Source: an uncultured Bacteroidales bacterium
GTDB taxonomy: Bacteria; Bacteroidota; Bacteroidia; Bacteroidales; P3
Length of the DNA: 50,976 nt
Assembly: GCA_946406015.1 (NCBI GenBank)
Contig: CAMJJD010000010.1
Span: 1 to 50,976, forward strand
Direction of reading: 5' to 3'
The notes below the pieces were generated by a model that saw only the letters and a program-made list of their open reading frames with translations, did no database searches and was not told where the DNA came from. Positions 1 to 50,976 of the stretch are shown here, piece by piece (position 1 is the stretch's first letter; every line of letters begins with the position of its first letter). Made by a program: the position numbers and the translations under genes.

Positions 1-54
1 CCTGCAACCTTCTGATCCGTAGTCAGATGCTCTATTCAGTTGAGCTAAGGAGCC
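1..54 (-). tRNA. tRNA-Arg (anticodon ACG), 3' end cut by window edge
   Basis: Read on the minus strand, the segment starts with a 7-nt acceptor strand GGCTCCT at 54-48, followed by a D arm with GCTC/GAGC. The anticodon stem TCTGA/TCAGA encloses loop CTACGGA, which gives anticodon ACG (arginine). The T arm begins with GCAGG at the window edge, so the 3' half of the T arm and the acceptor 3' strand lie outside. A TAnnTTTG-type box lies about 40 bp upstream. Confidence 0.93.
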
Positions 55-93
55 GACTTGCTTTTCGGAAGCTCTCTTCCTCGAAAGCGGGTG

Positions 94-101
94 CAAAAGT
101 A
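94..101 (-). promoter_or_regulatory. Bacteroidetes -7 box TACTTTTG for tRNA-Arg
   Basis: The minus-strand sequence TACTTTTG matches the Bacteroidetes TAnnTTTG -7 consensus. It lies 40 bp upstream of the tRNA 5' end, and no other gene on that strand lies between them. Confidence 0.6.
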
Positions 102-204
102 CTAACTTTTTAGATACTGACCAAATTTTTTTTCAAATAATTTTTCCATACCTCTGCAATGTGTTGATTGCTAGAATGGAAATGAGGGGAAATTTTTGTC
201 CCTC

Positions 205-726
205 TCAGGCCTCCACACCGTACACTTCGCGGTAGAGGAGGGTGCGGATTTCCTCAAATTCGTCGTCGTCGAGCTCGTATTTCGACATGATGATCATGGG
301 TACGGTGCGGCCGTCGTTGTGGTAGGAGGGCTGCACGTAGGGCTGGGGGTTGTGGAAGAAGCCCATGGAGGCGTAGAATTCGACGCGGTGGTCGGCCTCT
401 TCGGTGTTGGGGAGCTCCACTTCGAGCACGACCTGCTCGGTCTGCTGCGAGAGGAAGTTGAGGAACACGGCCTTGCCGAGGCCCTGGTTGCGGAGCTCTT
501 CGGCGATGGCGAAGTGTTCTACGTAGACCAGTTCGTCGAAGGTCCAGTAGGTGAGAATGCCCACCGGGTCGTCGCCGTTTTCGGCCACGAGGAAATGGAA
601 TTTGCCGGCATCGCGCTGCCGGAGAATAGAGAAGGGGGGGCGTTCCTGTTCGGGGAACGCCTCTTCGAACAGTTCTTGTGCAAAGTGCGAATGGTCGCTG
701 TCTGCCAAATTGGTAAAGGTGATCAT
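205..726 (-). CDS. GNAT family N-acetyltransferase
   Basis: This 173-residue protein has the GNAT fold pattern. The acetyl-CoA pyrophosphate loop RNQGLG is at residues 79-84, after the strand LVYVEHFAIAEELR, and a late segment FYASMGF is typical of the C-terminal part of the fold. There is no signal peptide, so it should be cytosolic. The substrate cannot be predicted. Its ATG overlaps the stop of the upstream outer-membrane protein gene by 4 nt, so it is the last gene of an ECF sigma / membrane protein / acetyltransferase operon and is probably translationally coupled. Confidence 0.85.
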   Translation of the reverse strand: MITFTNLADSDHSHFAQELFEEAFPEQERPPFSILRQRDAGKFHFLVAENGDDPVGILTYWTFDELVYVEHFAIAEELRNQGLGKAVFLNFLSQQTEQVVLEVELPNTEEADHRVEFYASMGFFHNPQPYVQPSYHNDGRTVPMIIMSKYELDDDEFEEIRTLLYREVYGVEA

Positions 727-1634
727 TTTATAAAACTAAAGTTATTCAATTCAAATCTGATTCCGAGCATGTGCTGCCAGCCCCAGGCGGTGTAGGGGTC
801 GGCGGAGCCGTCGGCCGCCGTGCCGCCGTGGAGGACGGTCTTGGCCTGGTAGCAGGTGTAGCCGGCCTTGATGGCGCCCATGCCGGGCAGGGAGTAGCTC
901 ACCAGGGCGCTCATGAAGACGCCGTAGCCGATGCCGCCTTGGTTGATGTATTCGTAGCTGCCCACGCCGTAGTCGGGCGACTGGCCGTCCCACACGTCGA
1001 GTATCGACCAGGTGCCGCCACCCACCTCTATGAGGTTGTCTTTCACCTTGGTGTTGATGAGCGAGACGCCGAGGTTGAGTTCCAGGTCGAGTGCGTCGCT
1101 GAGGGGTGCGGTCTTGCTGAGGGCGAGGTCGATGTGGATGCGCTCCTCGTTGCCCAGGATGCCGCATCGGATGTAGGGGTCGCTGCCGAGGACGCCGGTG
1201 CCGTTGTCGCTGCTGAGGTTGAAGGCGCCGATGGCGTTGAGGCGGGCGAGGTCGAAACGCAGCAGCCATCCGAAGCCCGAGGCATAGTCGTAGCGGAGCC
1301 CGAGGCCTATCTGGTAGCTGATACGGTAGTACATGTCGGGATATTCGACCACCTGCAGGTTGGAGTAGCTGCCGATGGACGAGGGGGAAATGGCTCCCTG
1401 GTTGGCCAGATGCTGCCATATCTGCTGGCCAAAGAAGTTGCTGTGAAGCACGCGGTCGATGGTGTTGGGGTTGTCCGGCCGGCCGCTGTAGAAGTTGGCG
1501 GTGTTGTTGCTGGCCCAGAAGGCGCCGGCGTTGGCGAAGAAGGAGAGCCCGGTACTGGGAGGCTTGCCGTCGTCGGCACTGGCGGTGGCCGAGGCGGCAA
1601 TGAGGAGGGTGGCAATGAGGACTATCCGTTTCAC
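723..1634 (-). CDS. outer-membrane beta-barrel-like protein with signal peptide
   Basis: A 303-residue protein with a clear Sec signal peptide (MKRIVLIATLLIAASATASA, cleavage near residue 20). Alternating aromatic/hydrophobic strands follow, for example in the Tyr-rich stretch around residues 98-115, and the C-terminal strand ends IRFELNNFSFIK. This is the look of a Bacteroidetes outer-membrane barrel. No characterised family is recognised. It sits between an ECF sigma gene (4-nt overlap at its start) and an acetyltransferase gene (4-nt overlap at its end), so all three are probably co-expressed. The sigma factor may control its own operon, but this is inferred from position only. Confidence 0.7.
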   Translation of the reverse strand: MKRIVLIATLLIAASATASADDGKPPSTGLSFFANAGAFWASNNTANFYSGRPDNPNTIDRVLHSNFFGQQIWQHLANQGAISPSSIGSYSNLQVVEYPDMYYRISYQIGLGLRYDYASGFGWLLRFDLARLNAIGAFNLSSDNGTGVLGSDPYIRCGILGNEERIHIDLALSKTAPLSDALDLELNLGVSLINTKVKDNLIEVGGGTWSILDVWDGQSPDYGVGSYEYINQGGIGYGVFMSALVSYSLPGMGAIKAGYTCYQAKTVLHGGTAADGSADPYTAWGWQHMLGIRFELNNFSFIK

Positions 1635-2242
1635 AACTCCACTCCTTTCTTCTTCACGATGGCGGCAAGCAGGTCTTTCGCCCGCGAGAGGCGTATCTTG
1701 ACTGTGCCGAGGGGTATGTTGAGCTTCGAGGCGATTTCCTCGTAGCTGAGGTCGTCGTAGTAGCGCAGGCGCACTATCTGGCGGTAGGGTTCCTTCAGTC
1801 CGTCGACGATGGTCTTCAGCGCCTCGTCGCGCTGCATGCGGATGAGGCTCTCTTCGGGATTGGGCTGGTTGGAGGGTATCTGGTATTCGATGTATTCGCC
1901 GTCGGGGGTGTGCTCTGTGGCGCTCAGGGGCACGGTGTCGACACGTTTGCGGCGCAGCTGGTCGATGTACAGGTGCACGCCGATACTGTAGAGCCAGGCG
2001 CTGAAGGTGGAGGTGGGGGCGTAGCGGTGCAGTTGCATGAAGGCCTTTCCGAAGGTCTCGATGGTGAGGTCGGCGGCGGTGGTGGTGTTGCGTGTCATGC
2101 GGAGCAACAGCAGGTACAGCGGCTCACGGTAGGCGGCCATAAGGTCGGCATAGGCCTTGCGGCTTCCTTTGTCGCGTGCGTCGCACACGAGCTGGTAGTC
2201 GTGTTGCAGGCGTTCCGGTATTGCTGTCGCAGATGGTTCCAC
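1631..2242 (-). CDS. RNA polymerase ECF-type sigma-70 factor
   Basis: This 203-residue protein has the two conserved ECF regions. Region 2 covers about residues 28-100 (YADLMAAYREPLYLLLLRM, DLTIETFGKAFMQLHRY, TFSAWLYSIGVHLYIDQLRRKR). Region 4 covers about residues 140-195 (LKEPYRQIVRLRYYDDLSYEEIASKLNIPLGTVKIRLSRAK), with the helix-turn-helix in EEIASKLNIPLGTVKIRLSRA. It resembles the widespread Bacteroidetes RpoE-like group that includes P. gingivalis SigP, but the subgroup cannot be fixed here. No anti-sigma gene is adjacent; the next gene encodes an outer-membrane protein. A heptamer repeat array begins directly upstream of its start codon. Confidence 0.92.
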   Translation of the reverse strand: MEPSATAIPERLQHDYQLVCDARDKGSRKAYADLMAAYREPLYLLLLRMTRNTTTAADLTIETFGKAFMQLHRYAPTSTFSAWLYSIGVHLYIDQLRRKRVDTVPLSATEHTPDGEYIEYQIPSNQPNPEESLIRMQRDEALKTIVDGLKEPYRQIVRLRYYDDLSYEEIASKLNIPLGTVKIRLSRAKDLLAAIVKKKGVEL

Positions 2243-2499
2243 GAATAAGTGTTATGTGTTGAGTGTTAAGTGTTAAGTGTTGAGTGTTGAGTGTTAAGTG
2301 TTGAGTGGTAAGTGTTAAGTGGTAAGTGTTAAGTGGTAAGTGGTAAGTGTTAAGTGTTAAGTGTTAAGTGTTAAGTTTTGAGTGTTAAGTGTTAAGTTTT
2401 GAGTGTTAAGTGTTAAGTGTTGAGTGTTAAGTGTTAAGTACTCTTCGACTTTTTGACTTTTCGACTTTTCGACTCAGTGACTCAGTGACTCAGTGACTT
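2243..2499. repeat. heptamer/octamer tandem array (TTAAGTG and GACTTTTC/GACTCAGT units)
   Basis: From about 2243 to 2440 the DNA is almost entirely degenerate tandem copies of a 7-nt unit, TTAAGTG, with variants TTGAGTG and GTAAGTG. It then changes to 8-nt units GACTTTTC (about 2449-2474) and GACTCAGT (about 2472-2496). The array fills the whole gap between the GT2 stop and the sigma factor start, so it occupies the sigma operon's upstream region. No promoter box stands out inside it. Confidence 0.9.
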
Positions 2500-3693
2500 C
2501 TATTTTTTAAATTTTCTATTGCTTGATAACGGCAAAAGTATTAATATAGTATTTGCGATGGCAAAATAAATTTCAAAGAATGGTGCGGCGAGGTGCACGT
2601 AGCCACCTTCGAAACGCTTGGTGAGGCGGGAGAAGCAGACGATCTGCCAGGCCCATTTTATGGCTACGGCGGCGGCCACGACGACCCAGGGCAAGGTGCC
2701 GCGCAGGATCAGCAGCACGGCGACTGCGTAGAAGAGCAGGCTTGTCCAACCCGGCATGCTCTCGCGCAGCCGGTCGATGAACCGGTGGCGGTTGCGGGTG
2801 CCCACACGGTGGCGCCGTTCGTCGTGCCACTGGTAGAAGTGTTTGCGGGGTTCCACCGAGAGGCAGGCGTCGCTGTCGATGCAGATGGCTGTGTTCCGGC
2901 GGTTGGCATTCTGGTAGACGAAGAGGTCGTCGCTCCCGTCGGCCACGTCGTAGTGGCGGATGAAGGCCCCCTGGCTGAAGAAGAAGGAACGTCGATAGCT
3001 GAGGTTGCGTCCCGAGCCGGTGTAGGGGTGTCCCATCAGGGCGGCGCCGAGGTACTGTGAGCCGTAGGCCAGTGCGTCGTACTGCTGCAGGCAGCCCAGC
3101 AGGCTCTTCGAGCGCTTCACGCCGCAGTAGCCGAGCACAATCTGGATTGCTTGATTGCTTGAATGTTTTATTGTTTGAGTGTTTTTATCCCCCGCCGCGG
3201 GGACGCGGTAGCCGCGCACCATGCCGCGCAACCACAGCAGGTTCTTGGGTGTGCAGTCGGGGTCGGCCAGCATCAGGATGTCGTTCTTGGCGCTTTTGAT
3301 GCCGATGGAGAGGGGATATTTCTTTCCCTGGAAGAGGTTCACGTCCTCCTTGAAGGGCACCACTTTCAGGTGGGGGTAGTAGTCTTTGAGCAACTTAAGC
3401 ACGAATTCGGTCTCGTCGCTCGAAAGGTAGTTGACCACCACCACCTCGAAGTCGGGATAGTCCTGTTCGAGGAGGTAGACGAGGTTCTCCTTGAGCCAGG
3501 CGGCGTCGTTGCGGGCCGTGAGCACCACGCTCACCGGCGGCAGCGGGTCGAGTTCCGGACTCTGGGTTCTGTATCGGCCCACGCGGAAGTGGTACAGGCC
3601 ATAGTACAGACACAAATATATCATCGACAGCAGCAGCAATGCCGCCAGCGCAATAGCGTAGCTATCAGTGAGAAAATGACTAAAATCGAACAT
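2500..3693 (-). CDS. family 2 glycosyltransferase, membrane-anchored
   Basis: A 397-residue GT2 enzyme. An N-terminal membrane helix covers about residues 13-32. The GT-A nucleotide-binding start is PPVSVVLTARND (52-63), the acidic motif LADPDC is at 142-147, and YTGSGRNLSYRRS follows near residue 224. Two to three C-terminal membrane helices lie from about residue 315. The sugar donor and acceptor are unknown; cell-envelope glycan synthesis is the usual role. Residues 164-184 (DNA 3142-3204) look like an in-frame insertion: the DNA there is degenerate octamers such as ATTGCTTG and interrupts an otherwise normal stretch (MVRGYR...IVLGYCG). A -7 box lies 24 bp upstream of the start. Confidence 0.88.
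   Translation of the reverse strand: MFDFSHFLTDSYAIALAALLLLSMIYLCLYYGLYHFRVGRYRTQSPELDPLPPVSVVLTARNDAAWLKENLVYLLEQDYPDFEVVVVNYLSSDETEFVLKLLKDYYPHLKVVPFKEDVNLFQGKKYPLSIGIKSAKNDILMLADPDCTPKNLLWLRGMVRGYRVPAAGDKNTQTIKHSSNQAIQIVLGYCGVKRSKSLLGCLQQYDALAYGSQYLGAALMGHPYTGSGRNLSYRRSFFFSQGAFIRHYDVADGSDDLFVYQNANRRNTAICIDSDACLSVEPRKHFYQWHDERRHRVGTRNRHRFIDRLRESMPGWTSLLFYAVAVLLILRGTLPWVVVAAAVAIKWAWQIVCFSRLTKRFEGGYVHLAAPFFEIYFAIANTILILLPLSSNRKFKK
3142..3204 (-). repeat. octamer-type repeat inserted in-frame in GT2 gene
   Basis: Plus-strand units ATTGCTTG (twice, tandem), AATGTTTT, ATTGTTTG and AGTGTTTT run together from about 3146, followed by a GC-rich palindromic piece CCCCGCCGCGGGG. The segment is 63 nt (21 codons) and leaves the reading frame intact. 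It resembles the intergenic arrays of this window rather than codon-biased coding DNA. Confidence 0.65.
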
Positions 3694-3716
3694 CCTTACA
3701 CTTCTTTTTCAGCCCA

Positions 3717-3724
3717 CAAAGATA
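3717..3724 (-). promoter_or_regulatory. -7 box TATCTTTG upstream of GT2 gene
   Basis: A minus-strand TATCTTTG lies 24 bp before the GT2 start codon and fits the TAnnTTTG consensus. Confidence 0.6.
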
Positions 3725-3730
3725 CACAAT

Positions 3731-3762
3731 AAACCCCGCTCGGCGGTGCCTGCGGGGCTTTA
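3731..3762 (-). terminator. hairpin terminator downstream of corA
   Basis: A GC-rich stem, CCCCGC pairing with GCGGGG, is flanked by A/T runs and lies between the corA stop and the GT2 promoter. On the minus strand the stem is followed by TTTATT. This fits an intrinsic terminator for corA. Confidence 0.65.
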
Positions 3763-3805
3763 GATTTCAACAAGCTATCAACAGCCTGCCGACTTCCGGT
3801 TTTAC

Positions 3806-4735
3806 TCACTGTTTGGTACGGTGGTGGAAGAAGATGATGAGCGCGGTGGTGAGGATTGCCAGTGCACCGAGGATAATCCAGAAGGCTGTGGTGTTGGGTG
3901 TGAAGGGGAATTCGACGTTCATGCCGAAGAAGCCGGTGACCACCGTCAGGGGCAGCATGATGGTGGAGAAGTAGGTCAGCACCCGCATGATTTCGTTCGT
4001 ACGGTTGGTCAGCAACGAGTCGAAGGTCTGCGACAGGCCCTCGATCAACTCGCCGTAGTCTTCGATTGAGTCGTACATCTTCTGGTACTGGTCGAGGATA
4101 TTGCCCCAGTAGTCTTCCATGTCGAGCACCTCGGGGTCGACGAAGCCCTTGATGCCGCCGCTCTCGAACATGTGCAGCACTCGCAGCTGGGCGCGGAAGG
4201 TGGTGTTGAGCAGAATGATATTGCGTCGCGTCACCGAAATCTGCTCGATGATGCTTCGTGCGCGGCGGTTGAAGATGTCGTAGTTGATAAGGTCCACCTC
4301 GGCACCGATGCGCTGCACCAAGGTGTTGGTTTCCAGCATCAGCCGGTTGAGGATGTGGTAGAGCAGCTGGTCGCTGCTGGCCATCATCTCCTGCGTCTCC
4401 TCGTCGCCTTCCTGCAGGTCGTCGGCCATCTCGTCGAAGAGTTTCTTCACCACCCAGTGGGCTTTGCCCACGGTGATGATGTAGTCTTTGCCCCAGAAGA
4501 GCTTCACTTCGCGGATGCGCACCGTCTTGTTGTCACGGTCGAAGTAGGGGAAATGGAGGATGAGGAAATAGTAGTCGTCGTACTCGTCAATCTTTGGCCG
4601 CTGGGTGGTGCCGCGACAGTCCTCGATGTCCAGGGGGTGGAACTGGTAGTCGTCGAGCAACATCGTGTAATCCTTTTCACTGGGGTTCGTGATATCGAGC
4701 CACGTAATATGCCCATATTGGATTTTTTCTATCAT
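3806..4735 (-). CDS. corA: CorA-family magnesium/divalent metal transporter
   Basis: A 309-residue inner-membrane channel protein. A long soluble N-terminal domain with predicted alpha-helical arms is followed by two C-terminal membrane helices. The family signature GMN sits at the end of the first helix, in VTGFFGMNVEFPF, with an acidic/polar loop and a second helix (AFWIILGALAILTTALIIFF) after it. The basic C-terminus HHRTKQ is typical. CorA proteins form pentamers for Mg2+ (or Co2+/Ni2+) uptake. It is monocistronic, with its own -7 box and terminator. Confidence 0.93.
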   Translation of the reverse strand: MIEKIQYGHITWLDITNPSEKDYTMLLDDYQFHPLDIEDCRGTTQRPKIDEYDDYYFLILHFPYFDRDNKTVRIREVKLFWGKDYIITVGKAHWVVKKLFDEMADDLQEGDEETQEMMASSDQLLYHILNRLMLETNTLVQRIGAEVDLINYDIFNRRARSIIEQISVTRRNIILLNTTFRAQLRVLHMFESGGIKGFVDPEVLDMEDYWGNILDQYQKMYDSIEDYGELIEGLSQTFDSLLTNRTNEIMRVLTYFSTIMLPLTVVTGFFGMNVEFPFTPNTTAFWIILGALAILTTALIIFFHHRTKQ

Positions 4736-4812
4736 AATCGCACCTCCTTTCTTGGGTTTAAAGATTGATGTTCAGTGGTCTACATTCGAGTAAATGACTT
4801 TGGTTGATTCTG

Positions 4813-4820
4813 CAAAGATA
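4813..4820 (-). promoter_or_regulatory. -7 box TATCTTTG upstream of corA
   Basis: The minus-strand box matches TAnnTTTG and lies 78 bp before the corA start codon. Confidence 0.5.
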
Positions 4821-4911
4821 CAAAACTTTCTTAAACCGAGCGAAAAGAGCAACAATTTCTTTTCCGGAAGAGAGATGGGCGGGCTTTCTCGTCGCTCGCT
4901 TCTCTTGCTGT

Positions 4912-5033
4912 CATTCCACCAGCAGGCGGCGCGTGGCGACGTCGAGGGTGTAGGAGGCCCCCGAGACGCGCTCATGCCGCAGCTCGCGGCCTCCGAGGTC
5001 GCACAGCGTCAGCTCGGCGCCAGAATAGTGTAG
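4912..5033 (-). pseudogene. remnant of a T9SS type A sorting domain
   Basis: One minus-strand frame reads SGAELTLCDLGGRELRHE, then a short strand-rich tail, and ends RRLLVE and a TGA stop at 4912-4914. The pattern LxLxDLGGRxL is the core of T9SS type A C-terminal domains (compare VSVYDVGGRRLK in the M14 peptidase of this window). Only about 38 residues remain, with no start codon or upstream domain, so it looks like the tail of a decayed or truncated gene. Chance resemblance cannot be excluded for so short a piece. Confidence 0.45.
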
Positions 5034-5178
5034 TAAAAAACGGCCTTAGTCGGGCTGTTTGTCTGGGTGTTCTACGCCATTTCTTCGGGAAAAAGCGAAG
5101 AAGTACCGAAGAAACGGCAGGGGTAGGAGGGTGTTGACATCCTCAAAACGGCCATTGGTTATCAACTGTTTAGCTGCT

Positions 5179-5224
5179 GTTCTTTTACTGTTCTAAAAGA
5201 ACGCCTAAAGAACAGTTAATGAAC
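5179..5224. repeat. 46-bp GTTC/GAAC element, copy A1
   Basis: Boxes are GTTC 5179-5182, GTTC 5190-5193, GAAC 5210-5213 and GAAC 5221-5224, spaced N7, N16 and N7. The two N7 spacers are complementary at 5 of 7 positions. Thirteen bases after the last box comes TTGAAAAAGAGT (5238-5249), also found at the same distance from copy B. Confidence 0.8.
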
Positions 5225-5264
5225 AGAAAGTAAATGGTTGAAAAAGAGTCTCTCCAGATTTTGC

Positions 5265-5284
5265 TGACGCGGCACGCCGCGTCC
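5265..5284. repeat. 20-bp GGCACGCC-centred palindrome, intergenic copy
   Basis: GACGCGGC and GCCGCGTC pair around a 2-nt centre AC. Related copies lie inside the anti-sigma-like gene at 7467-7486, 7561-7580 and 7630-7649. Confidence 0.7.
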
Positions 5285-5332
5285 ATACAAAGCGGGATTG
5301 TAAACTGCTGTTTCCTTGTGATTTGTATATCA

Positions 5333-5378
5333 GTTCGACTTGCGTTCAACTTGAATTCAAGTTGAACGCAAGTTGAAC
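5333..5378. repeat. 46-bp GTTC/GAAC element, copy A2
   Basis: Boxes lie at 5333, 5344, 5364 and 5375 (GTTC, GTTC, GAAC, GAAC) with spacers N7, N16 and N7. The whole 46 bp is a palindrome with one mismatched pair and GAATTC at its centre. Confidence 0.9.
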
Positions 5379-5442
5379 AGAAGATAACTTGTTGTAAAAT
5401 AGAGGGGTGATTTTTTTTTGTTGTAGATTTGCATAAAAGGTG

Positions 5443-5450
5443 TATCTTTG
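5443..5450 (+). promoter_or_regulatory. -7 box TATCTTTG for the lipoprotein/nitroreductase unit
   Basis: TATCTTTG lies 42 bp before the lipoprotein start. A TTTG at 5417-5420, 22 bp upstream, could be the -33 element. Confidence 0.7.
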
Positions 5451-5492
5451 CAACATTGTAATATAAGGAATATTATTTAAAACACTAACAAT

Positions 5493-5936
5493 ATGAAACG
5501 TTTAGGATTTATTCTTATTTGTGTCGCCGCGATGGCTATGACCTCGTGCGGCATGATGCAGTCGGCTGCCGGCAGCAACACCGCCGCCCAAGCCACCGGC
5601 AAGGCCTGCGGCACCGCCGTGCAGGGCCTCTACAGTAGCTACAAGAGCACCGGCAAGGTAGACCTCACCGTGGGTAACAACCTCACCAACGCCCTTGCGC
5701 TGGCCACCGCCTACACCGAACTGCAGAACAACAAGGGTAACGACGCCTACCGCAAAGCCTTCACCACGGGTCTTATCGCCAGTTCGGCCGGCCTTATCAC
5801 CACGGCCAACGCCGGCTCCTTTGTCGACAAGCTGATGAGCAGTGTGGGGCTGGGCAATGTGACGGCCGACAAGATTTCGCAGACCGCCGCCACTGCGGCC
5901 GCCATCATCACCCTCCTCAACGCCCTTAAGCAGTAA
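5493..5936 (+). CDS. small lipoprotein, function unknown
   Basis: This 147-residue protein has a lipoprotein signal (MKRLGFILICVAAMAMTSC, Cys19 as the lipidation site). The mature part is rich in Ala, Gly, Thr and Ser and probably helical, with repeated hydrophobic stretches (LTNALALATAYTEL, AATAAAIITLLNAL). No enzymatic motif is visible and no family is recognised. It is the first gene after a good promoter and lies 6 nt before the nitroreductase gene, so the two are likely co-transcribed. Confidence 0.8.
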   Translation: MKRLGFILICVAAMAMTSCGMMQSAAGSNTAAQATGKACGTAVQGLYSSYKSTGKVDLTVGNNLTNALALATAYTELQNNKGNDAYRKAFTTGLIASSAGLITTANAGSFVDKLMSSVGLGNVTADKISQTAATAAAIITLLNALKQ

Positions 5937-5942
5937 GGAACG

Positions 5943-6482
5943 ATGGAAGCACTCGAATGTATGAAGACGCGGCGCAGCTGCCGCGCCTATAGCGACCGCA
6001 TGCCGTCGCGCGAAGTGCTGGAGCGCATCTGCGAAGCCGGCACCTATGCTCCCACGGGACATGGTAAGCAGAGCCCCCTCATCGTGGCTGTCACCAACCG
6101 CGAGGTGCGCGACCGGCTGAGTGCCATGAACGCCAAGGTGATGAGCAAGATTCATCCGCTGCCCGACGGCTTCGACCCCTTCTACGGCGCCCCCGTGGTG
6201 CTGCTGGTGCTGGCCGACGCCGAGGTGGTGACGCACATGTATGACGGCTGCTCGGTCATCACCAACCTGCTCAACGCCGCCCACGCCTGCGGGCTTGCCT
6301 CATGCTGGGTGCACCGCGCCAAGGAGGAGGCCGAGAGCGAGGAGGGACGCGCCCTGCTGCGCGAGCTGGGCATCGACGACCGTTATGTGGGCATCGACCA
6401 CGTCATCCTGGGCTATCCCGCCCAGGAGCAGCCCACGGCCGCTGCTCCCCGCAAAGCGGACTATGTGCGGTGGGTGGAATGA
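5943..6482 (+). CDS. nitroreductase family FMN oxidoreductase
   Basis: A 179-residue single-domain nitroreductase. The N-terminal FMN phosphate-binding motif RRSCRAY is at residues 10-16. APTGHGKQSP follows at about 36-45, then the helix DGCSVITNLLNAAHACGLASCW and the C-terminal GYPAQEQP...RKADYVRW. The family forms FMN-binding homodimers that use NAD(P)H to reduce quinones, nitro compounds or similar acceptors; the physiological substrate is unknown. A Shine-Dalgarno-like AAGGA lies just before the ATG. It follows the lipoprotein gene closely. Confidence 0.9.
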   Translation: MEALECMKTRRSCRAYSDRMPSREVLERICEAGTYAPTGHGKQSPLIVAVTNREVRDRLSAMNAKVMSKIHPLPDGFDPFYGAPVVLLVLADAEVVTHMYDGCSVITNLLNAAHACGLASCWVHRAKEEAESEEGRALLRELGIDDRYVGIDHVILGYPAQEQPTAAAPRKADYVRWVE

Positions 6483-6528
6483 ATAGTTGAAAGTTGAAAG
6501 TTGAAAGTTGAAAGTGGAAAGTTGAATT
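6483..6528 (+). repeat. heptamer tandem repeat (AGTTGAA)
   Basis: About six copies of AGTTGAA, one degenerate (AGTGGAA), start directly after the nitroreductase stop codon and lead into a T-rich run. No gene is present. Confidence 0.9.
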
Positions 6529-6579
6529 TTTTTTCACTAGGCTGTAAGATTTCACCCCCTTCGCGCGACTATAAGGCAA

Positions 6580-7074
6580 ATGACAGCGAAGGAATATAAC
6601 ACATCAGTACGCCTCTGGGCCGACGACGCCATGCGCTTTGCGGTGCGCTGCGGCGGCACCAAGGCCGACTCGGAGGATGCCGTACAGGATGCCCTTGCCA
6701 GCCTCTGGCAGCAACACGAGAGTGTTGCGCTGGAGCGAGGCAAGGGTTTCTTGTTGAGCACCACCTACCGGAGGCTGATGTCGATGTTCCGCCATCAGGC
6801 CGTGCAACGCGACCATGCCGCCGAGTTGGCTGCACAGGAGTCGCAAGCCCCCGACGAGGGGTTCGACCTGCGCGAGGCCATCGAGTGTGCGCTGTCGGTG
6901 CTGCCCGAGGTGCAGCGTGCCATACTGCAGCTGCGCGACGTGGAGGGCTACAGCTATGCCGAGATAGGGGAGACCCTCAGTCTGAACGCCGACCGTGTGC
7001 AGGTGTACCTCTTCCGTGCCCGTGTGGCCATGCGTAAACAATTAATCAAACTAGGCTATGGAATCAATCAATAA
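6580..7074 (+). CDS. RNA polymerase ECF-type sigma-70 factor
   Basis: A 164-residue ECF sigma factor. Region 2 lies at about residues 10-70 (MRFAVRCGGTKADSEDAVQDALASLW). Region 4 lies at about 105-158 (LPEVQRAILQLRDVEGYSYAEIGETLSLNADRVQVYLFRARVAMRKQL), with a helix-turn-helix. Its end overlaps the next gene by 17 nt, the usual arrangement of an ECF factor with its anti-sigma factor. Together with the GIN-domain outer-membrane protein downstream it forms a likely cell-surface signalling unit. Signal and regulon are unknown. Confidence 0.93.
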   Translation: MTAKEYNTSVRLWADDAMRFAVRCGGTKADSEDAVQDALASLWQQHESVALERGKGFLLSTTYRRLMSMFRHQAVQRDHAAELAAQESQAPDEGFDLREAIECALSVLPEVQRAILQLRDVEGYSYAEIGETLSLNADRVQVYLFRARVAMRKQLIKLGYGINQ

Positions 7075-7939
7075 TAATAACTATGAACTCTGGCTGGTGC
7101 GCTATGCCGACGGCGACCTGACGGCCGCCGAACGCGCGGCTGTGGAGCAGTGGCTCGAGGGTCATCCCGAGGCCGCCGAGGAGCTGAAACTCTACGGCGA
7201 GGCGCCGCGGCTGGAGCGTGACGAGAGCGTGCATTATGCTGCAGCCGTTCCGGGGCGTGTGCAGCCCTTGTGGCCTGCCGTTCTGCGCTGGAGCGCCGCG
7301 GCCGCCGTGGTGGCGCTGGTGGCGGTACCGCTGGGACTGTGGCTGACCAAACCTGCCGAAGAACCGTTGCAGGTGGCCGCAACCGAGATGCCGGGTTCTC
7401 TCGTAAAAGAATATGGTCCCACGGTGGTCGACACGGTGTCGCCGGTTCATGAGGTGATTGCCGTAAGGACGAGGCATGCCGTGTCCGCATCCGGCAGTGC
7501 GGTCTTCTCTGATGCCGACAATCAATCTGTGGACAACGACATTACCGATGAACTTTTTGTGGATGCGGCACGCTGCGTCCCTACGGAGGAACCGTTGCTG
7601 GCTGCTGCTGAGGTGTCATTGCCGGCAGCGGACACGGCACGCCGTGTCCCTACGGAAGAGCCTGTTGCAGTGGATATGGAGGAGCCGAGTCAGCAGCTTG
7701 TATATGTTGACAATCTCTTCACGGTCGACAGCGGCAACGTTGTCGAACAGCGCCTGCTGGCCGTCAATGAGACCATCAAAGAGCGTCTGCAGGGCACCTA
7801 CCTGGGCCGCCGTCTGGCACGCCGCATGCCCACGGGCGACGAGCTGCTGGACTACACCGACAACCTGCGTGAGCGCACGCCCGAGGGTGTCCGCATGATG
7901 GCCGATATGGTATTAGCCTATAACGAATCAAATAAATAA
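7058..7939 (+). CDS. anti-sigma factor-like single-pass membrane protein
   Basis: This 293-residue protein has a cytoplasmic N-terminal segment that begins like Bacteroidetes anti-sigma proteins (YELWLVRYADGDLTAAERAAVEQWLEGHPEAAEELKLY, residues 9-46). One membrane helix covers about residues 76-97, and the periplasmic part has low complexity. No zinc-binding HxxxCxxC is seen. Its overlap with the ECF gene supports an anti-sigma role. Oddity: ARCVPTEEP (171-179) and ARRVPTEEP (194-202) are encoded by copies of a 20-bp palindrome, and a degenerate third copy encodes residues 137-143, so the periplasmic linker seems to have grown by repeat insertion. Confidence 0.75.
   Translation: MESINNNNYELWLVRYADGDLTAAERAAVEQWLEGHPEAAEELKLYGEAPRLERDESVHYAAAVPGRVQPLWPAVLRWSAAAAVVALVAVPLGLWLTKPAEEPLQVAATEMPGSLVKEYGPTVVDTVSPVHEVIAVRTRHAVSASGSAVFSDADNQSVDNDITDELFVDAARCVPTEEPLLAAAEVSLPAADTARRVPTEEPVAVDMEEPSQQLVYVDNLFTVDSGNVVEQRLLAVNETIKERLQGTYLGRRLARRMPTGDELLDYTDNLRERTPEGVRMMADMVLAYNESNK
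7467..7486 (+). repeat. 20-bp palindrome, in-gene copy 1 (degenerate)
   Basis: GGACGAGGC and GCCGTGTCC face each other around AT, with two mismatches in the 9-bp arms. It lies within the anti-sigma-like gene. Confidence 0.5.
7561..7580 (+). repeat. 20-bp palindrome, in-gene copy 2
   Basis: GGATGCGGC and GCTGCGTCC face each other around AC; imperfect positions are G-T type. It is followed by CTACGGA, as is copy 3. Confidence 0.7.
7630..7649 (+). repeat. 20-bp palindrome, in-gene copy 3 (perfect arms)
   Basis: GGACACGGC and GCCGTGTCC pair perfectly around AC, followed by CTACGGA. Copies 2 and 3 are in the same reading frame and both encode AR(C/R)VPTEEP. Confidence 0.8.
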
Positions 7940-7991
7940 ATGTAGAGTGTAGAATGTATAATGTAGAATTTAAAAATAAAAGCATATCATT

Positions 7992-9347
7992 ATGAAACAC
8001 ACTGTTCTTTTGGCCCTTATGGCCACCACAGCGCTGCCCTTGAGCGCCAGCGCACAGTACACACAACCCGTTCCCGACCGTGTCCGTGAGATACGCCTCG
8101 AGGACTATGCCCAGCTCACTGTCAAGCAGGGCCCGGAGACCCGCCTGCAGGTGGATGGAGAAAACAAGCAGGTGGGCAAGATGAAGGGCAGCACCCTTGT
8201 GATCGACGAGGGTGACTTGGAGATGACGCTCTACCTCGCTCCTGGACGCCACATGAACTTCAACACGCAGGACTTCAGCCGTCTGAATTTCGACGGCGAT
8301 TTCGCCCCGCTCGACAGCCTGGTCATCCATGCCGAGGATTATTCCAAGTTCTCTTTCTCGGGCAAGGAGGGCGACACGCTCCGTGCACGTACGCTGAAGG
8401 TTCGTTGTGAGGACTTTTCCCGGTTCTCCGCGACTAATTGTGTCCAGTATGGCAGCGGCGACCAGAGTGCCTCCGACTACAGCAGCATCGACCATGCCGC
8501 CACCGACCTCAATCATCGCATGGCGGCGGGTGATACCCTGCATAACTCATACTCCAACAGTGACTTTGCCTATATCAACAGCGGCCGCTACACCATCGAC
8601 GGCGTGTTGCAGCACGAGCGCGAGGAGGTGGCCGACGATGCGGTGAAAGCTATGGCCCGTATCGGTAATTATGCAGGCGACTTTGCCCGCACAGCCAAGG
8701 ATGCCACGCAAAAGAAGACCTCCAAGCGTAATCGTCACCCCTGGAAGACCGATCTGGACCTGGCTTTCGGCTGGCACAACTGGGGAAGCGAGATGGGTGC
8801 CGGTTTCAGCGGCGTGGACGGTGCCGCGGCAGTGAACACCAACTTCCACAACATACAGCTGGCCATCAACATCCCCGTCATCAACGTGCGTGGCTTCGCC
8901 TTCAAGGCCGGTCTGGGCTTTGACTGGGACCGCTATAACTTCATCACTCCCGAGGTCTTCTTCGACGCCGCAGCCAACCCCATGACTTTCGCCGCCGGCA
9001 CTGCTGGCAGTGCCGTAGCCACTTCGCGTCTGAAGACGCGCCATGTGGTGGTGCCGTTGAAGTTCGAATTCGGCAACCGCAACAAGTGGCATTTTAGCCT
9101 TACCGCTCTGCCGGGCCTCAACTGGAGCGGCAACAACACTGGCCTGCGCCGCAAAGTGGAGGTGATGGGCGGTACCAACAAGGAGAAAGACTACTCGGTG
9201 AACCGTTATTTCAACCCCTATAGCTTCGACGTGCGCGCCGCTGTGCAGTACAAGACCATCGGCCTCTATGTTCAGACGGCTATGGTGCCGCTGCTCAAGG
9301 ACGGCTGTCAGGAGCTCTTCCCTGTCAAGTTCGGTATCATTCTGTAG
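7992..9347 (+). CDS. outer-membrane beta-barrel protein with N-terminal GIN-like domain
   Basis: A 451-residue protein with signal peptide MKHTVLLALMATTALPLSASA. Residues about 30-185 show the repetitive strand pattern of head GIN / DUF2807 adhesin-like domains (AQLTVKQGPETRLQVDGE, FSRLNFDGDFAPLDSLVIHAEDYSKFSF). A polar linker follows, then a C-terminal region from about residue 250 with barrel strands (DLDLAFGWHNWG, AFKAGLGFDWDRYNF, HVVVPLKFEFG, GLYVQTAMVPLLK), ending in VKFGIIL. It follows an ECF sigma / anti-sigma pair on the same strand and is a plausible target or sensor partner of that pair. The ligand is unknown. Confidence 0.75.
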   Translation: MKHTVLLALMATTALPLSASAQYTQPVPDRVREIRLEDYAQLTVKQGPETRLQVDGENKQVGKMKGSTLVIDEGDLEMTLYLAPGRHMNFNTQDFSRLNFDGDFAPLDSLVIHAEDYSKFSFSGKEGDTLRARTLKVRCEDFSRFSATNCVQYGSGDQSASDYSSIDHAATDLNHRMAAGDTLHNSYSNSDFAYINSGRYTIDGVLQHEREEVADDAVKAMARIGNYAGDFARTAKDATQKKTSKRNRHPWKTDLDLAFGWHNWGSEMGAGFSGVDGAAAVNTNFHNIQLAINIPVINVRGFAFKAGLGFDWDRYNFITPEVFFDAAANPMTFAAGTAGSAVATSRLKTRHVVVPLKFEFGNRNKWHFSLTALPGLNWSGNNTGLRRKVEVMGGTNKEKDYSVNRYFNPYSFDVRAAVQYKTIGLYVQTAMVPLLKDGCQELFPVKFGIIL

Positions 9348-9382
9348 GAATAGTACACAATAAATATTCTCAGGTTGCGTTT

Positions 9383-11398
9383 ATGGTAGCAATGAAAAAG
9401 CTACTTATAAGCGCAACTCTTTTTTTTACTGTCGGCTCACTCTGTGCGCAGACGGGCGATACCGTGCGTCGGGCTGTCCTGGAAGAAGTGACGATACAGT
9501 CGAAATCGGAAGGTGTGAAGCGTATGGCCGGAGCCGTCAACGGAAACGAGATAGGGCAGGACGAACTGTTCCGTGCCGCCTGCTGCAACCTTGGCGAGAG
9601 CTTCGTGGCCAATCCTGCCGTGGATGTGAACTACAACGACGCGGCGGTGGGCGCCCGCCAGATTCGCCTGCTGGGTCTCGGAGGGCAATATGTGCAGATG
9701 CTCTGCGAAGGTCTGCCGATGGCCGGAGCAGTGGCGCAGCCCTACCTGTTGGGACGTGTGCCCGGGGCGTGGATGCGCAGCATTCAAGTGAGCAAGGGCT
9801 CCGCCTCGGTGAAGAACGGCCCCCAGAGCATCACTGGCCAGATAGACGTGGAATACCTCAAACCCGACGAGGAACAGGGTCTGCTCGTCAACATCTATGG
9901 CGACAACCGTGCCAAGAGTGAGGGCAATCTGGTGGGCAATATTCATTTGAATAAATACTTGAGCACCGAAGTGCTGGGACATTATGAGAAGGACTGGATG
10001 CACCATGACATGAATGGCGACGGGTGGGTTGACATGCCCGCTGTGGAGCAGCTGCATGTGCAGAACCGCTGGAAGTACCGTCGCGGCCGCTATATCATGC
10101 ATGCTGGCATCGGATTTCTCGACGAGGAACGCATGGGCGGTGTGATGAGTCAGGTGATGGGAGACCGGCCGTGGGTCGACCTCTCTGCTGACGCACTGGA
10201 GGCCTATATGAAGCATGCCTACCTGCTGAATCGGGAGCACAATACCAACTTGGCATTCATGGGCACTGCCGGCACACAAGGACTCGAAGGGTGGATAGGC
10301 ACAGGCCCGCAGGGATGGAAGCACTACAGCGAAGGACAACAGCACTTCAGCAGCCAACTGATGCTGGAGCATGACTTCAGCGAGGCGCACCAGTTGTCGA
10401 CGGGTGTGAGCCTGAGCGGTGAGCAGGTGTGGGAATACTATAACCTGCTACCGGAGTACAACCTGATGGAGACCAAAGATATCACGCCGGGAGCTTACGT
10501 GCAGTACACCTACAAACCCTCCTACCGACTGACGGCCATGGGCGGTCTGAGGGTAGACCGTAGCTCGCGCTACGGCCGTACATATATCACCCCGAGACTC
10601 CACTTGAAGTGGATGGCCGCCGACTGGGTGACGCTGCGTGCATCGGCCGGCAAGGGCTACCGAGCCTCTCATGCGTTGGCGGAGAACCACTACCTGCTGG
10701 CCTCGGGCCGCACGCTGGTGATTGACCCGCTGGAGATGGAAGAGGCGTGGAACGGCGGTATGAGCGCCGCATTTTACATTCCTGTGGGTGGCCGCACGAT
10801 AACCCTCAATGCAGAGTATTATTACACCGACTTTCAGCACCAGACGGTGCTTGACTACGACAGCGACCCCACGGTGCTGCATATCACCAATCTCAGCGGA
10901 AAGTCGTTCTCGCACACCTTCCAGGTGGACGCTACCTATGCTTTCAGCGACGAGTGGGAGGTGATGGCTGCATTCCGCTACAACGACGTTCGCTGCACCT
11001 ACGGCGGCGTGCTGATGGAGAAGCCGCTGCAGAGCCGCTACAAGGGGCTGCTCACTGTGAGCTGGGAGCCCATGATGGCGCTTTGGCATGTTGACCTTAC
11101 ATTGCAGCTCAACGGTCCGGGGCGCCTGCCCCAAGCCTATTCCACTGCCGACGGGAGTCCTTCGTGGGATGAGACTTTCCCGGCCTACCCGCAGCTCAAC
11201 CTGCAACTTACGCGCGACTTCCGACACTTCAGCGTATATGTGGGTGGAGAGAACCTGACCAACTACCGTCAGCCGGTGCCGGTGGTGGAAGCATCCAATC
11301 CTGCGTCAACCCACTTCGACCCCACGATGGTGTGGGGGCCTGTGATGGGTGTTATGGGCTATGTTGGTGTCAGAATGAACTTCTGGAGAATACAATAA
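9383..11398 (+). CDS. TonB-dependent outer-membrane receptor
   Basis: This 671-residue protein has a signal peptide. A plug domain follows at about residues 25-155 (EEVTIQSKSEG, GARQIRLLGLGGQYVQMLCEGLPMAG, IQVSKGSASVKNGPQSITGQIDV), then a long beta-barrel ending VGVRMNFWRIQ. There is no N-terminal carboxypeptidase-like regulatory domain and no SusD partner, so it is not a SusC-type glycan importer. The next gene encodes a secreted HMA metal-binding protein 46 nt downstream, which suggests a metal or metal-complex substrate; this is inference from context. An ATG at 9392 (MKKLL...) is an alternative start. Confidence 0.92.
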   Translation: MVAMKKLLISATLFFTVGSLCAQTGDTVRRAVLEEVTIQSKSEGVKRMAGAVNGNEIGQDELFRAACCNLGESFVANPAVDVNYNDAAVGARQIRLLGLGGQYVQMLCEGLPMAGAVAQPYLLGRVPGAWMRSIQVSKGSASVKNGPQSITGQIDVEYLKPDEEQGLLVNIYGDNRAKSEGNLVGNIHLNKYLSTEVLGHYEKDWMHHDMNGDGWVDMPAVEQLHVQNRWKYRRGRYIMHAGIGFLDEERMGGVMSQVMGDRPWVDLSADALEAYMKHAYLLNREHNTNLAFMGTAGTQGLEGWIGTGPQGWKHYSEGQQHFSSQLMLEHDFSEAHQLSTGVSLSGEQVWEYYNLLPEYNLMETKDITPGAYVQYTYKPSYRLTAMGGLRVDRSSRYGRTYITPRLHLKWMAADWVTLRASAGKGYRASHALAENHYLLASGRTLVIDPLEMEEAWNGGMSAAFYIPVGGRTITLNAEYYYTDFQHQTVLDYDSDPTVLHITNLSGKSFSHTFQVDATYAFSDEWEVMAAFRYNDVRCTYGGVLMEKPLQSRYKGLLTVSWEPMMALWHVDLTLQLNGPGRLPQAYSTADGSPSWDETFPAYPQLNLQLTRDFRHFSVYVGGENLTNYRQPVPVVEASNPASTHFDPTMVWGPVMGVMGYVGVRMNFWRIQ

Positions 11399-11444
11399 TA
11401 AAGTTTACAGTTTAAAGTATAAATAAAACAGATTATTTGAAGAT

Positions 11445-11828
11445 ATGAAACAAGCACTGTTTTTGATTATGACGGCCTTGTTGATGGCTGTCGGAGGAAC
11501 CGCTGCAAAAGTCGAGCGCAATGCAAACTTGCTTGTATTGCCGAGATGTAGCAACGTGAACGTAGTTAAAGAACTGCGACAGGTTGTGTTGACACCCGAC
11601 CCCATCATGCACTGTCAAAGCTGTGAGGACAAAATCAAGGGTGAACTGCGCTTCGAAAAAGGTGTGGTGAAGATTGAGACCGACCGCGAGCGGCAGACGG
11701 TGACCATCACCTACGACCCCAAGAAGACCAACGTGGAGAAGCTGCAGGCTGCCATGAAGAAGATCGGGCGTGACACAAAAGTGGTGTCGGACAAGCCTGT
11801 GGTAAAGGATAAGAAGCAGAAGAGATGA
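11445..11828 (+). CDS. exported heavy-metal-associated (HMA) domain protein
   Basis: A 127-residue protein with a signal peptide (MKQALFLIMTALLMAVGGTAA). It has one HMA-type ferredoxin-like fold from about residue 48 to 113. The metal-binding loop is MHCQSCE, with Cys57 and Cys60, matching the MxCxxC motif of copper chaperones. The pattern KIETDRERQTVTITYDPKKTNVEKLQAAMKKIG is typical of HMA domains. The C-terminus is Lys-rich. It lies between a TonB-dependent receptor gene and an M14 peptidase gene, overlapping the latter by 4 nt, and could bind copper or zinc in the periplasm. Metal identity is not shown by the sequence. Confidence 0.88.
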   Translation: MKQALFLIMTALLMAVGGTAAKVERNANLLVLPRCSNVNVVKELRQVVLTPDPIMHCQSCEDKIKGELRFEKGVVKIETDRERQTVTITYDPKKTNVEKLQAAMKKIGRDTKVVSDKPVVKDKKQKR

Positions 11829-13090
11829 AAAAGGAACTGATGATGGTGCTGCTGCTGGCTGCAGCCGGCAGTATATGGGCGCAGAGCGGTCCCTTGAAGC
11901 TGCGTCCCGATGCTTTTGCGCCGAAGGAAAAGACCGTCGACGCCAAGGCGATAACGATGGCCTCCACAGTGGAGGAGATGGCCTCGTGGGACCGCTATCC
12001 GACTTATGAGACCTACGTGGCCATGATGCAGCAGTGGGCGCAAGAATATCCAGCCATCTGCACGCTCGACACCATTGGAACCTCAGTACAGGGACGCCTC
12101 ATTCTGGCAGTCCATATCGAAGGGAACCGGACGGCGGACCTCTGTCGCCCTCAGTTCTTCTATTCCTCGACGATCCATGGCGATGAGGTGACAGGCTACG
12201 TCATGATGCTACGCCTTATCGACACACTGCTCTCCAGCTATGGTATCAGTCAACGTTTGACGGATCTTGTCAATGAGACAGATATCTACATTAATCCACT
12301 CGCCAACCCCGATGGTACCTATCGCCAGGGAAACCACACTGTATCGGGGGCAGTGCGTTACAACGCTAACAATATAGACCTCAACCGTAACTTCCCCGAT
12401 CCTTTTGGCACCACCAAGGCGGCGTTGCAGCAGGAGAACGAGGCCATGATAGACTATTTCACGGCCCATAACTTCAAGCTTAGCGCCAATCTGCATGGCG
12501 GCAGCGAAGTAATGAACTATCCGTGGGACTGCTTCACCTCGCTACAGAACCCTCATCCCCAGGCTGAATGGTGGCAAGAGGTGTGCCATCGTTTTGTGGA
12601 TACCGCGCGTGTCTACGACAATAGTCATTTCCGTGATGTCTATCAGGCAGACAATGGTGTGATTGCCGGTGGCGACTGGTACGTTATCCATGGTGGACGG
12701 CAGGATTATGTCAACTACTATCACGGCTGTTTGGAGGTGACAATGGAAATCTCTACCCAGAAGACCCTTAATAGTGAGCGGTTGCCGGGGTACTGGCGTT
12801 TCCTTGCACCTTCGTTCATCAACTATATAGCCGAGATACACAACTTGCCCGAAGGTGTTGGTATTTCCGACCTCCGACCTCCGACCTCCGACCTCCAGAT
12901 CTATCCCAATCCAGCGACCGACCGCGTAACTGTTGTTGGGGCTGCGCCGGATGCCGTGGTTTCGGTCTATGACGTAGGAGGACGTCGCCTGAAAGAATCG
13001 GCAGGTCCTGTTGTCGATTTGGGTGACCTTCCGGCAGGTGTCTACACCCTTTGTACCGGAGGGCGCAGTGCCAAAATAATAAAAAAATAG
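11825..13090 (+). CDS. M14 zinc carboxypeptidase with T9SS type A sorting domain
   Basis: A 421-residue exported metallopeptidase. After a signal peptide (about residues 1-20) comes the M14 catalytic domain. Zinc ligands are His118 and Glu121 (STIHGDE) and His224 (SANLHGG), the substrate motif NRNF is at 187-190, and the catalytic Glu308 lies in LEVTMEIS. A linker at 344-357 leads to a type A sorting domain (IYPNPATDRV, VSVYDVGGRRLK, LPAGVYTL), which implies export through type IX secretion to the cell surface. The linker DNA carries four perfect CCGACCT heptamers. The start overlaps the HMA gene stop (ATGA), indicating coupling. Confidence 0.92.
   Translation: MKKELMMVLLLAAAGSIWAQSGPLKLRPDAFAPKEKTVDAKAITMASTVEEMASWDRYPTYETYVAMMQQWAQEYPAICTLDTIGTSVQGRLILAVHIEGNRTADLCRPQFFYSSTIHGDEVTGYVMMLRLIDTLLSSYGISQRLTDLVNETDIYINPLANPDGTYRQGNHTVSGAVRYNANNIDLNRNFPDPFGTTKAALQQENEAMIDYFTAHNFKLSANLHGGSEVMNYPWDCFTSLQNPHPQAEWWQEVCHRFVDTARVYDNSHFRDVYQADNGVIAGGDWYVIHGGRQDYVNYYHGCLEVTMEISTQKTLNSERLPGYWRFLAPSFINYIAEIHNLPEGVGISDLRPPTSDLQIYPNPATDRVTVVGAAPDAVVSVYDVGGRRLKESAGPVVDLGDLPAGVYTLCTGGRSAKIIKK
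12867..12894 (+). repeat. four perfect CCGACCT heptamers inside M14 peptidase gene
   Basis: Four tandem identical 7-nt units lie in the codons between the catalytic domain and the T9SS sorting domain. Because 7 is not a multiple of 3, changing by one or two units shifts the frame. The two other frames reach stops at 12927-12929 and 12970-12972, before the sorting domain is complete. Confidence 0.95.
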
Positions 13091-13149
13091 TTTGTCCGTA
13101 CAATAAAACCGAATAATCGACGTTCAATGTGCTAGAATAATAAAAACAC

Positions 13150-13596
13150 ATGACAATGAAAAAGAACATATGCCTTATCGCGACAGCAGTGGTCATTGCT
13201 GTTGCTTCGTTGTTCACCGTCTCTTGCAAGGACGAATTCCAGGTGGAGGAAAGCCAGATTTGCGGCACATGGTACTTCCCGCTCGACCTGGCCCCCGACA
13301 CCACCACGGGCTTCAACTGGGCCGGTGCCGAGATGGTGGTTATCCCCGACACCATTGTTGTCAATTCCGCCCCAGGTAAAATATTCCGCTGGACCCTCCG
13401 AGGCAACAATGTCACCGCCACCTGCAAGCCTCTTGCCAACGTCGATGAAAGCTGGGTGATTGCCTTCACTGTCTATGAAGCCACTCCCAACAAGTTGAAG
13501 ATTAGCGGTAAGTATCGCTATATCTATGGCGGCGACAACATGGAGCGTGGCGATATCAGCTGCACGCTCAGTAAGACCAACCCCAACGTGAAATAG
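13150..13596 (+). CDS. lipoprotein, possibly lipocalin-like
   Basis: This 148-residue protein has a lipoprotein signal (MKKNICLIATAVVIAVASLFTVSC). The mature part is predicted beta-rich and begins with SQICGTWYFPL, resembling the GxW start of lipocalin-like domains, then alternating strands (MVVIPDTIVVN, IFRWTLRGNNVTATC, WVIAFTVYEATPNKLKISGKY). No function is assigned. ATG at 13156 is an equally good start and gives the cleaner signal peptide. A strong bidirectional terminator follows. Confidence 0.75.
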   Translation: MTMKKNICLIATAVVIAVASLFTVSCKDEFQVEESQICGTWYFPLDLAPDTTTGFNWAGAEMVVIPDTIVVNSAPGKIFRWTLRGNNVTATCKPLANVDESWVIAFTVYEATPNKLKISGKYRYIYGGDNMERGDISCTLSKTNPNVK

Positions 13597-13627
13597 AGTT
13601 TACGAGACAATATTCTTCCGAAAGACA

Positions 13628-13662
13628 AAAGGCCGGTGTCCGCCAAGGGCACCGGCCTTTTT
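13628..13662. terminator. bidirectional intrinsic terminator
   Basis: An 11-bp perfect stem, AAAGGCCGGTG (13628-13638) with CACCGGCCTTT (13650-13660), carries an A run on one side and a T run on the other. It sits between convergent genes and can serve both. Confidence 0.92.
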
Positions 13663-13682
13663 CTGTTGTTTTCAAACGAGTG

Positions 13683-14066
13683 TTACATCCTTTTGGCTCT
13701 CTCGCGGTTGACAAAGCGGACCAAGGCAATGGTCTCGAAGACGAGACTGGCGGCATAGCCAACACTGAATGCGATGGTGAAGAGGCGGGCGTGGGAAGGA
13801 TGGGTGAAGAGGTAGGCTGCCAGTACGGCGAGGTGGATGAAGAGGACGCCGATGACCGAGCCTAGGAACATCTGGATGAATGTCTTGGGCGAACGATACA
13901 TGGCGCGGGTGACAAGCCAGTGCTGCAGGCCGCAGACGACGCCGAAGTAAAGCGCCAGTAAAGGCATGATGGGCAGATAATACTGCGGCATCGTCCACAT
14001 GACGACGAAACTGGCTAGCACCAGTACCAGCGTTACCACCAGCAGGGATATCAGGTAGCGTTTCAT
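13683..14066 (-). CDS. four-helix membrane protein, unknown function
   Basis: A 127-residue integral membrane protein with about four hydrophobic helices (LISLLVVTLVLVLASFVVMW, YYLPIMPLLALYFGVVCGLQ, FIQMFLGSVIGVLFIHLAVLAAYLF, LFTIAFSVGYAASLVFETIALV). The start chosen is the ATG at 14066, which overlaps the pyrI stop by 4 nt; a longer frame upstream merely reads through pyrI in another phase. It is the last gene of the pyrBI run. No family is recognised. Confidence 0.75.
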   Translation of the reverse strand: MKRYLISLLVVTLVLVLASFVVMWTMPQYYLPIMPLLALYFGVVCGLQHWLVTRAMYRSPKTFIQMFLGSVIGVLFIHLAVLAAYLFTHPSHARLFTIAFSVGYAASLVFETIALVRFVNRERAKRM

Positions 14067-14533
14067 TCGGCAAACTTCATGGTCTCCTTGGTGGTGAACT
14101 TCTCGCAGTAGTGGCAACGCAGTTTGAGGTTCTCCTTGTCTACGATGTCGAACTTGGTGGGGACGGCCTCTGCATTGGTGATGCACTTAGGGTTGGCGCA
14201 GCGCACAAAGTTCTCCACATGGTCGGGGATTTCCGCCTTGAACTTCTTGACCACCTTGTAGTCTTCGATGTCGATGATGGAGGCGAAAGGCGCCACGAGG
14301 GCTATCTTGCTGACCTCCTCGACGGAGAAGTGCTTGTTCTTTATCTTGACGATGCCCTTGCGTCCAAGTTTGCCGCTGGTGAGGTGGTTGCCGATGAGTA
14401 CTTCGTCTTTGTAACGCTCGAGTCCCAGGATGCGGATGACTTGATAGACGCTTTCGGTCGGAATATGGTCGATGACGGTGCCGTTCTCGATAGCGGAAAC
14501 CACCATTTCTTTCTTACTTTCCATGATATTCAT
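14063..14533 (-). CDS. pyrI: aspartate carbamoyltransferase regulatory subunit
   Basis: This 156-residue subunit has an N-terminal nucleotide-binding domain (VSAIENGTVIDHIPTESVYQVIRILGL) and a C-terminal zinc domain with ligands Cys112, Cys117, Cys140 and Cys143 (RCANPKC...RCHYC). It assembles with PyrB into the dodecameric aspartate carbamoyltransferase of pyrimidine synthesis and carries allosteric control by nucleotides. It lies 27 nt downstream of pyrB and overlaps the membrane protein gene after it. An alternative start is the ATG at 14524. Confidence 0.96.
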   Translation of the reverse strand: MNIMESKKEMVVSAIENGTVIDHIPTESVYQVIRILGLERYKDEVLIGNHLTSGKLGRKGIVKIKNKHFSVEEVSKIALVAPFASIIDIEDYKVVKKFKAEIPDHVENFVRCANPKCITNAEAVPTKFDIVDKENLKLRCHYCEKFTTKETMKFAE

Positions 14534-14560
14534 TTTTTTGAATGTTGAACGATAAGTGTG

Positions 14561-15478
14561 TTATTTTGCGCCGAGGATGGCGGCCATGAGGGCCTGACGG
14601 ACGTAGACGCCGTTCTGTGCCTGCTGGAAGTAGTAGGCGTAGGGGGTACGGTCAACGTCGGTGGTGATTTCGTTGACGCGGGGCAGCGGGTGAAGCACAC
14701 GCATGTTGGGCTTGCAGCCAGCCAACATGTCGGCGCTGAGGATGCAACTGTCCTTCACACGTTCATATTCCATCGGATCAGGGAAGCGTTCGCGCTGCAC
14801 GCGGGTCATGTAGATGATGTCGGCAGTGGGGATGATGTCGCGCAGATCGGTGTACTGGTAGTATTTGAGACCGGCGTTCTTGATGCTCATCTTGACGCTG
14901 CTGGGGAGCTTGAGCTCCTGAGGTGAGACAAGGTGGAAGGTGGCGTTGAAGTTGCACATGGCTTGGACGAGGCTGTGCACAGTGCGGCCGTATTTAAGGT
15001 CGCCGACGCATGCAATCTGCAGGTTCTCCAAGGTGCCTTGGGTCTTACGGATGCTGTAAAGGTCAAGCATGCACTGGGTGGGGTGCTGGTTGGCGCCGTC
15101 GCCGGCATTGATGACGGGCACCGAAGCCACTTCGGAGGCATAGCGCGAGGAACCTTCCTTGGGGTTGCGCATGACGATGAGGTCGCTGTATGAACTGACC
15201 ATGACGATGGTGTCGTGCAGTGACTCGCCTTTCTGGACGCTGGTGCCACCGGGGTCGCTGAAGCCGATGATGCGGGCTCCCAACTGGTTGGCGGCGCTCT
15301 CAAAGCTCAGTCGTGTGCGCGTGGAAGGCTCGAAAAAGAGGGTGGCGACCACTTTGTCCGATAAGATTTTCTGCTTGGGGTTCTTCTCGAATCCCTCGGC
15401 GATGTCCAGCACCTCGATATATTCCTCCTTGGAGAAGTCGGTGATGGAAATCAGGTTGCGTCCTTTTAAAGTGCTCAT
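14561..15478 (-). CDS. pyrB: aspartate carbamoyltransferase catalytic subunit
   Basis: A 305-residue enzyme that condenses carbamoyl phosphate with aspartate, the committed step of pyrimidine synthesis. The carbamoyl-phosphate motif STRTR is at residues 52-56, the catalytic-loop lysine is Lys84 (SVQKGES), HPTQ is at 132-135 and HPLPR at 263-267. The start is the ATG at 15478 (MSTLKGRN); the open frame continues upstream without family similarity. Gene order TPR lipoprotein, pyrB, pyrI indicates an operon with short gaps. Confidence 0.97.
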   Translation of the reverse strand: MSTLKGRNLISITDFSKEEYIEVLDIAEGFEKNPKQKILSDKVVATLFFEPSTRTRLSFESAANQLGARIIGFSDPGGTSVQKGESLHDTIVMVSSYSDLIVMRNPKEGSSRYASEVASVPVINAGDGANQHPTQCMLDLYSIRKTQGTLENLQIACVGDLKYGRTVHSLVQAMCNFNATFHLVSPQELKLPSSVKMSIKNAGLKYYQYTDLRDIIPTADIIYMTRVQRERFPDPMEYERVKDSCILSADMLAGCKPNMRVLHPLPRVNEITTDVDRTPYAYYFQQAQNGVYVRQALMAAILGAK

Positions 15479-15504
15479 AATATGATGGTGTTTATGTTTT
15501 GTTT

Positions 15505-16413
15505 TTACTTCATTGCTTCTTCGGCGAGTTGACGGTTGGCACGAGCCGAGGCGTGTGTGGGGTCGGCCAGCAAGGCGCTGTCGAAGTATGCGGCGGCTCG
15601 AGGATAGTCGTGGTAGTGGGTGAGTTCGATGTAGCCCAGGTTGTGCCATGCGTCGGCGCTGGCAGGGTTGAGGGTCAGTATCTGGCGGTAGAGGCTCTCG
15701 GCCTGCTCCAGGTCGCCGCTCTCCTGGCTGTACATGGCCAGGGCATAGAGTACGTTGGTGTTGTTGGGCTCAAGTTGCAGGGCTGTGTTGAGGTATTCGA
15801 CAGCCAGCGGGTCGTGGCGGGTGTAGTAGAGGATGCCAAGTTCTTCAAATGCACCTGCATAGTCGGGATAGAGGTCGCATACACGGCGTAGGAGTGTGAC
15901 GGCGCTGGCGGTGTCGCCTTTCTCTTTGTAGATGAACCCTTTCATGAAGAGGGCGGTGCGGTTGTCAGGATCGCGCTCGGTGACATTGGTGAGACAGCGC
16001 AGCGAGCGGTCGTAGTCGCGGCTGTAGAAGGTCACTTCGCCCATCTTGAGCTGCACCTCGTTGCTCTCGGGGGCGAGCTTCTCGGCTTCGGAGAGAGCCT
16101 TGTAACTGTTCTCTACATCGCCGCCAGCGAAGTATATGTCGGCCTGCCGCAGGCGGTAGTCGACGTTGTCGGAGGCGAGGTTGACGGCTTTGTTGATGTC
16201 GGAGAGGGCTTCGTTGGTACGACCCAGATTGAAGAGTACCAGGGAACGGTCGGCCAGGGCTTCGGCATCTTTGGGATGGCGCTCGATGCGCAGGTCGAGG
16301 ATTTCCAGCTTCTCGCTGTCGGTAAGGGAATCAAAATCAGATGAACTCTGCTTGCATCCCGCAAAGACGAGTGCCAGCAATGCTATCAGGAGGGGTGTTT
16401 TTTTATAATACAT
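15505..16413 (-). CDS. TPR-repeat lipoprotein
   Basis: A 302-residue protein with a lipoprotein signal (MYYKKTPLLIALLALVFAGC). About seven tetratricopeptide-like helical repeats follow through most of the mature part, for example ALADRSLVLFNLGRTNEALSDI, AGAFEELGILYYTRHDPLAVEYLNTALQLEP and AWHNLGYIELTHYHDYPRAAAYFDSAL. TPR scaffolds mediate protein-protein contacts; a partner is not evident. It lies 26 nt upstream of pyrB on the same strand, probably an incidental operon neighbour. Confidence 0.88.
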   Translation of the reverse strand: MYYKKTPLLIALLALVFAGCKQSSSDFDSLTDSEKLEILDLRIERHPKDAEALADRSLVLFNLGRTNEALSDINKAVNLASDNVDYRLRQADIYFAGGDVENSYKALSEAEKLAPESNEVQLKMGEVTFYSRDYDRSLRCLTNVTERDPDNRTALFMKGFIYKEKGDTASAVTLLRRVCDLYPDYAGAFEELGILYYTRHDPLAVEYLNTALQLEPNNTNVLYALAMYSQESGDLEQAESLYRQILTLNPASADAWHNLGYIELTHYHDYPRAAAYFDSALLADPTHASARANRQLAEEAMK

Positions 16414-16442
16414 TCTGCCCTTATTACGTAGGATTCCTTTTT

Positions 16443-17360
16443 TTATTGTGTGTATGTGTCAATCAAGTTATCAACAATGGTTAATTCCTGTGTCCGCAAC
16501 ACCTGCCGGGCCTGTGCCTCGCTGATAGGCAGTGCCTTCCAGAGCAGGCTCCAGTACTCTTTCGTCTTGCGGACAACGGCCTCTTCGTAGGGGATGTTGG
16601 CCCGTATCGCTTCCATGAGGCGGCGGATGAAGTGTTTTGTTCCCGCAGGACATTGGCCACTGGCTTCCTGCGGCAGGGTAGGGCGGTAGAGTATTCCGCG
16701 CCCCACCATCAAGTCGGCCACCTGTGGGAAGCGTTGGCGGATGCGCCGTATGTCGTCGGGCGTGCAGAGGTCTCCGTTGTAGATGACAGGATGTTTTATC
16801 AGTGGGAGCACTTGCCCGAAGGTGTCGAGGTCGGGCACGCCGGTATACTGTTGGCGCCCCAGGCGGGGGTGCACGGTGACGCTTCTCAGCGGATAGTCGT
16901 TGAGAACCGGCACCATGGCGAAGATTTCCTCCTTGTCTTTCAGCCCCAGTCTCACCTTGACACTCAGCTGTCCCTTGAGTCGTGGCACCACGGCGTCGAG
17001 TATGGTGCGCACCTCGTCAGGGTGTGCCATCAGGCCGCAGCCGCGGTGCTTGGCGGTGACGGCACGCATGGGACAGCCCATGTTCCAGTTCACCTCGTCG
17101 TACCCCATGCCGTACAAGTGGTTGGCCAGCATGACAAACTCCTCGGGCTCTTTGCCCAGTATCTGTGGAATGACGGGGATGGACCCCAGGTTTTTTTCCG
17201 GCATCACATCACGTATCTGGGCGTTGTCGGTCGAGAACCGCAGATTGCGGGTCAGTGCGATGAAGGGCGATACCGCCAACGGCAGAGCTCCGGGAAAGCA
17301 TTCCTCGTACACCCGGCGGAAGAGCACCTCCGTAAGTCCCTGCATCGGCGCCAGTATCAT
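16443..17360 (-). CDS. dus: tRNA-dihydrouridine synthase
   Basis: A 305-residue FMN-dependent enzyme that reduces uridine to dihydrouridine in tRNA D-loops. The TIM-barrel start is MILAPMQGLTEVLFR, and the catalytic cysteine lies in WNMGCPM (about residues 91-97). SVKVRLGL is at about 133-140, TVHPRLGRQQYTG at about 161-173, and the FMN phosphate loop is in YNGDLCT...LMVGRGIL. It overlaps cvpA by 4 nt. Which Dus specificity group it belongs to cannot be decided. Confidence 0.93.
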   Translation of the reverse strand: MILAPMQGLTEVLFRRVYEECFPGALPLAVSPFIALTRNLRFSTDNAQIRDVMPEKNLGSIPVIPQILGKEPEEFVMLANHLYGMGYDEVNWNMGCPMRAVTAKHRGCGLMAHPDEVRTILDAVVPRLKGQLSVKVRLGLKDKEEIFAMVPVLNDYPLRSVTVHPRLGRQQYTGVPDLDTFGQVLPLIKHPVIYNGDLCTPDDIRRIRQRFPQVADLMVGRGILYRPTLPQEASGQCPAGTKHFIRRLMEAIRANIPYEEAVVRKTKEYWSLLWKALPISEAQARQVLRTQELTIVDNLIDTYTQ

Positions 17361-17866
17361 TTCACCACCTCCTTCAGGCTGTCCTTGTTCTCCATAATAT
17401 AGTCTTTCAGGTGGGTGGTGAGCCAGTTGCCGGTGGTGTATACCGGCTTGTAGAGCACACTCCTTTCTTTGGTGGCAGGCTTGAGTATCATCTCGTTGCC
17501 GTCAATCATCACCAGGAAGTTGAGTAGCACGGCCAAGATGCAGAGAGCTTCGGCGGCCCCAAGTAGAGCGCCAGACAGCCGGTTGAGGACACTCAGTTTG
17601 GCGGCTTTCATCAACCCTTCGATGCAGCGCCCCAGCAGGTAGGTGAGCACCAATGCCACGAGGAAGGTGACGATGAATGCGATGAGCACCGCGCTTTCGC
17701 CGTCAAGGCCCAGTAGCGGAGCCACCTGCTGCGACAGGTGCACCGACGCCCAGATGCCTACAAGCACGCCGGCCAGGGTGGCCACTTCGCGCACCAGCCC
17801 CTTCTTCCAACCCATGAAGATGAGGAAGAGCAGCGGCAATCCCAGTAGTATATCAAGCACAGTCAT
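17357..17866 (-). CDS. CvpA family membrane protein
   Basis: This 169-residue protein has four hydrophobic helices and the CvpA pattern near the start (DILLGLPLLFLIFMGWKKGLVREVATLAGVLVGIWAS). The conserved LSVLNRLSGALLGAAEAL occurs at about residues 94-111. CvpA proteins are inner-membrane proteins linked to envelope stress and colicin V production in E. coli; the molecular role is unclear. Its stop overlaps the dus start by 4 nt. Confidence 0.88.
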   Translation of the reverse strand: MTVLDILLGLPLLFLIFMGWKKGLVREVATLAGVLVGIWASVHLSQQVAPLLGLDGESAVLIAFIVTFLVALVLTYLLGRCIEGLMKAAKLSVLNRLSGALLGAAEALCILAVLLNFLVMIDGNEMILKPATKERSVLYKPVYTTGNWLTTHLKDYIMENKDSLKEVVK

Positions 17867-17879
17867 AGGGTATAAATAT

Positions 17880-17913
17880 TAAAATAAGCGTCCTGCCCGA
17901 TGGGAAGGACGCT
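17880..17913 (-). terminator. terminator after the obgE-PAP2 unit
   Basis: A stem AGCGTCCT/AGGACGCT with a GCCCGATGGGA-type loop is followed on the minus strand by TTATTTTAAT. It lies downstream of the PAP2 gene and upstream of cvpA. Confidence 0.75.
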
Positions 17914-17983
17914 CGAATAACACATTTTCTTCTCTCTATCATCTCTGATAGAAATAAGCAAGCACGTCATATATAACGCAGGA

Positions 17984-18559
17984 CTATTCATTTTGTTTCA
18001 CCGAACAGCACTTTTTTTCAATACACAAGCTCAACTTCCATACAACCAGCCCGATAAGTACACCGAACAGAGCGCCGCAGAGAAGGTCGCCAGGGTAGTG
18101 TTTGCCCAGATAGGCACGGCTGTAGCAGGTGGCCAGAGCCCAGAGTGTCAGCACGAGGGTCGGCAGCACGTGCCAACGGTAGCGGGCAATCAGGAAGGTG
18201 ATGATGGCGAAGGCATTGGCTGCATGCGAGCTCACGAAGCCGTACTGTCCACCGCAGTGGGTGCGGAACATGCGTACGTTCTCCAGCGTGTGGCAGGGGC
18301 GCAGACGGCCGACGGTCTCCTTGAAGAGGTGTACACTCCCTTGGTCAGCCAACAAGAAACAGAGCACTATGCCTGCCAGCACCAACCACCAACGACGCGG
18401 TTCGTGGCGCAGCGTGAGCAGGCAGAAGGAAAGTACCATCACGATAGCCCACGACCAATGTTGGCTCAATGTCCACAACACCCAATCCAACACCGTGTTG
18501 TGGTGACTATTGATCCAAAGGAACCATTGCGTGTCTACCTCTTTGAGCGTCTCTATCAT
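17984..18559 (-). CDS. PAP2 superfamily membrane phosphatase
   Basis: A 191-residue integral membrane phosphatase. The signature KETVGRLRPCH holds motif 1 (KxxxxxxRP), SSHAANAFA holds motif 2 (SxH), and SRAYLGKHYPGD holds motif 3 (SRxxxxxHxxxD). The three motifs sit between membrane helices. Likely substrates are lipid phosphates such as phosphatidate or undecaprenyl pyrophosphate. The start chosen is the ATG at 18559 (MIETLKEVDTQWFLWIN), usual for Bacteroidetes members; a GTG at 18571 is possible. It follows obgE by 18 nt. Confidence 0.9.
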   Translation of the reverse strand: MIETLKEVDTQWFLWINSHHNTVLDWVLWTLSQHWSWAIVMVLSFCLLTLRHEPRRWWLVLAGIVLCFLLADQGSVHLFKETVGRLRPCHTLENVRMFRTHCGGQYGFVSSHAANAFAIITFLIARYRWHVLPTLVLTLWALATCYSRAYLGKHYPGDLLCGALFGVLIGLVVWKLSLCIEKKCCSVKQNE

Positions 18560-18577
18560 TTGTCCATTCACTTCCTT

Positions 18578-19579
18578 TCACTCCTTTTCACGCCCTATTA
18601 ACTTCTCATATATCTTGTCCTTCAATTCGTCAATTCCTTGCCCACTGACTGCGCTGATAAATACGGTTTCGATGCCTTTGGGCAGGCGGCGCCGCAGCTG
18701 CTTCTGCATCTCCTCGTCGATAATGTCGCATTTGGTGACGGCCAGTATGCGTTGTTTGTCCAGTAGTTCGGGGTTGTATTTCTTCAACTCGTCCAGCAGC
18801 ACGTGGTATTCTTTGGCAATCTCCAGTTGTTCACAGCTCACCATGAAGAGGAGGATGGAGTTGCGTTCGATGTGGCGCAGGAAGCGCAGTCCGAGGCCTT
18901 TGCCCTCGGCGGCACCCTCGATGATGCCGGGAATGTCGGCAATGCAGAATGAACGGTCGTCACGGTATTTCACTATGCCTAGGTTGGGTACCAAGGTGGT
19001 AAAAGGGTAGTCGGCAATCTCGGGTCGTGCGGCGCTGACGGTGCTCAGCAGGGTGCTCTTGCCTGCGTTGGGAAAGCCTACAAGACCCACATCGGCCAGC
19101 ACTTTCAGCTCTATGATCACCCACCGCTCCTCGGCGGGCTCGCCGGGCTGGGCGTAGCGGGGCGTCTGGTTGGTGGCGCTCTTGAAGTGGTCGTTGCCCA
19201 GGCCGCCGCGGCCGCCCTTGGCGATAATCAGCTCCTGCCCCTCTTCGGTTACCTCGCCCAGATACTCGCCCGTCTCGGCATCGCGGCATACGCATCCCAG
19301 CGGCACCTCCAAAATCTGGTCCTTGCCGGTGCGTCCGGTGCAGAGATTCTCGCCCCCGTGCTCACCGTCCTCGGCGAAGACGTGTTTGGTGTACTTTAGG
19401 TGCAGCAGGGTCCAGCGCTGTGTGGTGCCGCGCAGGATGACGTGGCCGCCACGGCCACCGTCGCCGCCGTCGGGACCGGCTTTGGCGTTGTATTTCACTC
19501 GCAACAGGTGCGCGCTGCCCGCGCCCCCCTTGCCACTCCTGACAAGTATCTTGACGTAGTCTACAAAGTTAGAAGTCAT
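18578..19579 (-). CDS. obgE: Obg family GTPase
   Basis: A 333-residue ribosome-assembly GTPase. The glycine-rich Obg fold occupies residues 1-158 ([32 protein letters not shown]). The G domain follows with the P-loop GFPNAGKST (168-176), DIPG (215-218) and TKCD (282-285). It lacks the extra acidic C-terminal extension seen in E. coli ObgE. It acts in late 50S maturation and stress control. It has its own -7 box and is followed closely by the PAP2 gene. Confidence 0.97.
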
Positions 19580-19600
19580 TGCTTATGTTTTTTCAAAATG

Positions 19601-19608
19601 CAAAGATA
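19601..19608 (-). promoter_or_regulatory. -7 box TATCTTTG upstream of obgE
   Basis: A minus-strand TAnnTTTG match lies 22 bp before the obgE start codon. Confidence 0.6.
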
Positions 19609-19732
19609 CGACATTTCCCCAATATGACAAAAATAGTGTTCTTGCCATGGTGTGTTTTTTTTGCTTTTCTGCCATTACAACGCAATGATTCTTTATTTAT
19701 TGTACCTGCTAGATTTAAAATGCGGAATATAG

Positions 19733-19762
19733 AAAACCCCCGGCGGGTGAGGACGGGGGCTT
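19733..19762 (-). terminator. terminator after adk
   Basis: On the minus strand GCCCCCG pairs with CGGGGG(T) around TCCTCACCCGC and is followed by TTTTC. It lies directly downstream of the adk stop. Confidence 0.85.
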
Positions 19763-19791
19763 GTGTGAGTTTTACCTTGTCATGTTGGCTT

Positions 19792-20349
19792 TCAGCCGAT
19801 GGCCTGGCGGATGCGGGCGGCGATGTTCTCGATGGAGCCAAGGCCGTCAACCACGCGCTGTTTGCCCTGAGCGGCGTAGTAGTCAGCCACGGGCTTGGTC
19901 TTGTTGTTGTACTCCAGCAGGCGGTTGTTGATTGTGGCCTCGTTGTCGTCGGCGCGACCTTGTATCTTGGCACGTTCCAGTAGGCGGCGCATCAGCTCGT
20001 CCTTGGGCACCTCGAGCTGCACCATGCAGGTGAGGCTGCGGCCGTACTTGGCCAGCAATTTGTCGAGCACTTCGGCCTGTGCCACAGTGCGGGGGAAGCC
20101 GTCGAAGAGCATGCCCTTGGTGTCGGCGGCGATGGTTTTGTCCATCATCTCCACCACGATGTCATCGCTCACTAACTGGCCGTTGTCCATGATGCTCTTG
20201 ATGCGGAGGCCCAGTTCGGTCTGCTCGGCAATTTCCTTGCGCAGCAGGTCGCCAGTCGAGACGTGGGTGAGGCTGTAGGTCTCGACTATGAAATCGCTCT
20301 GGGTGCCTTTGCCGGCGCCCGGGGCTCCGAAAATCACGATATTCTTCAT
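19792..20349 (-). CDS. adk: adenylate kinase
   Basis: A 185-residue enzyme interconverting ATP + AMP and 2 ADP. The P-loop GAPGAGKG is at residues 8-15, the AMP-binding segment is THVSTGDLLRKEI, and DGFPRTVAQAEVLD gives the conserved DGFPR. The LID region (LLERAKIQGRADDNEATINNRL) is the short, zinc-free form, which explains the length below 200 residues. It lies downstream of the FKBP genes on the same strand, separated by a gap with an 18-bp inverted repeat. Confidence 0.97.
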   Translation of the reverse strand: MKNIVIFGAPGAGKGTQSDFIVETYSLTHVSTGDLLRKEIAEQTELGLRIKSIMDNGQLVSDDIVVEMMDKTIAADTKGMLFDGFPRTVAQAEVLDKLLAKYGRSLTCMVQLEVPKDELMRRLLERAKIQGRADDNEATINNRLLEYNNKTKPVADYYAAQGKQRVVDGLGSIENIAARIRQAIG

Positions 20350-20370
20350 GTGTTTTAGTTTTAAGTATTA

Positions 20371-20422
20371 AGCTGTAAGTTTTAAGTAAAACTGACTGCG
20401 TAGCTACTTAAAACTTACAGCT
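20371..20422. repeat. 18-bp perfect inverted repeat between fkp gene and adk
   Basis: The arm AGCTGTAAGTTTTAAGTA (20371-20388) is the exact reverse complement of 20405-20422, with a 16-nt loop. The left arm overlaps a degenerate AAGTTTTAAG/AAGTATTAAG tandem repeat. There is no T-tract next to the stem on the minus strand, so its role as a terminator is doubtful. Confidence 0.85.
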
Positions 20423-20438
20423 CAGAGCTTACAGATTT

Positions 20439-21341
20439 TTACTTGACCGAGAGAATTTCGAGGTCGAACACCAGGGGCGAGTAGGGGGGGATTGTCGGGG
20501 CGCCCTGCGAACCGTAAGCCATGGCCGACGGGATGATGAGCTGCAGTTTTGTGCCCTCGGACTGACCCATGACACCTTCGTCCCAGCCGGGGATGAGGCT
20601 CATCTGGCCCACCACGTAAGTCAGCGGCTCGTGGCACTGCAGGCCCGAAACGGCGCAGTCGGCTTCGTCGCTCGAATCGAACATCGTTCCGTCAAGCAGG
20701 CGGCCAGTGTAGCTGATGGTTACTTCACGCCCCACGGCCACCTGGGCGCCGGTGCCTTTCTTGTTGACGATGACATAGAGACCTTTGGCGTTGGGCTGAG
20801 CCTTGACACCATGCTCCTTGACGTAGGCAGCGATGATCTCGGGCTCTTCCGTGCGGGCCTTCTCCATCTCTTGCTGGTAGTTGGCCTGTTCTTCGGCAAA
20901 CTCCTCTTTGGTGACGATGTCCTGCAGGTTCACCTCGTAGTAGAACTTCATGCCTTTGCCCTGTTCGTACATCGGGGGCATCTGGTTGGGCTGCATGAAC
21001 TTGGCCATAGAGTCGGCTTCGATGGCGAAGGTGGCGCGGTCGCCCTTGTGCATCATCAGCAGACCCTCGTGAAGCACGCCGTCGTACATGGGCACGACAG
21101 GCATCAGGCGCTCGGTGCGGCCCACGTTGGTGCGCAGGATGTTGGTGTCGAGGCGGATGGTCATTTCGCCCACCAGCACGTCACCTTCCTGCACTTGCAG
21201 CGAGTCCTTGCACTGCTGTTCGAAGCGGTAGTATAGGCCTTCGTCGGTCTGTTTGTAGCCCTTCATGTCGCCGCTGCCGCATGCGGCCAGCAGCATTGTC
21301 CCTGCCACCAGAGCGGTGGCCATTCTCAGTTGTTTCTTCAT
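20439..21341 (-). CDS. FKBP-type peptidyl-prolyl isomerase lipoprotein
   Basis: A 300-residue lipoprotein (MKKQLRMATALVAGTMLLAAC) with a canonical C-terminal FKBP domain at about residues 205-300 (VTISYTGRLLDGTMFDSS, QMSLIPGWDEGVMGQSEGTKLQLIIPSAMAYG, IPPYSPLVFDLEIL). The N-terminal half looks like a degenerate FKBP-like domain with a helical linker. It should assist folding of exported proteins in the periplasm or at the outer membrane. It is paired with a second FKBP lipoprotein gene 23 nt upstream. Confidence 0.92.
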   Translation of the reverse strand: MKKQLRMATALVAGTMLLAACGSGDMKGYKQTDEGLYYRFEQQCKDSLQVQEGDVLVGEMTIRLDTNILRTNVGRTERLMPVVPMYDGVLHEGLLMMHKGDRATFAIEADSMAKFMQPNQMPPMYEQGKGMKFYYEVNLQDIVTKEEFAEEQANYQQEMEKARTEEPEIIAAYVKEHGVKAQPNAKGLYVIVNKKGTGAQVAVGREVTISYTGRLLDGTMFDSSDEADCAVSGLQCHEPLTYVVGQMSLIPGWDEGVMGQSEGTKLQLIIPSAMAYGSQGAPTIPPYSPLVFDLEILSVK

Positions 21342-21364
21342 TGTGATATTGATTGTTTTATGTT

Positions 21365-21901
21365 TTAATTCTTTAGTTTCTTCACTTCCATTATCTCTAT
21401 GACATACACCAGCACTGTACGGGTGCGTATGCGGTCGCCGTCGCCCACGATGCCGTAGGCTTGTTCCGAGGGTACGATGACGCGCGCTGTCGTGTTTTCA
21501 TGCAGCGTGCGCAACGCTGCGTCTAGCCCGCGGGTGGGCTGCAGATGGCCAGCAATCACCGTGTCGGTATGCCAGGCGTAGATGTCGTTGCCGCCCAAAG
21601 TCGACACGCTGTAGCGGATGGTCACGGTGTCTTCATAACCGATTGCTCGTCCCGGCGCGACCTCGCTGTTCTCGTATTCCGCCACCCACACGCCGTTTGA
21701 CAGTTTCTTCTTGGGCCACCCCCGGCGTTCCAGATAAGCGTCAATCTGCTGCTCTTCACTCTGTGCGATAATGCGGTTGGCGTTGATCATATTCTCCTTC
21801 AGCGTGTCGCCTTTGGGGGCAGCAAGGTCGTAGGAGGGCACCTCGCGGCAGGCTGTGGCCAGCAGACACAGCAACGGCAGTATGTACTTAACGGTCTTCA
21901 A
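21365..21901 (-). CDS. FKBP-type peptidyl-prolyl isomerase lipoprotein, GldI-like
   Basis: A 178-residue lipoprotein (MKTVKYILPLLCLLATAC) with one FKBP domain from about residue 80 (DTVTIRYSVSTLGGNDIYAW, TRGLDAALRTLHENTTARVIVPSEQAYGIVGD, TRTVLVYVIEIMEV). Lipidated FKBPs of this layout include GldI, needed for gliding and T9SS function in flavobacteria; this makes it a candidate GldI-type folding helper, not a proven one. It overlaps nrnA by 14 nt at its start and precedes the larger FKBP gene. Confidence 0.88.
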   Translation of the reverse strand: MKTVKYILPLLCLLATACREVPSYDLAAPKGDTLKENMINANRIIAQSEEQQIDAYLERRGWPKKKLSNGVWVAEYENSEVAPGRAIGYEDTVTIRYSVSTLGGNDIYAWHTDTVIAGHLQPTRGLDAALRTLHENTTARVIVPSEQAYGIVGDGDRIRTRTVLVYVIEIMEVKKLKN

Positions 21902-22928
21902 GGTTCAGTCTTTGTTTTACTATTTCCACGGTCTCCGCAAGACTTGTGGTGCTTGTTGCACCGGCGGCACGTTTGTGGCCGCCGCCGTCGAACAATTCGC
22001 GGGCCAGCAGGTTGACGTCGTAACTCGCCTTCGACCGTAGCGAGAGGCGCACTTTGCCCTCCTCCTCGCGGACAAGGATGCCGCAGTCGATGGCTCGCAG
22101 CTTCATCACCTCGTTGATGAGGCCCGTGAGCTCGGAGCTCACCACGCCGCCGTCGGCCATGTCTTGGGCTGTCAGCACCATCAGGGCCACTTGTGGTCCT
22201 TCGTATACCGTCAGGCGGTGGGCCATGGCGAAGCCGAAGAAGCGCAGACGTTGCTCGGTGAAAACATTCTTGATACTACGGTTGATGCGCATCGGGTCAA
22301 TGCCGCATTGCAGCAGTTCGGCCGCTGCTAGATATACGCTCTGCCGATCGTTGCTGTAGCTGAAATTGCCTGTGTCGGTGCAGATGCCAGTGTATAGGCA
22401 CTCGGCGGCGCCGGCAGTGAACACCTCAATGCCGAAGGTCTCGCACATGAGCCAGTAGACCAGCTCGCATGTGCTCGAAGCCGAAGGTTCACTGACCACT
22501 ATGTTGAATGCCTCGCGCTCGGGGCATTCATGGTGGTCTACCAGCAGTTTGCGCGCCGGTGACTCCCGTAGCCAGGTTTCCAGTCGGCCGGTGCGGTCGA
22601 AGCCACTGATGTCGAGTCCTATGATGAGGTCGGCTGCCCCGATGGCCTCGCGGCAGAGGCTGGCGTCTTTTTCACCACCGACCACCATGTCGGCACACGG
22701 CAACCACGACAACTCGTCGGGCACACCATCGGGCAGCATAGGTGTCACCATTGCCACGCCGATTTGGCATAGCAACTGATACGTGCCTGTCACCGACCCC
22801 ACGGCATCGCCGTCGGCGTTGGTGTGGGCCACCAACACCACGCGATGGGCGTCGCGCACCATGTCGCGCGCAGACACTACGTCCCATTCCGAGTCGAACC
22901 CGATAGCGTATTTTCGTTCTATCTGCAT
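21888..22928 (-). CDS. nrnA: DHH-family oligoribonuclease / pAp phosphatase
   Basis: A 346-residue DHH/DHHA1 phosphoesterase. The metal-binding motif ADGDAVGS is at residues 38-45, DISGFDRTGRLE follows at about 130, and LLVDHHECPE carries the DHH motif. The C-terminal DHHA1 domain ends with GGGHKRAAGAT. NrnA degrades nanoRNA and dephosphorylates 3'-phosphoadenosine 5'-phosphate. The start chosen is the ATG at 22928 (MQIERKY); the upstream extension would need a TTG. It is the first gene of the nrnA-FKBP-FKBP-adk run. Confidence 0.92.
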   Translation of the reverse strand: MQIERKYAIGFDSEWDVVSARDMVRDAHRVVLVAHTNADGDAVGSVTGTYQLLCQIGVAMVTPMLPDGVPDELSWLPCADMVVGGEKDASLCREAIGAADLIIGLDISGFDRTGRLETWLRESPARKLLVDHHECPEREAFNIVVSEPSASSTCELVYWLMCETFGIEVFTAGAAECLYTGICTDTGNFSYSNDRQSVYLAAAELLQCGIDPMRINRSIKNVFTEQRLRFFGFAMAHRLTVYEGPQVALMVLTAQDMADGGVVSSELTGLINEVMKLRAIDCGILVREEEGKVRLSLRSKASYDVNLLARELFDGGGHKRAAGATSTTSLAETVEIVKQRLNLEDR

Positions 22929-22973
22929 AAAATCCAATGGTTTGGAATGCAAAACAGCCTCTCAATCCAATTG

Positions 22974-22981
22974 CAAATTTA
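22974..22981 (-). promoter_or_regulatory. -7 box TAAATTTG upstream of nrnA
   Basis: A minus-strand TAnnTTTG match lies 45 bp before the nrnA ATG. Confidence 0.55.
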
Positions 22982-23248
22982 CAAAAAAATCCCAAAATAA
23001 ATGTAGATATGTAAAAAAAGCTTACTGCTTAGGTTCAACATGCGAACCAAACACGTTAGAGTAAATACACGAATCGTTATTTTGTCGGAACATTGAGCAT
23101 TGAACCAAAACCTTTTTTTGAGGGCATTTCTTCGACTTTTTCCGAACAGATACCAAAGCTCTTAATGTAAATAAGTGTATATCAAATGGAATTTGGTCTA
23201 TGGATGCGGTGAGCAAAGCTCCTGTAAACCATGTTTGTTCTTTATATT

Positions 23249-23294
23249 GTTCTTTAGGTGTTCTTTACAAATCCGTAAAGAACACCTAAAGAAC
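23249..23294. repeat. 46-bp GTTC/GAAC element, copy B
   Basis: Boxes lie at 23249, 23260, 23280 and 23291 (GTTC, GTTC, GAAC, GAAC). The outer 20 bp on each side are fully complementary (TTTAGGT/ACCTAAA spacers) and the central 6 nt form the loop. TTGAAAAAGAGT follows at 23308-23319, at the same distance as in copy A1. Confidence 0.92.
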
Positions 23295-23440
23295 TGACAC
23301 CAATTGATTGAAAAAGAGTGGTGTTAGACTGCGAGTGGTGTCTGCTTGTTCTTAGGCTGTCTCCTATAAATTTTTTGGAAGAAGTAAATGTAAGTGATTG
23401 AAAAATAAATAGAAATACAATCATCAGAATGCCCCGTTCG

Positions 23441-23448
23441 TATATTTG
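23441..23448 (+). promoter_or_regulatory. possible -7 box TATATTTG for cyclophilin/rprY unit
   Basis: It matches TAnnTTTG and would give a 5' leader of about 155 nt. No convincing -33 element was seen. Confidence 0.4.
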
Positions 23449-23609
23449 CCGATAGTTGACGAAAGGGTTCAGACGTTAAATTAACAAAAAAAAATTAACA
23501 TTTGCACAATAAAATGCAATTTTTGCTGTTAAAGGGGCACTAATGGTTATGAATAGTGAGTGGTGGTTGGTGTTTTGTTTCTGAGTCGGAACTTTATTGA
23601 TACGATAAT

Positions 23610-24068
23610 ATGAAAGCTGTAATCAAAACCGCAAAAGGCACAATGCACGTGGAGCTCTATGCCAAGGAGGTGCCGGGCACTGTGGCCAATTTTGTTAAAC
23701 TTGCCAAGAGCGGCTACTATGACGGATTGCGTTTCCATCGGGTGATACCTGATTTCGTCGTCCAGGGCGGCTGCCCCTACAGCCGCAATGTGGGCGACCC
23801 GCGTGTGGGCATGGGCGGTCCCGGTTGGACCATCAAGTGTGAGACATCTGCTCCGCGCCAGCGGCACGACCGCGGGGTGCTGAGCATGGCCCACGCCGGC
23901 AAGGATACCGGTGGCAGTCAGTTCTTCATCTGTCACAACCGGATGAATACGCAGCATCTGGACGGGGTGCACACCTGCTTCGGCCGTGTGGAGGAGCAGG
24001 ACTGGCCCGTTATCGACGCCATCCGTCCTAATGATTTGATTGAAAGTATCACAATAGTGGAGGAATAG
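23610..24068 (+). CDS. cyclophilin-type peptidyl-prolyl isomerase
   Basis: This 152-residue protein is a single cyclophilin domain. It shows [28 protein letters not shown] with the catalytic arginine region FHRVI, then [23 protein letters not shown] and [15 protein letters not shown]. There is no signal peptide or lipobox, so it is predicted cytosolic, unlike the two FKBPs of this window. It is separated by 3 nt from the response regulator gene and probably co-transcribed with it. Confidence 0.94.
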
Positions 24069-24071
24069 ATT

Positions 24072-24764
24072 ATGAATCTTGGAATCAAACTGTTGGTGGC
24101 CGAGGACGACCCGAATCTGGGTACTATCCTGAAGGCTTATTTGACTCAGAAAGGCTACACTGTGGTGTGGGCCAAGGACGGCGAAGAGGCGCTGAACTGC
24201 TTCGACGAAGAGGATGTGGATGCCTGCATCCTGGACGTGATGATGCCGGTGAAGGACGGTTTCGCCGTGGCGAAAGAAATTCGCAAAGTGGACAAGAAGG
24301 TTCCTATTATCTTCTTGACCGCCAAGAACCTGGAAGAGGATAAACTGAAAGGGTTCGAGGTGGGCGCCGACGATTATATGACTAAGCCGTTCTCGATGGA
24401 GGAGCTGCTGGCGCGCTTGAATGCCACGATGCGCCGTTCGTTCAACGAAGACAGACCCGACAAGAATGTGTTCCGCATCGGCAATTTCACTTTCGACTAT
24501 GTGCACCAGACGCTGGCCATCGACGACAATGTGCAGCGCCTGACGGCCAAGGAGTGCGATTTGCTGCGTATCTTCGCCATCAACTTCAACCAGCTGGTGG
24601 ACCGCAACACAACGCTCCAGAAGATATGGAAGGACGACAGCTATTTCGCCGCGCGCTCGATGGATGTGTATATCACCAAGTTGCGCAAATATCTGAAGGC
24701 CGACCCGACGGTGGAGATAGTGAATGTACACGGCGTTGGCTTCAAGTTGACACACAAGGAGTGA
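24072..24764 (+). CDS. rprY: OmpR/PhoB-type response regulator, RprY-like
   Basis: A 230-residue two-component regulator. The receiver domain has acidic residues Glu11-Asp12-Asp13, phospho-acceptor Asp55 (ACILDVMMP) and Lys105 (YMTKPF). The winged-helix output domain begins at about residue 135 (VFRIGNFTFDYVHQTLAI) with recognition region RSMDVYITKLRKYLKADP and C-terminal VEIVNVHGVGFKL. The sequence style matches Bacteroides RprY as recalled. No histidine kinase gene is next to it; neighbours are a cyclophilin and an MBL hydrolase. Confidence 0.85.
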   Translation: MNLGIKLLVAEDDPNLGTILKAYLTQKGYTVVWAKDGEEALNCFDEEDVDACILDVMMPVKDGFAVAKEIRKVDKKVPIIFLTAKNLEEDKLKGFEVGADDYMTKPFSMEELLARLNATMRRSFNEDRPDKNVFRIGNFTFDYVHQTLAIDDNVQRLTAKECDLLRIFAINFNQLVDRNTTLQKIWKDDSYFAARSMDVYITKLRKYLKADPTVEIVNVHGVGFKLTHKE

Positions 24765-24790
24765 ATCTGTGAATTCGTTAATACGTTAGT

Positions 24791-25555
24791 ATGAGGCTGA
24801 CGTTCTTGGGCACAGGGACATCGCAGGGTGTGCCGGTGATTGCATGTCATTGTGGGGTGTGCAGCTCGACGGACGAGCGTGACCGTCGGCTGCGCACGTC
24901 GGCATTGCTTTGCACCGACAAAGGAAAAAATGTGCTTTTCGATATCGGCCCCGATTTCCGCCAGCAAATGTTGCGGAACAGGGTGGAGCGACTGGATGCA
25001 ATATTGATAACGCACGCCCATCGCGACCATGTTGGAGGGCTGGATGATATAAGGTCATTCAACTATGTGCAGCACAAGAAGATGGATGTCTATCTGAACG
25101 CCGAGGCCCAAGTGGCTATCCTGCGTGATTACCACTATATTTTCGAGCCGCATATCTATCCGGGGCTACCGGAGGCAGAACTGCATGAGGTTGGAAACCT
25201 GCCTTTCGAAGCGGCAGGAGAGAGGGTGGTGCCGATACGCGCCATGCACAAGGATCTGCCCATACTAGGCTACCGCATCGGTCGGATAGCTTACGTCACC
25301 GATGCCAACTATATCGCTCCTGAAGAGTTGGGTAAACTGAAAGGTGTGAGTCTGTTGGTGCTGAATGCTTTGAGAAAAGAAAAACATTTCTCGCACTATT
25401 GTCTCCGTGAGGCGCTTGAAGTGATTGCGCAGGTGCAGCCTGAAAGGGCATTCCTGACGCACATGAGCCACGAGATAGGGCTGCATGCGGAGGTGGAGTG
25501 TGAGTTGCCGGAGAGGGTGAGTTTGGCGTATGACGGTCTTCAGATTGTTTTTTGA
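24791..25555 (+). CDS. MBL-fold metallohydrolase (PhnP-like)
   Basis: A 254-residue metallo-beta-lactamase-fold enzyme. It starts with LTFLGTGTSQGVPVIACHCGVCSS, characteristic of the PhnP / RNase Z-like branch, and carries the metal motif HAHRDH (His75, His77, Asp79, His80). Further ligands probably lie in AMHKDLPILGYRIG...VTDANY and LTHMSHEIG. PhnP members cleave cyclic phosphodiesters, but the true substrate here is unknown. It lies between rprY (26 nt) and a glycosyltransferase gene (3 nt). Confidence 0.9.
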   Translation: MRLTFLGTGTSQGVPVIACHCGVCSSTDERDRRLRTSALLCTDKGKNVLFDIGPDFRQQMLRNRVERLDAILITHAHRDHVGGLDDIRSFNYVQHKKMDVYLNAEAQVAILRDYHYIFEPHIYPGLPEAELHEVGNLPFEAAGERVVPIRAMHKDLPILGYRIGRIAYVTDANYIAPEELGKLKGVSLLVLNALRKEKHFSHYCLREALEVIAQVQPERAFLTHMSHEIGLHAEVECELPERVSLAYDGLQIVF

Positions 25556-25558
25556 CCT

Positions 25559-26677
25559 ATGGCCGACGAACTGCATGTGGTGGCGTTTAACGTTCCGTGG
25601 CCGGCCGACTATGGCGGTGTGATGGATGTGTACTACCGTCTGCGGGCGATGTGCGAAGCGGGCGTGAAGATTCATCTTCATTGTTTCACTTACGGCCGTC
25701 CCAAAGCCCCCGAGTTGGAAAGTGTATGTGCATCGGTTGACTATTACCGACGCAATATGGCGTGGTGGCTTCAACTGGGACGCCGTCCTTTCATAGTGAG
25801 TTCGCGCGAGAATGCGGAGCTGCGTGAATGCCTGCTGGCGGACTGCCTGCCGGTGCTGCTCGAGGGTGTGCATTGCTGTTGGCTGCTGGAGGAGGGTGTG
25901 TTGCCGGACGACCGCCGTGTGGCGGTCAGGGCTCACAATGTGGAGATGAACTACTATTCAATGCTTTACAAGTCGGAGACGAACTGGTGGCGGAGAAGCT
26001 ATCTGCACCTTGAATCGCTGAAGTTGCGCCACTATGAACCGCTTTTGCGGAGGGCATCGGCGGTGTTCACCGTTTCGGATGGCGACAGGGACTGTTTCCG
26101 TGCAATGGGTTGCCGGCATGTGGCGACGGTGCCCTGCGGCAATCCGAACAGAGAGCCGCACTGGGGCGGGCAGTCGGTGAGGCGGGCTTTGTATCACGGG
26201 AACCTTTCGGTGCCGGAGAACGATGCGGCGGCGCGCGACTTGATTGCGAATGTCTTCGCCGGTTTTGACTGCGAGTTGGTGGTGGCGGGTCATGCCCCGT
26301 CGGCGGCGTTGAGGAAGCTGGCCGGCCGGTATGACAATGTGTCTTTGGTGGCGGATCCGTCGGACAACGAGATGTGGCGGCTGGTGGAGGAGAGCAGTGT
26401 GAATATTCTGACCACACGTCAAGCAACTGGTTTGAAAATCAAATTGCTGAATGCGCTGTTCAGGGGACGTCACTGTCTGGTGAACAGCGAGATGGTGGAA
26501 GGAACGGGTCTGAAGGAACTGTGTGTGGTGGAAGATGACGCGGCAGGGATGCAAAAGGCGGTGATGCGGTTGATGAAGGAAGACTTTGGGGAAGAGCAGA
26601 TGAACTTCCGGCGTGAGAGGTTGAAACCGTATGTCACAAGCAATGCCATCGGGCCGATACTGGAGTGGCTGCATTGA
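25559..26677 (+). CDS. GT-B type glycosyltransferase
   Basis: A 372-residue protein with the GT-B two-domain layout of GT4-like enzymes. The N-terminal part starts VVAFNVPWPADYGGVMDVYYRLRAM, with an acceptor-side Gly-rich loop. The C-terminal part includes ALYHGNLSVPENDAAARDLIANVF, CELVVAGHAPS and NILTTRQATGLKIKLLNALFRGRHCLVNSEMVEGTGL, where the donor-binding Gly/Lys/Glu cluster would lie. There is no membrane segment. Donor and acceptor are unknown. It starts 3 nt after the MBL gene stop. Confidence 0.85.
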   Translation: MADELHVVAFNVPWPADYGGVMDVYYRLRAMCEAGVKIHLHCFTYGRPKAPELESVCASVDYYRRNMAWWLQLGRRPFIVSSRENAELRECLLADCLPVLLEGVHCCWLLEEGVLPDDRRVAVRAHNVEMNYYSMLYKSETNWWRRSYLHLESLKLRHYEPLLRRASAVFTVSDGDRDCFRAMGCRHVATVPCGNPNREPHWGGQSVRRALYHGNLSVPENDAAARDLIANVFAGFDCELVVAGHAPSAALRKLAGRYDNVSLVADPSDNEMWRLVEESSVNILTTRQATGLKIKLLNALFRGRHCLVNSEMVEGTGLKELCVVEDDAAGMQKAVMRLMKEDFGEEQMNFRRERLKPYVTSNAIGPILEWLH

Positions 26678-26752
26678 TGAGACGGCGGGGGAATTTGTGA
26701 GAAAAAAAGACAATAATTGTAAATTATTTACCGCTATATTGATTTTTATTTG

Positions 26753-26760
26753 TAAATTTG
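26753..26760 (+). promoter_or_regulatory. -7 box TAAATTTG for MORN protein gene
   Basis: It matches TAnnTTTG and lies 89 bp before the start codon in a very AT-rich gap. Confidence 0.55.
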
Positions 26761-26849
26761 CGTGATGCAAATGGTATGGCATGACTGTGCTATATCCCTT
26801 TGTGACATTTATTTAGGGATAATATTAACTAAAAAAAATACCAATCACT

Positions 26850-27479
26850 ATGAAGAAATCTGTTAAACTGGCGGCAATGGTGGCTCTTGGACTGCTCGTG
26901 AGCGGAAGCGTCTATGCCCAGGTTCAGGAAACCAAGACTTACAAAGACGGCAGCACCTACACAGGTCAGTTCAATGGCAAGGGCAAGAAAGAGGGTGTCG
27001 GCCGCATGGTGTGGCCCAATGGCAACCAATATGAGGGGCAGTGGAAGAAGGACAAACCCCATGGTGAGGGCACCTTTACCTATGCCAACGGTATTATCTA
27101 TCAGGGGCAGTGGGAGAACAATGTGGCCAAAGGCCGCGGCACCATCACGATGCCCAACGGCTGTGTGATTGACGGTGAATGGACCGAGATGGGCAACGGT
27201 ACGGGTGTGGCCACCTGGGCCGACGGCACGCGCTATGAGGGTACCTTCAAGGACGGCGCCGCCCACGGTGAAGGCATAAAGATATGGCCCAACGGCGACC
27301 GCTATGAGGGTTCGTTCTCGATGGGTCACATGTCGGGTCAGGGTATCTGCAAATACCACGACGGAGCCATATACTCCGGAAGCTGGAACAATGATATGTA
27401 CAACGGTCAAGGCCGTTATGTCGGTGCCGACGGTACTGTCTCCGAAGGTACTTTCCGTGCTGGTAAAATACAGAAATAA
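26850..27479 (+). CDS. secreted MORN-repeat protein
   Basis: A 209-residue protein with a signal peptide (MKKSVKLAAMVALGLLVSGSVYA). About seven MORN repeats follow, spaced roughly 23 residues: YKDGSTYTGQFNGKGKKEGVG, WPNGNQYEGQWKKDKPHGEG, YANGIIYQGQW, WADGTRYEGTFKDGAAHGEG, WPNGDRYEGSFSMGHMSGQG and YHDGAIYSGSWNNDMYNGQG. MORN repeats form an extended beta-strand scaffold. Its target is not predictable. A lipoprotein gene starts 6 nt later. Confidence 0.93.
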   Translation: MKKSVKLAAMVALGLLVSGSVYAQVQETKTYKDGSTYTGQFNGKGKKEGVGRMVWPNGNQYEGQWKKDKPHGEGTFTYANGIIYQGQWENNVAKGRGTITMPNGCVIDGEWTEMGNGTGVATWADGTRYEGTFKDGAAHGEGIKIWPNGDRYEGSFSMGHMSGQGICKYHDGAIYSGSWNNDMYNGQGRYVGADGTVSEGTFRAGKIQK

Positions 27480-27485
27480 GATAAG

Positions 27486-28331
27486 ATGAAACGGTTATTT
27501 TATGTGGCAATCCTGCCGTTGACAGTGCTCTTTGCCGGATGCTGGGGCAGCCGCTATGTGTCGGCCGACAGCGAGCTGGAAGCACTGTATGTGGGCAAGA
27601 GCTACTATGAGGTGCTTGACGACTTCGGCCGTCCGAATGCCACGGTGGACGATGGAAACCAGGGCACCCGGGCTATCTACAGGAATGTCAGCTTGCTGGG
27701 CACCCGCGCCGCTGGAATGTATCGTCAGTACAACATGCGCAACAAGAGTACGCACCAGACTGACGAGCCTACGGGCGACGTGGCCTTCCTTTTCAATTCG
27801 AAGATGCGCTGCTATGCAGTGAACAGCAATCTGCAGTACTTGCGTGTGAAGGCGAAGAAAGAGGTGGCTCCGGAGCGTGACCCCAACCGATGGGCGTGGC
27901 AGAATCCGAAGGTTCCGCGCACAATCGACTTCCCGGAGGTGGAGCGTCGGACCCCGAATGCCGATGTGGTCAGCATTGAGCGTATCGAGGTAAACAAGGA
28001 GAACGTGAAGGTTCATTTCCGCTATCATGCACGTACCCCGAAAAAACGCCCCGTCCCCGACTATGGCATCAGCCTTATGCCGGAGATTTATCTGGAGGAT
28101 GAGGCCACGGGGCGTCGTTCCGCATTGATTGAGGCGGAGGGCATATCGCTCGAGCCCGAGCGCACCTTTTTTGCCCACAACATCGGTGGCTACGACATGC
28201 TCAACTACACCCTCACTTTCGAGCCTGTAGAACGTCAGGCGGTGAAGATAAACATCATCGAACCTGGCCACTCGGGATTCAGTTTCTATGGTGTCGACAT
28301 TCACACCCGCCTGCAACCGCGATTGGAATAG
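27486..28331 (+). CDS. lipoprotein, unknown function
   Basis: A 281-residue lipoprotein (MKRLFYVAILPLTVLFAGC). Its N-terminal mature part ALYVGKSYYEVLDDFGRPNATVDDGNQGTRAIY resembles the short BamE/OmlA-type pattern (Gly-x-Ser-x-x-Glu-Val...G-x-P). The C-terminal half is beta-rich and ends VDIHTRLQPRLE. No firm family is assigned. It follows the MORN gene by 6 nt and precedes the S9 peptidase gene by 21 nt, so the three likely form one transcript. Confidence 0.75.
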   Translation: MKRLFYVAILPLTVLFAGCWGSRYVSADSELEALYVGKSYYEVLDDFGRPNATVDDGNQGTRAIYRNVSLLGTRAAGMYRQYNMRNKSTHQTDEPTGDVAFLFNSKMRCYAVNSNLQYLRVKAKKEVAPERDPNRWAWQNPKVPRTIDFPEVERRTPNADVVSIERIEVNKENVKVHFRYHARTPKKRPVPDYGISLMPEIYLEDEATGRRSALIEAEGISLEPERTFFAHNIGGYDMLNYTLTFEPVERQAVKINIIEPGHSGFSFYGVDIHTRLQPRLE

Positions 28332-28352
28332 TTTAGTAACATTTATTTTTAT

Positions 28353-30458
28353 ATGAAGAAATCAATTCTCATGCTGACAGCAGGTGCCTTGTGTCTTGTC
28401 GCCTGCCAGCCTAAGTCTGCGGAGAAACCCGTGGAGAAACCCCAGGTGGCCGTCGAAAACGGCCGCTTCACCCCCGAGGTGATGTGGAGCCTCGGTGTGA
28501 TGAGCGAGTATGCCGTCAGCCCCGACGGCAATCAGGTGCTCTACACCTTGCGCTACACCGATATGGAGCAGAATAAGAACAACGCAGAGCTGTATGTGAT
28601 GCCCACCGAGGGCGGTGAGGCACAGCGCCTGACCTCTACCGCACAGAGTGAGTTCTGTCCCGTATGGTACGACGACAACACCATTATGTACTGCCGCGGA
28701 GCCGAGATTCTGTCGATGAACCTCAAAACCAAGAAAGAAAGCAAGGTGGCTGAATGCGAACGTGGCTTTGAGGGCTTCAAGGTGGCCCCCGACGGCAAGT
28801 CGCTGGTGTATATCAGCACTATCCCCGTTGAACGCCCCGACCATTTGAACAAACTCTATGCCGGTCTTGACAAGACTACCGGTCGTATCAATGAGGATCT
28901 GATGTACCGTCACTGGGACAACTGGGTGGACGTAATTCCCCAGATATTCTACGTTCCGCTGGAGAACGGCAAGGCCAAGATGGACAAGGTCGTCAATATC
29001 ATCGACAGCACATTCGAGAGTCCCATGCGTCCTTGGGGTGGCACGGAGCAGTACAACTACAGCCCCGACAGCAAGACCATCGCCTACACCTGCCGCAAGA
29101 AAACCGGCTACGACTACGCCCACTCAACCAACAGCGACATCTACCTCTACAATGTAGAGACCGGCGAGACCCGTAACATCAGTGAGGGCATCATGGGCTA
29201 CGACCAGAACCCCGTGTTCAGCCACGACGGCACGATGATTGCATGGGAGAGTATGGAACGCGACGGCTACGAAGCCGACAAGTTACGCCTGATGGTGATG
29301 GAGCTCGCCAGCGGTACCAAGACCGACCTCACCGCCAACTTCGATTATGGCGTGGGCAATATTCTCTGGAGCAACGACGACAATGAACTCTTCGCTGTGG
29401 TCTCGTACCGTGGTATGAGTGAAATCTTTGGTTTCAATCGAGAAACTAAGGCTGTCCGTCAGCTTTCGCACGGCTACCACGACGTGAACGCCATCGCCCT
29501 CAATGGCGACAAGATTATTGCCAACCAGGTTTCCATCCAGTACCCCGGCACCCTATATTCCTATACCACCGGCGACGACCGCGCCGAAGGCACTAAGATA
29601 AGCACCTTCAACGACGATGTCCTCTCGCAGGTGCGCATGGGCAAGGTGGAGGAATGCTATGTGAAGACTGTCGACGGCAAGGATATGCTCACCTGGCTCA
29701 TCTATCCTTACGACTACGACTCCACCAAGACCTATCCCGCGCTGCTCTTCTGCGAGGGTGGCCCGCAAAGCCCCGTCAGCCAGTTCTGGAGCACCCGCTG
29801 GAACTTCGAGGTGATGTCTGGCGCCGGCTACTTCGTCATCGCCCCCAACCGTCGCGGTGTGCCTGGTTTCGGCATGGAATGGCTTGAGGAAATCAGTGGT
29901 GACTACGGCGGACTCTGCATGCAGGACTATATGGCTGCTGCCGACTGGGCTGCCAACCTGCCCATGATCGACCATGAGCGCATCGGTGCCTGCGGCGCCT
30001 CCTTCGGCGGCTTCAGTGTTTACTGGCTCGCTGGCCACAACCACGACGTGAAGGGATACGACGAAGGTCGCCGCTTCAAGGCCTTCCTTGCCCACAACGG
30101 CATGTTCAACTTCGAGCAGCAATACCTCGAGACCGAAGAGATGTGGTTCGAGAACTGGGATCTCGGTGGCCCCTACTGGGAGCGAGACCAGAATCCCAAG
30201 ATCAAGAAGAGCATGAGCTTCTCGCCTCACCTGTATGTGGGCGAGTGGAACACTCCTATATGCGTCATCCATAGTGAGTTTGACTTCCGCATAGTGGCCT
30301 CGCAGGGTATGGCCGCTTACAACGCCGCCCAGATTCGTCGCATCCCCAGCCGCTATCTCTACTTCCCCGATGAGACCCACTGGGTGCTGCGTCCGCAGAA
30401 TAGCCTCCTCTGGCACCGTAACTTCATCGACTGGTTCGACCAGTGGTTGAAGAATTAA
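28353..30458 (+). CDS. S9 family dipeptidyl/oligopeptidyl peptidase, lipoprotein
   Basis: A 701-residue serine peptidase with a lipoprotein signal (MKKSILMLTAGALCLVAC). An N-terminal beta-propeller region covers about residues 40-430, then an alpha/beta-hydrolase domain with catalytic Ser550 (GASFGG), Asp644 (HSEFDF) and His676 (DETHWV). Conserved LLFCEGGPQSPVSQFW and APNRRGVPGFGMEW mark the oxyanion side. The layout fits DPP-type peptidases such as P. gingivalis DPP5, which trim peptides in the periplasm. A strong terminator follows. Confidence 0.93.
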   Translation: MKKSILMLTAGALCLVACQPKSAEKPVEKPQVAVENGRFTPEVMWSLGVMSEYAVSPDGNQVLYTLRYTDMEQNKNNAELYVMPTEGGEAQRLTSTAQSEFCPVWYDDNTIMYCRGAEILSMNLKTKKESKVAECERGFEGFKVAPDGKSLVYISTIPVERPDHLNKLYAGLDKTTGRINEDLMYRHWDNWVDVIPQIFYVPLENGKAKMDKVVNIIDSTFESPMRPWGGTEQYNYSPDSKTIAYTCRKKTGYDYAHSTNSDIYLYNVETGETRNISEGIMGYDQNPVFSHDGTMIAWESMERDGYEADKLRLMVMELASGTKTDLTANFDYGVGNILWSNDDNELFAVVSYRGMSEIFGFNRETKAVRQLSHGYHDVNAIALNGDKIIANQVSIQYPGTLYSYTTGDDRAEGTKISTFNDDVLSQVRMGKVEECYVKTVDGKDMLTWLIYPYDYDSTKTYPALLFCEGGPQSPVSQFWSTRWNFEVMSGAGYFVIAPNRRGVPGFGMEWLEEISGDYGGLCMQDYMAAADWAANLPMIDHERIGACGASFGGFSVYWLAGHNHDVKGYDEGRRFKAFLAHNGMFNFEQQYLETEEMWFENWDLGGPYWERDQNPKIKKSMSFSPHLYVGEWNTPICVIHSEFDFRIVASQGMAAYNAAQIRRIPSRYLYFPDETHWVLRPQNSLLWHRNFIDWFDQWLKN

Positions 30459-30476
30459 GAATTAGTAATCAAGAAT

Positions 30477-30514
30477 AAAAAAGGGCTGACGCACATCTGC
30501 GCCAGCCCTTTTTT
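30477..30514 (+). terminator. intrinsic terminator after S9 peptidase gene
   Basis: AAGGGCTG pairs with CAGCCCTT, with further partial pairing inside, followed by six T residues and preceded by an A run. It could act for both converging genes. Confidence 0.88.
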
Positions 30515-30581
30515 GTATATGACGTTCTATTTTTAACTCTTAATTTCTAATTCCTATTATTAAACTGTAAACCGTAAACTT

Positions 30582-32282
30582 TTAATTCTTAATCACTCTC
30601 CTCAAGTCGAGCGTGTTCATGGCGTCGCTACGCAGGCCATGCACGTTCTTATGGGTGAAGTGGAGTATCTGGTCGTAGTAAAGCACCATCACCGGCGCCT
30701 CCTGCATGATGAGGCTGTCCATCTCGCGGTAGAGCTGCAGTCGGCGGTCAGCGTCGGTCTCTGTGCGCATCCTCTTGTATAGCATGTCTGCCTGCTTGTT
30801 GTTGAAGCGCGTGTAGTTGGGACCTGCAGGAGTGCGGTTGGGACCGTAGAATAGCATCAGGTAGTTCTCGGCGTCGGGGTAGTCGGCCACCCACGACTTG
30901 CGGAACCATTGGCATTTGCCTTGCGCCACTTGCTCGCTCAGCGCTGCCGGCGGGTTCACGTCGACCTGTATGTCGAGTCCCAGCAATCCCAGTTGCTGCT
31001 GTATGTATTTGCAGAGGTCAAGGTAGTTCGCCGTGGTCGAAAGCTTCAGCTTCGGTAGCTCACCGCGTTCTTTTTTCACCTCCTCCAGCAGCTTTCGGGC
31101 CCGTTCGGGGTCGTACTTGTATCCGCAGTCGCTGTATCCTGGCAATCCCTTGGGGATGAAGCCACCGGTGCCGGGAGCGCCGATATTGTTTCGCAGATAC
31201 TGCATCATCTTTCCGCGGTCGAAGCCGCAGCTGATGGCCTGCCGCAGCCGTCGGTCGCGCAACGGGTTGTCTTTCTCTTCCATGTTGAAACCCAGATACT
31301 CTGTGTTCAGGAAGGGGGTCGACACCATGTCGATGAGGTCGGCGTACTTCTCCTTCAGCGACCCGTCCGGGTTCAGGATCTCGTCCTTGTAGCTGGCGTC
31401 GAGCGAGTTCATAAAGTCGAGGTTGCCTTTGACAAATTCCAGGAACACCGTCTGCTTGTCGATGATAAAGGTCACCGCCACCGCGTCGAGGTAGGGCAGG
31501 CGATAAATCTGAGGCGTCACAGAGTCGCTGAGTGACTGGGTGACTGAGTGACTGGGTGGCTGAGAGGCAGAGGTCTTTTCTTCTTTTCGACTCTTCGACT
31601 CTTTGACTCTCCAGATGGTGTCATATTCAAAGTATAGCGGGTTCTTGCGCAACACCAGCTTCACACCTTCCTTCCAATATTGGAAACGGAAAGGTCCGGT
31701 GCCGCAGGGGTGGTTGCGGAAGTCCTTGCCGTAGTGCTCCGTCACCTCGCGAGGCACCACCGAGCAGTACACCATCCCCAGTTGACTCAGGAAGGGAGCG
31801 AACGGCTCCCGGAGCTGTATAACGAAGGTGGTGTCGTCCGGAGCTTTGAAGCGCTCCACATCACGGATAATCCAAGCACCCGGCGAGGCCACCTCAGGGT
31901 CGGACAGGCGCGAGAAACTGTAGACGAAGTCGTCCGCCGTCACGCGGCGCGTGTTGTCGGGAGTGGGGAAGAGGGCGTTGGTGTGGAAGTATACGTCCTT
32001 GCGGAGCGTGAAGGTGTAGGTTCGTCCGTCGGAGCTGATGCTCCATCGCTTGGCGATGCAGGGCTGCACCTGCAGGGCGCTGTCGAGCTGCACCAGACCG
32101 TTGTAGAGCTGACGGCAGGCCCAGGTGAGGGCTTGGTCCTTGGCGAACGCTGGGTCAAGCGTCGTGATGCCGGCACTCTCGTTGTAGCGGAAAATCATTT
32201 TGTCGTCATGACGGTGGCGGTGGCACGAAGTCAGCGTCAGCAATGACAACAATAACAGGCAAACGGTAAAATTTCTTCTCAT
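30582..32282 (-). CDS. peptide ABC transporter substrate-binding lipoprotein
   Basis: A 566-residue family 5 solute-binding protein (MRRNFTVCLLLLSLLTLTSC lipobox). It has the OppA-type pattern: TLDPAFAKDQALTWACRQLYNGLVQLD, TFTLRKDVYFHTNALF, VTADDFVYSFSRL, GTGPFRFQYWKEG, and near the C-terminus ADYPDAENYLMLFYG. It would bind peptides or nickel-peptide-like ligands for an ABC importer; no permease or ATPase genes are in this window. Residues 227-257 are an atypical Ser/Lys/Glu-rich insert encoded by tandem repeats that also occur just upstream of the gene. Confidence 0.9.
   Translation of the reverse strand: MRRNFTVCLLLLSLLTLTSCHRHRHDDKMIFRYNESAGITTLDPAFAKDQALTWACRQLYNGLVQLDSALQVQPCIAKRWSISSDGRTYTFTLRKDVYFHTNALFPTPDNTRRVTADDFVYSFSRLSDPEVASPGAWIIRDVERFKAPDDTTFVIQLREPFAPFLSQLGMVYCSVVPREVTEHYGKDFRNHPCGTGPFRFQYWKEGVKLVLRKNPLYFEYDTIWRVKESKSRKEEKTSASQPPSHSVTQSLSDSVTPQIYRLPYLDAVAVTFIIDKQTVFLEFVKGNLDFMNSLDASYKDEILNPDGSLKEKYADLIDMVSTPFLNTEYLGFNMEEKDNPLRDRRLRQAISCGFDRGKMMQYLRNNIGAPGTGGFIPKGLPGYSDCGYKYDPERARKLLEEVKKERGELPKLKLSTTANYLDLCKYIQQQLGLLGLDIQVDVNPPAALSEQVAQGKCQWFRKSWVADYPDAENYLMLFYGPNRTPAGPNYTRFNNKQADMLYKRMRTETDADRRLQLYREMDSLIMQEAPVMVLYYDQILHFTHKNVHGLRSDAMNTLDLRRVIKN
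31512..31604 (-). repeat. tandem-repeat insert in peptide-binding protein gene
   Basis: The plus strand reads degenerate units GAGTGACTGGGTGACT... and then CGACTCTTCGACTCTTTGACTC. The 18-nt string ACAGAGTCGCTGAGTGAC near 31519-31536 recurs at about 32298-32315, just upstream of the gene's start codon. The insert keeps the frame and encodes about 31 residues between two strands of the binding domain. Confidence 0.8.
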
Positions 32283-32296
32283 TCCTTGTTTCTTTA

Positions 32297-32422
32297 TACA
32301 GAGTCGCTGAGTGACGGAGTGGCTCTTCTACTTTTCTACTTTTCGATTCATAACGTGGCTGTCTTCATTTTTATTGTGCTTAATTTGGTCGGAGGCCGGA
32401 AGTCGGAGGCCGGAAGTCAGGG
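32297..32422. repeat. mixed tandem-repeat tract in divergent gap
   Basis: Contains the GAGTCGCTGAGTGAC unit also found inside the neighbouring gene, then TCTACTTTTC copies, and two tandem copies of a GGAGGCCGGAAGTC unit at about 32391-32420. Similar GGTCGGAGGCCGG sequence lies inside truB at 37932-37945. Confidence 0.8.
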
Positions 32423-32469
32423 GTGATTCTTTTGAAGATAAAAAAGTGGCACTATTGTGAAAAAAGTTG

Positions 32470-32477
32470 TATTTTTG
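32470..32477 (+). promoter_or_regulatory. -7 box TATTTTTG for GIN-domain lipoprotein gene
   Basis: It matches TAnnTTTG and lies 47 bp before the start codon. Confidence 0.6.
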
Positions 32478-32524
32478 CAATTTGAAAAATAGAATCCTTA
32501 ATAAACAACTAAACACACAACAAG

Positions 32525-33247
32525 ATGAAAAAGAGTCTGATTGTATTGTCTGCATTAACTTTGATGGCCTTCTGTGGCTGTGAGAAATGGGCAGGGACCC
32601 CTGTCACACAAGAATTCAGTGTCGACGGCACCTATACACAATTAGAGATTCAGGACGCTTTCGAAGTCACAGTCAGCAACGAGGTGAGCCAGGCAGTCGT
32701 CACGGCGGGTGACAACATCATGTCGAAGGTCCGTGTACAAAAGGATGGAAATACACTGAAAATTTATCTCAAAGGCTGGACTGTCAGCAGTGGAGAGATG
32801 AAAGTGGTTCTGCCGTACAATTCCAACCTGAAGAGTGTTGAGCTTTCCGGCGCTTCCGACTTCCGTTCTGCTTTTGCCATTGTGGGACAAAAGGTTGATA
32901 TAGAAATATCCGGTGCCTCGGATTTCTACGGCAGTGTCAAGGCCGACGAGTTGGAACTTGATTTGAGTGGCTCGTCCAGCGCTACCATCGACGGTGCCGT
33001 CGCCAAGCTCGACATGAATCTTTCCGGCTCCAGCGGCCTCAAGCAGAAGATAGTCGACGGGCGTTACTCCCTTGGATGCAACAATTGCGAATGCTCCGTC
33101 TCGGGCAGCAGCGACGCCTATATCCATTGCGACGGTGTTATCCGTGGCTCCGTATCGGGCAGTAGCGACTTGCATTACACTGGCAACGCCTCTACCTCTG
33201 CATGCAGTGTCTCTGGCAGTTCAAGTGTCATTCACGATGTGTTGTAA
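32525..33247 (+). CDS. GIN-domain (DUF2807) lipoprotein
   Basis: A 240-residue protein with a lipoprotein signal (MKKSLIVLSALTLMAFCGC). The rest is a head-GIN / DUF2807 domain: FSVDGTYTQLEIQDAFEVTVS at the start, then repeated short strands with Ser/Gly turns (VELSGASDFRS, IEISGASDFYGS, LDLSGSSSATI, MNLSGSSGLKQ, CSVSGSSDAYI, GSVSGSSDLHY). This forms a stacked beta-helix-like repeat with a period of about 20 residues. Its biochemical role is unknown in the family. A small lipoprotein gene starts 3 nt downstream. Confidence 0.9.
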   Translation: MKKSLIVLSALTLMAFCGCEKWAGTPVTQEFSVDGTYTQLEIQDAFEVTVSNEVSQAVVTAGDNIMSKVRVQKDGNTLKIYLKGWTVSSGEMKVVLPYNSNLKSVELSGASDFRSAFAIVGQKVDIEISGASDFYGSVKADELELDLSGSSSATIDGAVAKLDMNLSGSSGLKQKIVDGRYSLGCNNCECSVSGSSDAYIHCDGVIRGSVSGSSDLHYTGNASTSACSVSGSSSVIHDVL

Positions 33248-33250
33248 GAT

Positions 33251-33760
33251 ATGAAAAAGGCCTTGGTTTTGTACACAACGCTGCTGTTTGTCTTCAGCGC
33301 CTGTCACACCAACACATCGTCACAACCGACGGTTGAGGGCTTCTATACCTACGAGCATTCATTCTCTTACGATATGGATGACAGCCACTTCGACGTGAGC
33401 GAGACGGGTACTATGGACTTTTATGCCGATGGCACGGCTCTCGATTCGGCACGTCAAGTGTACCTCGTGTCACATGCCGACGGCGACACTGCGACGTGGA
33501 TATTCAACTATATCAGTCCCAGCCGCTGGCGCATGGAGGGCGACGACTTCTATTTCGCTGGCCTCAAAGAAGGTTTCCGCATGGAATTGATGGGCTCCGA
33601 TTCGGTGAGTGTTTTGGCGCAGAAGGTTATTGACACCTATAGCTCTGGTATTGACTACGAATACAGGTTTCACCTTGACACCCTGACGGCCGACCTGCTG
33701 CAGTGGAGTTTCACCTATCGCGATGGTCACTCCGATACGTGGCAATTTCATAGGAAGTGA
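33251..33760 (+). CDS. small lipoprotein, unknown function
   Basis: A 169-residue protein with lipobox FVFSAC (signal MKKALVLYTTLLFVFSAC). The mature part is predicted beta-rich: EGFYTYEHSFSYDMDD, ETGTMDFYADGTALDS, WIFNYISPSRWRMEGDDFYFAGL, LLQWSFTYRDGHSDTWQFHRK. This looks like a small barrel of the lipocalin-like kind, but no family is recognised. It lies 3 nt after the GIN lipoprotein gene, so a shared transcript and related envelope role are likely. Confidence 0.78.
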   Translation: MKKALVLYTTLLFVFSACHTNTSSQPTVEGFYTYEHSFSYDMDDSHFDVSETGTMDFYADGTALDSARQVYLVSHADGDTATWIFNYISPSRWRMEGDDFYFAGLKEGFRMELMGSDSVSVLAQKVIDTYSSGIDYEYRFHLDTLTADLLQWSFTYRDGHSDTWQFHRK

Positions 33761-33916
33761 CCCTAGAGAGTGCGACTGCTGTATTTTCTGCCCCATACGC
33801 CGATGTGTCGCAGAAAGGTGTGGAGACATGCGGCGACTGCTCCCCCAGATGGATTCTTGTGAAAAATTGGCAACAGTCCATGCCCACAATAGTGAAGCAC
33901 GGTGCAATCTACAGAA

Positions 33917-34447
33917 ATGACAATGGAATCAGACAGAATACTGCTGCGCCCCTGGCGCGACGACGACGCGGAAGCGCTTTTCAAATATGCCTCCGAACCC
34001 GAGGTGGGTCCCCGTGCCGGATGGCCGCCGCATAAGAGTGTGGAGGAGAGTCTGCAGATCATCCGCACGCTCTTCCACAGCGACCACATCTGGGCTATCG
34101 AGTGGAAGGAGACAGGTGAGCCCATTGGCTGCATCGGCTACTATGCCTATGGTGAGAGTAACATCGAGATTGGGGAGAATGATGCCGAAGCTGGCTACTG
34201 GGTGGCGCGCTCCTACTGGAACCGTGGCATCTGCACCGAAGCGTTGCGACTGCTGATTGACTACTGCTTCCGCGAAAAAGGGTTTCACACCCTTTGGGCC
34301 GACTTCTTTCCCGAGAACCCTGCCAGCGGCCGAGTGATGGAGAAATGTGGCTTCCGCGACACCGGCCGCATTAACCGCTGCAGCCAACTACAGCTTGGCG
34401 CCGACAAGCCAGTGAAGATAATGCGGTTGGACAATCAGCGACGGTAG
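33917..34447 (+). CDS. GNAT family N-acetyltransferase, RimJ/RimL-like
   Basis: A protein of about 176 residues starting MTMESDRILLRPWRDDDAEALFKYASEPEVGP, the typical opening of ribosomal-protein-serine-acetyltransferase-like GNATs. GYWVARSYWNRGICTEALRLLIDYCF is the acetyl-CoA loop and helix, and ASGRVMEKCGFRDTGRI is the C-terminal motif. An in-frame ATG at 33902 would add five residues without similarity. Its 3' end overlaps the convergent amidohydrolase gene by 13 nt, so no terminator separates them. Confidence 0.88.
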   Translation: MTMESDRILLRPWRDDDAEALFKYASEPEVGPRAGWPPHKSVEESLQIIRTLFHSDHIWAIEWKETGEPIGCIGYYAYGESNIEIGENDAEAGYWVARSYWNRGICTEALRLLIDYCFREKGFHTLWADFFPENPASGRVMEKCGFRDTGRINRCSQLQLGADKPVKIMRLDNQRR

Positions 34448-35568
34448 ACCACTTTGCCGTCGACCATGGTTAGGCGGACACTGTCGCCGTGTGAGGCATA
34501 GACGAGGTCGGAGAGACTATTTACGTCGGCCAGGAAGAGGCATGCGGGTTGGCCGGGAGCAATGATGTGGCCGAGGGTGGCGAGTTGCAATATCTGTGAC
34601 GCCGGCACCACGGTGGGGTCGCCGCGCCAACCTTTCTGTAGCAGGGTGGCGGTCTTCATCACCTCTATCATGTCGAGGTTGTTGCTCGAGGCCGAGCCGT
34701 CGGTGCCGAGGGCCACGCGGGCGCCGGCATCCAGTAGCTCAAGCATAGGGAAGCGGTAGCCGCTGCCCAGCTTCAGGTTGGAGTTGGGACAGTGGACGCA
34801 AGTGACATGATGGTCACCGATGAGGCGTATCTCATTGTCGGAGAGATGCAGGCAATGGGCGGCGATGATATTATCTTCTAGTTTATCCAGGATGCCTATG
34901 CTGTCAAGATATTCCCATGGGCGGCAGCCATGTTCGTGCAGGCAGTCGTTCACCTCCTTCTGCGTCTCGCTCATGTGGATATGCATCGGCAGGCCCAGCT
35001 CTTTGCAGGCATCGGCACAACGGCGAAGACCTTTTTCCGTAACCGTGTATATCGAGTGCGGCGCAATAGACACCGGCACGCCCAGCCTCATCAGCTCATC
35101 GATGGTATCGAGTTCGCCGCCGTCGCCGAAGACATTGAGGCCTAGACGGGCGTGGATGCTGCTGTCGGTGACAGCCCGAGCCATTGCCGGCAAGCGGAAG
35201 TACATGTCATTGAAGGCTGTGGTACCCGAGGCCAGCATCTCTCGGCAGGCCTGCAGGGTGCCTCGATAGACGAGTTCGTCGGTGAGCTTCTGTTCGGCCG
35301 GCCAGATGTATTCGTTGAGCCATACATTCAGTGGCTGGTCGTCGCCGAGGCCTCGGAAGAGGGTCATGGGGGCGTGAGAGTGCATGTTGCAGAGCCCGGG
35401 GAAGATTGCGAGGCCGGAAGCATCCAGCCTCACCCCCTGCCCCTCTCCTGGGAGGAGAGAGGTGTTGATATGCGGCTGGATATCATTGATAAGGCCATCG
35501 ACAATTGTGATGTCGACGGCCTTGCCATTTAGTATAGCGTTGTTGATGATAAGAGTTTCTCCACCCAT
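34435..35568 (-). CDS. mtaD: amidohydrolase, S-adenosylhomocysteine/methylthioadenosine deaminase type
   Basis: A 377-residue amidohydrolase. Metal-site motifs are NMHSHAPMTLFRG (HxH), the lysine-free MHIHMSET, IIAAHCLHL and GTDGSASSNN (final Asp). These match the branch that deaminates S-adenosylhomocysteine, methylthioadenosine or adenosine, or chlorohydrolase-like substrates; specificity is not decided by sequence alone. Residues 35-47 (NTSLLPGEGQGVR region) are encoded by a CCTCACCCC.../CTCTCC repeat also present in the gap upstream, so the N-terminal beta-sandwich seems to carry an insertion. Confidence 0.85.
   Translation of the reverse strand: MGGETLIINNAILNGKAVDITIVDGLINDIQPHINTSLLPGEGQGVRLDASGLAIFPGLCNMHSHAPMTLFRGLGDDQPLNVWLNEYIWPAEQKLTDELVYRGTLQACREMLASGTTAFNDMYFRLPAMARAVTDSSIHARLGLNVFGDGGELDTIDELMRLGVPVSIAPHSIYTVTEKGLRRCADACKELGLPMHIHMSETQKEVNDCLHEHGCRPWEYLDSIGILDKLEDNIIAAHCLHLSDNEIRLIGDHHVTCVHCPNSNLKLGSGYRFPMLELLDAGARVALGTDGSASSNNLDMIEVMKTATLLQKGWRGDPTVVPASQILQLATLGHIIAPGQPACLFLADVNSLSDLVYASHGDSVRLTMVDGKVVYRR
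35428..35466 (-). repeat. CCTCACCCC...CTCTCC repeat inside amidohydrolase gene
   Basis: The stretch reads CTCACCCCCTGCCCCTCTCC on the plus strand and continues GGGAGGAGAGAGG. A reverse-orientation relative lies at 35584-35621 in the adjacent gap, at the other side of the gene's 5' end. Confidence 0.75.
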
Positions 35569-35583
35569 AGTTTCTTGATATTA

Positions 35584-35621
35584 CCTCCCCTCGCCTAATA
35601 GGAGAGGGGGCGGGGGTGAGG
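35584..35621 (+). repeat. CCTCACCCC...CTCTCC repeat in atpC-amidohydrolase gap
   Basis: On the minus strand it begins CCTCACCCCCGCCCCCTCTC and continues into a partly complementary GGCGAGGGGAGG, so it can fold. It abuts the atpC stop codon. Confidence 0.75.
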
Positions 35622-35858
35622 CTACTGCACCAATATCAGAAGGTCGTTCTGCTGGCCTTTTACAACACCGCCGCGGATGTCGAAGGTCACCTCCTCGTCG
35701 TTATCTTTCACGAGGCGCACGACGCCTTTGGCAAGCGACGAGATGATGGGGGCATGGTTGTTCAATATCTCGAACAATCCACCTGTGCCGGGCAGTTGCA
35801 CCAGCTTGGCCTCGTCGTCGTAGAGGATGCTGTCGGGTTTGGTTATCTTGATCTTCAT
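35622..35858 (-). CDS. atpC: F1Fo ATP synthase epsilon subunit (short form)
   Basis: A 78-residue subunit with the N-terminal epsilon beta-sandwich only (MKIKITKPDSILYDDEAKLVQLPGTGGLFEILNNHAPIISSLAKGVVRL...FDIRGGVVKGQQNDLLILVQ). The C-terminal inhibitory helices of longer epsilon subunits are absent, as is normal in Bacteroidales. It lies downstream of atpD. The other ATP synthase genes are not in this window; the next gene downstream is an amidohydrolase. Confidence 0.93.
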   Translation of the reverse strand: MKIKITKPDSILYDDEAKLVQLPGTGGLFEILNNHAPIISSLAKGVVRLVKDNDEEVTFDIRGGVVKGQQNDLLILVQ

Positions 35859-35969
35859 TGCTTTAAGTTTTAAGCTAAATTGATAAATGAAAAGTGAAAC
35901 TGGTTACAGCAATGCTCAATAATTTCATTTTTCAATTTTCAATTCTCAATTCAACTCACAGCTTAACAC

Positions 35970-37478
<1,509 letters not shown>

Positions 37479-37510
37479 TTATACTTTGTTTCGATGCGAA
37501 AATTGCGGTG

Positions 37511-37518
37511 CAAAGATA
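37511..37518 (-). promoter_or_regulatory. -7 box TATCTTTG upstream of atpD
   Basis: A minus-strand TAnnTTTG match lies 36 bp before the atpD start. Confidence 0.65.
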
Positions 37519-37587
37519 CACATTTTTTTCCATTCCTTGATAAAAAAAATCGAATGGTCTCTTTTTTTAACATTCGTCAGGCGGCCA

Positions 37588-38478
37588 TCAGGCGAAGAAA
37601 GAGGCCACTTGGTCGAGTTGCAGGGCTTGGTCGACGGAGTAGTCGCCTATCTGCTCGCGTCGCAGAGCGCTGAGGAAGGCGCCGCTGCCGAGGGCTTGCC
37701 CGAGGTCGCGAGCCAGGGAGCGAATGTAGGTTCCTTTGCCGCAATGGATGCGCAGGTCGGCCTGCGGCAGGTGGGACGGCACCTCGCCCTGTGGTTCTTT
37801 GTAGAGGTTCCTGATAGGGTTGGAAAGGCTGGTCGCAACGGCAGGGCTGGCTTGGCTGGTAGTACTTGAACTCCCCGGCCTGAAGTCGGTGAGCTCTATG
37901 CTGTAGATGTTGACGGGCTTGGGCTTGATGAGGTCGGAGGCCGGCGGTTGGAGGTCCCGTGACCCATCATTCTTAATTCTTAATTCTTCATTATTGATTC
38001 TCGCTATTTCGTAGGCCCGCTGACCGTCGATTTTCACGGCGCTGAACATGGGCGGCACCTGCATGACAGTGCCCGTGAAATGGGTGAGGGCATCCTCCAG
38101 CAGCTGGCGGGTGATGTGCTCGTAGGGGTAGTATTGGTCGACGGCCTGCTCTAGGTCGAAGCACGGGGTTGTGGCGCCGAAGACAAGGGTGCAGGTATAG
38201 ACTTTGTCGCCGTCCTGCAGCAGGGGGATGCGCTTGGTGGCCTTGCCAAGACAGACGAGTAGCAAGCCTGTGGCCAACGGGTCGAGGGTGCCGGCATGGC
38301 CTATCTTGAATTTTTTAAGGCCGACATTTGGGTCGGCCTTCGAGCCGTTTGTGGCTCGTTGCCCGTAGGTGTTGCGCACTACGGCCTTTATTTTATTCAC
38401 CGCCTGGAATGATGTCCACTGGCGGGGTTTGTCGATGGGGAGGACGATGCCGTCCTGCAGCTGCTCAAAGGTGATCAC
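37588..38478 (-). CDS. truB: tRNA pseudouridine(55) synthase with unusual insertions
   Basis: A 296-residue TruB that makes pseudouridine 55 in the T-loop of tRNA. The catalytic Asp66 lies in [12 protein letters not shown], with [32 protein letters not shown] and [14 protein letters not shown] following. The start is GTG at 38478, whose GTGA overlaps the uppP stop, so translation is probably coupled; an upstream ATG frame has no similarity. Three atypical stretches interrupt the fold: residues 36-55 (two hairpins in DNA), 162-188 (heptamers ATTCTTA and a GGTCGGAGGCCGG piece) and 200-240 (Ser/Ala/Pro-rich). Confidence 0.93.
37930..37996 (-). repeat. repeat-derived insert in truB (GGAGGCCGG piece and ATTCTTA heptamers)
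   Basis: Three tandem heptamers ATTCTTA, ATTCTTA, ATTCTTC lie at 37969-37989, preceded by GAGGTCGGAGGCCGG at 37930-37944. Both motifs occur in intergenic gaps elsewhere in this window (for example about 47813-47870 and 32391-32420). Confidence 0.8.
38317..38358. repeat. two adjacent perfect hairpins inside truB
   Basis: AAGGCCGAC (38317-38325) pairs with GTCGGCCTT (38332-38340), loop 6 nt. CGAGCC (38341-38346) pairs with GGCTCG (38353-38358), loop 6 nt. They encode residues of the first atypical stretch of TruB. Confidence 0.9.
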
Positions 38479-39281
38479 AGTACGTAAGGCAGGATGATGG
38501 TGGCCAAGCCCACAACGGCGCAGTAGAGGGCGAACCAGATGAGTTTGCCTTTCTTGACGATATCGATCATCCACTTGCAAGCCAGGCAGCCGCAGACGAA
38601 GGCGGCCAGGAATCCGACGACCAACGAGAGGGTGGGGAGACCGGCCATCGCTTCGGAGACGCCCATCTCGGCCATGTCTTTCACGTCGAGCAAGGCTTCG
38701 CCGAGGATGGGAGGTATGACCATCAGGAAGGAGAATTGTGCCAGACGCTCTTTCTTGTTGCCAAGCAGCAAACCAGTGGCGATGGTGCTGCCCGAACGCG
38801 AGAGGCCGGGGAGCACGGCAAGGGCTTGGGCAATACCTATGACAAATGCGTGCCAGGGGGAGATATGCTCACGCTGGCGCGGCTTGGCCCAGTAGCTGAA
38901 GGCTAGCAGCGAGGCAGTGATCATCAGGCAGATGCCCACCACCAGCAGGCCGCTCCCGAAGATGGCTTCCACCTTGTCTTTGAAGAATAGCCCCACGATG
39001 CCTACGGGTATCATCGAGATGATGATGTTGACGATGTACTTCGTACCCTCGTTCCATTTGAACTTGAAGAGGTCGGTGAAGAGCCACACAATCTCTTTCC
39101 AGAGGATGACGATGGTGCTGAGCACGGTGGCCACATGGACAGCCACGGTGAAGGTGAGGTTCTCCTCGCCGCTGAGCCCGAACAGGTGGGCTCCGATGGC
39201 CAGATGGCCGCTACTGCTGACGGGCAGGTATTCGGTCAGTCCTTGGATGACACCAAGTATCAATGCTTCAAACCATTCCAT
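38475..39281 (-). CDS. uppP: undecaprenyl-diphosphatase
   Basis: A 268-residue integral membrane BacA-type enzyme that recycles undecaprenyl pyrophosphate for peptidoglycan and surface glycan synthesis and gives bacitracin tolerance. Signature motifs are [31 protein letters not shown] near the N-terminus and [20 protein letters not shown] at about residues 157-176. There are several membrane helices. It belongs to the conserved ftsX-DUF3098-uppP-truB order and overlaps truB by 4 nt. Confidence 0.96.
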
Positions 39282-39284
39282 GAT

Positions 39285-39345
39285 GTAAAGTTTAAAGTTT
39301 ACGGTTTATAGTTTACAGTTTGCAGTTTGCGGTTTTGCTGGCCGC
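39285..39345. repeat. heptamer tract (AGTTTAC/CAGTTTG) upstream of uppP
   Basis: Degenerate tandem heptamers AAGTTTA, CGGTTTA, TAGTTTA, CAGTTTG, CAGTTTG fill the gap between uppP and the DUF3098 gene. The same family occurs at about 11400-11425 and 30560-30590. Confidence 0.85.
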
Positions 39346-39363
39346 CGACTGTGATATACAACC

Positions 39364-39606
39364 TTATTTCTTCTTGTACATAATGGCCACAATCTCGACC
39401 ACGAAGCCCAGGACGATGAGGATGGGCGACCATACGAGGCGGCGTGCGTCGAACATGGCGGGGTTGAAGGTGTCGGGGCTGTCCGAACCGCCGCCGCTGA
39501 GGAGGATGTATCCCAAAGCGAGGAGGACGAGGCCGACAGCCATGAGGATGTAGTTTATCTTGCCGAAGGCCAGCTCGAAGCGGCCGTTGTCTTGTTGGTT
39601 CTCCAT
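39364..39606 (-). CDS. DUF3098 family small membrane protein
   Basis: An 80-residue protein with two hydrophobic helices (INYILMAVGLVLLALGYILLS and SPILIVLGFVVEIVAIMY) separated by GGGSDSPDTFNPAMFDARRLV. This matches the DUF3098 pattern of Bacteroidetes, where the gene sits between ftsX and uppP. Function unknown. It follows ftsX by 21 nt and is presumably in the same transcript. Confidence 0.88.
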   Translation of the reverse strand: MENQQDNGRFELAFGKINYILMAVGLVLLALGYILLSGGGSDSPDTFNPAMFDARRLVWSPILIVLGFVVEIVAIMYKKK

Positions 39607-39627
39607 ATTGTATTATTACTTGTTGTT

Positions 39628-40482
39628 TTAATTCTTAACTATGTATCGGCGCACCGTGACGGCGGTGGCGAGGTAGGACACCACGATGCCGGCGACGATG
39701 AGCACCACGGCGATGGCACCGTACCAGAGCCAGTGCTCGGGGGCGATGAGTGCGAGGCTGAACTGGTTGCCGAAGGCCCAGAGTGTGACGAGTGTCAACA
39801 CGGAGGCTATCACGCCGCCCAATGCACCATAAAGTACGCTGCGCCAGAGGAACGGGCGCGAGATGAACGAAGCCGTGGCACCCACCATACGCATGGTGGC
39901 AATGGTCTCGCGACGACTGTAGATGGCGATGCGGATGAGGCTGGCGATAAGCACCACGGTGATGACCAGCAGCAGGAGCACGAAGACGATGAGGAACCAC
40001 GAGAGCTTGTAGAACACCTCGCGCAGTTCGCTGACCACGTTCTCTTGATAGGCCACTCCGGTGACTCCCTCCAGCCGGCTCACTTCGGCACAGAAGCGGT
40101 CGAGCACCTCGGTCGAGTTGTCGGGCAGCAGCTGCACGTTGAAGTTGACCATCAGCGAGGGGTAGAGAGGATTGTAGCCGATGAAGCCTACAAAATCCTC
40201 GCCCAGGTCCTCTGTAAATATCTCGGCGGCCTGTGCCTTGGAGATGTAGTCGATGTGCTTCACGAACGACATCTTCTCCATCACGGCCTTCTGCGCCAGG
40301 GCCAGTGAGTCGCTGACGTCGGGCGAGAGGTCCACCTTGTAGGTGATGCGCTCCTGGGCGTCGTGGGTGAGGCGGTAGGAGTGGTACTCGATGCTCAGCA
40401 ACAGGCCGAGCATGAAGAGCACCAGTGTGATGCCGAGCACCGTGGCGCCGTGGGTTCCCCAGAGATTGACTTTATTCTTCAA
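39628..40482 (-). CDS. ftsX: cell division protein FtsX
   Basis: A 284-residue integral membrane protein of the FtsEX complex. The first helix is at about residues 13-32 (ATVLGITLVLFMLGLLLSIEY). A periplasmic domain follows, containing VDLSPDVSDSLALAQKAVMEKMSFVKHIDYISKAQAAEIFTEDLGEDFVGFIGYNPL, then three C-terminal helices with the MacB-like permease pattern RRETIATMRMVGATASFI. FtsEX couples ATP hydrolysis to activation of cell-wall hydrolases at the septum. No ftsE is nearby. Confidence 0.94.
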   Translation of the reverse strand: MKNKVNLWGTHGATVLGITLVLFMLGLLLSIEYHSYRLTHDAQERITYKVDLSPDVSDSLALAQKAVMEKMSFVKHIDYISKAQAAEIFTEDLGEDFVGFIGYNPLYPSLMVNFNVQLLPDNSTEVLDRFCAEVSRLEGVTGVAYQENVVSELREVFYKLSWFLIVFVLLLLVITVVLIASLIRIAIYSRRETIATMRMVGATASFISRPFLWRSVLYGALGGVIASVLTLVTLWAFGNQFSLALIAPEHWLWYGAIAVVLIVAGIVVSYLATAVTVRRYIVKN

Positions 40483-40562
40483 CTTTCAACTTTTAACTTT
40501 TAACACTTAACACTCAACACTTAACACTTAACACTTAACACTCAACACTTAACACTCAACTC
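40483..40562. repeat. heptamer array (TTAACAC / CTTTCAA) between dnaN and ftsX
   Basis: Tandem CAACTTTC and CTTTTAA units pass into about nine copies of ACTTAAC/ACTCAAC heptamers, the reverse complement of the TTAAGTG family at 2243-2440. The array fills the whole gap between the dnaN stop and the ftsX start. Confidence 0.92.
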
Positions 40563-40564
40563 CC

Positions 40565-41710
40565 TTAGTTGGCCAGCATGACGGGCATGACGAGCATCAG
40601 TATATCATCGCTCTTCTCGGCGTTCTCTTCGGCGTAGTAGGGGAATATGATGCCTGCGCGCGAGGGATGGGAGAGTTCGATGAGCACCTGCTCGCTGTCG
40701 AGGTTGGTGAGCATCTCGGTGAGGAACTTGGCGTTGAATCCGATGTCCATCGGGTCACCCTCGTACTGGCAGGGAATGGTCTCGTGGGCCTTGTTCGAGA
40801 ACTCGATGTCTTCGGCCGATATGTCGATGTGGTCGTTGCTGATAGAGAGGCGCACCTGACGGGTGGCTTCGCTGGCGAAGATGCTGATGCGGCGCAGCGT
40901 GTTGAGGAACGACAGGCGGTCGAGGATCAGCTTGTTGGGGTTGTTCTTCGGGATGGCGGCCTCGTAGTTGGGATAGCGGCCGTCGACCAAACGGCAGACG
41001 ATGTAGAAGTTGTCGAAGGTGAAGAAGAGGTTGGTGTTGTTGTAGGCCAAAGTGATCTCCACATCGTCCTTGCGGGCGGCGAGGATGTTCTTGACGATGG
41101 TGATGGGCTTCTTGGGCAGGATGAAGTTGGTGCTCTCGTCGCTGTGGACGTCATTGCGGCGGTAGCGGACCAGCTTGTGGGCGTCGGTGGCCACGAAGGT
41201 GATGCCGTCGGGCGTCATCTCGCAGAAGATGCCGCTCATCTGCTGGTGCATCTCGTCATTGCTGGTGGCGAAGACAGTCTTGTTGATGGCTTCGACGAGG
41301 GAGTTCGAACCCAGGACGATGCTGCTGGTGCTCTCGGCCACGGGCATGGTGGGGTAGGTGGCGGCGTCCATGCCGGCCAGCTTGTATTCGCCCTGCCCCG
41401 AGACGATGGCGATGGAGTAGTTGCTCTGGTCCACGTCGAAGGTGAGGGGTACGTCGTCGAAGGTCTTGAGGATGTCAAGCAGCATCTTCGAGGGAATGGC
41501 CACCTCTTCAGCTTGTTCCATACGCGAGGTCTCCACCTCGAGGGTGGCGACGAGGGTGGTGGTGAGGTCGGTGGTCTTCACGGTGAGTTTCCCCTCCTCC
41601 AGATGGAAGTGGAAGCATCCGATGATAGGCATGGTGTTGTTGCTGGCAAGCACACCGCTGAGCGATTGCAACTGCTTGAGAAGCTGCTGACTGTTAACGA
41701 TAAACTTCAT
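40565..41710 (-). CDS. dnaN: DNA polymerase III sliding clamp (beta subunit)
   Basis: A 381-residue clamp with three repeated domains. It starts MKFIVNSQQLLKQLQSLSGVLASNNTMPIIGCFHF, with LAGMDAATYPTMP at about residue 112, FVATDAHKLVRYR at about 173-185, VDGRYPNYEAAIP at about 245-257 and the C-terminal ILMLVMPVMLAN. It encircles DNA and holds the replicative polymerase. No dnaA or oriC-like DnaA boxes were noticed nearby. A -7 box lies upstream. Confidence 0.97.
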   Translation of the reverse strand: MKFIVNSQQLLKQLQSLSGVLASNNTMPIIGCFHFHLEEGKLTVKTTDLTTTLVATLEVETSRMEQAEEVAIPSKMLLDILKTFDDVPLTFDVDQSNYSIAIVSGQGEYKLAGMDAATYPTMPVAESTSSIVLGSNSLVEAINKTVFATSNDEMHQQMSGIFCEMTPDGITFVATDAHKLVRYRRNDVHSDESTNFILPKKPITIVKNILAARKDDVEITLAYNNTNLFFTFDNFYIVCRLVDGRYPNYEAAIPKNNPNKLILDRLSFLNTLRRISIFASEATRQVRLSISNDHIDISAEDIEFSNKAHETIPCQYEGDPMDIGFNAKFLTEMLTNLDSEQVLIELSHPSRAGIIFPYYAEENAEKSDDILMLVMPVMLAN

Positions 41711-41745
41711 TTTATTCTCTGTTTTTTATTATTCCTTTGAGACTG

Positions 41746-41753
41746 CAAAATTA
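41746..41753 (-). promoter_or_regulatory. -7 box TAATTTTG upstream of dnaN
   Basis: A minus-strand TAnnTTTG match lies 36 bp before the dnaN start codon. Confidence 0.6.
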
Positions 41754-41802
41754 CCAATTATTTCCTAATTTCTCATTCTTAATTCCTATTTCTTTTCAAC
41801 TA

Positions 41803-42195
41803 TTAATCAACAACCACCCTCAGGAACACTCCCTCGGGCAGGTTCATCTCGTCCCACACCAGGCTGCAGTTGGCCCGCGAATACTTGTCGTCCAGATAGA
41901 AGGTGCCGTGGATGGTGTCCCTCACATAGAGCACCCGGGGGGTCTCGTAGAGCACCACCACGTTGGTCATCGTCTCCCCCTCGGTCGAGGTGAGGGTGCC
42001 ACCGATACTGTCAGGACTGAACAGCTTCACGAGGAAGCCCATGTTGTTGTCCATCACCAAGCCGGAACAGCCGCGGGTGCCCACCACAACGCCCTCGAAA
42101 GCAATCTCTTCGTGATCCGCGCAGGAGGTGAGCGTGAGGCAGAGGATGGCGGCTGCCATCAGTAAACTCCTACGGAGTATATTGTTTTTTCTCAT
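41803..42195 (-). CDS. small lipoprotein, unknown function
   Basis: A 130-residue protein with a lipoprotein signal (MRKNNILRRSLLMAAAILCLTLTSC). The mature part is beta-rich, with FEGVVVGTRGCSGLVMDNNMGFLVKL, TMTNVVVLYETPRVLYVRDTIHGTFYLDD and EGVFLRVVVD, and has two further cysteines. No family is recognised. It follows dapD by 7 nt on the same strand. Confidence 0.75.
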   Translation of the reverse strand: MRKNNILRRSLLMAAAILCLTLTSCADHEEIAFEGVVVGTRGCSGLVMDNNMGFLVKLFSPDSIGGTLTSTEGETMTNVVVLYETPRVLYVRDTIHGTFYLDDKYSRANCSLVWDEMNLPEGVFLRVVVD

Positions 42196-42202
42196 CTTAA
42201 AA

Positions 42203-43000
42203 TTAAAATAGTCTTAATGCATCGTTCAACGAGGTCTTCTTGTCTGTCGATTCCTTTCTTTGTCCGATGATGAGGGCGCAGGGTACGCCGTATTCGCCGG
42301 CGGGGAATCGCTTGGGCATGGTGCCGGGAATCACCACGCTGCGGGCCGGCACACGGCCGTGGTAGACGACGGGCTCCGGTCCCGTGACGTCGACAATCTT
42401 GGTGCTGGCCGTGAGCACGGTGCCGGCGCCCAGCACCGCCTCGCGCTCTACATGCACCCCTTCCACCACGATGCAGCGGCTGCCGATGAAGCAGTGGTCC
42501 TCGATGATGACGGGGTTGGCCTGCACGGGCTCCAGCACGCCGCCGAGACCCACGCCGCCGCTGAGGTGCACCTCCTTGCCCACCTGGGCGCAGCTGCCCA
42601 CGGTGGCCCACGTGTCCACCATCGTGCCGCTGTCCACATAGGCACCGATGTTCACGTAGCTCGGCATCATCACCGTACCGGGCGCCAGGTAACTGCCGTA
42701 GCGTGCCACCGCCGGCGGCACCACGCGCACGCCGCGCGCTTCGAGTCCCCGCTTCAGCGGTATCTTGTCACGGTACTCCATAGGACCCGCTTCCAGCGTC
42801 TCCATACCCATCAGGGGGAAGTAGAGCAGGATGGCTTTCTTCACCCAGCTCTCCACTCTCCACTCCCCGTTTTCCTCCTGTCTGGCCACCCGCAGCAGAC
42901 CGCGGTCCAGCTGGTCGACGGTCTCCAACACCGCCTCGCGGGTGGCATTCTCGTTGAGCATCTCGCGGTGCTCCCACGCTTGTTCAATCAGTTGTTGCAT
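42203..43000 (-). CDS. dapD: tetrahydrodipicolinate N-succinyltransferase
   Basis: A 265-residue left-handed beta-helix acyltransferase of the succinylase branch of lysine/diaminopimelate synthesis. Hexapeptide repeats run from about residue 105 (GTVMMPSYVNIGAYVDSGTMVDTWATVGSCAQVGKEVHLSGGVGLGGVLEPV, then VIIEDHCFIGSRCIVVEGVHVEREAVLGAGTVLT). The N-terminal part has ENGEWRVESWVKKAILLYF, matching the usual WxxKxA segment of DapD. The product feeds peptidoglycan. It probably forms an operon with the lipoprotein gene after it. Confidence 0.94.
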   Translation of the reverse strand: MQQLIEQAWEHREMLNENATREAVLETVDQLDRGLLRVARQEENGEWRVESWVKKAILLYFPLMGMETLEAGPMEYRDKIPLKRGLEARGVRVVPPAVARYGSYLAPGTVMMPSYVNIGAYVDSGTMVDTWATVGSCAQVGKEVHLSGGVGLGGVLEPVQANPVIIEDHCFIGSRCIVVEGVHVEREAVLGAGTVLTASTKIVDVTGPEPVVYHGRVPARSVVIPGTMPKRFPAGEYGVPCALIIGQRKESTDKKTSLNDALRLF

Positions 43001-43356
43001 ATAACTTATAACTCTTAACTCTTAACTCTTAATTCTTAACTCTTTTCTCCTCCCGCTGCGCGCAATCCTATAAATCCAGTAAATCTTTTCTCTCTTCTTG
43101 TCGGGTCGGCCTCATCTTGGAGATCCCTGCGCTTCGCGTAATCCTTTTGTGAGAACGTGAATTGCCGTAAATTGTCCATGAATTGCCGTTAATTAATTCC
43201 CTTCGAGTAATTCGTCTTCAATTAACCTGCGTAGCTTGCATACAATGTGGTCGACCAAAACATTTGTCTTAACTCCTTATCTCCTTATCTCCTGTCTCCT
43301 TATCTTCTAAAAAAATAACCATTAATCATTAACCATTAACCATTAACCATTAACCA
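43001..43356. other. gene-free gap with heptamers and a dispersed repeat
   Basis: Between dapD and the T9SS type B gene lie TTAACTC/TTAATTC heptamers (about 43010-43044), a dispersed repeat region (about 43047-43213) whose 34-nt core at 43135-43168 recurs at 50899-50932, and AACCATT heptamers (about 43317-43357) that run into the stop codon of the next gene. No coding sequence is seen. Confidence 0.85.
43135..43168 (+). repeat. 34-nt dispersed repeat, copy 1
   Basis: Identical to 50899-50932 over 34 nt, starting CGCGTAATCC and ending AATTGCCGT. A second partial copy follows at 43180-43213 (GAATTGCCGT...GTAATTC), matching 50922-50955 with three differences. Confidence 0.92.
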
Positions 43357-45201
43357 TTACCTAATCATCACCACGCTGCCCGACCGTTCCTGCAGCCACC
43401 CTGGGTGGGCGCGGGTGCGGAAGCGCATGAGGTACACGTAGGTTCCCTGGGGGCAGTCGCCACCGTCCCACGCGTCGTCGGGCCCCACCAGGTGGGCCAC
43501 CAGGTTACCCTGCCGGTTGTATATCCACACCTCCGACTCGACGACATCCTGTGTCACCGGCCGCCAGCGGTCGTTCTCCTCGAGCGAGGGGGTGAAGATG
43601 TTGGGCAGGTATACGCGCGACCGGTCGTAGCGGGCCACCGCTGTGGCGGTGTCGTGGCAGCCCTCGCGGCTCACGGCTTCGAGCTGGATGACCAGCGAAT
43701 CCTGTGTGTCGGGGTAGGTGAGGTCCCACTCGGGTAGCGTGAAGCTGTTGCCCTCAATCAGCCATTGGCTGCTTACGTGGTTGTGACTGAGGTCTTTGAG
43801 GTGTATTGTCTGACCGTCCTCCGTCACTATCAGCGGGTGGGCGAAGAAGTCGGCTTTCAGATTGCGCGATAGTATCGTCAGTTGCAACCGCCGCAGCGAA
43901 TCGCAACCATGTGCCGTCGTCAGACGGTGGGTGTAGGTACCCTCTGTGCTGTACATGCTCCCTTCGAAGGCATAGGGCACGTTGAGGCAGGTGCTGTCCT
44001 TGATAAGGGTGTCGTATTCGGGGTATACTGTCAAGGCCAGATTCACCGTCGAGTCGCATCCGTCGGCGGTGGCAAGGTGCACCGTGCCGCTGGTGTCGAC
44101 AGGGTAGGGACCCACGAAATATTCGTCGCCCTGGCAGATGGTGTCGGCCACACTCACCTCACGGTTGGGGTGGAAAACGACGGTGGCCGTGGTGTCGACG
44201 GTGTCGCCGCAGGAGGTGACGACCAGAAAGCGGTACAGCACCGCGCTGTCGGCGCTGACGCTCTCGGGCGCCTGCATGATGAAGGTCGAGTCGTTGACTT
44301 GCTGCACGGCGCCGCCCACCACGGCGAAAGTCTCAGGATGGCACACGTCGGGCAGCAGCGAGGCGTCGAGCGAAAGCTCCCATTCAAAGATGTATCCGTT
44401 GTCGACCGAGTAGCCGTCCACCACCTCGATATACCAGGTGCCGTTCAGCGGGCACCCCACCAGGCTGGCGAAGCTCTCGTCGGGATGGTAGAAATTGGTT
44501 CGGGCCGCCACATTTGACGAGTCCACATGGCCGTTGTGGGCGTGGCCTTCGCGGTAGATGATGCCGTCGCCCGAGGCATACTGGTAGCCGCTGTTGTCGT
44601 TACTGCTCCAGCAGTAGTTCCACCCCACGCCCGGCTGGTTGCCTGACGCAGTCGCGTCGCAGGGCTGCGTCGAATTCTCGTGGTCGTAGGCCTGCCCGAA
44701 GTAGTTGCTCTCGTCGATGTTGTTGCCCGACAGCCAGTGGCTCGAGCTCTGCGGTATCGCGCCGTCGCAGGCCGACGAGCCGCTGCCGGCAAATCGCATC
44801 AGGTCGGCCTTCTGGTCGTTCGGACAGGTGATGTTGATATAGATGTCGCCGATGAAGGAGTGCTCCATCCTCAGCTTCACATACTTGATGTCGTTGACCG
44901 ACGTGATGGTGGCGCCGTCGTCGAACGCCGTGAAGGTCACCGGCGAGCGGTAGCTGCAGCTGCCGTCACACTCCACCCCGTCGGGCAGGAACACCTGCTC
45001 GCTGTGGCCCAGCGTGGCCTCCTGCTGCCTCACCACGACAGTGTTCATGTTGCGCATGCCGAAGGTCACCTGCTGGCTGCTCCCGGCACACATGTCACGC
45101 TGCAGGTTCAGCGTCTTGATGCTCACCTGGCACGCCACATCTGTCGGCAACAGCCACGCTGCCAACAGGATGAACAGTGTTATGTACTTCCCGCTACGCA
45201 T
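43357..45201 (-). CDS. secreted surface protein with P-domain and T9SS type B sorting domain
   Basis: A 614-residue exported protein. Signal peptide MRSGKYITLFILLAAWLLPTDVAC is followed by a jelly-roll P/Homo B-like region at about residues 95-280 (YVKLRMEHSFIGDIYINITCPND...LVGCPLNGTWYIEVVDGYSVDNGYIFEWELSL). Ig-like repeats with internal Cys pairs come next (VADTICQGDEYFVGPYPVDTSG, LIKDSTCLNVPYAFEGSMYSTEG). The gliding-motility-type C-terminal domain follows (VYLPNIFTPSLEENDRW, VWIYNRQGNLVAHL, CPQGTYVYLMRF). The type B signal predicts T9SS export, often with a PorP/SprF-like partner, which is absent here. Start chosen at the ATG before the signal peptide. Confidence 0.9.
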   Translation of the reverse strand: MRSGKYITLFILLAAWLLPTDVACQVSIKTLNLQRDMCAGSSQQVTFGMRNMNTVVVRQQEATLGHSEQVFLPDGVECDGSCSYRSPVTFTAFDDGATITSVNDIKYVKLRMEHSFIGDIYINITCPNDQKADLMRFAGSGSSACDGAIPQSSSHWLSGNNIDESNYFGQAYDHENSTQPCDATASGNQPGVGWNYCWSSNDNSGYQYASGDGIIYREGHAHNGHVDSSNVAARTNFYHPDESFASLVGCPLNGTWYIEVVDGYSVDNGYIFEWELSLDASLLPDVCHPETFAVVGGAVQQVNDSTFIMQAPESVSADSAVLYRFLVVTSCGDTVDTTATVVFHPNREVSVADTICQGDEYFVGPYPVDTSGTVHLATADGCDSTVNLALTVYPEYDTLIKDSTCLNVPYAFEGSMYSTEGTYTHRLTTAHGCDSLRRLQLTILSRNLKADFFAHPLIVTEDGQTIHLKDLSHNHVSSQWLIEGNSFTLPEWDLTYPDTQDSLVIQLEAVSREGCHDTATAVARYDRSRVYLPNIFTPSLEENDRWRPVTQDVVESEVWIYNRQGNLVAHLVGPDDAWDGGDCPQGTYVYLMRFRTRAHPGWLQERSGSVVMIR

Positions 45202-45213
45202 AAATGCAAATTG

Positions 45214-45221
45214 CAAAGATA
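45214..45221 (-). promoter_or_regulatory. -7 box TATCTTTG for T9SS type B gene
   Basis: A minus-strand TAnnTTTG match lies 13 bp before the start codon, giving a very short leader. Confidence 0.55.
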
Positions 45222-45297
45222 TGAAATAATTCCGATACTTGCGCGAAATATAATTTCTTCTGCTATAATAGTATTGGTTTTCAACTACTTGACCTCT

Positions 45298-45343
45298 GTT
45301 CTTTTCCTTTTCCATAAGAACAGTAAAAAGACAGTAAAGGAAC
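45298..45343. repeat. 46-bp GTTC/GAAC element, copy C1 (degenerate)
   Basis: Outer boxes GTTC (45298) and GAAC (45340) are intact. The inner boxes read TTTC (45309) and AGAC (45329) at the expected positions. The N16 spacer matches that of copy A1 at 10 of 16 positions, including AAGAAC. Confidence 0.65.
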
Positions 45344-45395
45344 GGCAAAAGGATGGTGAAGGTTAATCCGTTGTTTCTTAATCTGTTATATTGGT

Positions 45396-45441
45396 GTTCT
45401 TCTTACGTTCTTCTCGAATTCGAGAAGAACGTAAGAAGAAC
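45396..45441. repeat. 46-bp GTTC/GAAC element, copy C2 (perfect palindrome)
   Basis: Boxes lie at 45396, 45407, 45427 and 45438. All 23 base pairs of the palindrome match, with GAATTC at the centre and no loop. Confidence 0.95.
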
Positions 45442-45523
45442 GTCTGAATAAGATAAGTGTTAAGTAGCAAGTGTTGTGTGTTAAGTGTTATGCTTTTTTT
45501 TATGTTGTTTCAAAAAAAAGATG

Positions 45524-45531
45524 TATCTTTG
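45524..45531 (+). promoter_or_regulatory. -7 box TATCTTTG for ftcD
   Basis: It matches TAnnTTTG, 23 bp before the ftcD start. A GTTG at 45504-45507 may be a weak -33 element. Confidence 0.65.
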
Positions 45532-45554
45532 CAGCATCTAAATATAATTGTATT

Positions 45555-47252
45555 ATGAAACAACTTATTGAATGCGTGCCTAATATCAGCGAAGGCCGCA
45601 ACATGGATATCATCAATCAGGTGACAGCCGAGATTGAGAAGGTCGAGGGTGTGAAGCTTCTCGACGTCGACCCCGGTCAGACCACCAACCGCACCGTCAT
45701 CACCTTCGTGGGTGAGCCCGAGCCCGTCCTCGAGGCCGCCTATCAGGTGGTGAAGAAAGCCGCCGAGCTTATCGACATGACCCAGCACCACGGCGCCCAC
45801 CCGCGTCAGGGTGCCACCGACGTCTGCCCCCTCATCCCCGTCAGCAACATCACGATGGAAGAGGTGGTTGAGTATGCCCACAAGCTGGGCAAACGTCTCG
45901 GCGAGGAGCTGCAGATTCCCATCTACTGCTACGAGAACGCCGCCTTCATCCCCGAGCGCCGCAACCTGGCCTACTGCCGCACCGGCGAGTACGAGAGCCT
46001 CAGCTCCCGCCTCGGCACCGAGCAGTGGAAGCCCGACTTCGGCCCCAACGCCTGGAACGACCACACCGCCCATACCGGCGCCACCCAGGTGGGTGCCCGC
46101 GACTTCCTCGTGGCCATCAACTACAACCTCAACACCACCTCCACCCGCCGCGCCAACGCCATCGCCTTCGACGTGCGTGAGAAGGGCCGTCCCGCCCGCG
46201 AGGGTGGCAAACCCAGCGGCAAGCCCCTCAAGGACGAGAACGGCAAACCCATCATGATTCCCGGCACCCTGAAAGGCACCAAGGCCATCGGCTGGTATAT
46301 CGAGGACTACGGCATCGCCCAGGTCTCCATGAACATCACCTCCATCAAGGTGGCCCCCGTGCACCTCTGCTTCGACGAGGTGTGCCGCTGCGCCGCCAAC
46401 CGCGGCCTGCGCGTCACCGGCTGCGAGATTGTGGGCCTCATCCCCAAGAGCGTCCTCATCGACGCCGGCAAATACTATCTGGCCAAACAGCAGCGCAGCC
46501 TCGGCGTCAGCGAGGAGGAAATCATGAAGGTAGCCATCAAGAGCATGGGCCTCGACGACCTCAAGCCCTTCGACCCCAAGGAAAAAGTGATTGAATACCT
46601 TATCGAGGACCATTCGAAGAAGAAACTTGTCGACCTCACCTGCCGCGGATTCTGCGACGAGACCGCCAGCGAGAGCCCCGCCCCCGGCGGTGGCAGCGTC
46701 AGCGCCTACATGGGTGCCCTCGCCGCCTCCCTCGGCACCATGGTGGCCAACCTCACCGGCGGCAAGGCCGCCTACGACGACGAGTGGGAGAAGTTCTCCG
46801 ATGTGGCCGTCAAAGGTCAGGCCCTGAAAGAAGAGCTGCTGCACCTCGTCGACGAGGACACCGCCGCCTTCAACAAGATTATGGATGCCTTCGGCTTGCC
46901 CAAGAAGACCGACGAGGAGAAGGCTGCCCGCAGCGCCGCCATCCAGGAGGCCACCAAGTTCGCCACCGAGGTGCCTTTCCGCACCATGCAGCGCTCGCTC
47001 GAAGCCTTCGAGGTCTGCCGCGCGATGGTGGAGTGGGGCAACCCCAACAGCGTCACCGACGGCGGCGTCGGCTCCCTGGCCGCCCGCTCGGCCGTCATGG
47101 GCGCCCACCTCAACGTCAAGATCAACGCCTCCTCGCTCAAGGACGAAGCCTTCAAGGCCGACATCCTCGCCCGCGCCCAGGCCATCGAGGACGAAGCCAT
47201 CCGTCAGGAAGCCGAAATCCTCAAGATTGTCAACGAGAAGATTGGATTATAA
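45555..47252 (+). CDS. ftcD: bifunctional glutamate formimidoyltransferase / formimidoyl-THF cyclodeaminase
   Basis: A 565-residue fused enzyme of histidine breakdown. It moves the formimino group from formiminoglutamate to tetrahydrofolate and deaminates the product. The N-terminal transferase domains run to about residue 345 (KQLIECVPNISEGRNMDIINQV, DMTQHHGAHPRQGATDVCPLIPV). The cyclodeaminase domain starts near 365 (FCDETASESPAPGGGSVSAYMGALAASLGTMVANLTGGKAAY) and ends KIVNEKIGL. Start chosen at MKQLIEC; the longer frame has no similarity. Codons end strongly in C, more so than in neighbours, suggesting high expression. No other hut genes are in the window. Confidence 0.97.
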   Translation: MKQLIECVPNISEGRNMDIINQVTAEIEKVEGVKLLDVDPGQTTNRTVITFVGEPEPVLEAAYQVVKKAAELIDMTQHHGAHPRQGATDVCPLIPVSNITMEEVVEYAHKLGKRLGEELQIPIYCYENAAFIPERRNLAYCRTGEYESLSSRLGTEQWKPDFGPNAWNDHTAHTGATQVGARDFLVAINYNLNTTSTRRANAIAFDVREKGRPAREGGKPSGKPLKDENGKPIMIPGTLKGTKAIGWYIEDYGIAQVSMNITSIKVAPVHLCFDEVCRCAANRGLRVTGCEIVGLIPKSVLIDAGKYYLAKQQRSLGVSEEEIMKVAIKSMGLDDLKPFDPKEKVIEYLIEDHSKKKLVDLTCRGFCDETASESPAPGGGSVSAYMGALAASLGTMVANLTGGKAAYDDEWEKFSDVAVKGQALKEELLHLVDEDTAAFNKIMDAFGLPKKTDEEKAARSAAIQEATKFATEVPFRTMQRSLEAFEVCRAMVEWGNPNSVTDGGVGSLAARSAVMGAHLNVKINASSLKDEAFKADILARAQAIEDEAIRQEAEILKIVNEKIGL

Positions 47253-47435
47253 GTAAAAATAGTTAAGTAGACAGTAGTTAAGTAGTTAAGATAATACCGA
47301 CAAGACGTGCATTTGTCTTAACTACTGCCCGCAGGGCGAGCGAAGCGATCTGCCTTTTAAGGCTTTGAACACCGCTGAATAAAAAAATAAAGTGAAAAAC
47401 TACTTACCTACTTAACTACAATAAAGAATGAGAAT
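47253..47435. repeat. short repeats around GTAGTTAAG/CTTAACTAC between ftcD and lipoprotein
   Basis: GTAGTTAAG-type units at about 47265-47290 face CTTAACTAC-type units at 47312-47325 and 47398-47420, so the gap can fold. The middle part (47330-47370) is unique. No gene is seen. Confidence 0.7.
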
Positions 47436-47558
47436 ATGAAAAAGAAAGCATTAACCCTCCTCGCCGTCGTGGTGTTCACCCTGGTTGCCGCCAGCTGCAC
47501 CCACCACACCTGCCCCGCCTACCGCGGCAGCACGGCCATGGCCGAAGTGGTCGAGTAA
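47436..47558 (+). CDS. 40-residue lipoprotein
   Basis: A very short gene encoding 40 residues: signal MKKKALTLLAVVVFTLVAAS, lipidation cysteine at position 21, then CTHHTCPAYRGSTAMAEVVE. Only about 20 residues remain after processing. Tiny lipoproteins with an HHTCPAY-like motif occur next to unrelated genes in Bacteroidetes as far as I recall; the function is unknown. Reading frame, lipobox and following hairpin support a real gene. It is preceded by AAAGAATGAGAAT, a weak ribosome-binding region. Confidence 0.75.
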   Translation: MKKKALTLLAVVVFTLVAASCTHHTCPAYRGSTAMAEVVE

Positions 47559-47570
47559 ACCCGAGGCTGT

Positions 47571-47629
47571 ATAACGAAACACCTGTCTTTGGTGCATCAA
47601 CGGTGCTCCAAAGGTTGGTGTTTCGTTAT
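47571..47629. terminator. long stem-loop after the 40-residue lipoprotein gene
   Basis: A 13-bp perfect outer stem, ATAACGAAACACC (47571-47583) with GGTGTTTCGTTAT (47617-47629), encloses an inner stem CTTTGG/CCAAAG. It is followed by TTATATA. It probably ends the transcript, though a regulatory RNA element is possible. Confidence 0.7.
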
Positions 47630-47674
47630 TTATATACGAATTAAACCCACCACTAAACATATAACAGAATGGTT

Positions 47675-47925
47675 AATGTTTAATGTTTTGGGGGAGTTAA
47701 AGAAGTTAAAGAAGTTAAAGACAAATGTGTGAATGCGTTTATGAGTCTTTGAGTCCTTAAGTCTTTGAGTCGTTGAGTCCTTGAGTCTTTGTGTCTTTGA
47801 GTCCAATTCTTCATTCTTAATTCTTAATTCTTAATTCTTAATTCTTAATTCTTCATTCTTCATTTCCCTTTCACTCCTTTTCTACTCTACGACTTCCAGG
47901 TCCGCTCATTGACTCAAGGACTCAG
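47675..47925. repeat. chain of short tandem repeats between lipoprotein and AraC genes
   Basis: In order: TTAATGT units; AGTTAAAGA 9-mers (about 47697-47722); GAGTCTTT octamers (about 47740-47800); TTAATTC and TTCATTC heptamers (about 47805-47868); then CTTTTC and GACTCAAGGACTCAG units running up to the AraC stop codon. No gene is seen. Confidence 0.92.
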
Positions 47926-48770
47926 TTTTTGCGGAACTCGGTGGGGGAGAGGCCAGTCTCGCGGCGGAAGTAGCGGCTGAAGGTGGCCTGGTCTTCGAAG
48001 CCCAGCAAGTCAGCGATTGCCTGCACCGTGAGGTCGTGCCGTATGTGGAGCAGCATCTTGGCTTCAGCCACCACCTGGTGATGAATCCAGTAGGCGGCGG
48101 TATGGCCTGTCTCCTGCTTGACAACGGCGCTGAAGTGCTTGGTCGACAGACAGGCCTGCGCGGCGTAGAAGCCCACGTCGCGGTGCTTGTGGAAATGCTG
48201 CTTGAGGTCGCTGTGGAAGCGCGCGCTGACCTGCTTGTCGCTGACTGCTTCGTTCAGCTTGCTTTTGCGGTATTGGCTGAGCAGCCTCAGCAGGAACTCC
48301 AGCAGGCGTGTCATCAGCATCCGGCGGTCGGGGAGGTCGAGGCGTGTGATTTCGCGCATCCCTTCCACTACGTGCGTGATAATACGGTATTCGTGTTTGT
48401 CGAGCTTCACGTTGGGGTGCGGCTCATAACGGTAGCGCATCTGTTTGATGATCTGCAGCAGGGGGTCGTTGAGCACTGCTGCGTCGACAATAATCAGGGT
48501 GGCCAGGTAGTCGTCGGTTACGCTAACCTTGCGGAGACAGTGGTTGGGGAAGATGACACCCACCGTGTGCTGCCCAGAAAAGTCGGAGATGTCGTCGTAC
48601 ATCAGTTCGATGCGTCCGCGGTGACCGATGCAGATGACATAATCCGACGAGGTGAACGGCTCGTCGCCCGAAGGCAACCCTCTGACATTGTCGAACACGA
48701 CGATACCTTCCTCGCTGATTCTCTGAGGGTAAAGGTTCATCGGGTGAGTGTATGACTGCTCTCTTTTCAT
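47922..48770 (-). CDS. AraC-family transcriptional regulator
   Basis: About 282 residues. The N-terminal cupin-like sensing region has DYVICIGHRGRIELMYDDISDFSGQHTVGVIFPNH. The C-terminal double helix-turn-helix covers roughly the last 100 residues (YAAQACLSTKHFSAVVKQETGHTAAYWIHHQVVAEAKMLLHIRHDLTVQAIADLLGFEDQATFSRYFRRETGLSPTEFRKN). Start: ATG at 48770 (MKREQS) is chosen, but the -7 box at 48775-48782 would make it leaderless, so ATG at 48740 (MNLYPQ) is a real alternative. It is divergent from the beta-helix protein gene and may regulate it. Confidence 0.9.
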   Translation of the reverse strand: MKREQSYTHPMNLYPQRISEEGIVVFDNVRGLPSGDEPFTSSDYVICIGHRGRIELMYDDISDFSGQHTVGVIFPNHCLRKVSVTDDYLATLIIVDAAVLNDPLLQIIKQMRYRYEPHPNVKLDKHEYRIITHVVEGMREITRLDLPDRRMLMTRLLEFLLRLLSQYRKSKLNEAVSDKQVSARFHSDLKQHFHKHRDVGFYAAQACLSTKHFSAVVKQETGHTAAYWIHHQVVAEAKMLLHIRHDLTVQAIADLLGFEDQATFSRYFRRETGLSPTEFRKN

Positions 48771-48774
48771 AGTG

Positions 48775-48782
48775 CAAAAGTA
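48775..48782 (-). promoter_or_regulatory. -7 box TACTTTTG for AraC-family gene
   Basis: A minus-strand TAnnTTTG match directly upstream of the first candidate start codon; it favours the internal start at 48740. Confidence 0.55.
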
Positions 48783-48869
48783 CGGATTATTTTTGATATG
48801 GAAAGCATAATCCGATTTTTTGCCAAACATTGCGGACGATATGTTATTGTGTGGGTGACTGGTTTGCTG

Positions 48870-48877
48870 TAGTTTTG
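48870..48877 (+). promoter_or_regulatory. -7 box TAGTTTTG for beta-helix protein gene
   Basis: It matches TAnnTTTG, 27 bp before the start codon. A TTG at 48846-48848, 21 bp upstream, could be the -33 element. Confidence 0.65.
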
Positions 48878-48904
48878 CATTTCAAATATTAATACTTTTT
48901 TTCT

Positions 48905-50821
48905 ATGAAAAACACCGCCATCTTATTCATTCTGTTTGCTTTCGCGGCTTGCGGCGTAGCACAGGCGCAGAGCGACAATTCTGTTCAGGTTGTCTACAAC
49001 GGCACTTCGGCGACGGTCACCGTGGCCGACAACATCAGCCAGTATCTGACCGTCAGCCAGCAGGGGGCACACGTCTCTATCGCGCAGAGCGACTCTGTGG
49101 CCAGCGAGATTACCTACACGCTGAGCGGCACGTCGACCGACGGCGAGTTCTATATGTCGGGCAGCTACAAGGCCACCATCGAGCTTAATGGCCTCACCTT
49201 GACCAACGCCACGCCTGTCTACAGCGGTGCCGCCGTACACATCCAGAACGGCAAGCGTATCAACGTGAAGGTCATCACCGGCACCACCAACACCCTTGTC
49301 GACGCCGCCACCGGCTCGCAGAAGGGCTGCCTCTATGTGAAGGGCCACGCCGAATTCAAGCAGCAGGGCACCCTCAACGTGGTGGGCAACGTGAAGCACG
49401 CCATCAAGGCCGGCGAGTACATCAGCCTGAAGAACGCTACGCTCAACATCACCTCGGCTGTGGGCGACGGCATCTCGTGCAACCAGTATTTCCTGATGGA
49501 AAGTGGCACCATCAACATCAGCGGCACGGGCGACGACGGCATCCAGTGCGATCTTGAGGGCGACACAGCCACCGCCATCACCGAGGACCACGAGGACGAG
49601 GACAGCGGCAATATCTATATCGAGGGCGGCAACATCACCGTCAACTGTGCAGCCATCGCCGCCAAGGGCATCAAGGCGGCTGGCGACATCTTCATCTCCG
49701 GCGAGCCTGTCATCGATGTCACCACCAGCGGCAATGGAGAAAGGGACGAAGAGGACCTTGAAACCAATGCCGCCTGCGGCATCAGTGCCGACGGCGACAT
49801 CGATATCAGCGGCGGCACCCTCACGCTCACCGCCACCGGCTCGGGCGGCAAGGGTATGAAGTGCGACAGTGTGCTGACCATCAGCGGCGGCGACATCACG
49901 GTGACTACTTCCGGCGGCTTATACTACAACAACGGCACCACAGAGAACACCAACTATACCGGCAACACCGACCACATCAGCAGCGACTACTACTCGTCGC
50001 CCAAGGGCATCAAGGCCGGCGTGAAGACGCAGGTGGGCAACAGCTACACCTACGGCGGCGGAATGGTTATCAGCGGCGGCAAACTCAAGGTGACCACCAG
50101 CGGCCGTAACGCTGAGGGCATCGAGAGCAAGAACTACCTCAATGTCACCGGCGGTGAGATCTATGTCAACGCCTATGACGACGGCATCAACTCGGCTCAG
50201 GACCTCACCATCACAGGCGGCTATGTCTATTCCCGCTCCAACAACAACGACGGCATCGACGCCAACGGCAATGTCTACCTCAACGGTGGTTTGGTCTATG
50301 CCATCGGTTCGGGCGGTGCAGAGAATGCCATCGATGCCAACAGCGAGGAGGGCAAGAAGGTCTATGTCAATGGCGGTGTTCTTATCGCCGTGGGTGGCGT
50401 TGAGAACGGTGCCACCTACAACCAGCCCAAGATTCAGCAATCCTCTGTCAGCAGCAATACCTGGTACACCGTCACCTATGGCGACAACGCTGTAGCTTTC
50501 AAAACTCCCACCATCAGCACTGGCGGTGGCCCCGGCGGTGGCGGCCCCGGTGGTGGCAATTCAAGCGGACTTGTCATCTCCGCCCCCAGCACTCCCTCTC
50601 TTGCCACCGGCAACAACGTCACCGACGGCACCTCTTATTTCGAAGGCAATTGCTATGTTGGAGACGGCAGTGTCGGCATTGATGATGTGGAGGCCGGGCA
50701 GCAGATTGTCAACGACCCGCGCGTCTTCACCATCGACGGCCGCTACCTCGGCACCGAAGTCCCAGCCACCTTCCGCGGTGTCTACATCCAAAACGGCAAG
50801 AAGCACGTCAAGTTGCAGTAA
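48905..50821 (+). CDS. secreted Cthe_2159-like carbohydrate-binding beta-helix protein
   Basis: A 638-residue protein with signal peptide MKNTAILFILFAFAACGVAQA. Most of it is a right-handed beta-helix-like series of short strands (GSYKATIELNGLTLTNATPVYSGAAVHIQNGKRINVKVITGT, HAIKAGEYISLKNATLNITSAVGDGISCNQYFLMESGTINISGTGDDGIQ), with recurrent acidic DGI(S/Q/D) turns suited to calcium binding. This fits the Cthe_2159 family, whose founder binds polygalacturonate. A Gly/Pro-rich linker (GGGPGGGGPGGG) leads to a tail with VFTIDGRYLGTE...GVYIQNGKKHVKL, which resembles a T9SS type A sorting domain. Start supported by the signal peptide. Confidence 0.88.
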   Translation: MKNTAILFILFAFAACGVAQAQSDNSVQVVYNGTSATVTVADNISQYLTVSQQGAHVSIAQSDSVASEITYTLSGTSTDGEFYMSGSYKATIELNGLTLTNATPVYSGAAVHIQNGKRINVKVITGTTNTLVDAATGSQKGCLYVKGHAEFKQQGTLNVVGNVKHAIKAGEYISLKNATLNITSAVGDGISCNQYFLMESGTINISGTGDDGIQCDLEGDTATAITEDHEDEDSGNIYIEGGNITVNCAAIAAKGIKAAGDIFISGEPVIDVTTSGNGERDEEDLETNAACGISADGDIDISGGTLTLTATGSGGKGMKCDSVLTISGGDITVTTSGGLYYNNGTTENTNYTGNTDHISSDYYSSPKGIKAGVKTQVGNSYTYGGGMVISGGKLKVTTSGRNAEGIESKNYLNVTGGEIYVNAYDDGINSAQDLTITGGYVYSRSNNNDGIDANGNVYLNGGLVYAIGSGGAENAIDANSEEGKKVYVNGGVLIAVGGVENGATYNQPKIQQSSVSSNTWYTVTYGDNAVAFKTPTISTGGGPGGGGPGGGNSSGLVISAPSTPSLATGNNVTDGTSYFEGNCYVGDGSVGIDDVEAGQQIVNDPRVFTIDGRYLGTEVPATFRGVYIQNGKKHVKLQ

Positions 50822-50849
50822 TCCCGTCGGGACATCCTGCAAACACACG

Positions 50850-50880
50850 AAAGCCCCTCCATGCCGGAGGGGCTTTCTTT
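50850..50880 (+). terminator. intrinsic terminator after beta-helix protein gene
   Basis: A perfect 11-bp stem, AAAGCCCCTCC (50850-50860) with GGAGGGGCTTT (50866-50876), is followed by a T-rich run. Confidence 0.92.
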
Positions 50881-50898
50881 CTTCTTTTTCTCCCGCTG

Positions 50899-50932
50899 CG
50901 CGTAATCCTTTTGTGAGAACGTGAATTGCCGT
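50899..50932 (+). repeat. 34-nt dispersed repeat, copy 2
   Basis: Identical to 43135-43168. The related flank continues to at least 50955 (AATTAATCCCCTTCGGGTAA), and the preceding TCCCGCTGCGCG also occurs at about 43051-43062. The rest of the window to 50976 shows no gene. Confidence 0.92.
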
Positions 50933-50976
50933 CAATTAATCCCCTTCGGGTAATTCAAGCCATTCGCCTTTCTTAA

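Follow-up and report, generated by a model that had tools for sequence, protein, structure and literature searches.

Short four-box elements are repeated between the genes of the genome analysed here, and the intergenic DNA of its genus carries arrays with an 11-bp period, built as hairpins or as direct repeats, that are rare in sister genera. The explanation that we tentatively prefer, at slightly below an even chance, is that the elements are dispersed, non-coding, REPIN-like hairpins made of one-turn modules and read at the DNA level by a putative factor. The window, by which we mean the whole stretch of 50,976 nucleotides that was analysed, corresponds to contig 10 in a draft genome of 2.2 Mb (124 contigs, 80.6% complete; G000, or the own genome, below).

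Architecture, copy number and range of the elements

An earlier note on this DNA had described five 46-bp elements of fixed architecture. Four of them match the pattern GTTC-N7-GTTC-N16-GAAC-N7-GAAC exactly, whereas the fifth, at 45298, has three box mismatches; the spacing of the boxes in the window copies was as the note gave it, and three copies (those at 5333, 23249 and 45396) are strongly self-complementary, in agreement with the number of self-complementary copies that the note gave. From centre to centre the boxes are 11, 20 and 11 bp apart, by arithmetic a span of 42 bp, equal to 4.0 turns at 10.5 bp per turn. With up to three mismatches allowed, the window contained 10 matches, overlapping ones shifted by 11 bp included, against a mean of 0.26 and a largest value of 2 in 100 shuffles. 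The repeated four-box elements are thus a real feature of this DNA. The features are given below, without assignment to a strand.

5069..5114: degenerate copy with three box mismatches, from the pattern scan with mismatches and the count of self-complementary positions
5154..5167: outer left stretch ATTGGTTATCAACT of the 5179 element, which fits the weak outer motif of the own-genome copies (arm profile)
5179..5224: exact four-box element, TTTTACT family, imperfect palindrome with 16/23 positions self-complementary
5236..5248: outer right stretch GGTTGAAAAAGAG of the 5179 element, from the sequence and the arm profile
5333..5378: exact four-box element, AACTTGC family, 22/23 palindromic; the paralogous site L040 has other arms, which also pair
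23249..23294: exact four-box element, TTTAGGT family, 21/23 self-complementary; an element also lies at the orthologous site in genome G042
45298..45343: degenerate copy with three box mismatches, 12/23 self-complementary; the orthologous gap of G042 holds a copy much like it
45371..45470: probable full extent of the 45396 element, a block that aligns with its own reverse complement over 100 bp
45396..45441: exact four-box element and perfect 46-bp palindrome (23/23), TTCTTAC family; no counterpart was seen in the orthologous gap of G042

The claim of a copy number far above chance was borne out genome-wide, as the own draft genome contained 20 exact matches and the control none. At up to two mismatches 67 matches were found, overlapping shifted ones counted, and none for a control pattern read backwards. 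Several contigs end at an element, as at a true repeat. An assembly artefact was considered and rejected, as copies lie inside long contigs of several assemblies, with conserved flanks for at least some of them.

Gene context, read from calls based on ORFs and codon usage, was assigned to 43 own copies (overlaps merged), a part of those behind the 67 matches. Divergent gaps held 18 of them, tandem gaps 19 and convergent gaps 5; one could not be classed and none was inside a gene. The 61 copies read in relatives comprised 17 divergent, 17 tandem, 10 convergent and 16 unclassed ones, and one inside a called gene. Restriction to divergent gaps, as proposed earlier, therefore holds within the window and is wrong genome-wide (18/43 divergent), because tandem and convergent gaps also hold copies. 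Avoidance of gene interiors was found again (0/43 own copies, 1/61 in relatives), and avoidance of convergent gaps was not (5 of the 42 classable own copies, 10/44 in relatives). A two-fold enrichment of copies between divergent genes is likely: the divergent share was 35/86 copies versus 25/122 gaps of other species (p = 0.002), where the 86 are own and relative copies minus 17 unclassed and one inside a gene, copies and gaps are unlike units and some gaps hold two copies. The comparison gaps measured at least 80 bp and came from unselected stretches. The convergent share was not depleted (15/86 copies versus 24/122 gaps, p = 0.72).

Among 190 genomes of the family, the exact pattern was present in 13, all of them among the 120 of the own genus, and in none of the 70 genomes from the family's other 11 genera. 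Positive genomes carried 1 to 47 exact copies, 185 in total, and the control gave 0 in every genome; the spacing was thus found again in 12 further genomes of the genus. A sample of 393 genomes from the whole order, which includes three of the same family but another genus and two of the own genus, matched in the own genome and in one other, there with a single copy that is weakly palindromic by eye. Because the pattern demands GTTC and N16, other forms are undercounted in these figures.

A scan of named genomes returned at least 108 matching stretches, 80 of them listed. Of the 80 loci listed, 35 were inspected, 31 of these outside the Bacteroidales; they gave 36 matches, five with fully palindromic N7 (L150, L182, L204, L211 and L212), and the other inspected matches look like chance or LexA-like ones. 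Fourteen genomes behind such loci held between 1 and 6 matches each when up to one mismatch was allowed. In the Micrococcales, GTTC matches with this spacing that are fully palindromic, or nearly so, occur at L150 (Cryobacterium), L182 (Antribacter) and L211 (Isoptericola), with 1, 3 and 6 matches per genome, respectively, at up to one mismatch. Carriage by phages was rejected; in 17 stretches of viral contigs N7 was palindromic in at most 5/7 positions.

Alphaproteobacterial LexA binds GTTC-N7-GTTC. SOS boxes of this type would share with the elements the direct repeat and its spacing, which are identical, and among the alphaproteobacterial matches some lack palindromy in N7, which is what such operators would show. 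The elements themselves differ from a LexA operator in their number of up to tens of copies per genome, in the inverted second half that sets the boxes in inverted pairs, in the complementary, palindromic N7 and in their presence in convergent gaps; moreover, sister species of the genus use 11-bp units without GTTC. The eight window neighbours of the elements are CorA, an unmatched protein, a nitroreductase, a DHH protein, a cyclophilin, an OmpR-type regulator, a P-domain/type IX protein and FTCD, with no obvious SOS gene among them. An identity as LexA-type SOS boxes is scarcely credible.

Complementarity of the arms and predicted hairpins

The covariation of the arms that had been claimed for a few copies proved to be strong in copies from 13 genomes of the genus. 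All 81 exact copies from the fetched loci (of the 185) were aligned without gaps, giving 63 distinct rows from 13 genomes. The 16 box columns are uninformative because the search pattern fixes them; GTTC pairs with GAAC inside the stem in all 81 copies, as the pattern demands, and box identity is no independent evidence. Paired cells made up 92.7% versus 72.4% after shuffling, double-changed cells numbered 265 versus 84 (sd 7.7), and the covariation score was 0.490 versus 0.124 in shuffles and 0.159 in the best slid version. None of 500 shuffles reached the observed paired fraction, double-changed count or score, in a kind of test that relatedness of the copies can inflate. In the 20-pair hairpin all 12 free pairs show changes on both sides, a number that does not discriminate (11.6 in shuffles, reached by 323/500), and neither does the number of pair types (42 versus 39.3, reached by 68/500). 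The N7 families vary among genomes; most arms stay complementary all the same.

The 18 distinct copies of G000 allowed partner and neighbour to be compared directly. The last four N7 bases were 0.97 complementary to the partner and 0.43 identical to the neighbouring direct unit. A swap of right arms between near-family copies lowered the match from 0.97 to 0.79 in G000 (52 ordered pairs), from 0.99 to 0.79 in G055 (12 pairs) and from 0.99 to 0.86 in G088 (22 pairs). The pairing in G000 belongs to each individual element, and G055 and G088 agree with this. In G042 the near-family swap caused no drop (0.90 and 0.90, 12 pairs), and this genome has hybrid copies with arms from two families. The outer arms of G012 pair poorly (0.41), with 0.39 both before and after the near-family swap (10 pairs). 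These arms of G012, together with the swap result and the hybrids of G042, indicate that pairing of the whole arm is not required.

Change at fixed sites was followed in orthologous pairs of the own genome and G042, taken from loci selected for holding elements; three orthologous gaps contain elements in both genomes. At site A (L025/L067) the outer motifs and the boxes are kept and the N7 letters differ, with outer arms 7/7 complementary in both. Site B (window 23249/L069) has the same inner stem and different outer arms, 7/7 complementary in the own genome and 3/7 in G042. At site C (window 5179 and 5333 versus L068) number and family of the elements differ. The paralogous pair of window 5333 and L040 has second hairpins with different arms, 6/7 complementary in both. 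Both arms have changed in step at one orthologous and one paralogous site, and have not done so at the second orthologous site. The window at 5070-5378 and L040 at 2898-3217, on different contigs of the own genome, share about 320 bp that are 83% identical and include two elements.

The gap upstream of the FTCD gene was an unselected one. A copy of the 45298 type is common to the own genome and G042, the 45396 element is without a counterpart in the latter, and G014 and G085/G076 carry unrelated 11-bp units at the same place. In the best 30 of the 101 genomes with this gene, an 11-bp array (at least 15/20 matches) was present in the gap of 17/30 species, the own genome included, versus lag 10 in one, lag 12 in none and lag 7 in four; mononucleotide shuffles gave lag 11 in none. 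A hairpin scoring at least 12 was present in 6/30, one of them A+T-rich and without an array. The DHH-cyclophilin gap was recognisable in 5/30 genomes, with arrays in three (G019, G042 and G120), a hairpin with a lag-11 score of only 13 in the own genome and a short gap without hairpin in G020. Four more of the 25 genomes in which the DHH gene was not seen in place reach the array threshold, one of these within low-complexity sequence and another next to masked bases.

Very stable RNA hairpins were predicted on both strands of the window copies (fold z -3.5 to -9.5 over 8 strands), with stems of about 20 bp in the three good copies, and one G046 copy had more than 50 pairs. This stability would suit an RNA element, i.e. 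an attenuator, mRNA stabiliser, small RNA or bidirectional terminator, as would the five convergent own gaps in which hairpins lie 25-47 bp from both called gene ends. The strands, however, did not behave accordingly: in 36 tandem-gap copies the sense strand folded better in just 12 and the antisense strand in 21, three being within 0.5 kcal/mol, and sense G-U numbered 12 versus 18 A-C. A T-tract after the hairpin (at least 5 T in 9) was found in 4/86 tails versus 249/6200 random 9-mers, and an intrinsic terminator was rejected on this about random rate. An Rfam search of the window at gathering thresholds returned only a partial tRNA at 1-54. The regulatory RNA among the earlier proposals thus found no confirmation, and an RNA element in general is highly improbable. 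The lack of sense-strand preference, of T-tracts and of a relevant Rfam match fits a role at the DNA level.

The 11-bp module and its possible causes

Beyond the four boxes, the arms are rows of 11-bp modules. In 86 flanks of the own genome, an excess of T was seen at -21/-20 and -10/-9, counted outward from the outermost GTTC, and the outer part, at about -24 to -15, holds a loose motif resembling CTGnTTTTCA. At five element loci the sequence aligns with its own reverse complement over 90-108 bp (blocks of at least 90 bp were considered). The 13 distinct framed copies of G046 have a core of 92 bp (81 bp in one copy) with four modules per arm, flanked by conserved ends of about 14 bp, and near-identical copies lie at separate sites of this genome. 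Past these ends conservation dropped almost to background, apart from weak signals at -20, -22 and -33 (25 flanks); the G046 arm motif had 171 and 169 matches on the two strands at up to two mismatches. The centre is usually N16, and N17 also occurs, in G034 and G055.

Tentatively, the preferred hairpin would be an element of about 100-120 bp with two inverted arms of 11-bp modules (GTTC and seven free bases) around a centre of 16-17 bp, which would persist and spread as a DNA unit. A putative factor would read the GTTC boxes, one per helical turn, plus the hairpin or cruciform of the arms. The N7 letters might drift provided that the arms stay mostly complementary, and families would rise and fall within each genome, with the result that arrays would diverge between species. 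Hairpin formation in vivo, a trans-acting factor and movement of copies are what we infer here. Counted against this explanation are that no transposase or binding protein was identified, the 3/7 pairing at site B in G042, the G012 arms, the G042 hybrids and the direct-only arrays described below.

The 11-bp period extends beyond the elements. In 20 unselected stretches of the genus, similarity at lag 11 (16/20) was found in 15/122 gaps, spread over 10/20 genomes, and in 0/231 genes, and in 20 stretches from other genera in 1/97 gaps and 1/256 genes. The same 122 gaps showed lag 8 in 10, lag 22 in 9, lags 7, 16 and 24 in 7 each, lag 12 in 6 and lag 10 in 1, so that 11 is the commonest period, not the sole one. 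At 29 FTCD loci of relatives, lag 11 occurred in 13/45 gaps, lag 22 in 6, lag 7 in 4 and lags 10, 12 and 21 in none, with lag 11 in 1/80 coding sequences. According to TRF, period 11 was the commonest at the FTCD loci of relatives (38/124 arrays), and at the own loci period 7 (67 arrays) exceeded period 11 (59). Element loci of relatives had lag 22 in 18 gaps and 21 in 1, lag 33 in 7 and 32 in 2; the own genome was not discriminating (lag 22 in 6 gaps, lag 21 in 5, confounded by 7-bp arrays, and lag 33 in 0). Some 11-bp arrays are palindromic and others consist of direct repeats alone, CATAGGAGAAA and GTACGGTGCAT being examples of their units. Relatives commonly have 11-bp arrays that lack the four-box palindrome, and direct-only arrays of other species show no evident hairpin. 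G120 uses one unit at two sites about 58 kb apart.

Arrays of other kinds were also observed. Repeats of 7, 8, 14 and 16 bp (TTAACAC-like, TGAGTCTT-like) are common between genes, in the window at 39289-39335, 40486-40560 and 47742-47803 and at other loci. L037 carries at 4915-5069 a 45-bp unit repeated 3.5 times, each unit combining a hairpin with a T-run, which resembles a series of terminators. In three other genera (g6, g9 and g10; L270, L276 and L278, respectively), intergenic arrays with a 21-bp period are A+T-rich and partly inverted, and lag 11 was not seen there; these are possibly the two-turn counterpart of the 11-bp arrays.

The main rival to the hairpin, which we regard as rather unlikely, is that an architectural or regulatory protein would bind a helically phased array of sites, each protomer reading GTTC and part of N7 on one face of B-DNA. 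The specificity of the protein would drift between species and the sites follow. The symmetry would then need no base pairing, since the arms would be the same site in opposite orientation. The span of the boxes over 4.0 helical turns, the over-represented T in the G000 flanks, the excess of divergent gaps and the recurrence of arrays upstream of the same gene (FTCD gap, 17/30 species) all speak for such an array. Of the rivals, it best fits the direct-only arrays, the G042 hybrids, the G012 arms and site B of G042, which keep the 11-bp step without full pairing. It is at odds with the complementarity to the partner in G000 (0.97), which is far above the identity with the direct unit (0.43), with near-family copies that vary in matched pairs and with convergent gaps that are not avoided. 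In addition, the longer arrays of relatives keep a step of 11 and not 10.5 bp (lag 22 in 18 gaps, 21 in 1) and consequently drift off one B-DNA face.

An improbable alternative is a neutral by-product without any reader, in which slippage would make the 11-bp units and fold-back template switching would make or perfect the palindromes. Such a process would account for complementarity without selection, for direct-only arrays, for units being added or lost in 11-bp steps (G046 cores of 81 and 92 bp) and for rarity in genes (0/231 unselected coding sequences, 1/80 at FTCD loci), and it agrees with the occurrence of other periods (lags 8, 7 and 12 in 10, 7 and 6 of the 122 gaps; TRF period 7 ahead of 11, 67 versus 59, at the own loci). 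It may hold for the palindromy itself, but does not explain why GTTC at this spacing recurs in 13 genomes with different N7; the near-identical copies at separate G046 sites would need copying between loci, and the sister genera sampled have far fewer lag-11 arrays (1/97 gaps).

A broader proposal, which we consider unlikely, is a genus-wide system that conserves geometry over sequence. Here the factor would recognise the 11-bp pitch and the two-fold symmetry, and the letters would be replaced genome by genome in concert. If so, these would be bacterial hairpin satellites with a copying machinery of their own, unrelated to RAYT, whose positions outlive their sequences. If the preferred hairpin explanation holds, the elements would form a class of dispersed palindromes with a one-helical-turn module and freely co-varying arms, and would offer a natural experiment on the upkeep of palindromes, be it by selection for a hairpin, an enzyme that copies them or repair from a template. 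Breaks of short-read assemblies coincide with the elements, which differ between neighbouring species at the same site; together with the roughly two-fold excess in divergent gaps, this makes them relevant to how genomes evolve, and perhaps to regulation, in ruminant-gut Bacteroidales. Which factor would read GTTC at 11-bp steps becomes a question that experiments can address directly.

Comparison with known systems

A description of 11-bp modular palindromes in this bacterial group was not found in the literature searched, which is no proof of absence from print; the earlier statement that no family with this layout had been described agrees with this. OmpR/PhoB-type operators are head-to-tail 11-bp direct repeats, from which the elements differ by their inverted arms, genome-wide dispersal and species-specific sequence families. 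Integron attC sites fold as hairpins from a single strand, carry short GTT/AAC boxes and conserve little of their sequence; the elements resemble them in these respects and differ in the opposite order of the boxes and the 11-bp repetition. MITEs and enterobacterial ERIC-like elements are palindromic, intergenic, dispersed and non-coding, with about 100-130 bp. The elements share with them size, palindromy, intergenic dispersal and the lack of coding capacity, but have hypervariable arms and boxes every 11 bp, and no target-site duplication was seen by eye in the 13 G046 copies. Of the three candidates in the earlier note, a putative non-autonomous mobile element is the best.

REPs, according to PMC3733652, bear an unpaired tag, GTAG or CGTC, and their stems are 5-13 bp long; REPINs, according to PMC3116915, have conserved boxes and a pairing spacer with compensating changes; and TnpA-REP, according to PMC8266576, reads GTAG and the hairpin to varying degrees. 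Measured against these descriptions, the elements resemble REPs and REPINs in being intergenic, with many copies per genome, boxes and a pairing spacer that keeps its length, in compensating changes, in families per genome and in two-family hybrids (PMC3116915, PMC3733652). Intergenic dispersal combined with a compensating hairpin is therefore a feature common to both. Unlike in the REPs described there, the boxes are paired inside the stem, an unpaired terminal GTAG is missing, and an 11-bp module is repeated along each arm. Neither a GTAG nor a CGTC tag stands out in the arm profile of the 86 own flanks. The stems measure at least 20 bp versus 5-13 bp, with about 20 bp in the three good window copies.

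A profile search of 190 genomes for Y1 transposases gave a match in 85 of them, and none in the draft genomes G046 (89% complete) and G055 (83% complete). Lag-11 arrays were found at 0/20 Y1 loci, taken from a longer match list, within 250 bp upstream and 300 bp downstream. A RAYT/Y1 transposase as the mover was rejected on these two results. Many flanks of the Y1/RAYT-like genes at L284-L303 carry short palindromes in repeated order (CCCCGTAGGGG, GCCGTTTCAACGGC, TGCCGAAGGCA), which look like a Bacteroidales set of REP-like repeats. As tested, the element of the window is not a member of the REP/RAYT group, because tag, stem length and association with RAYT all fail, and it works most like the REPINs.
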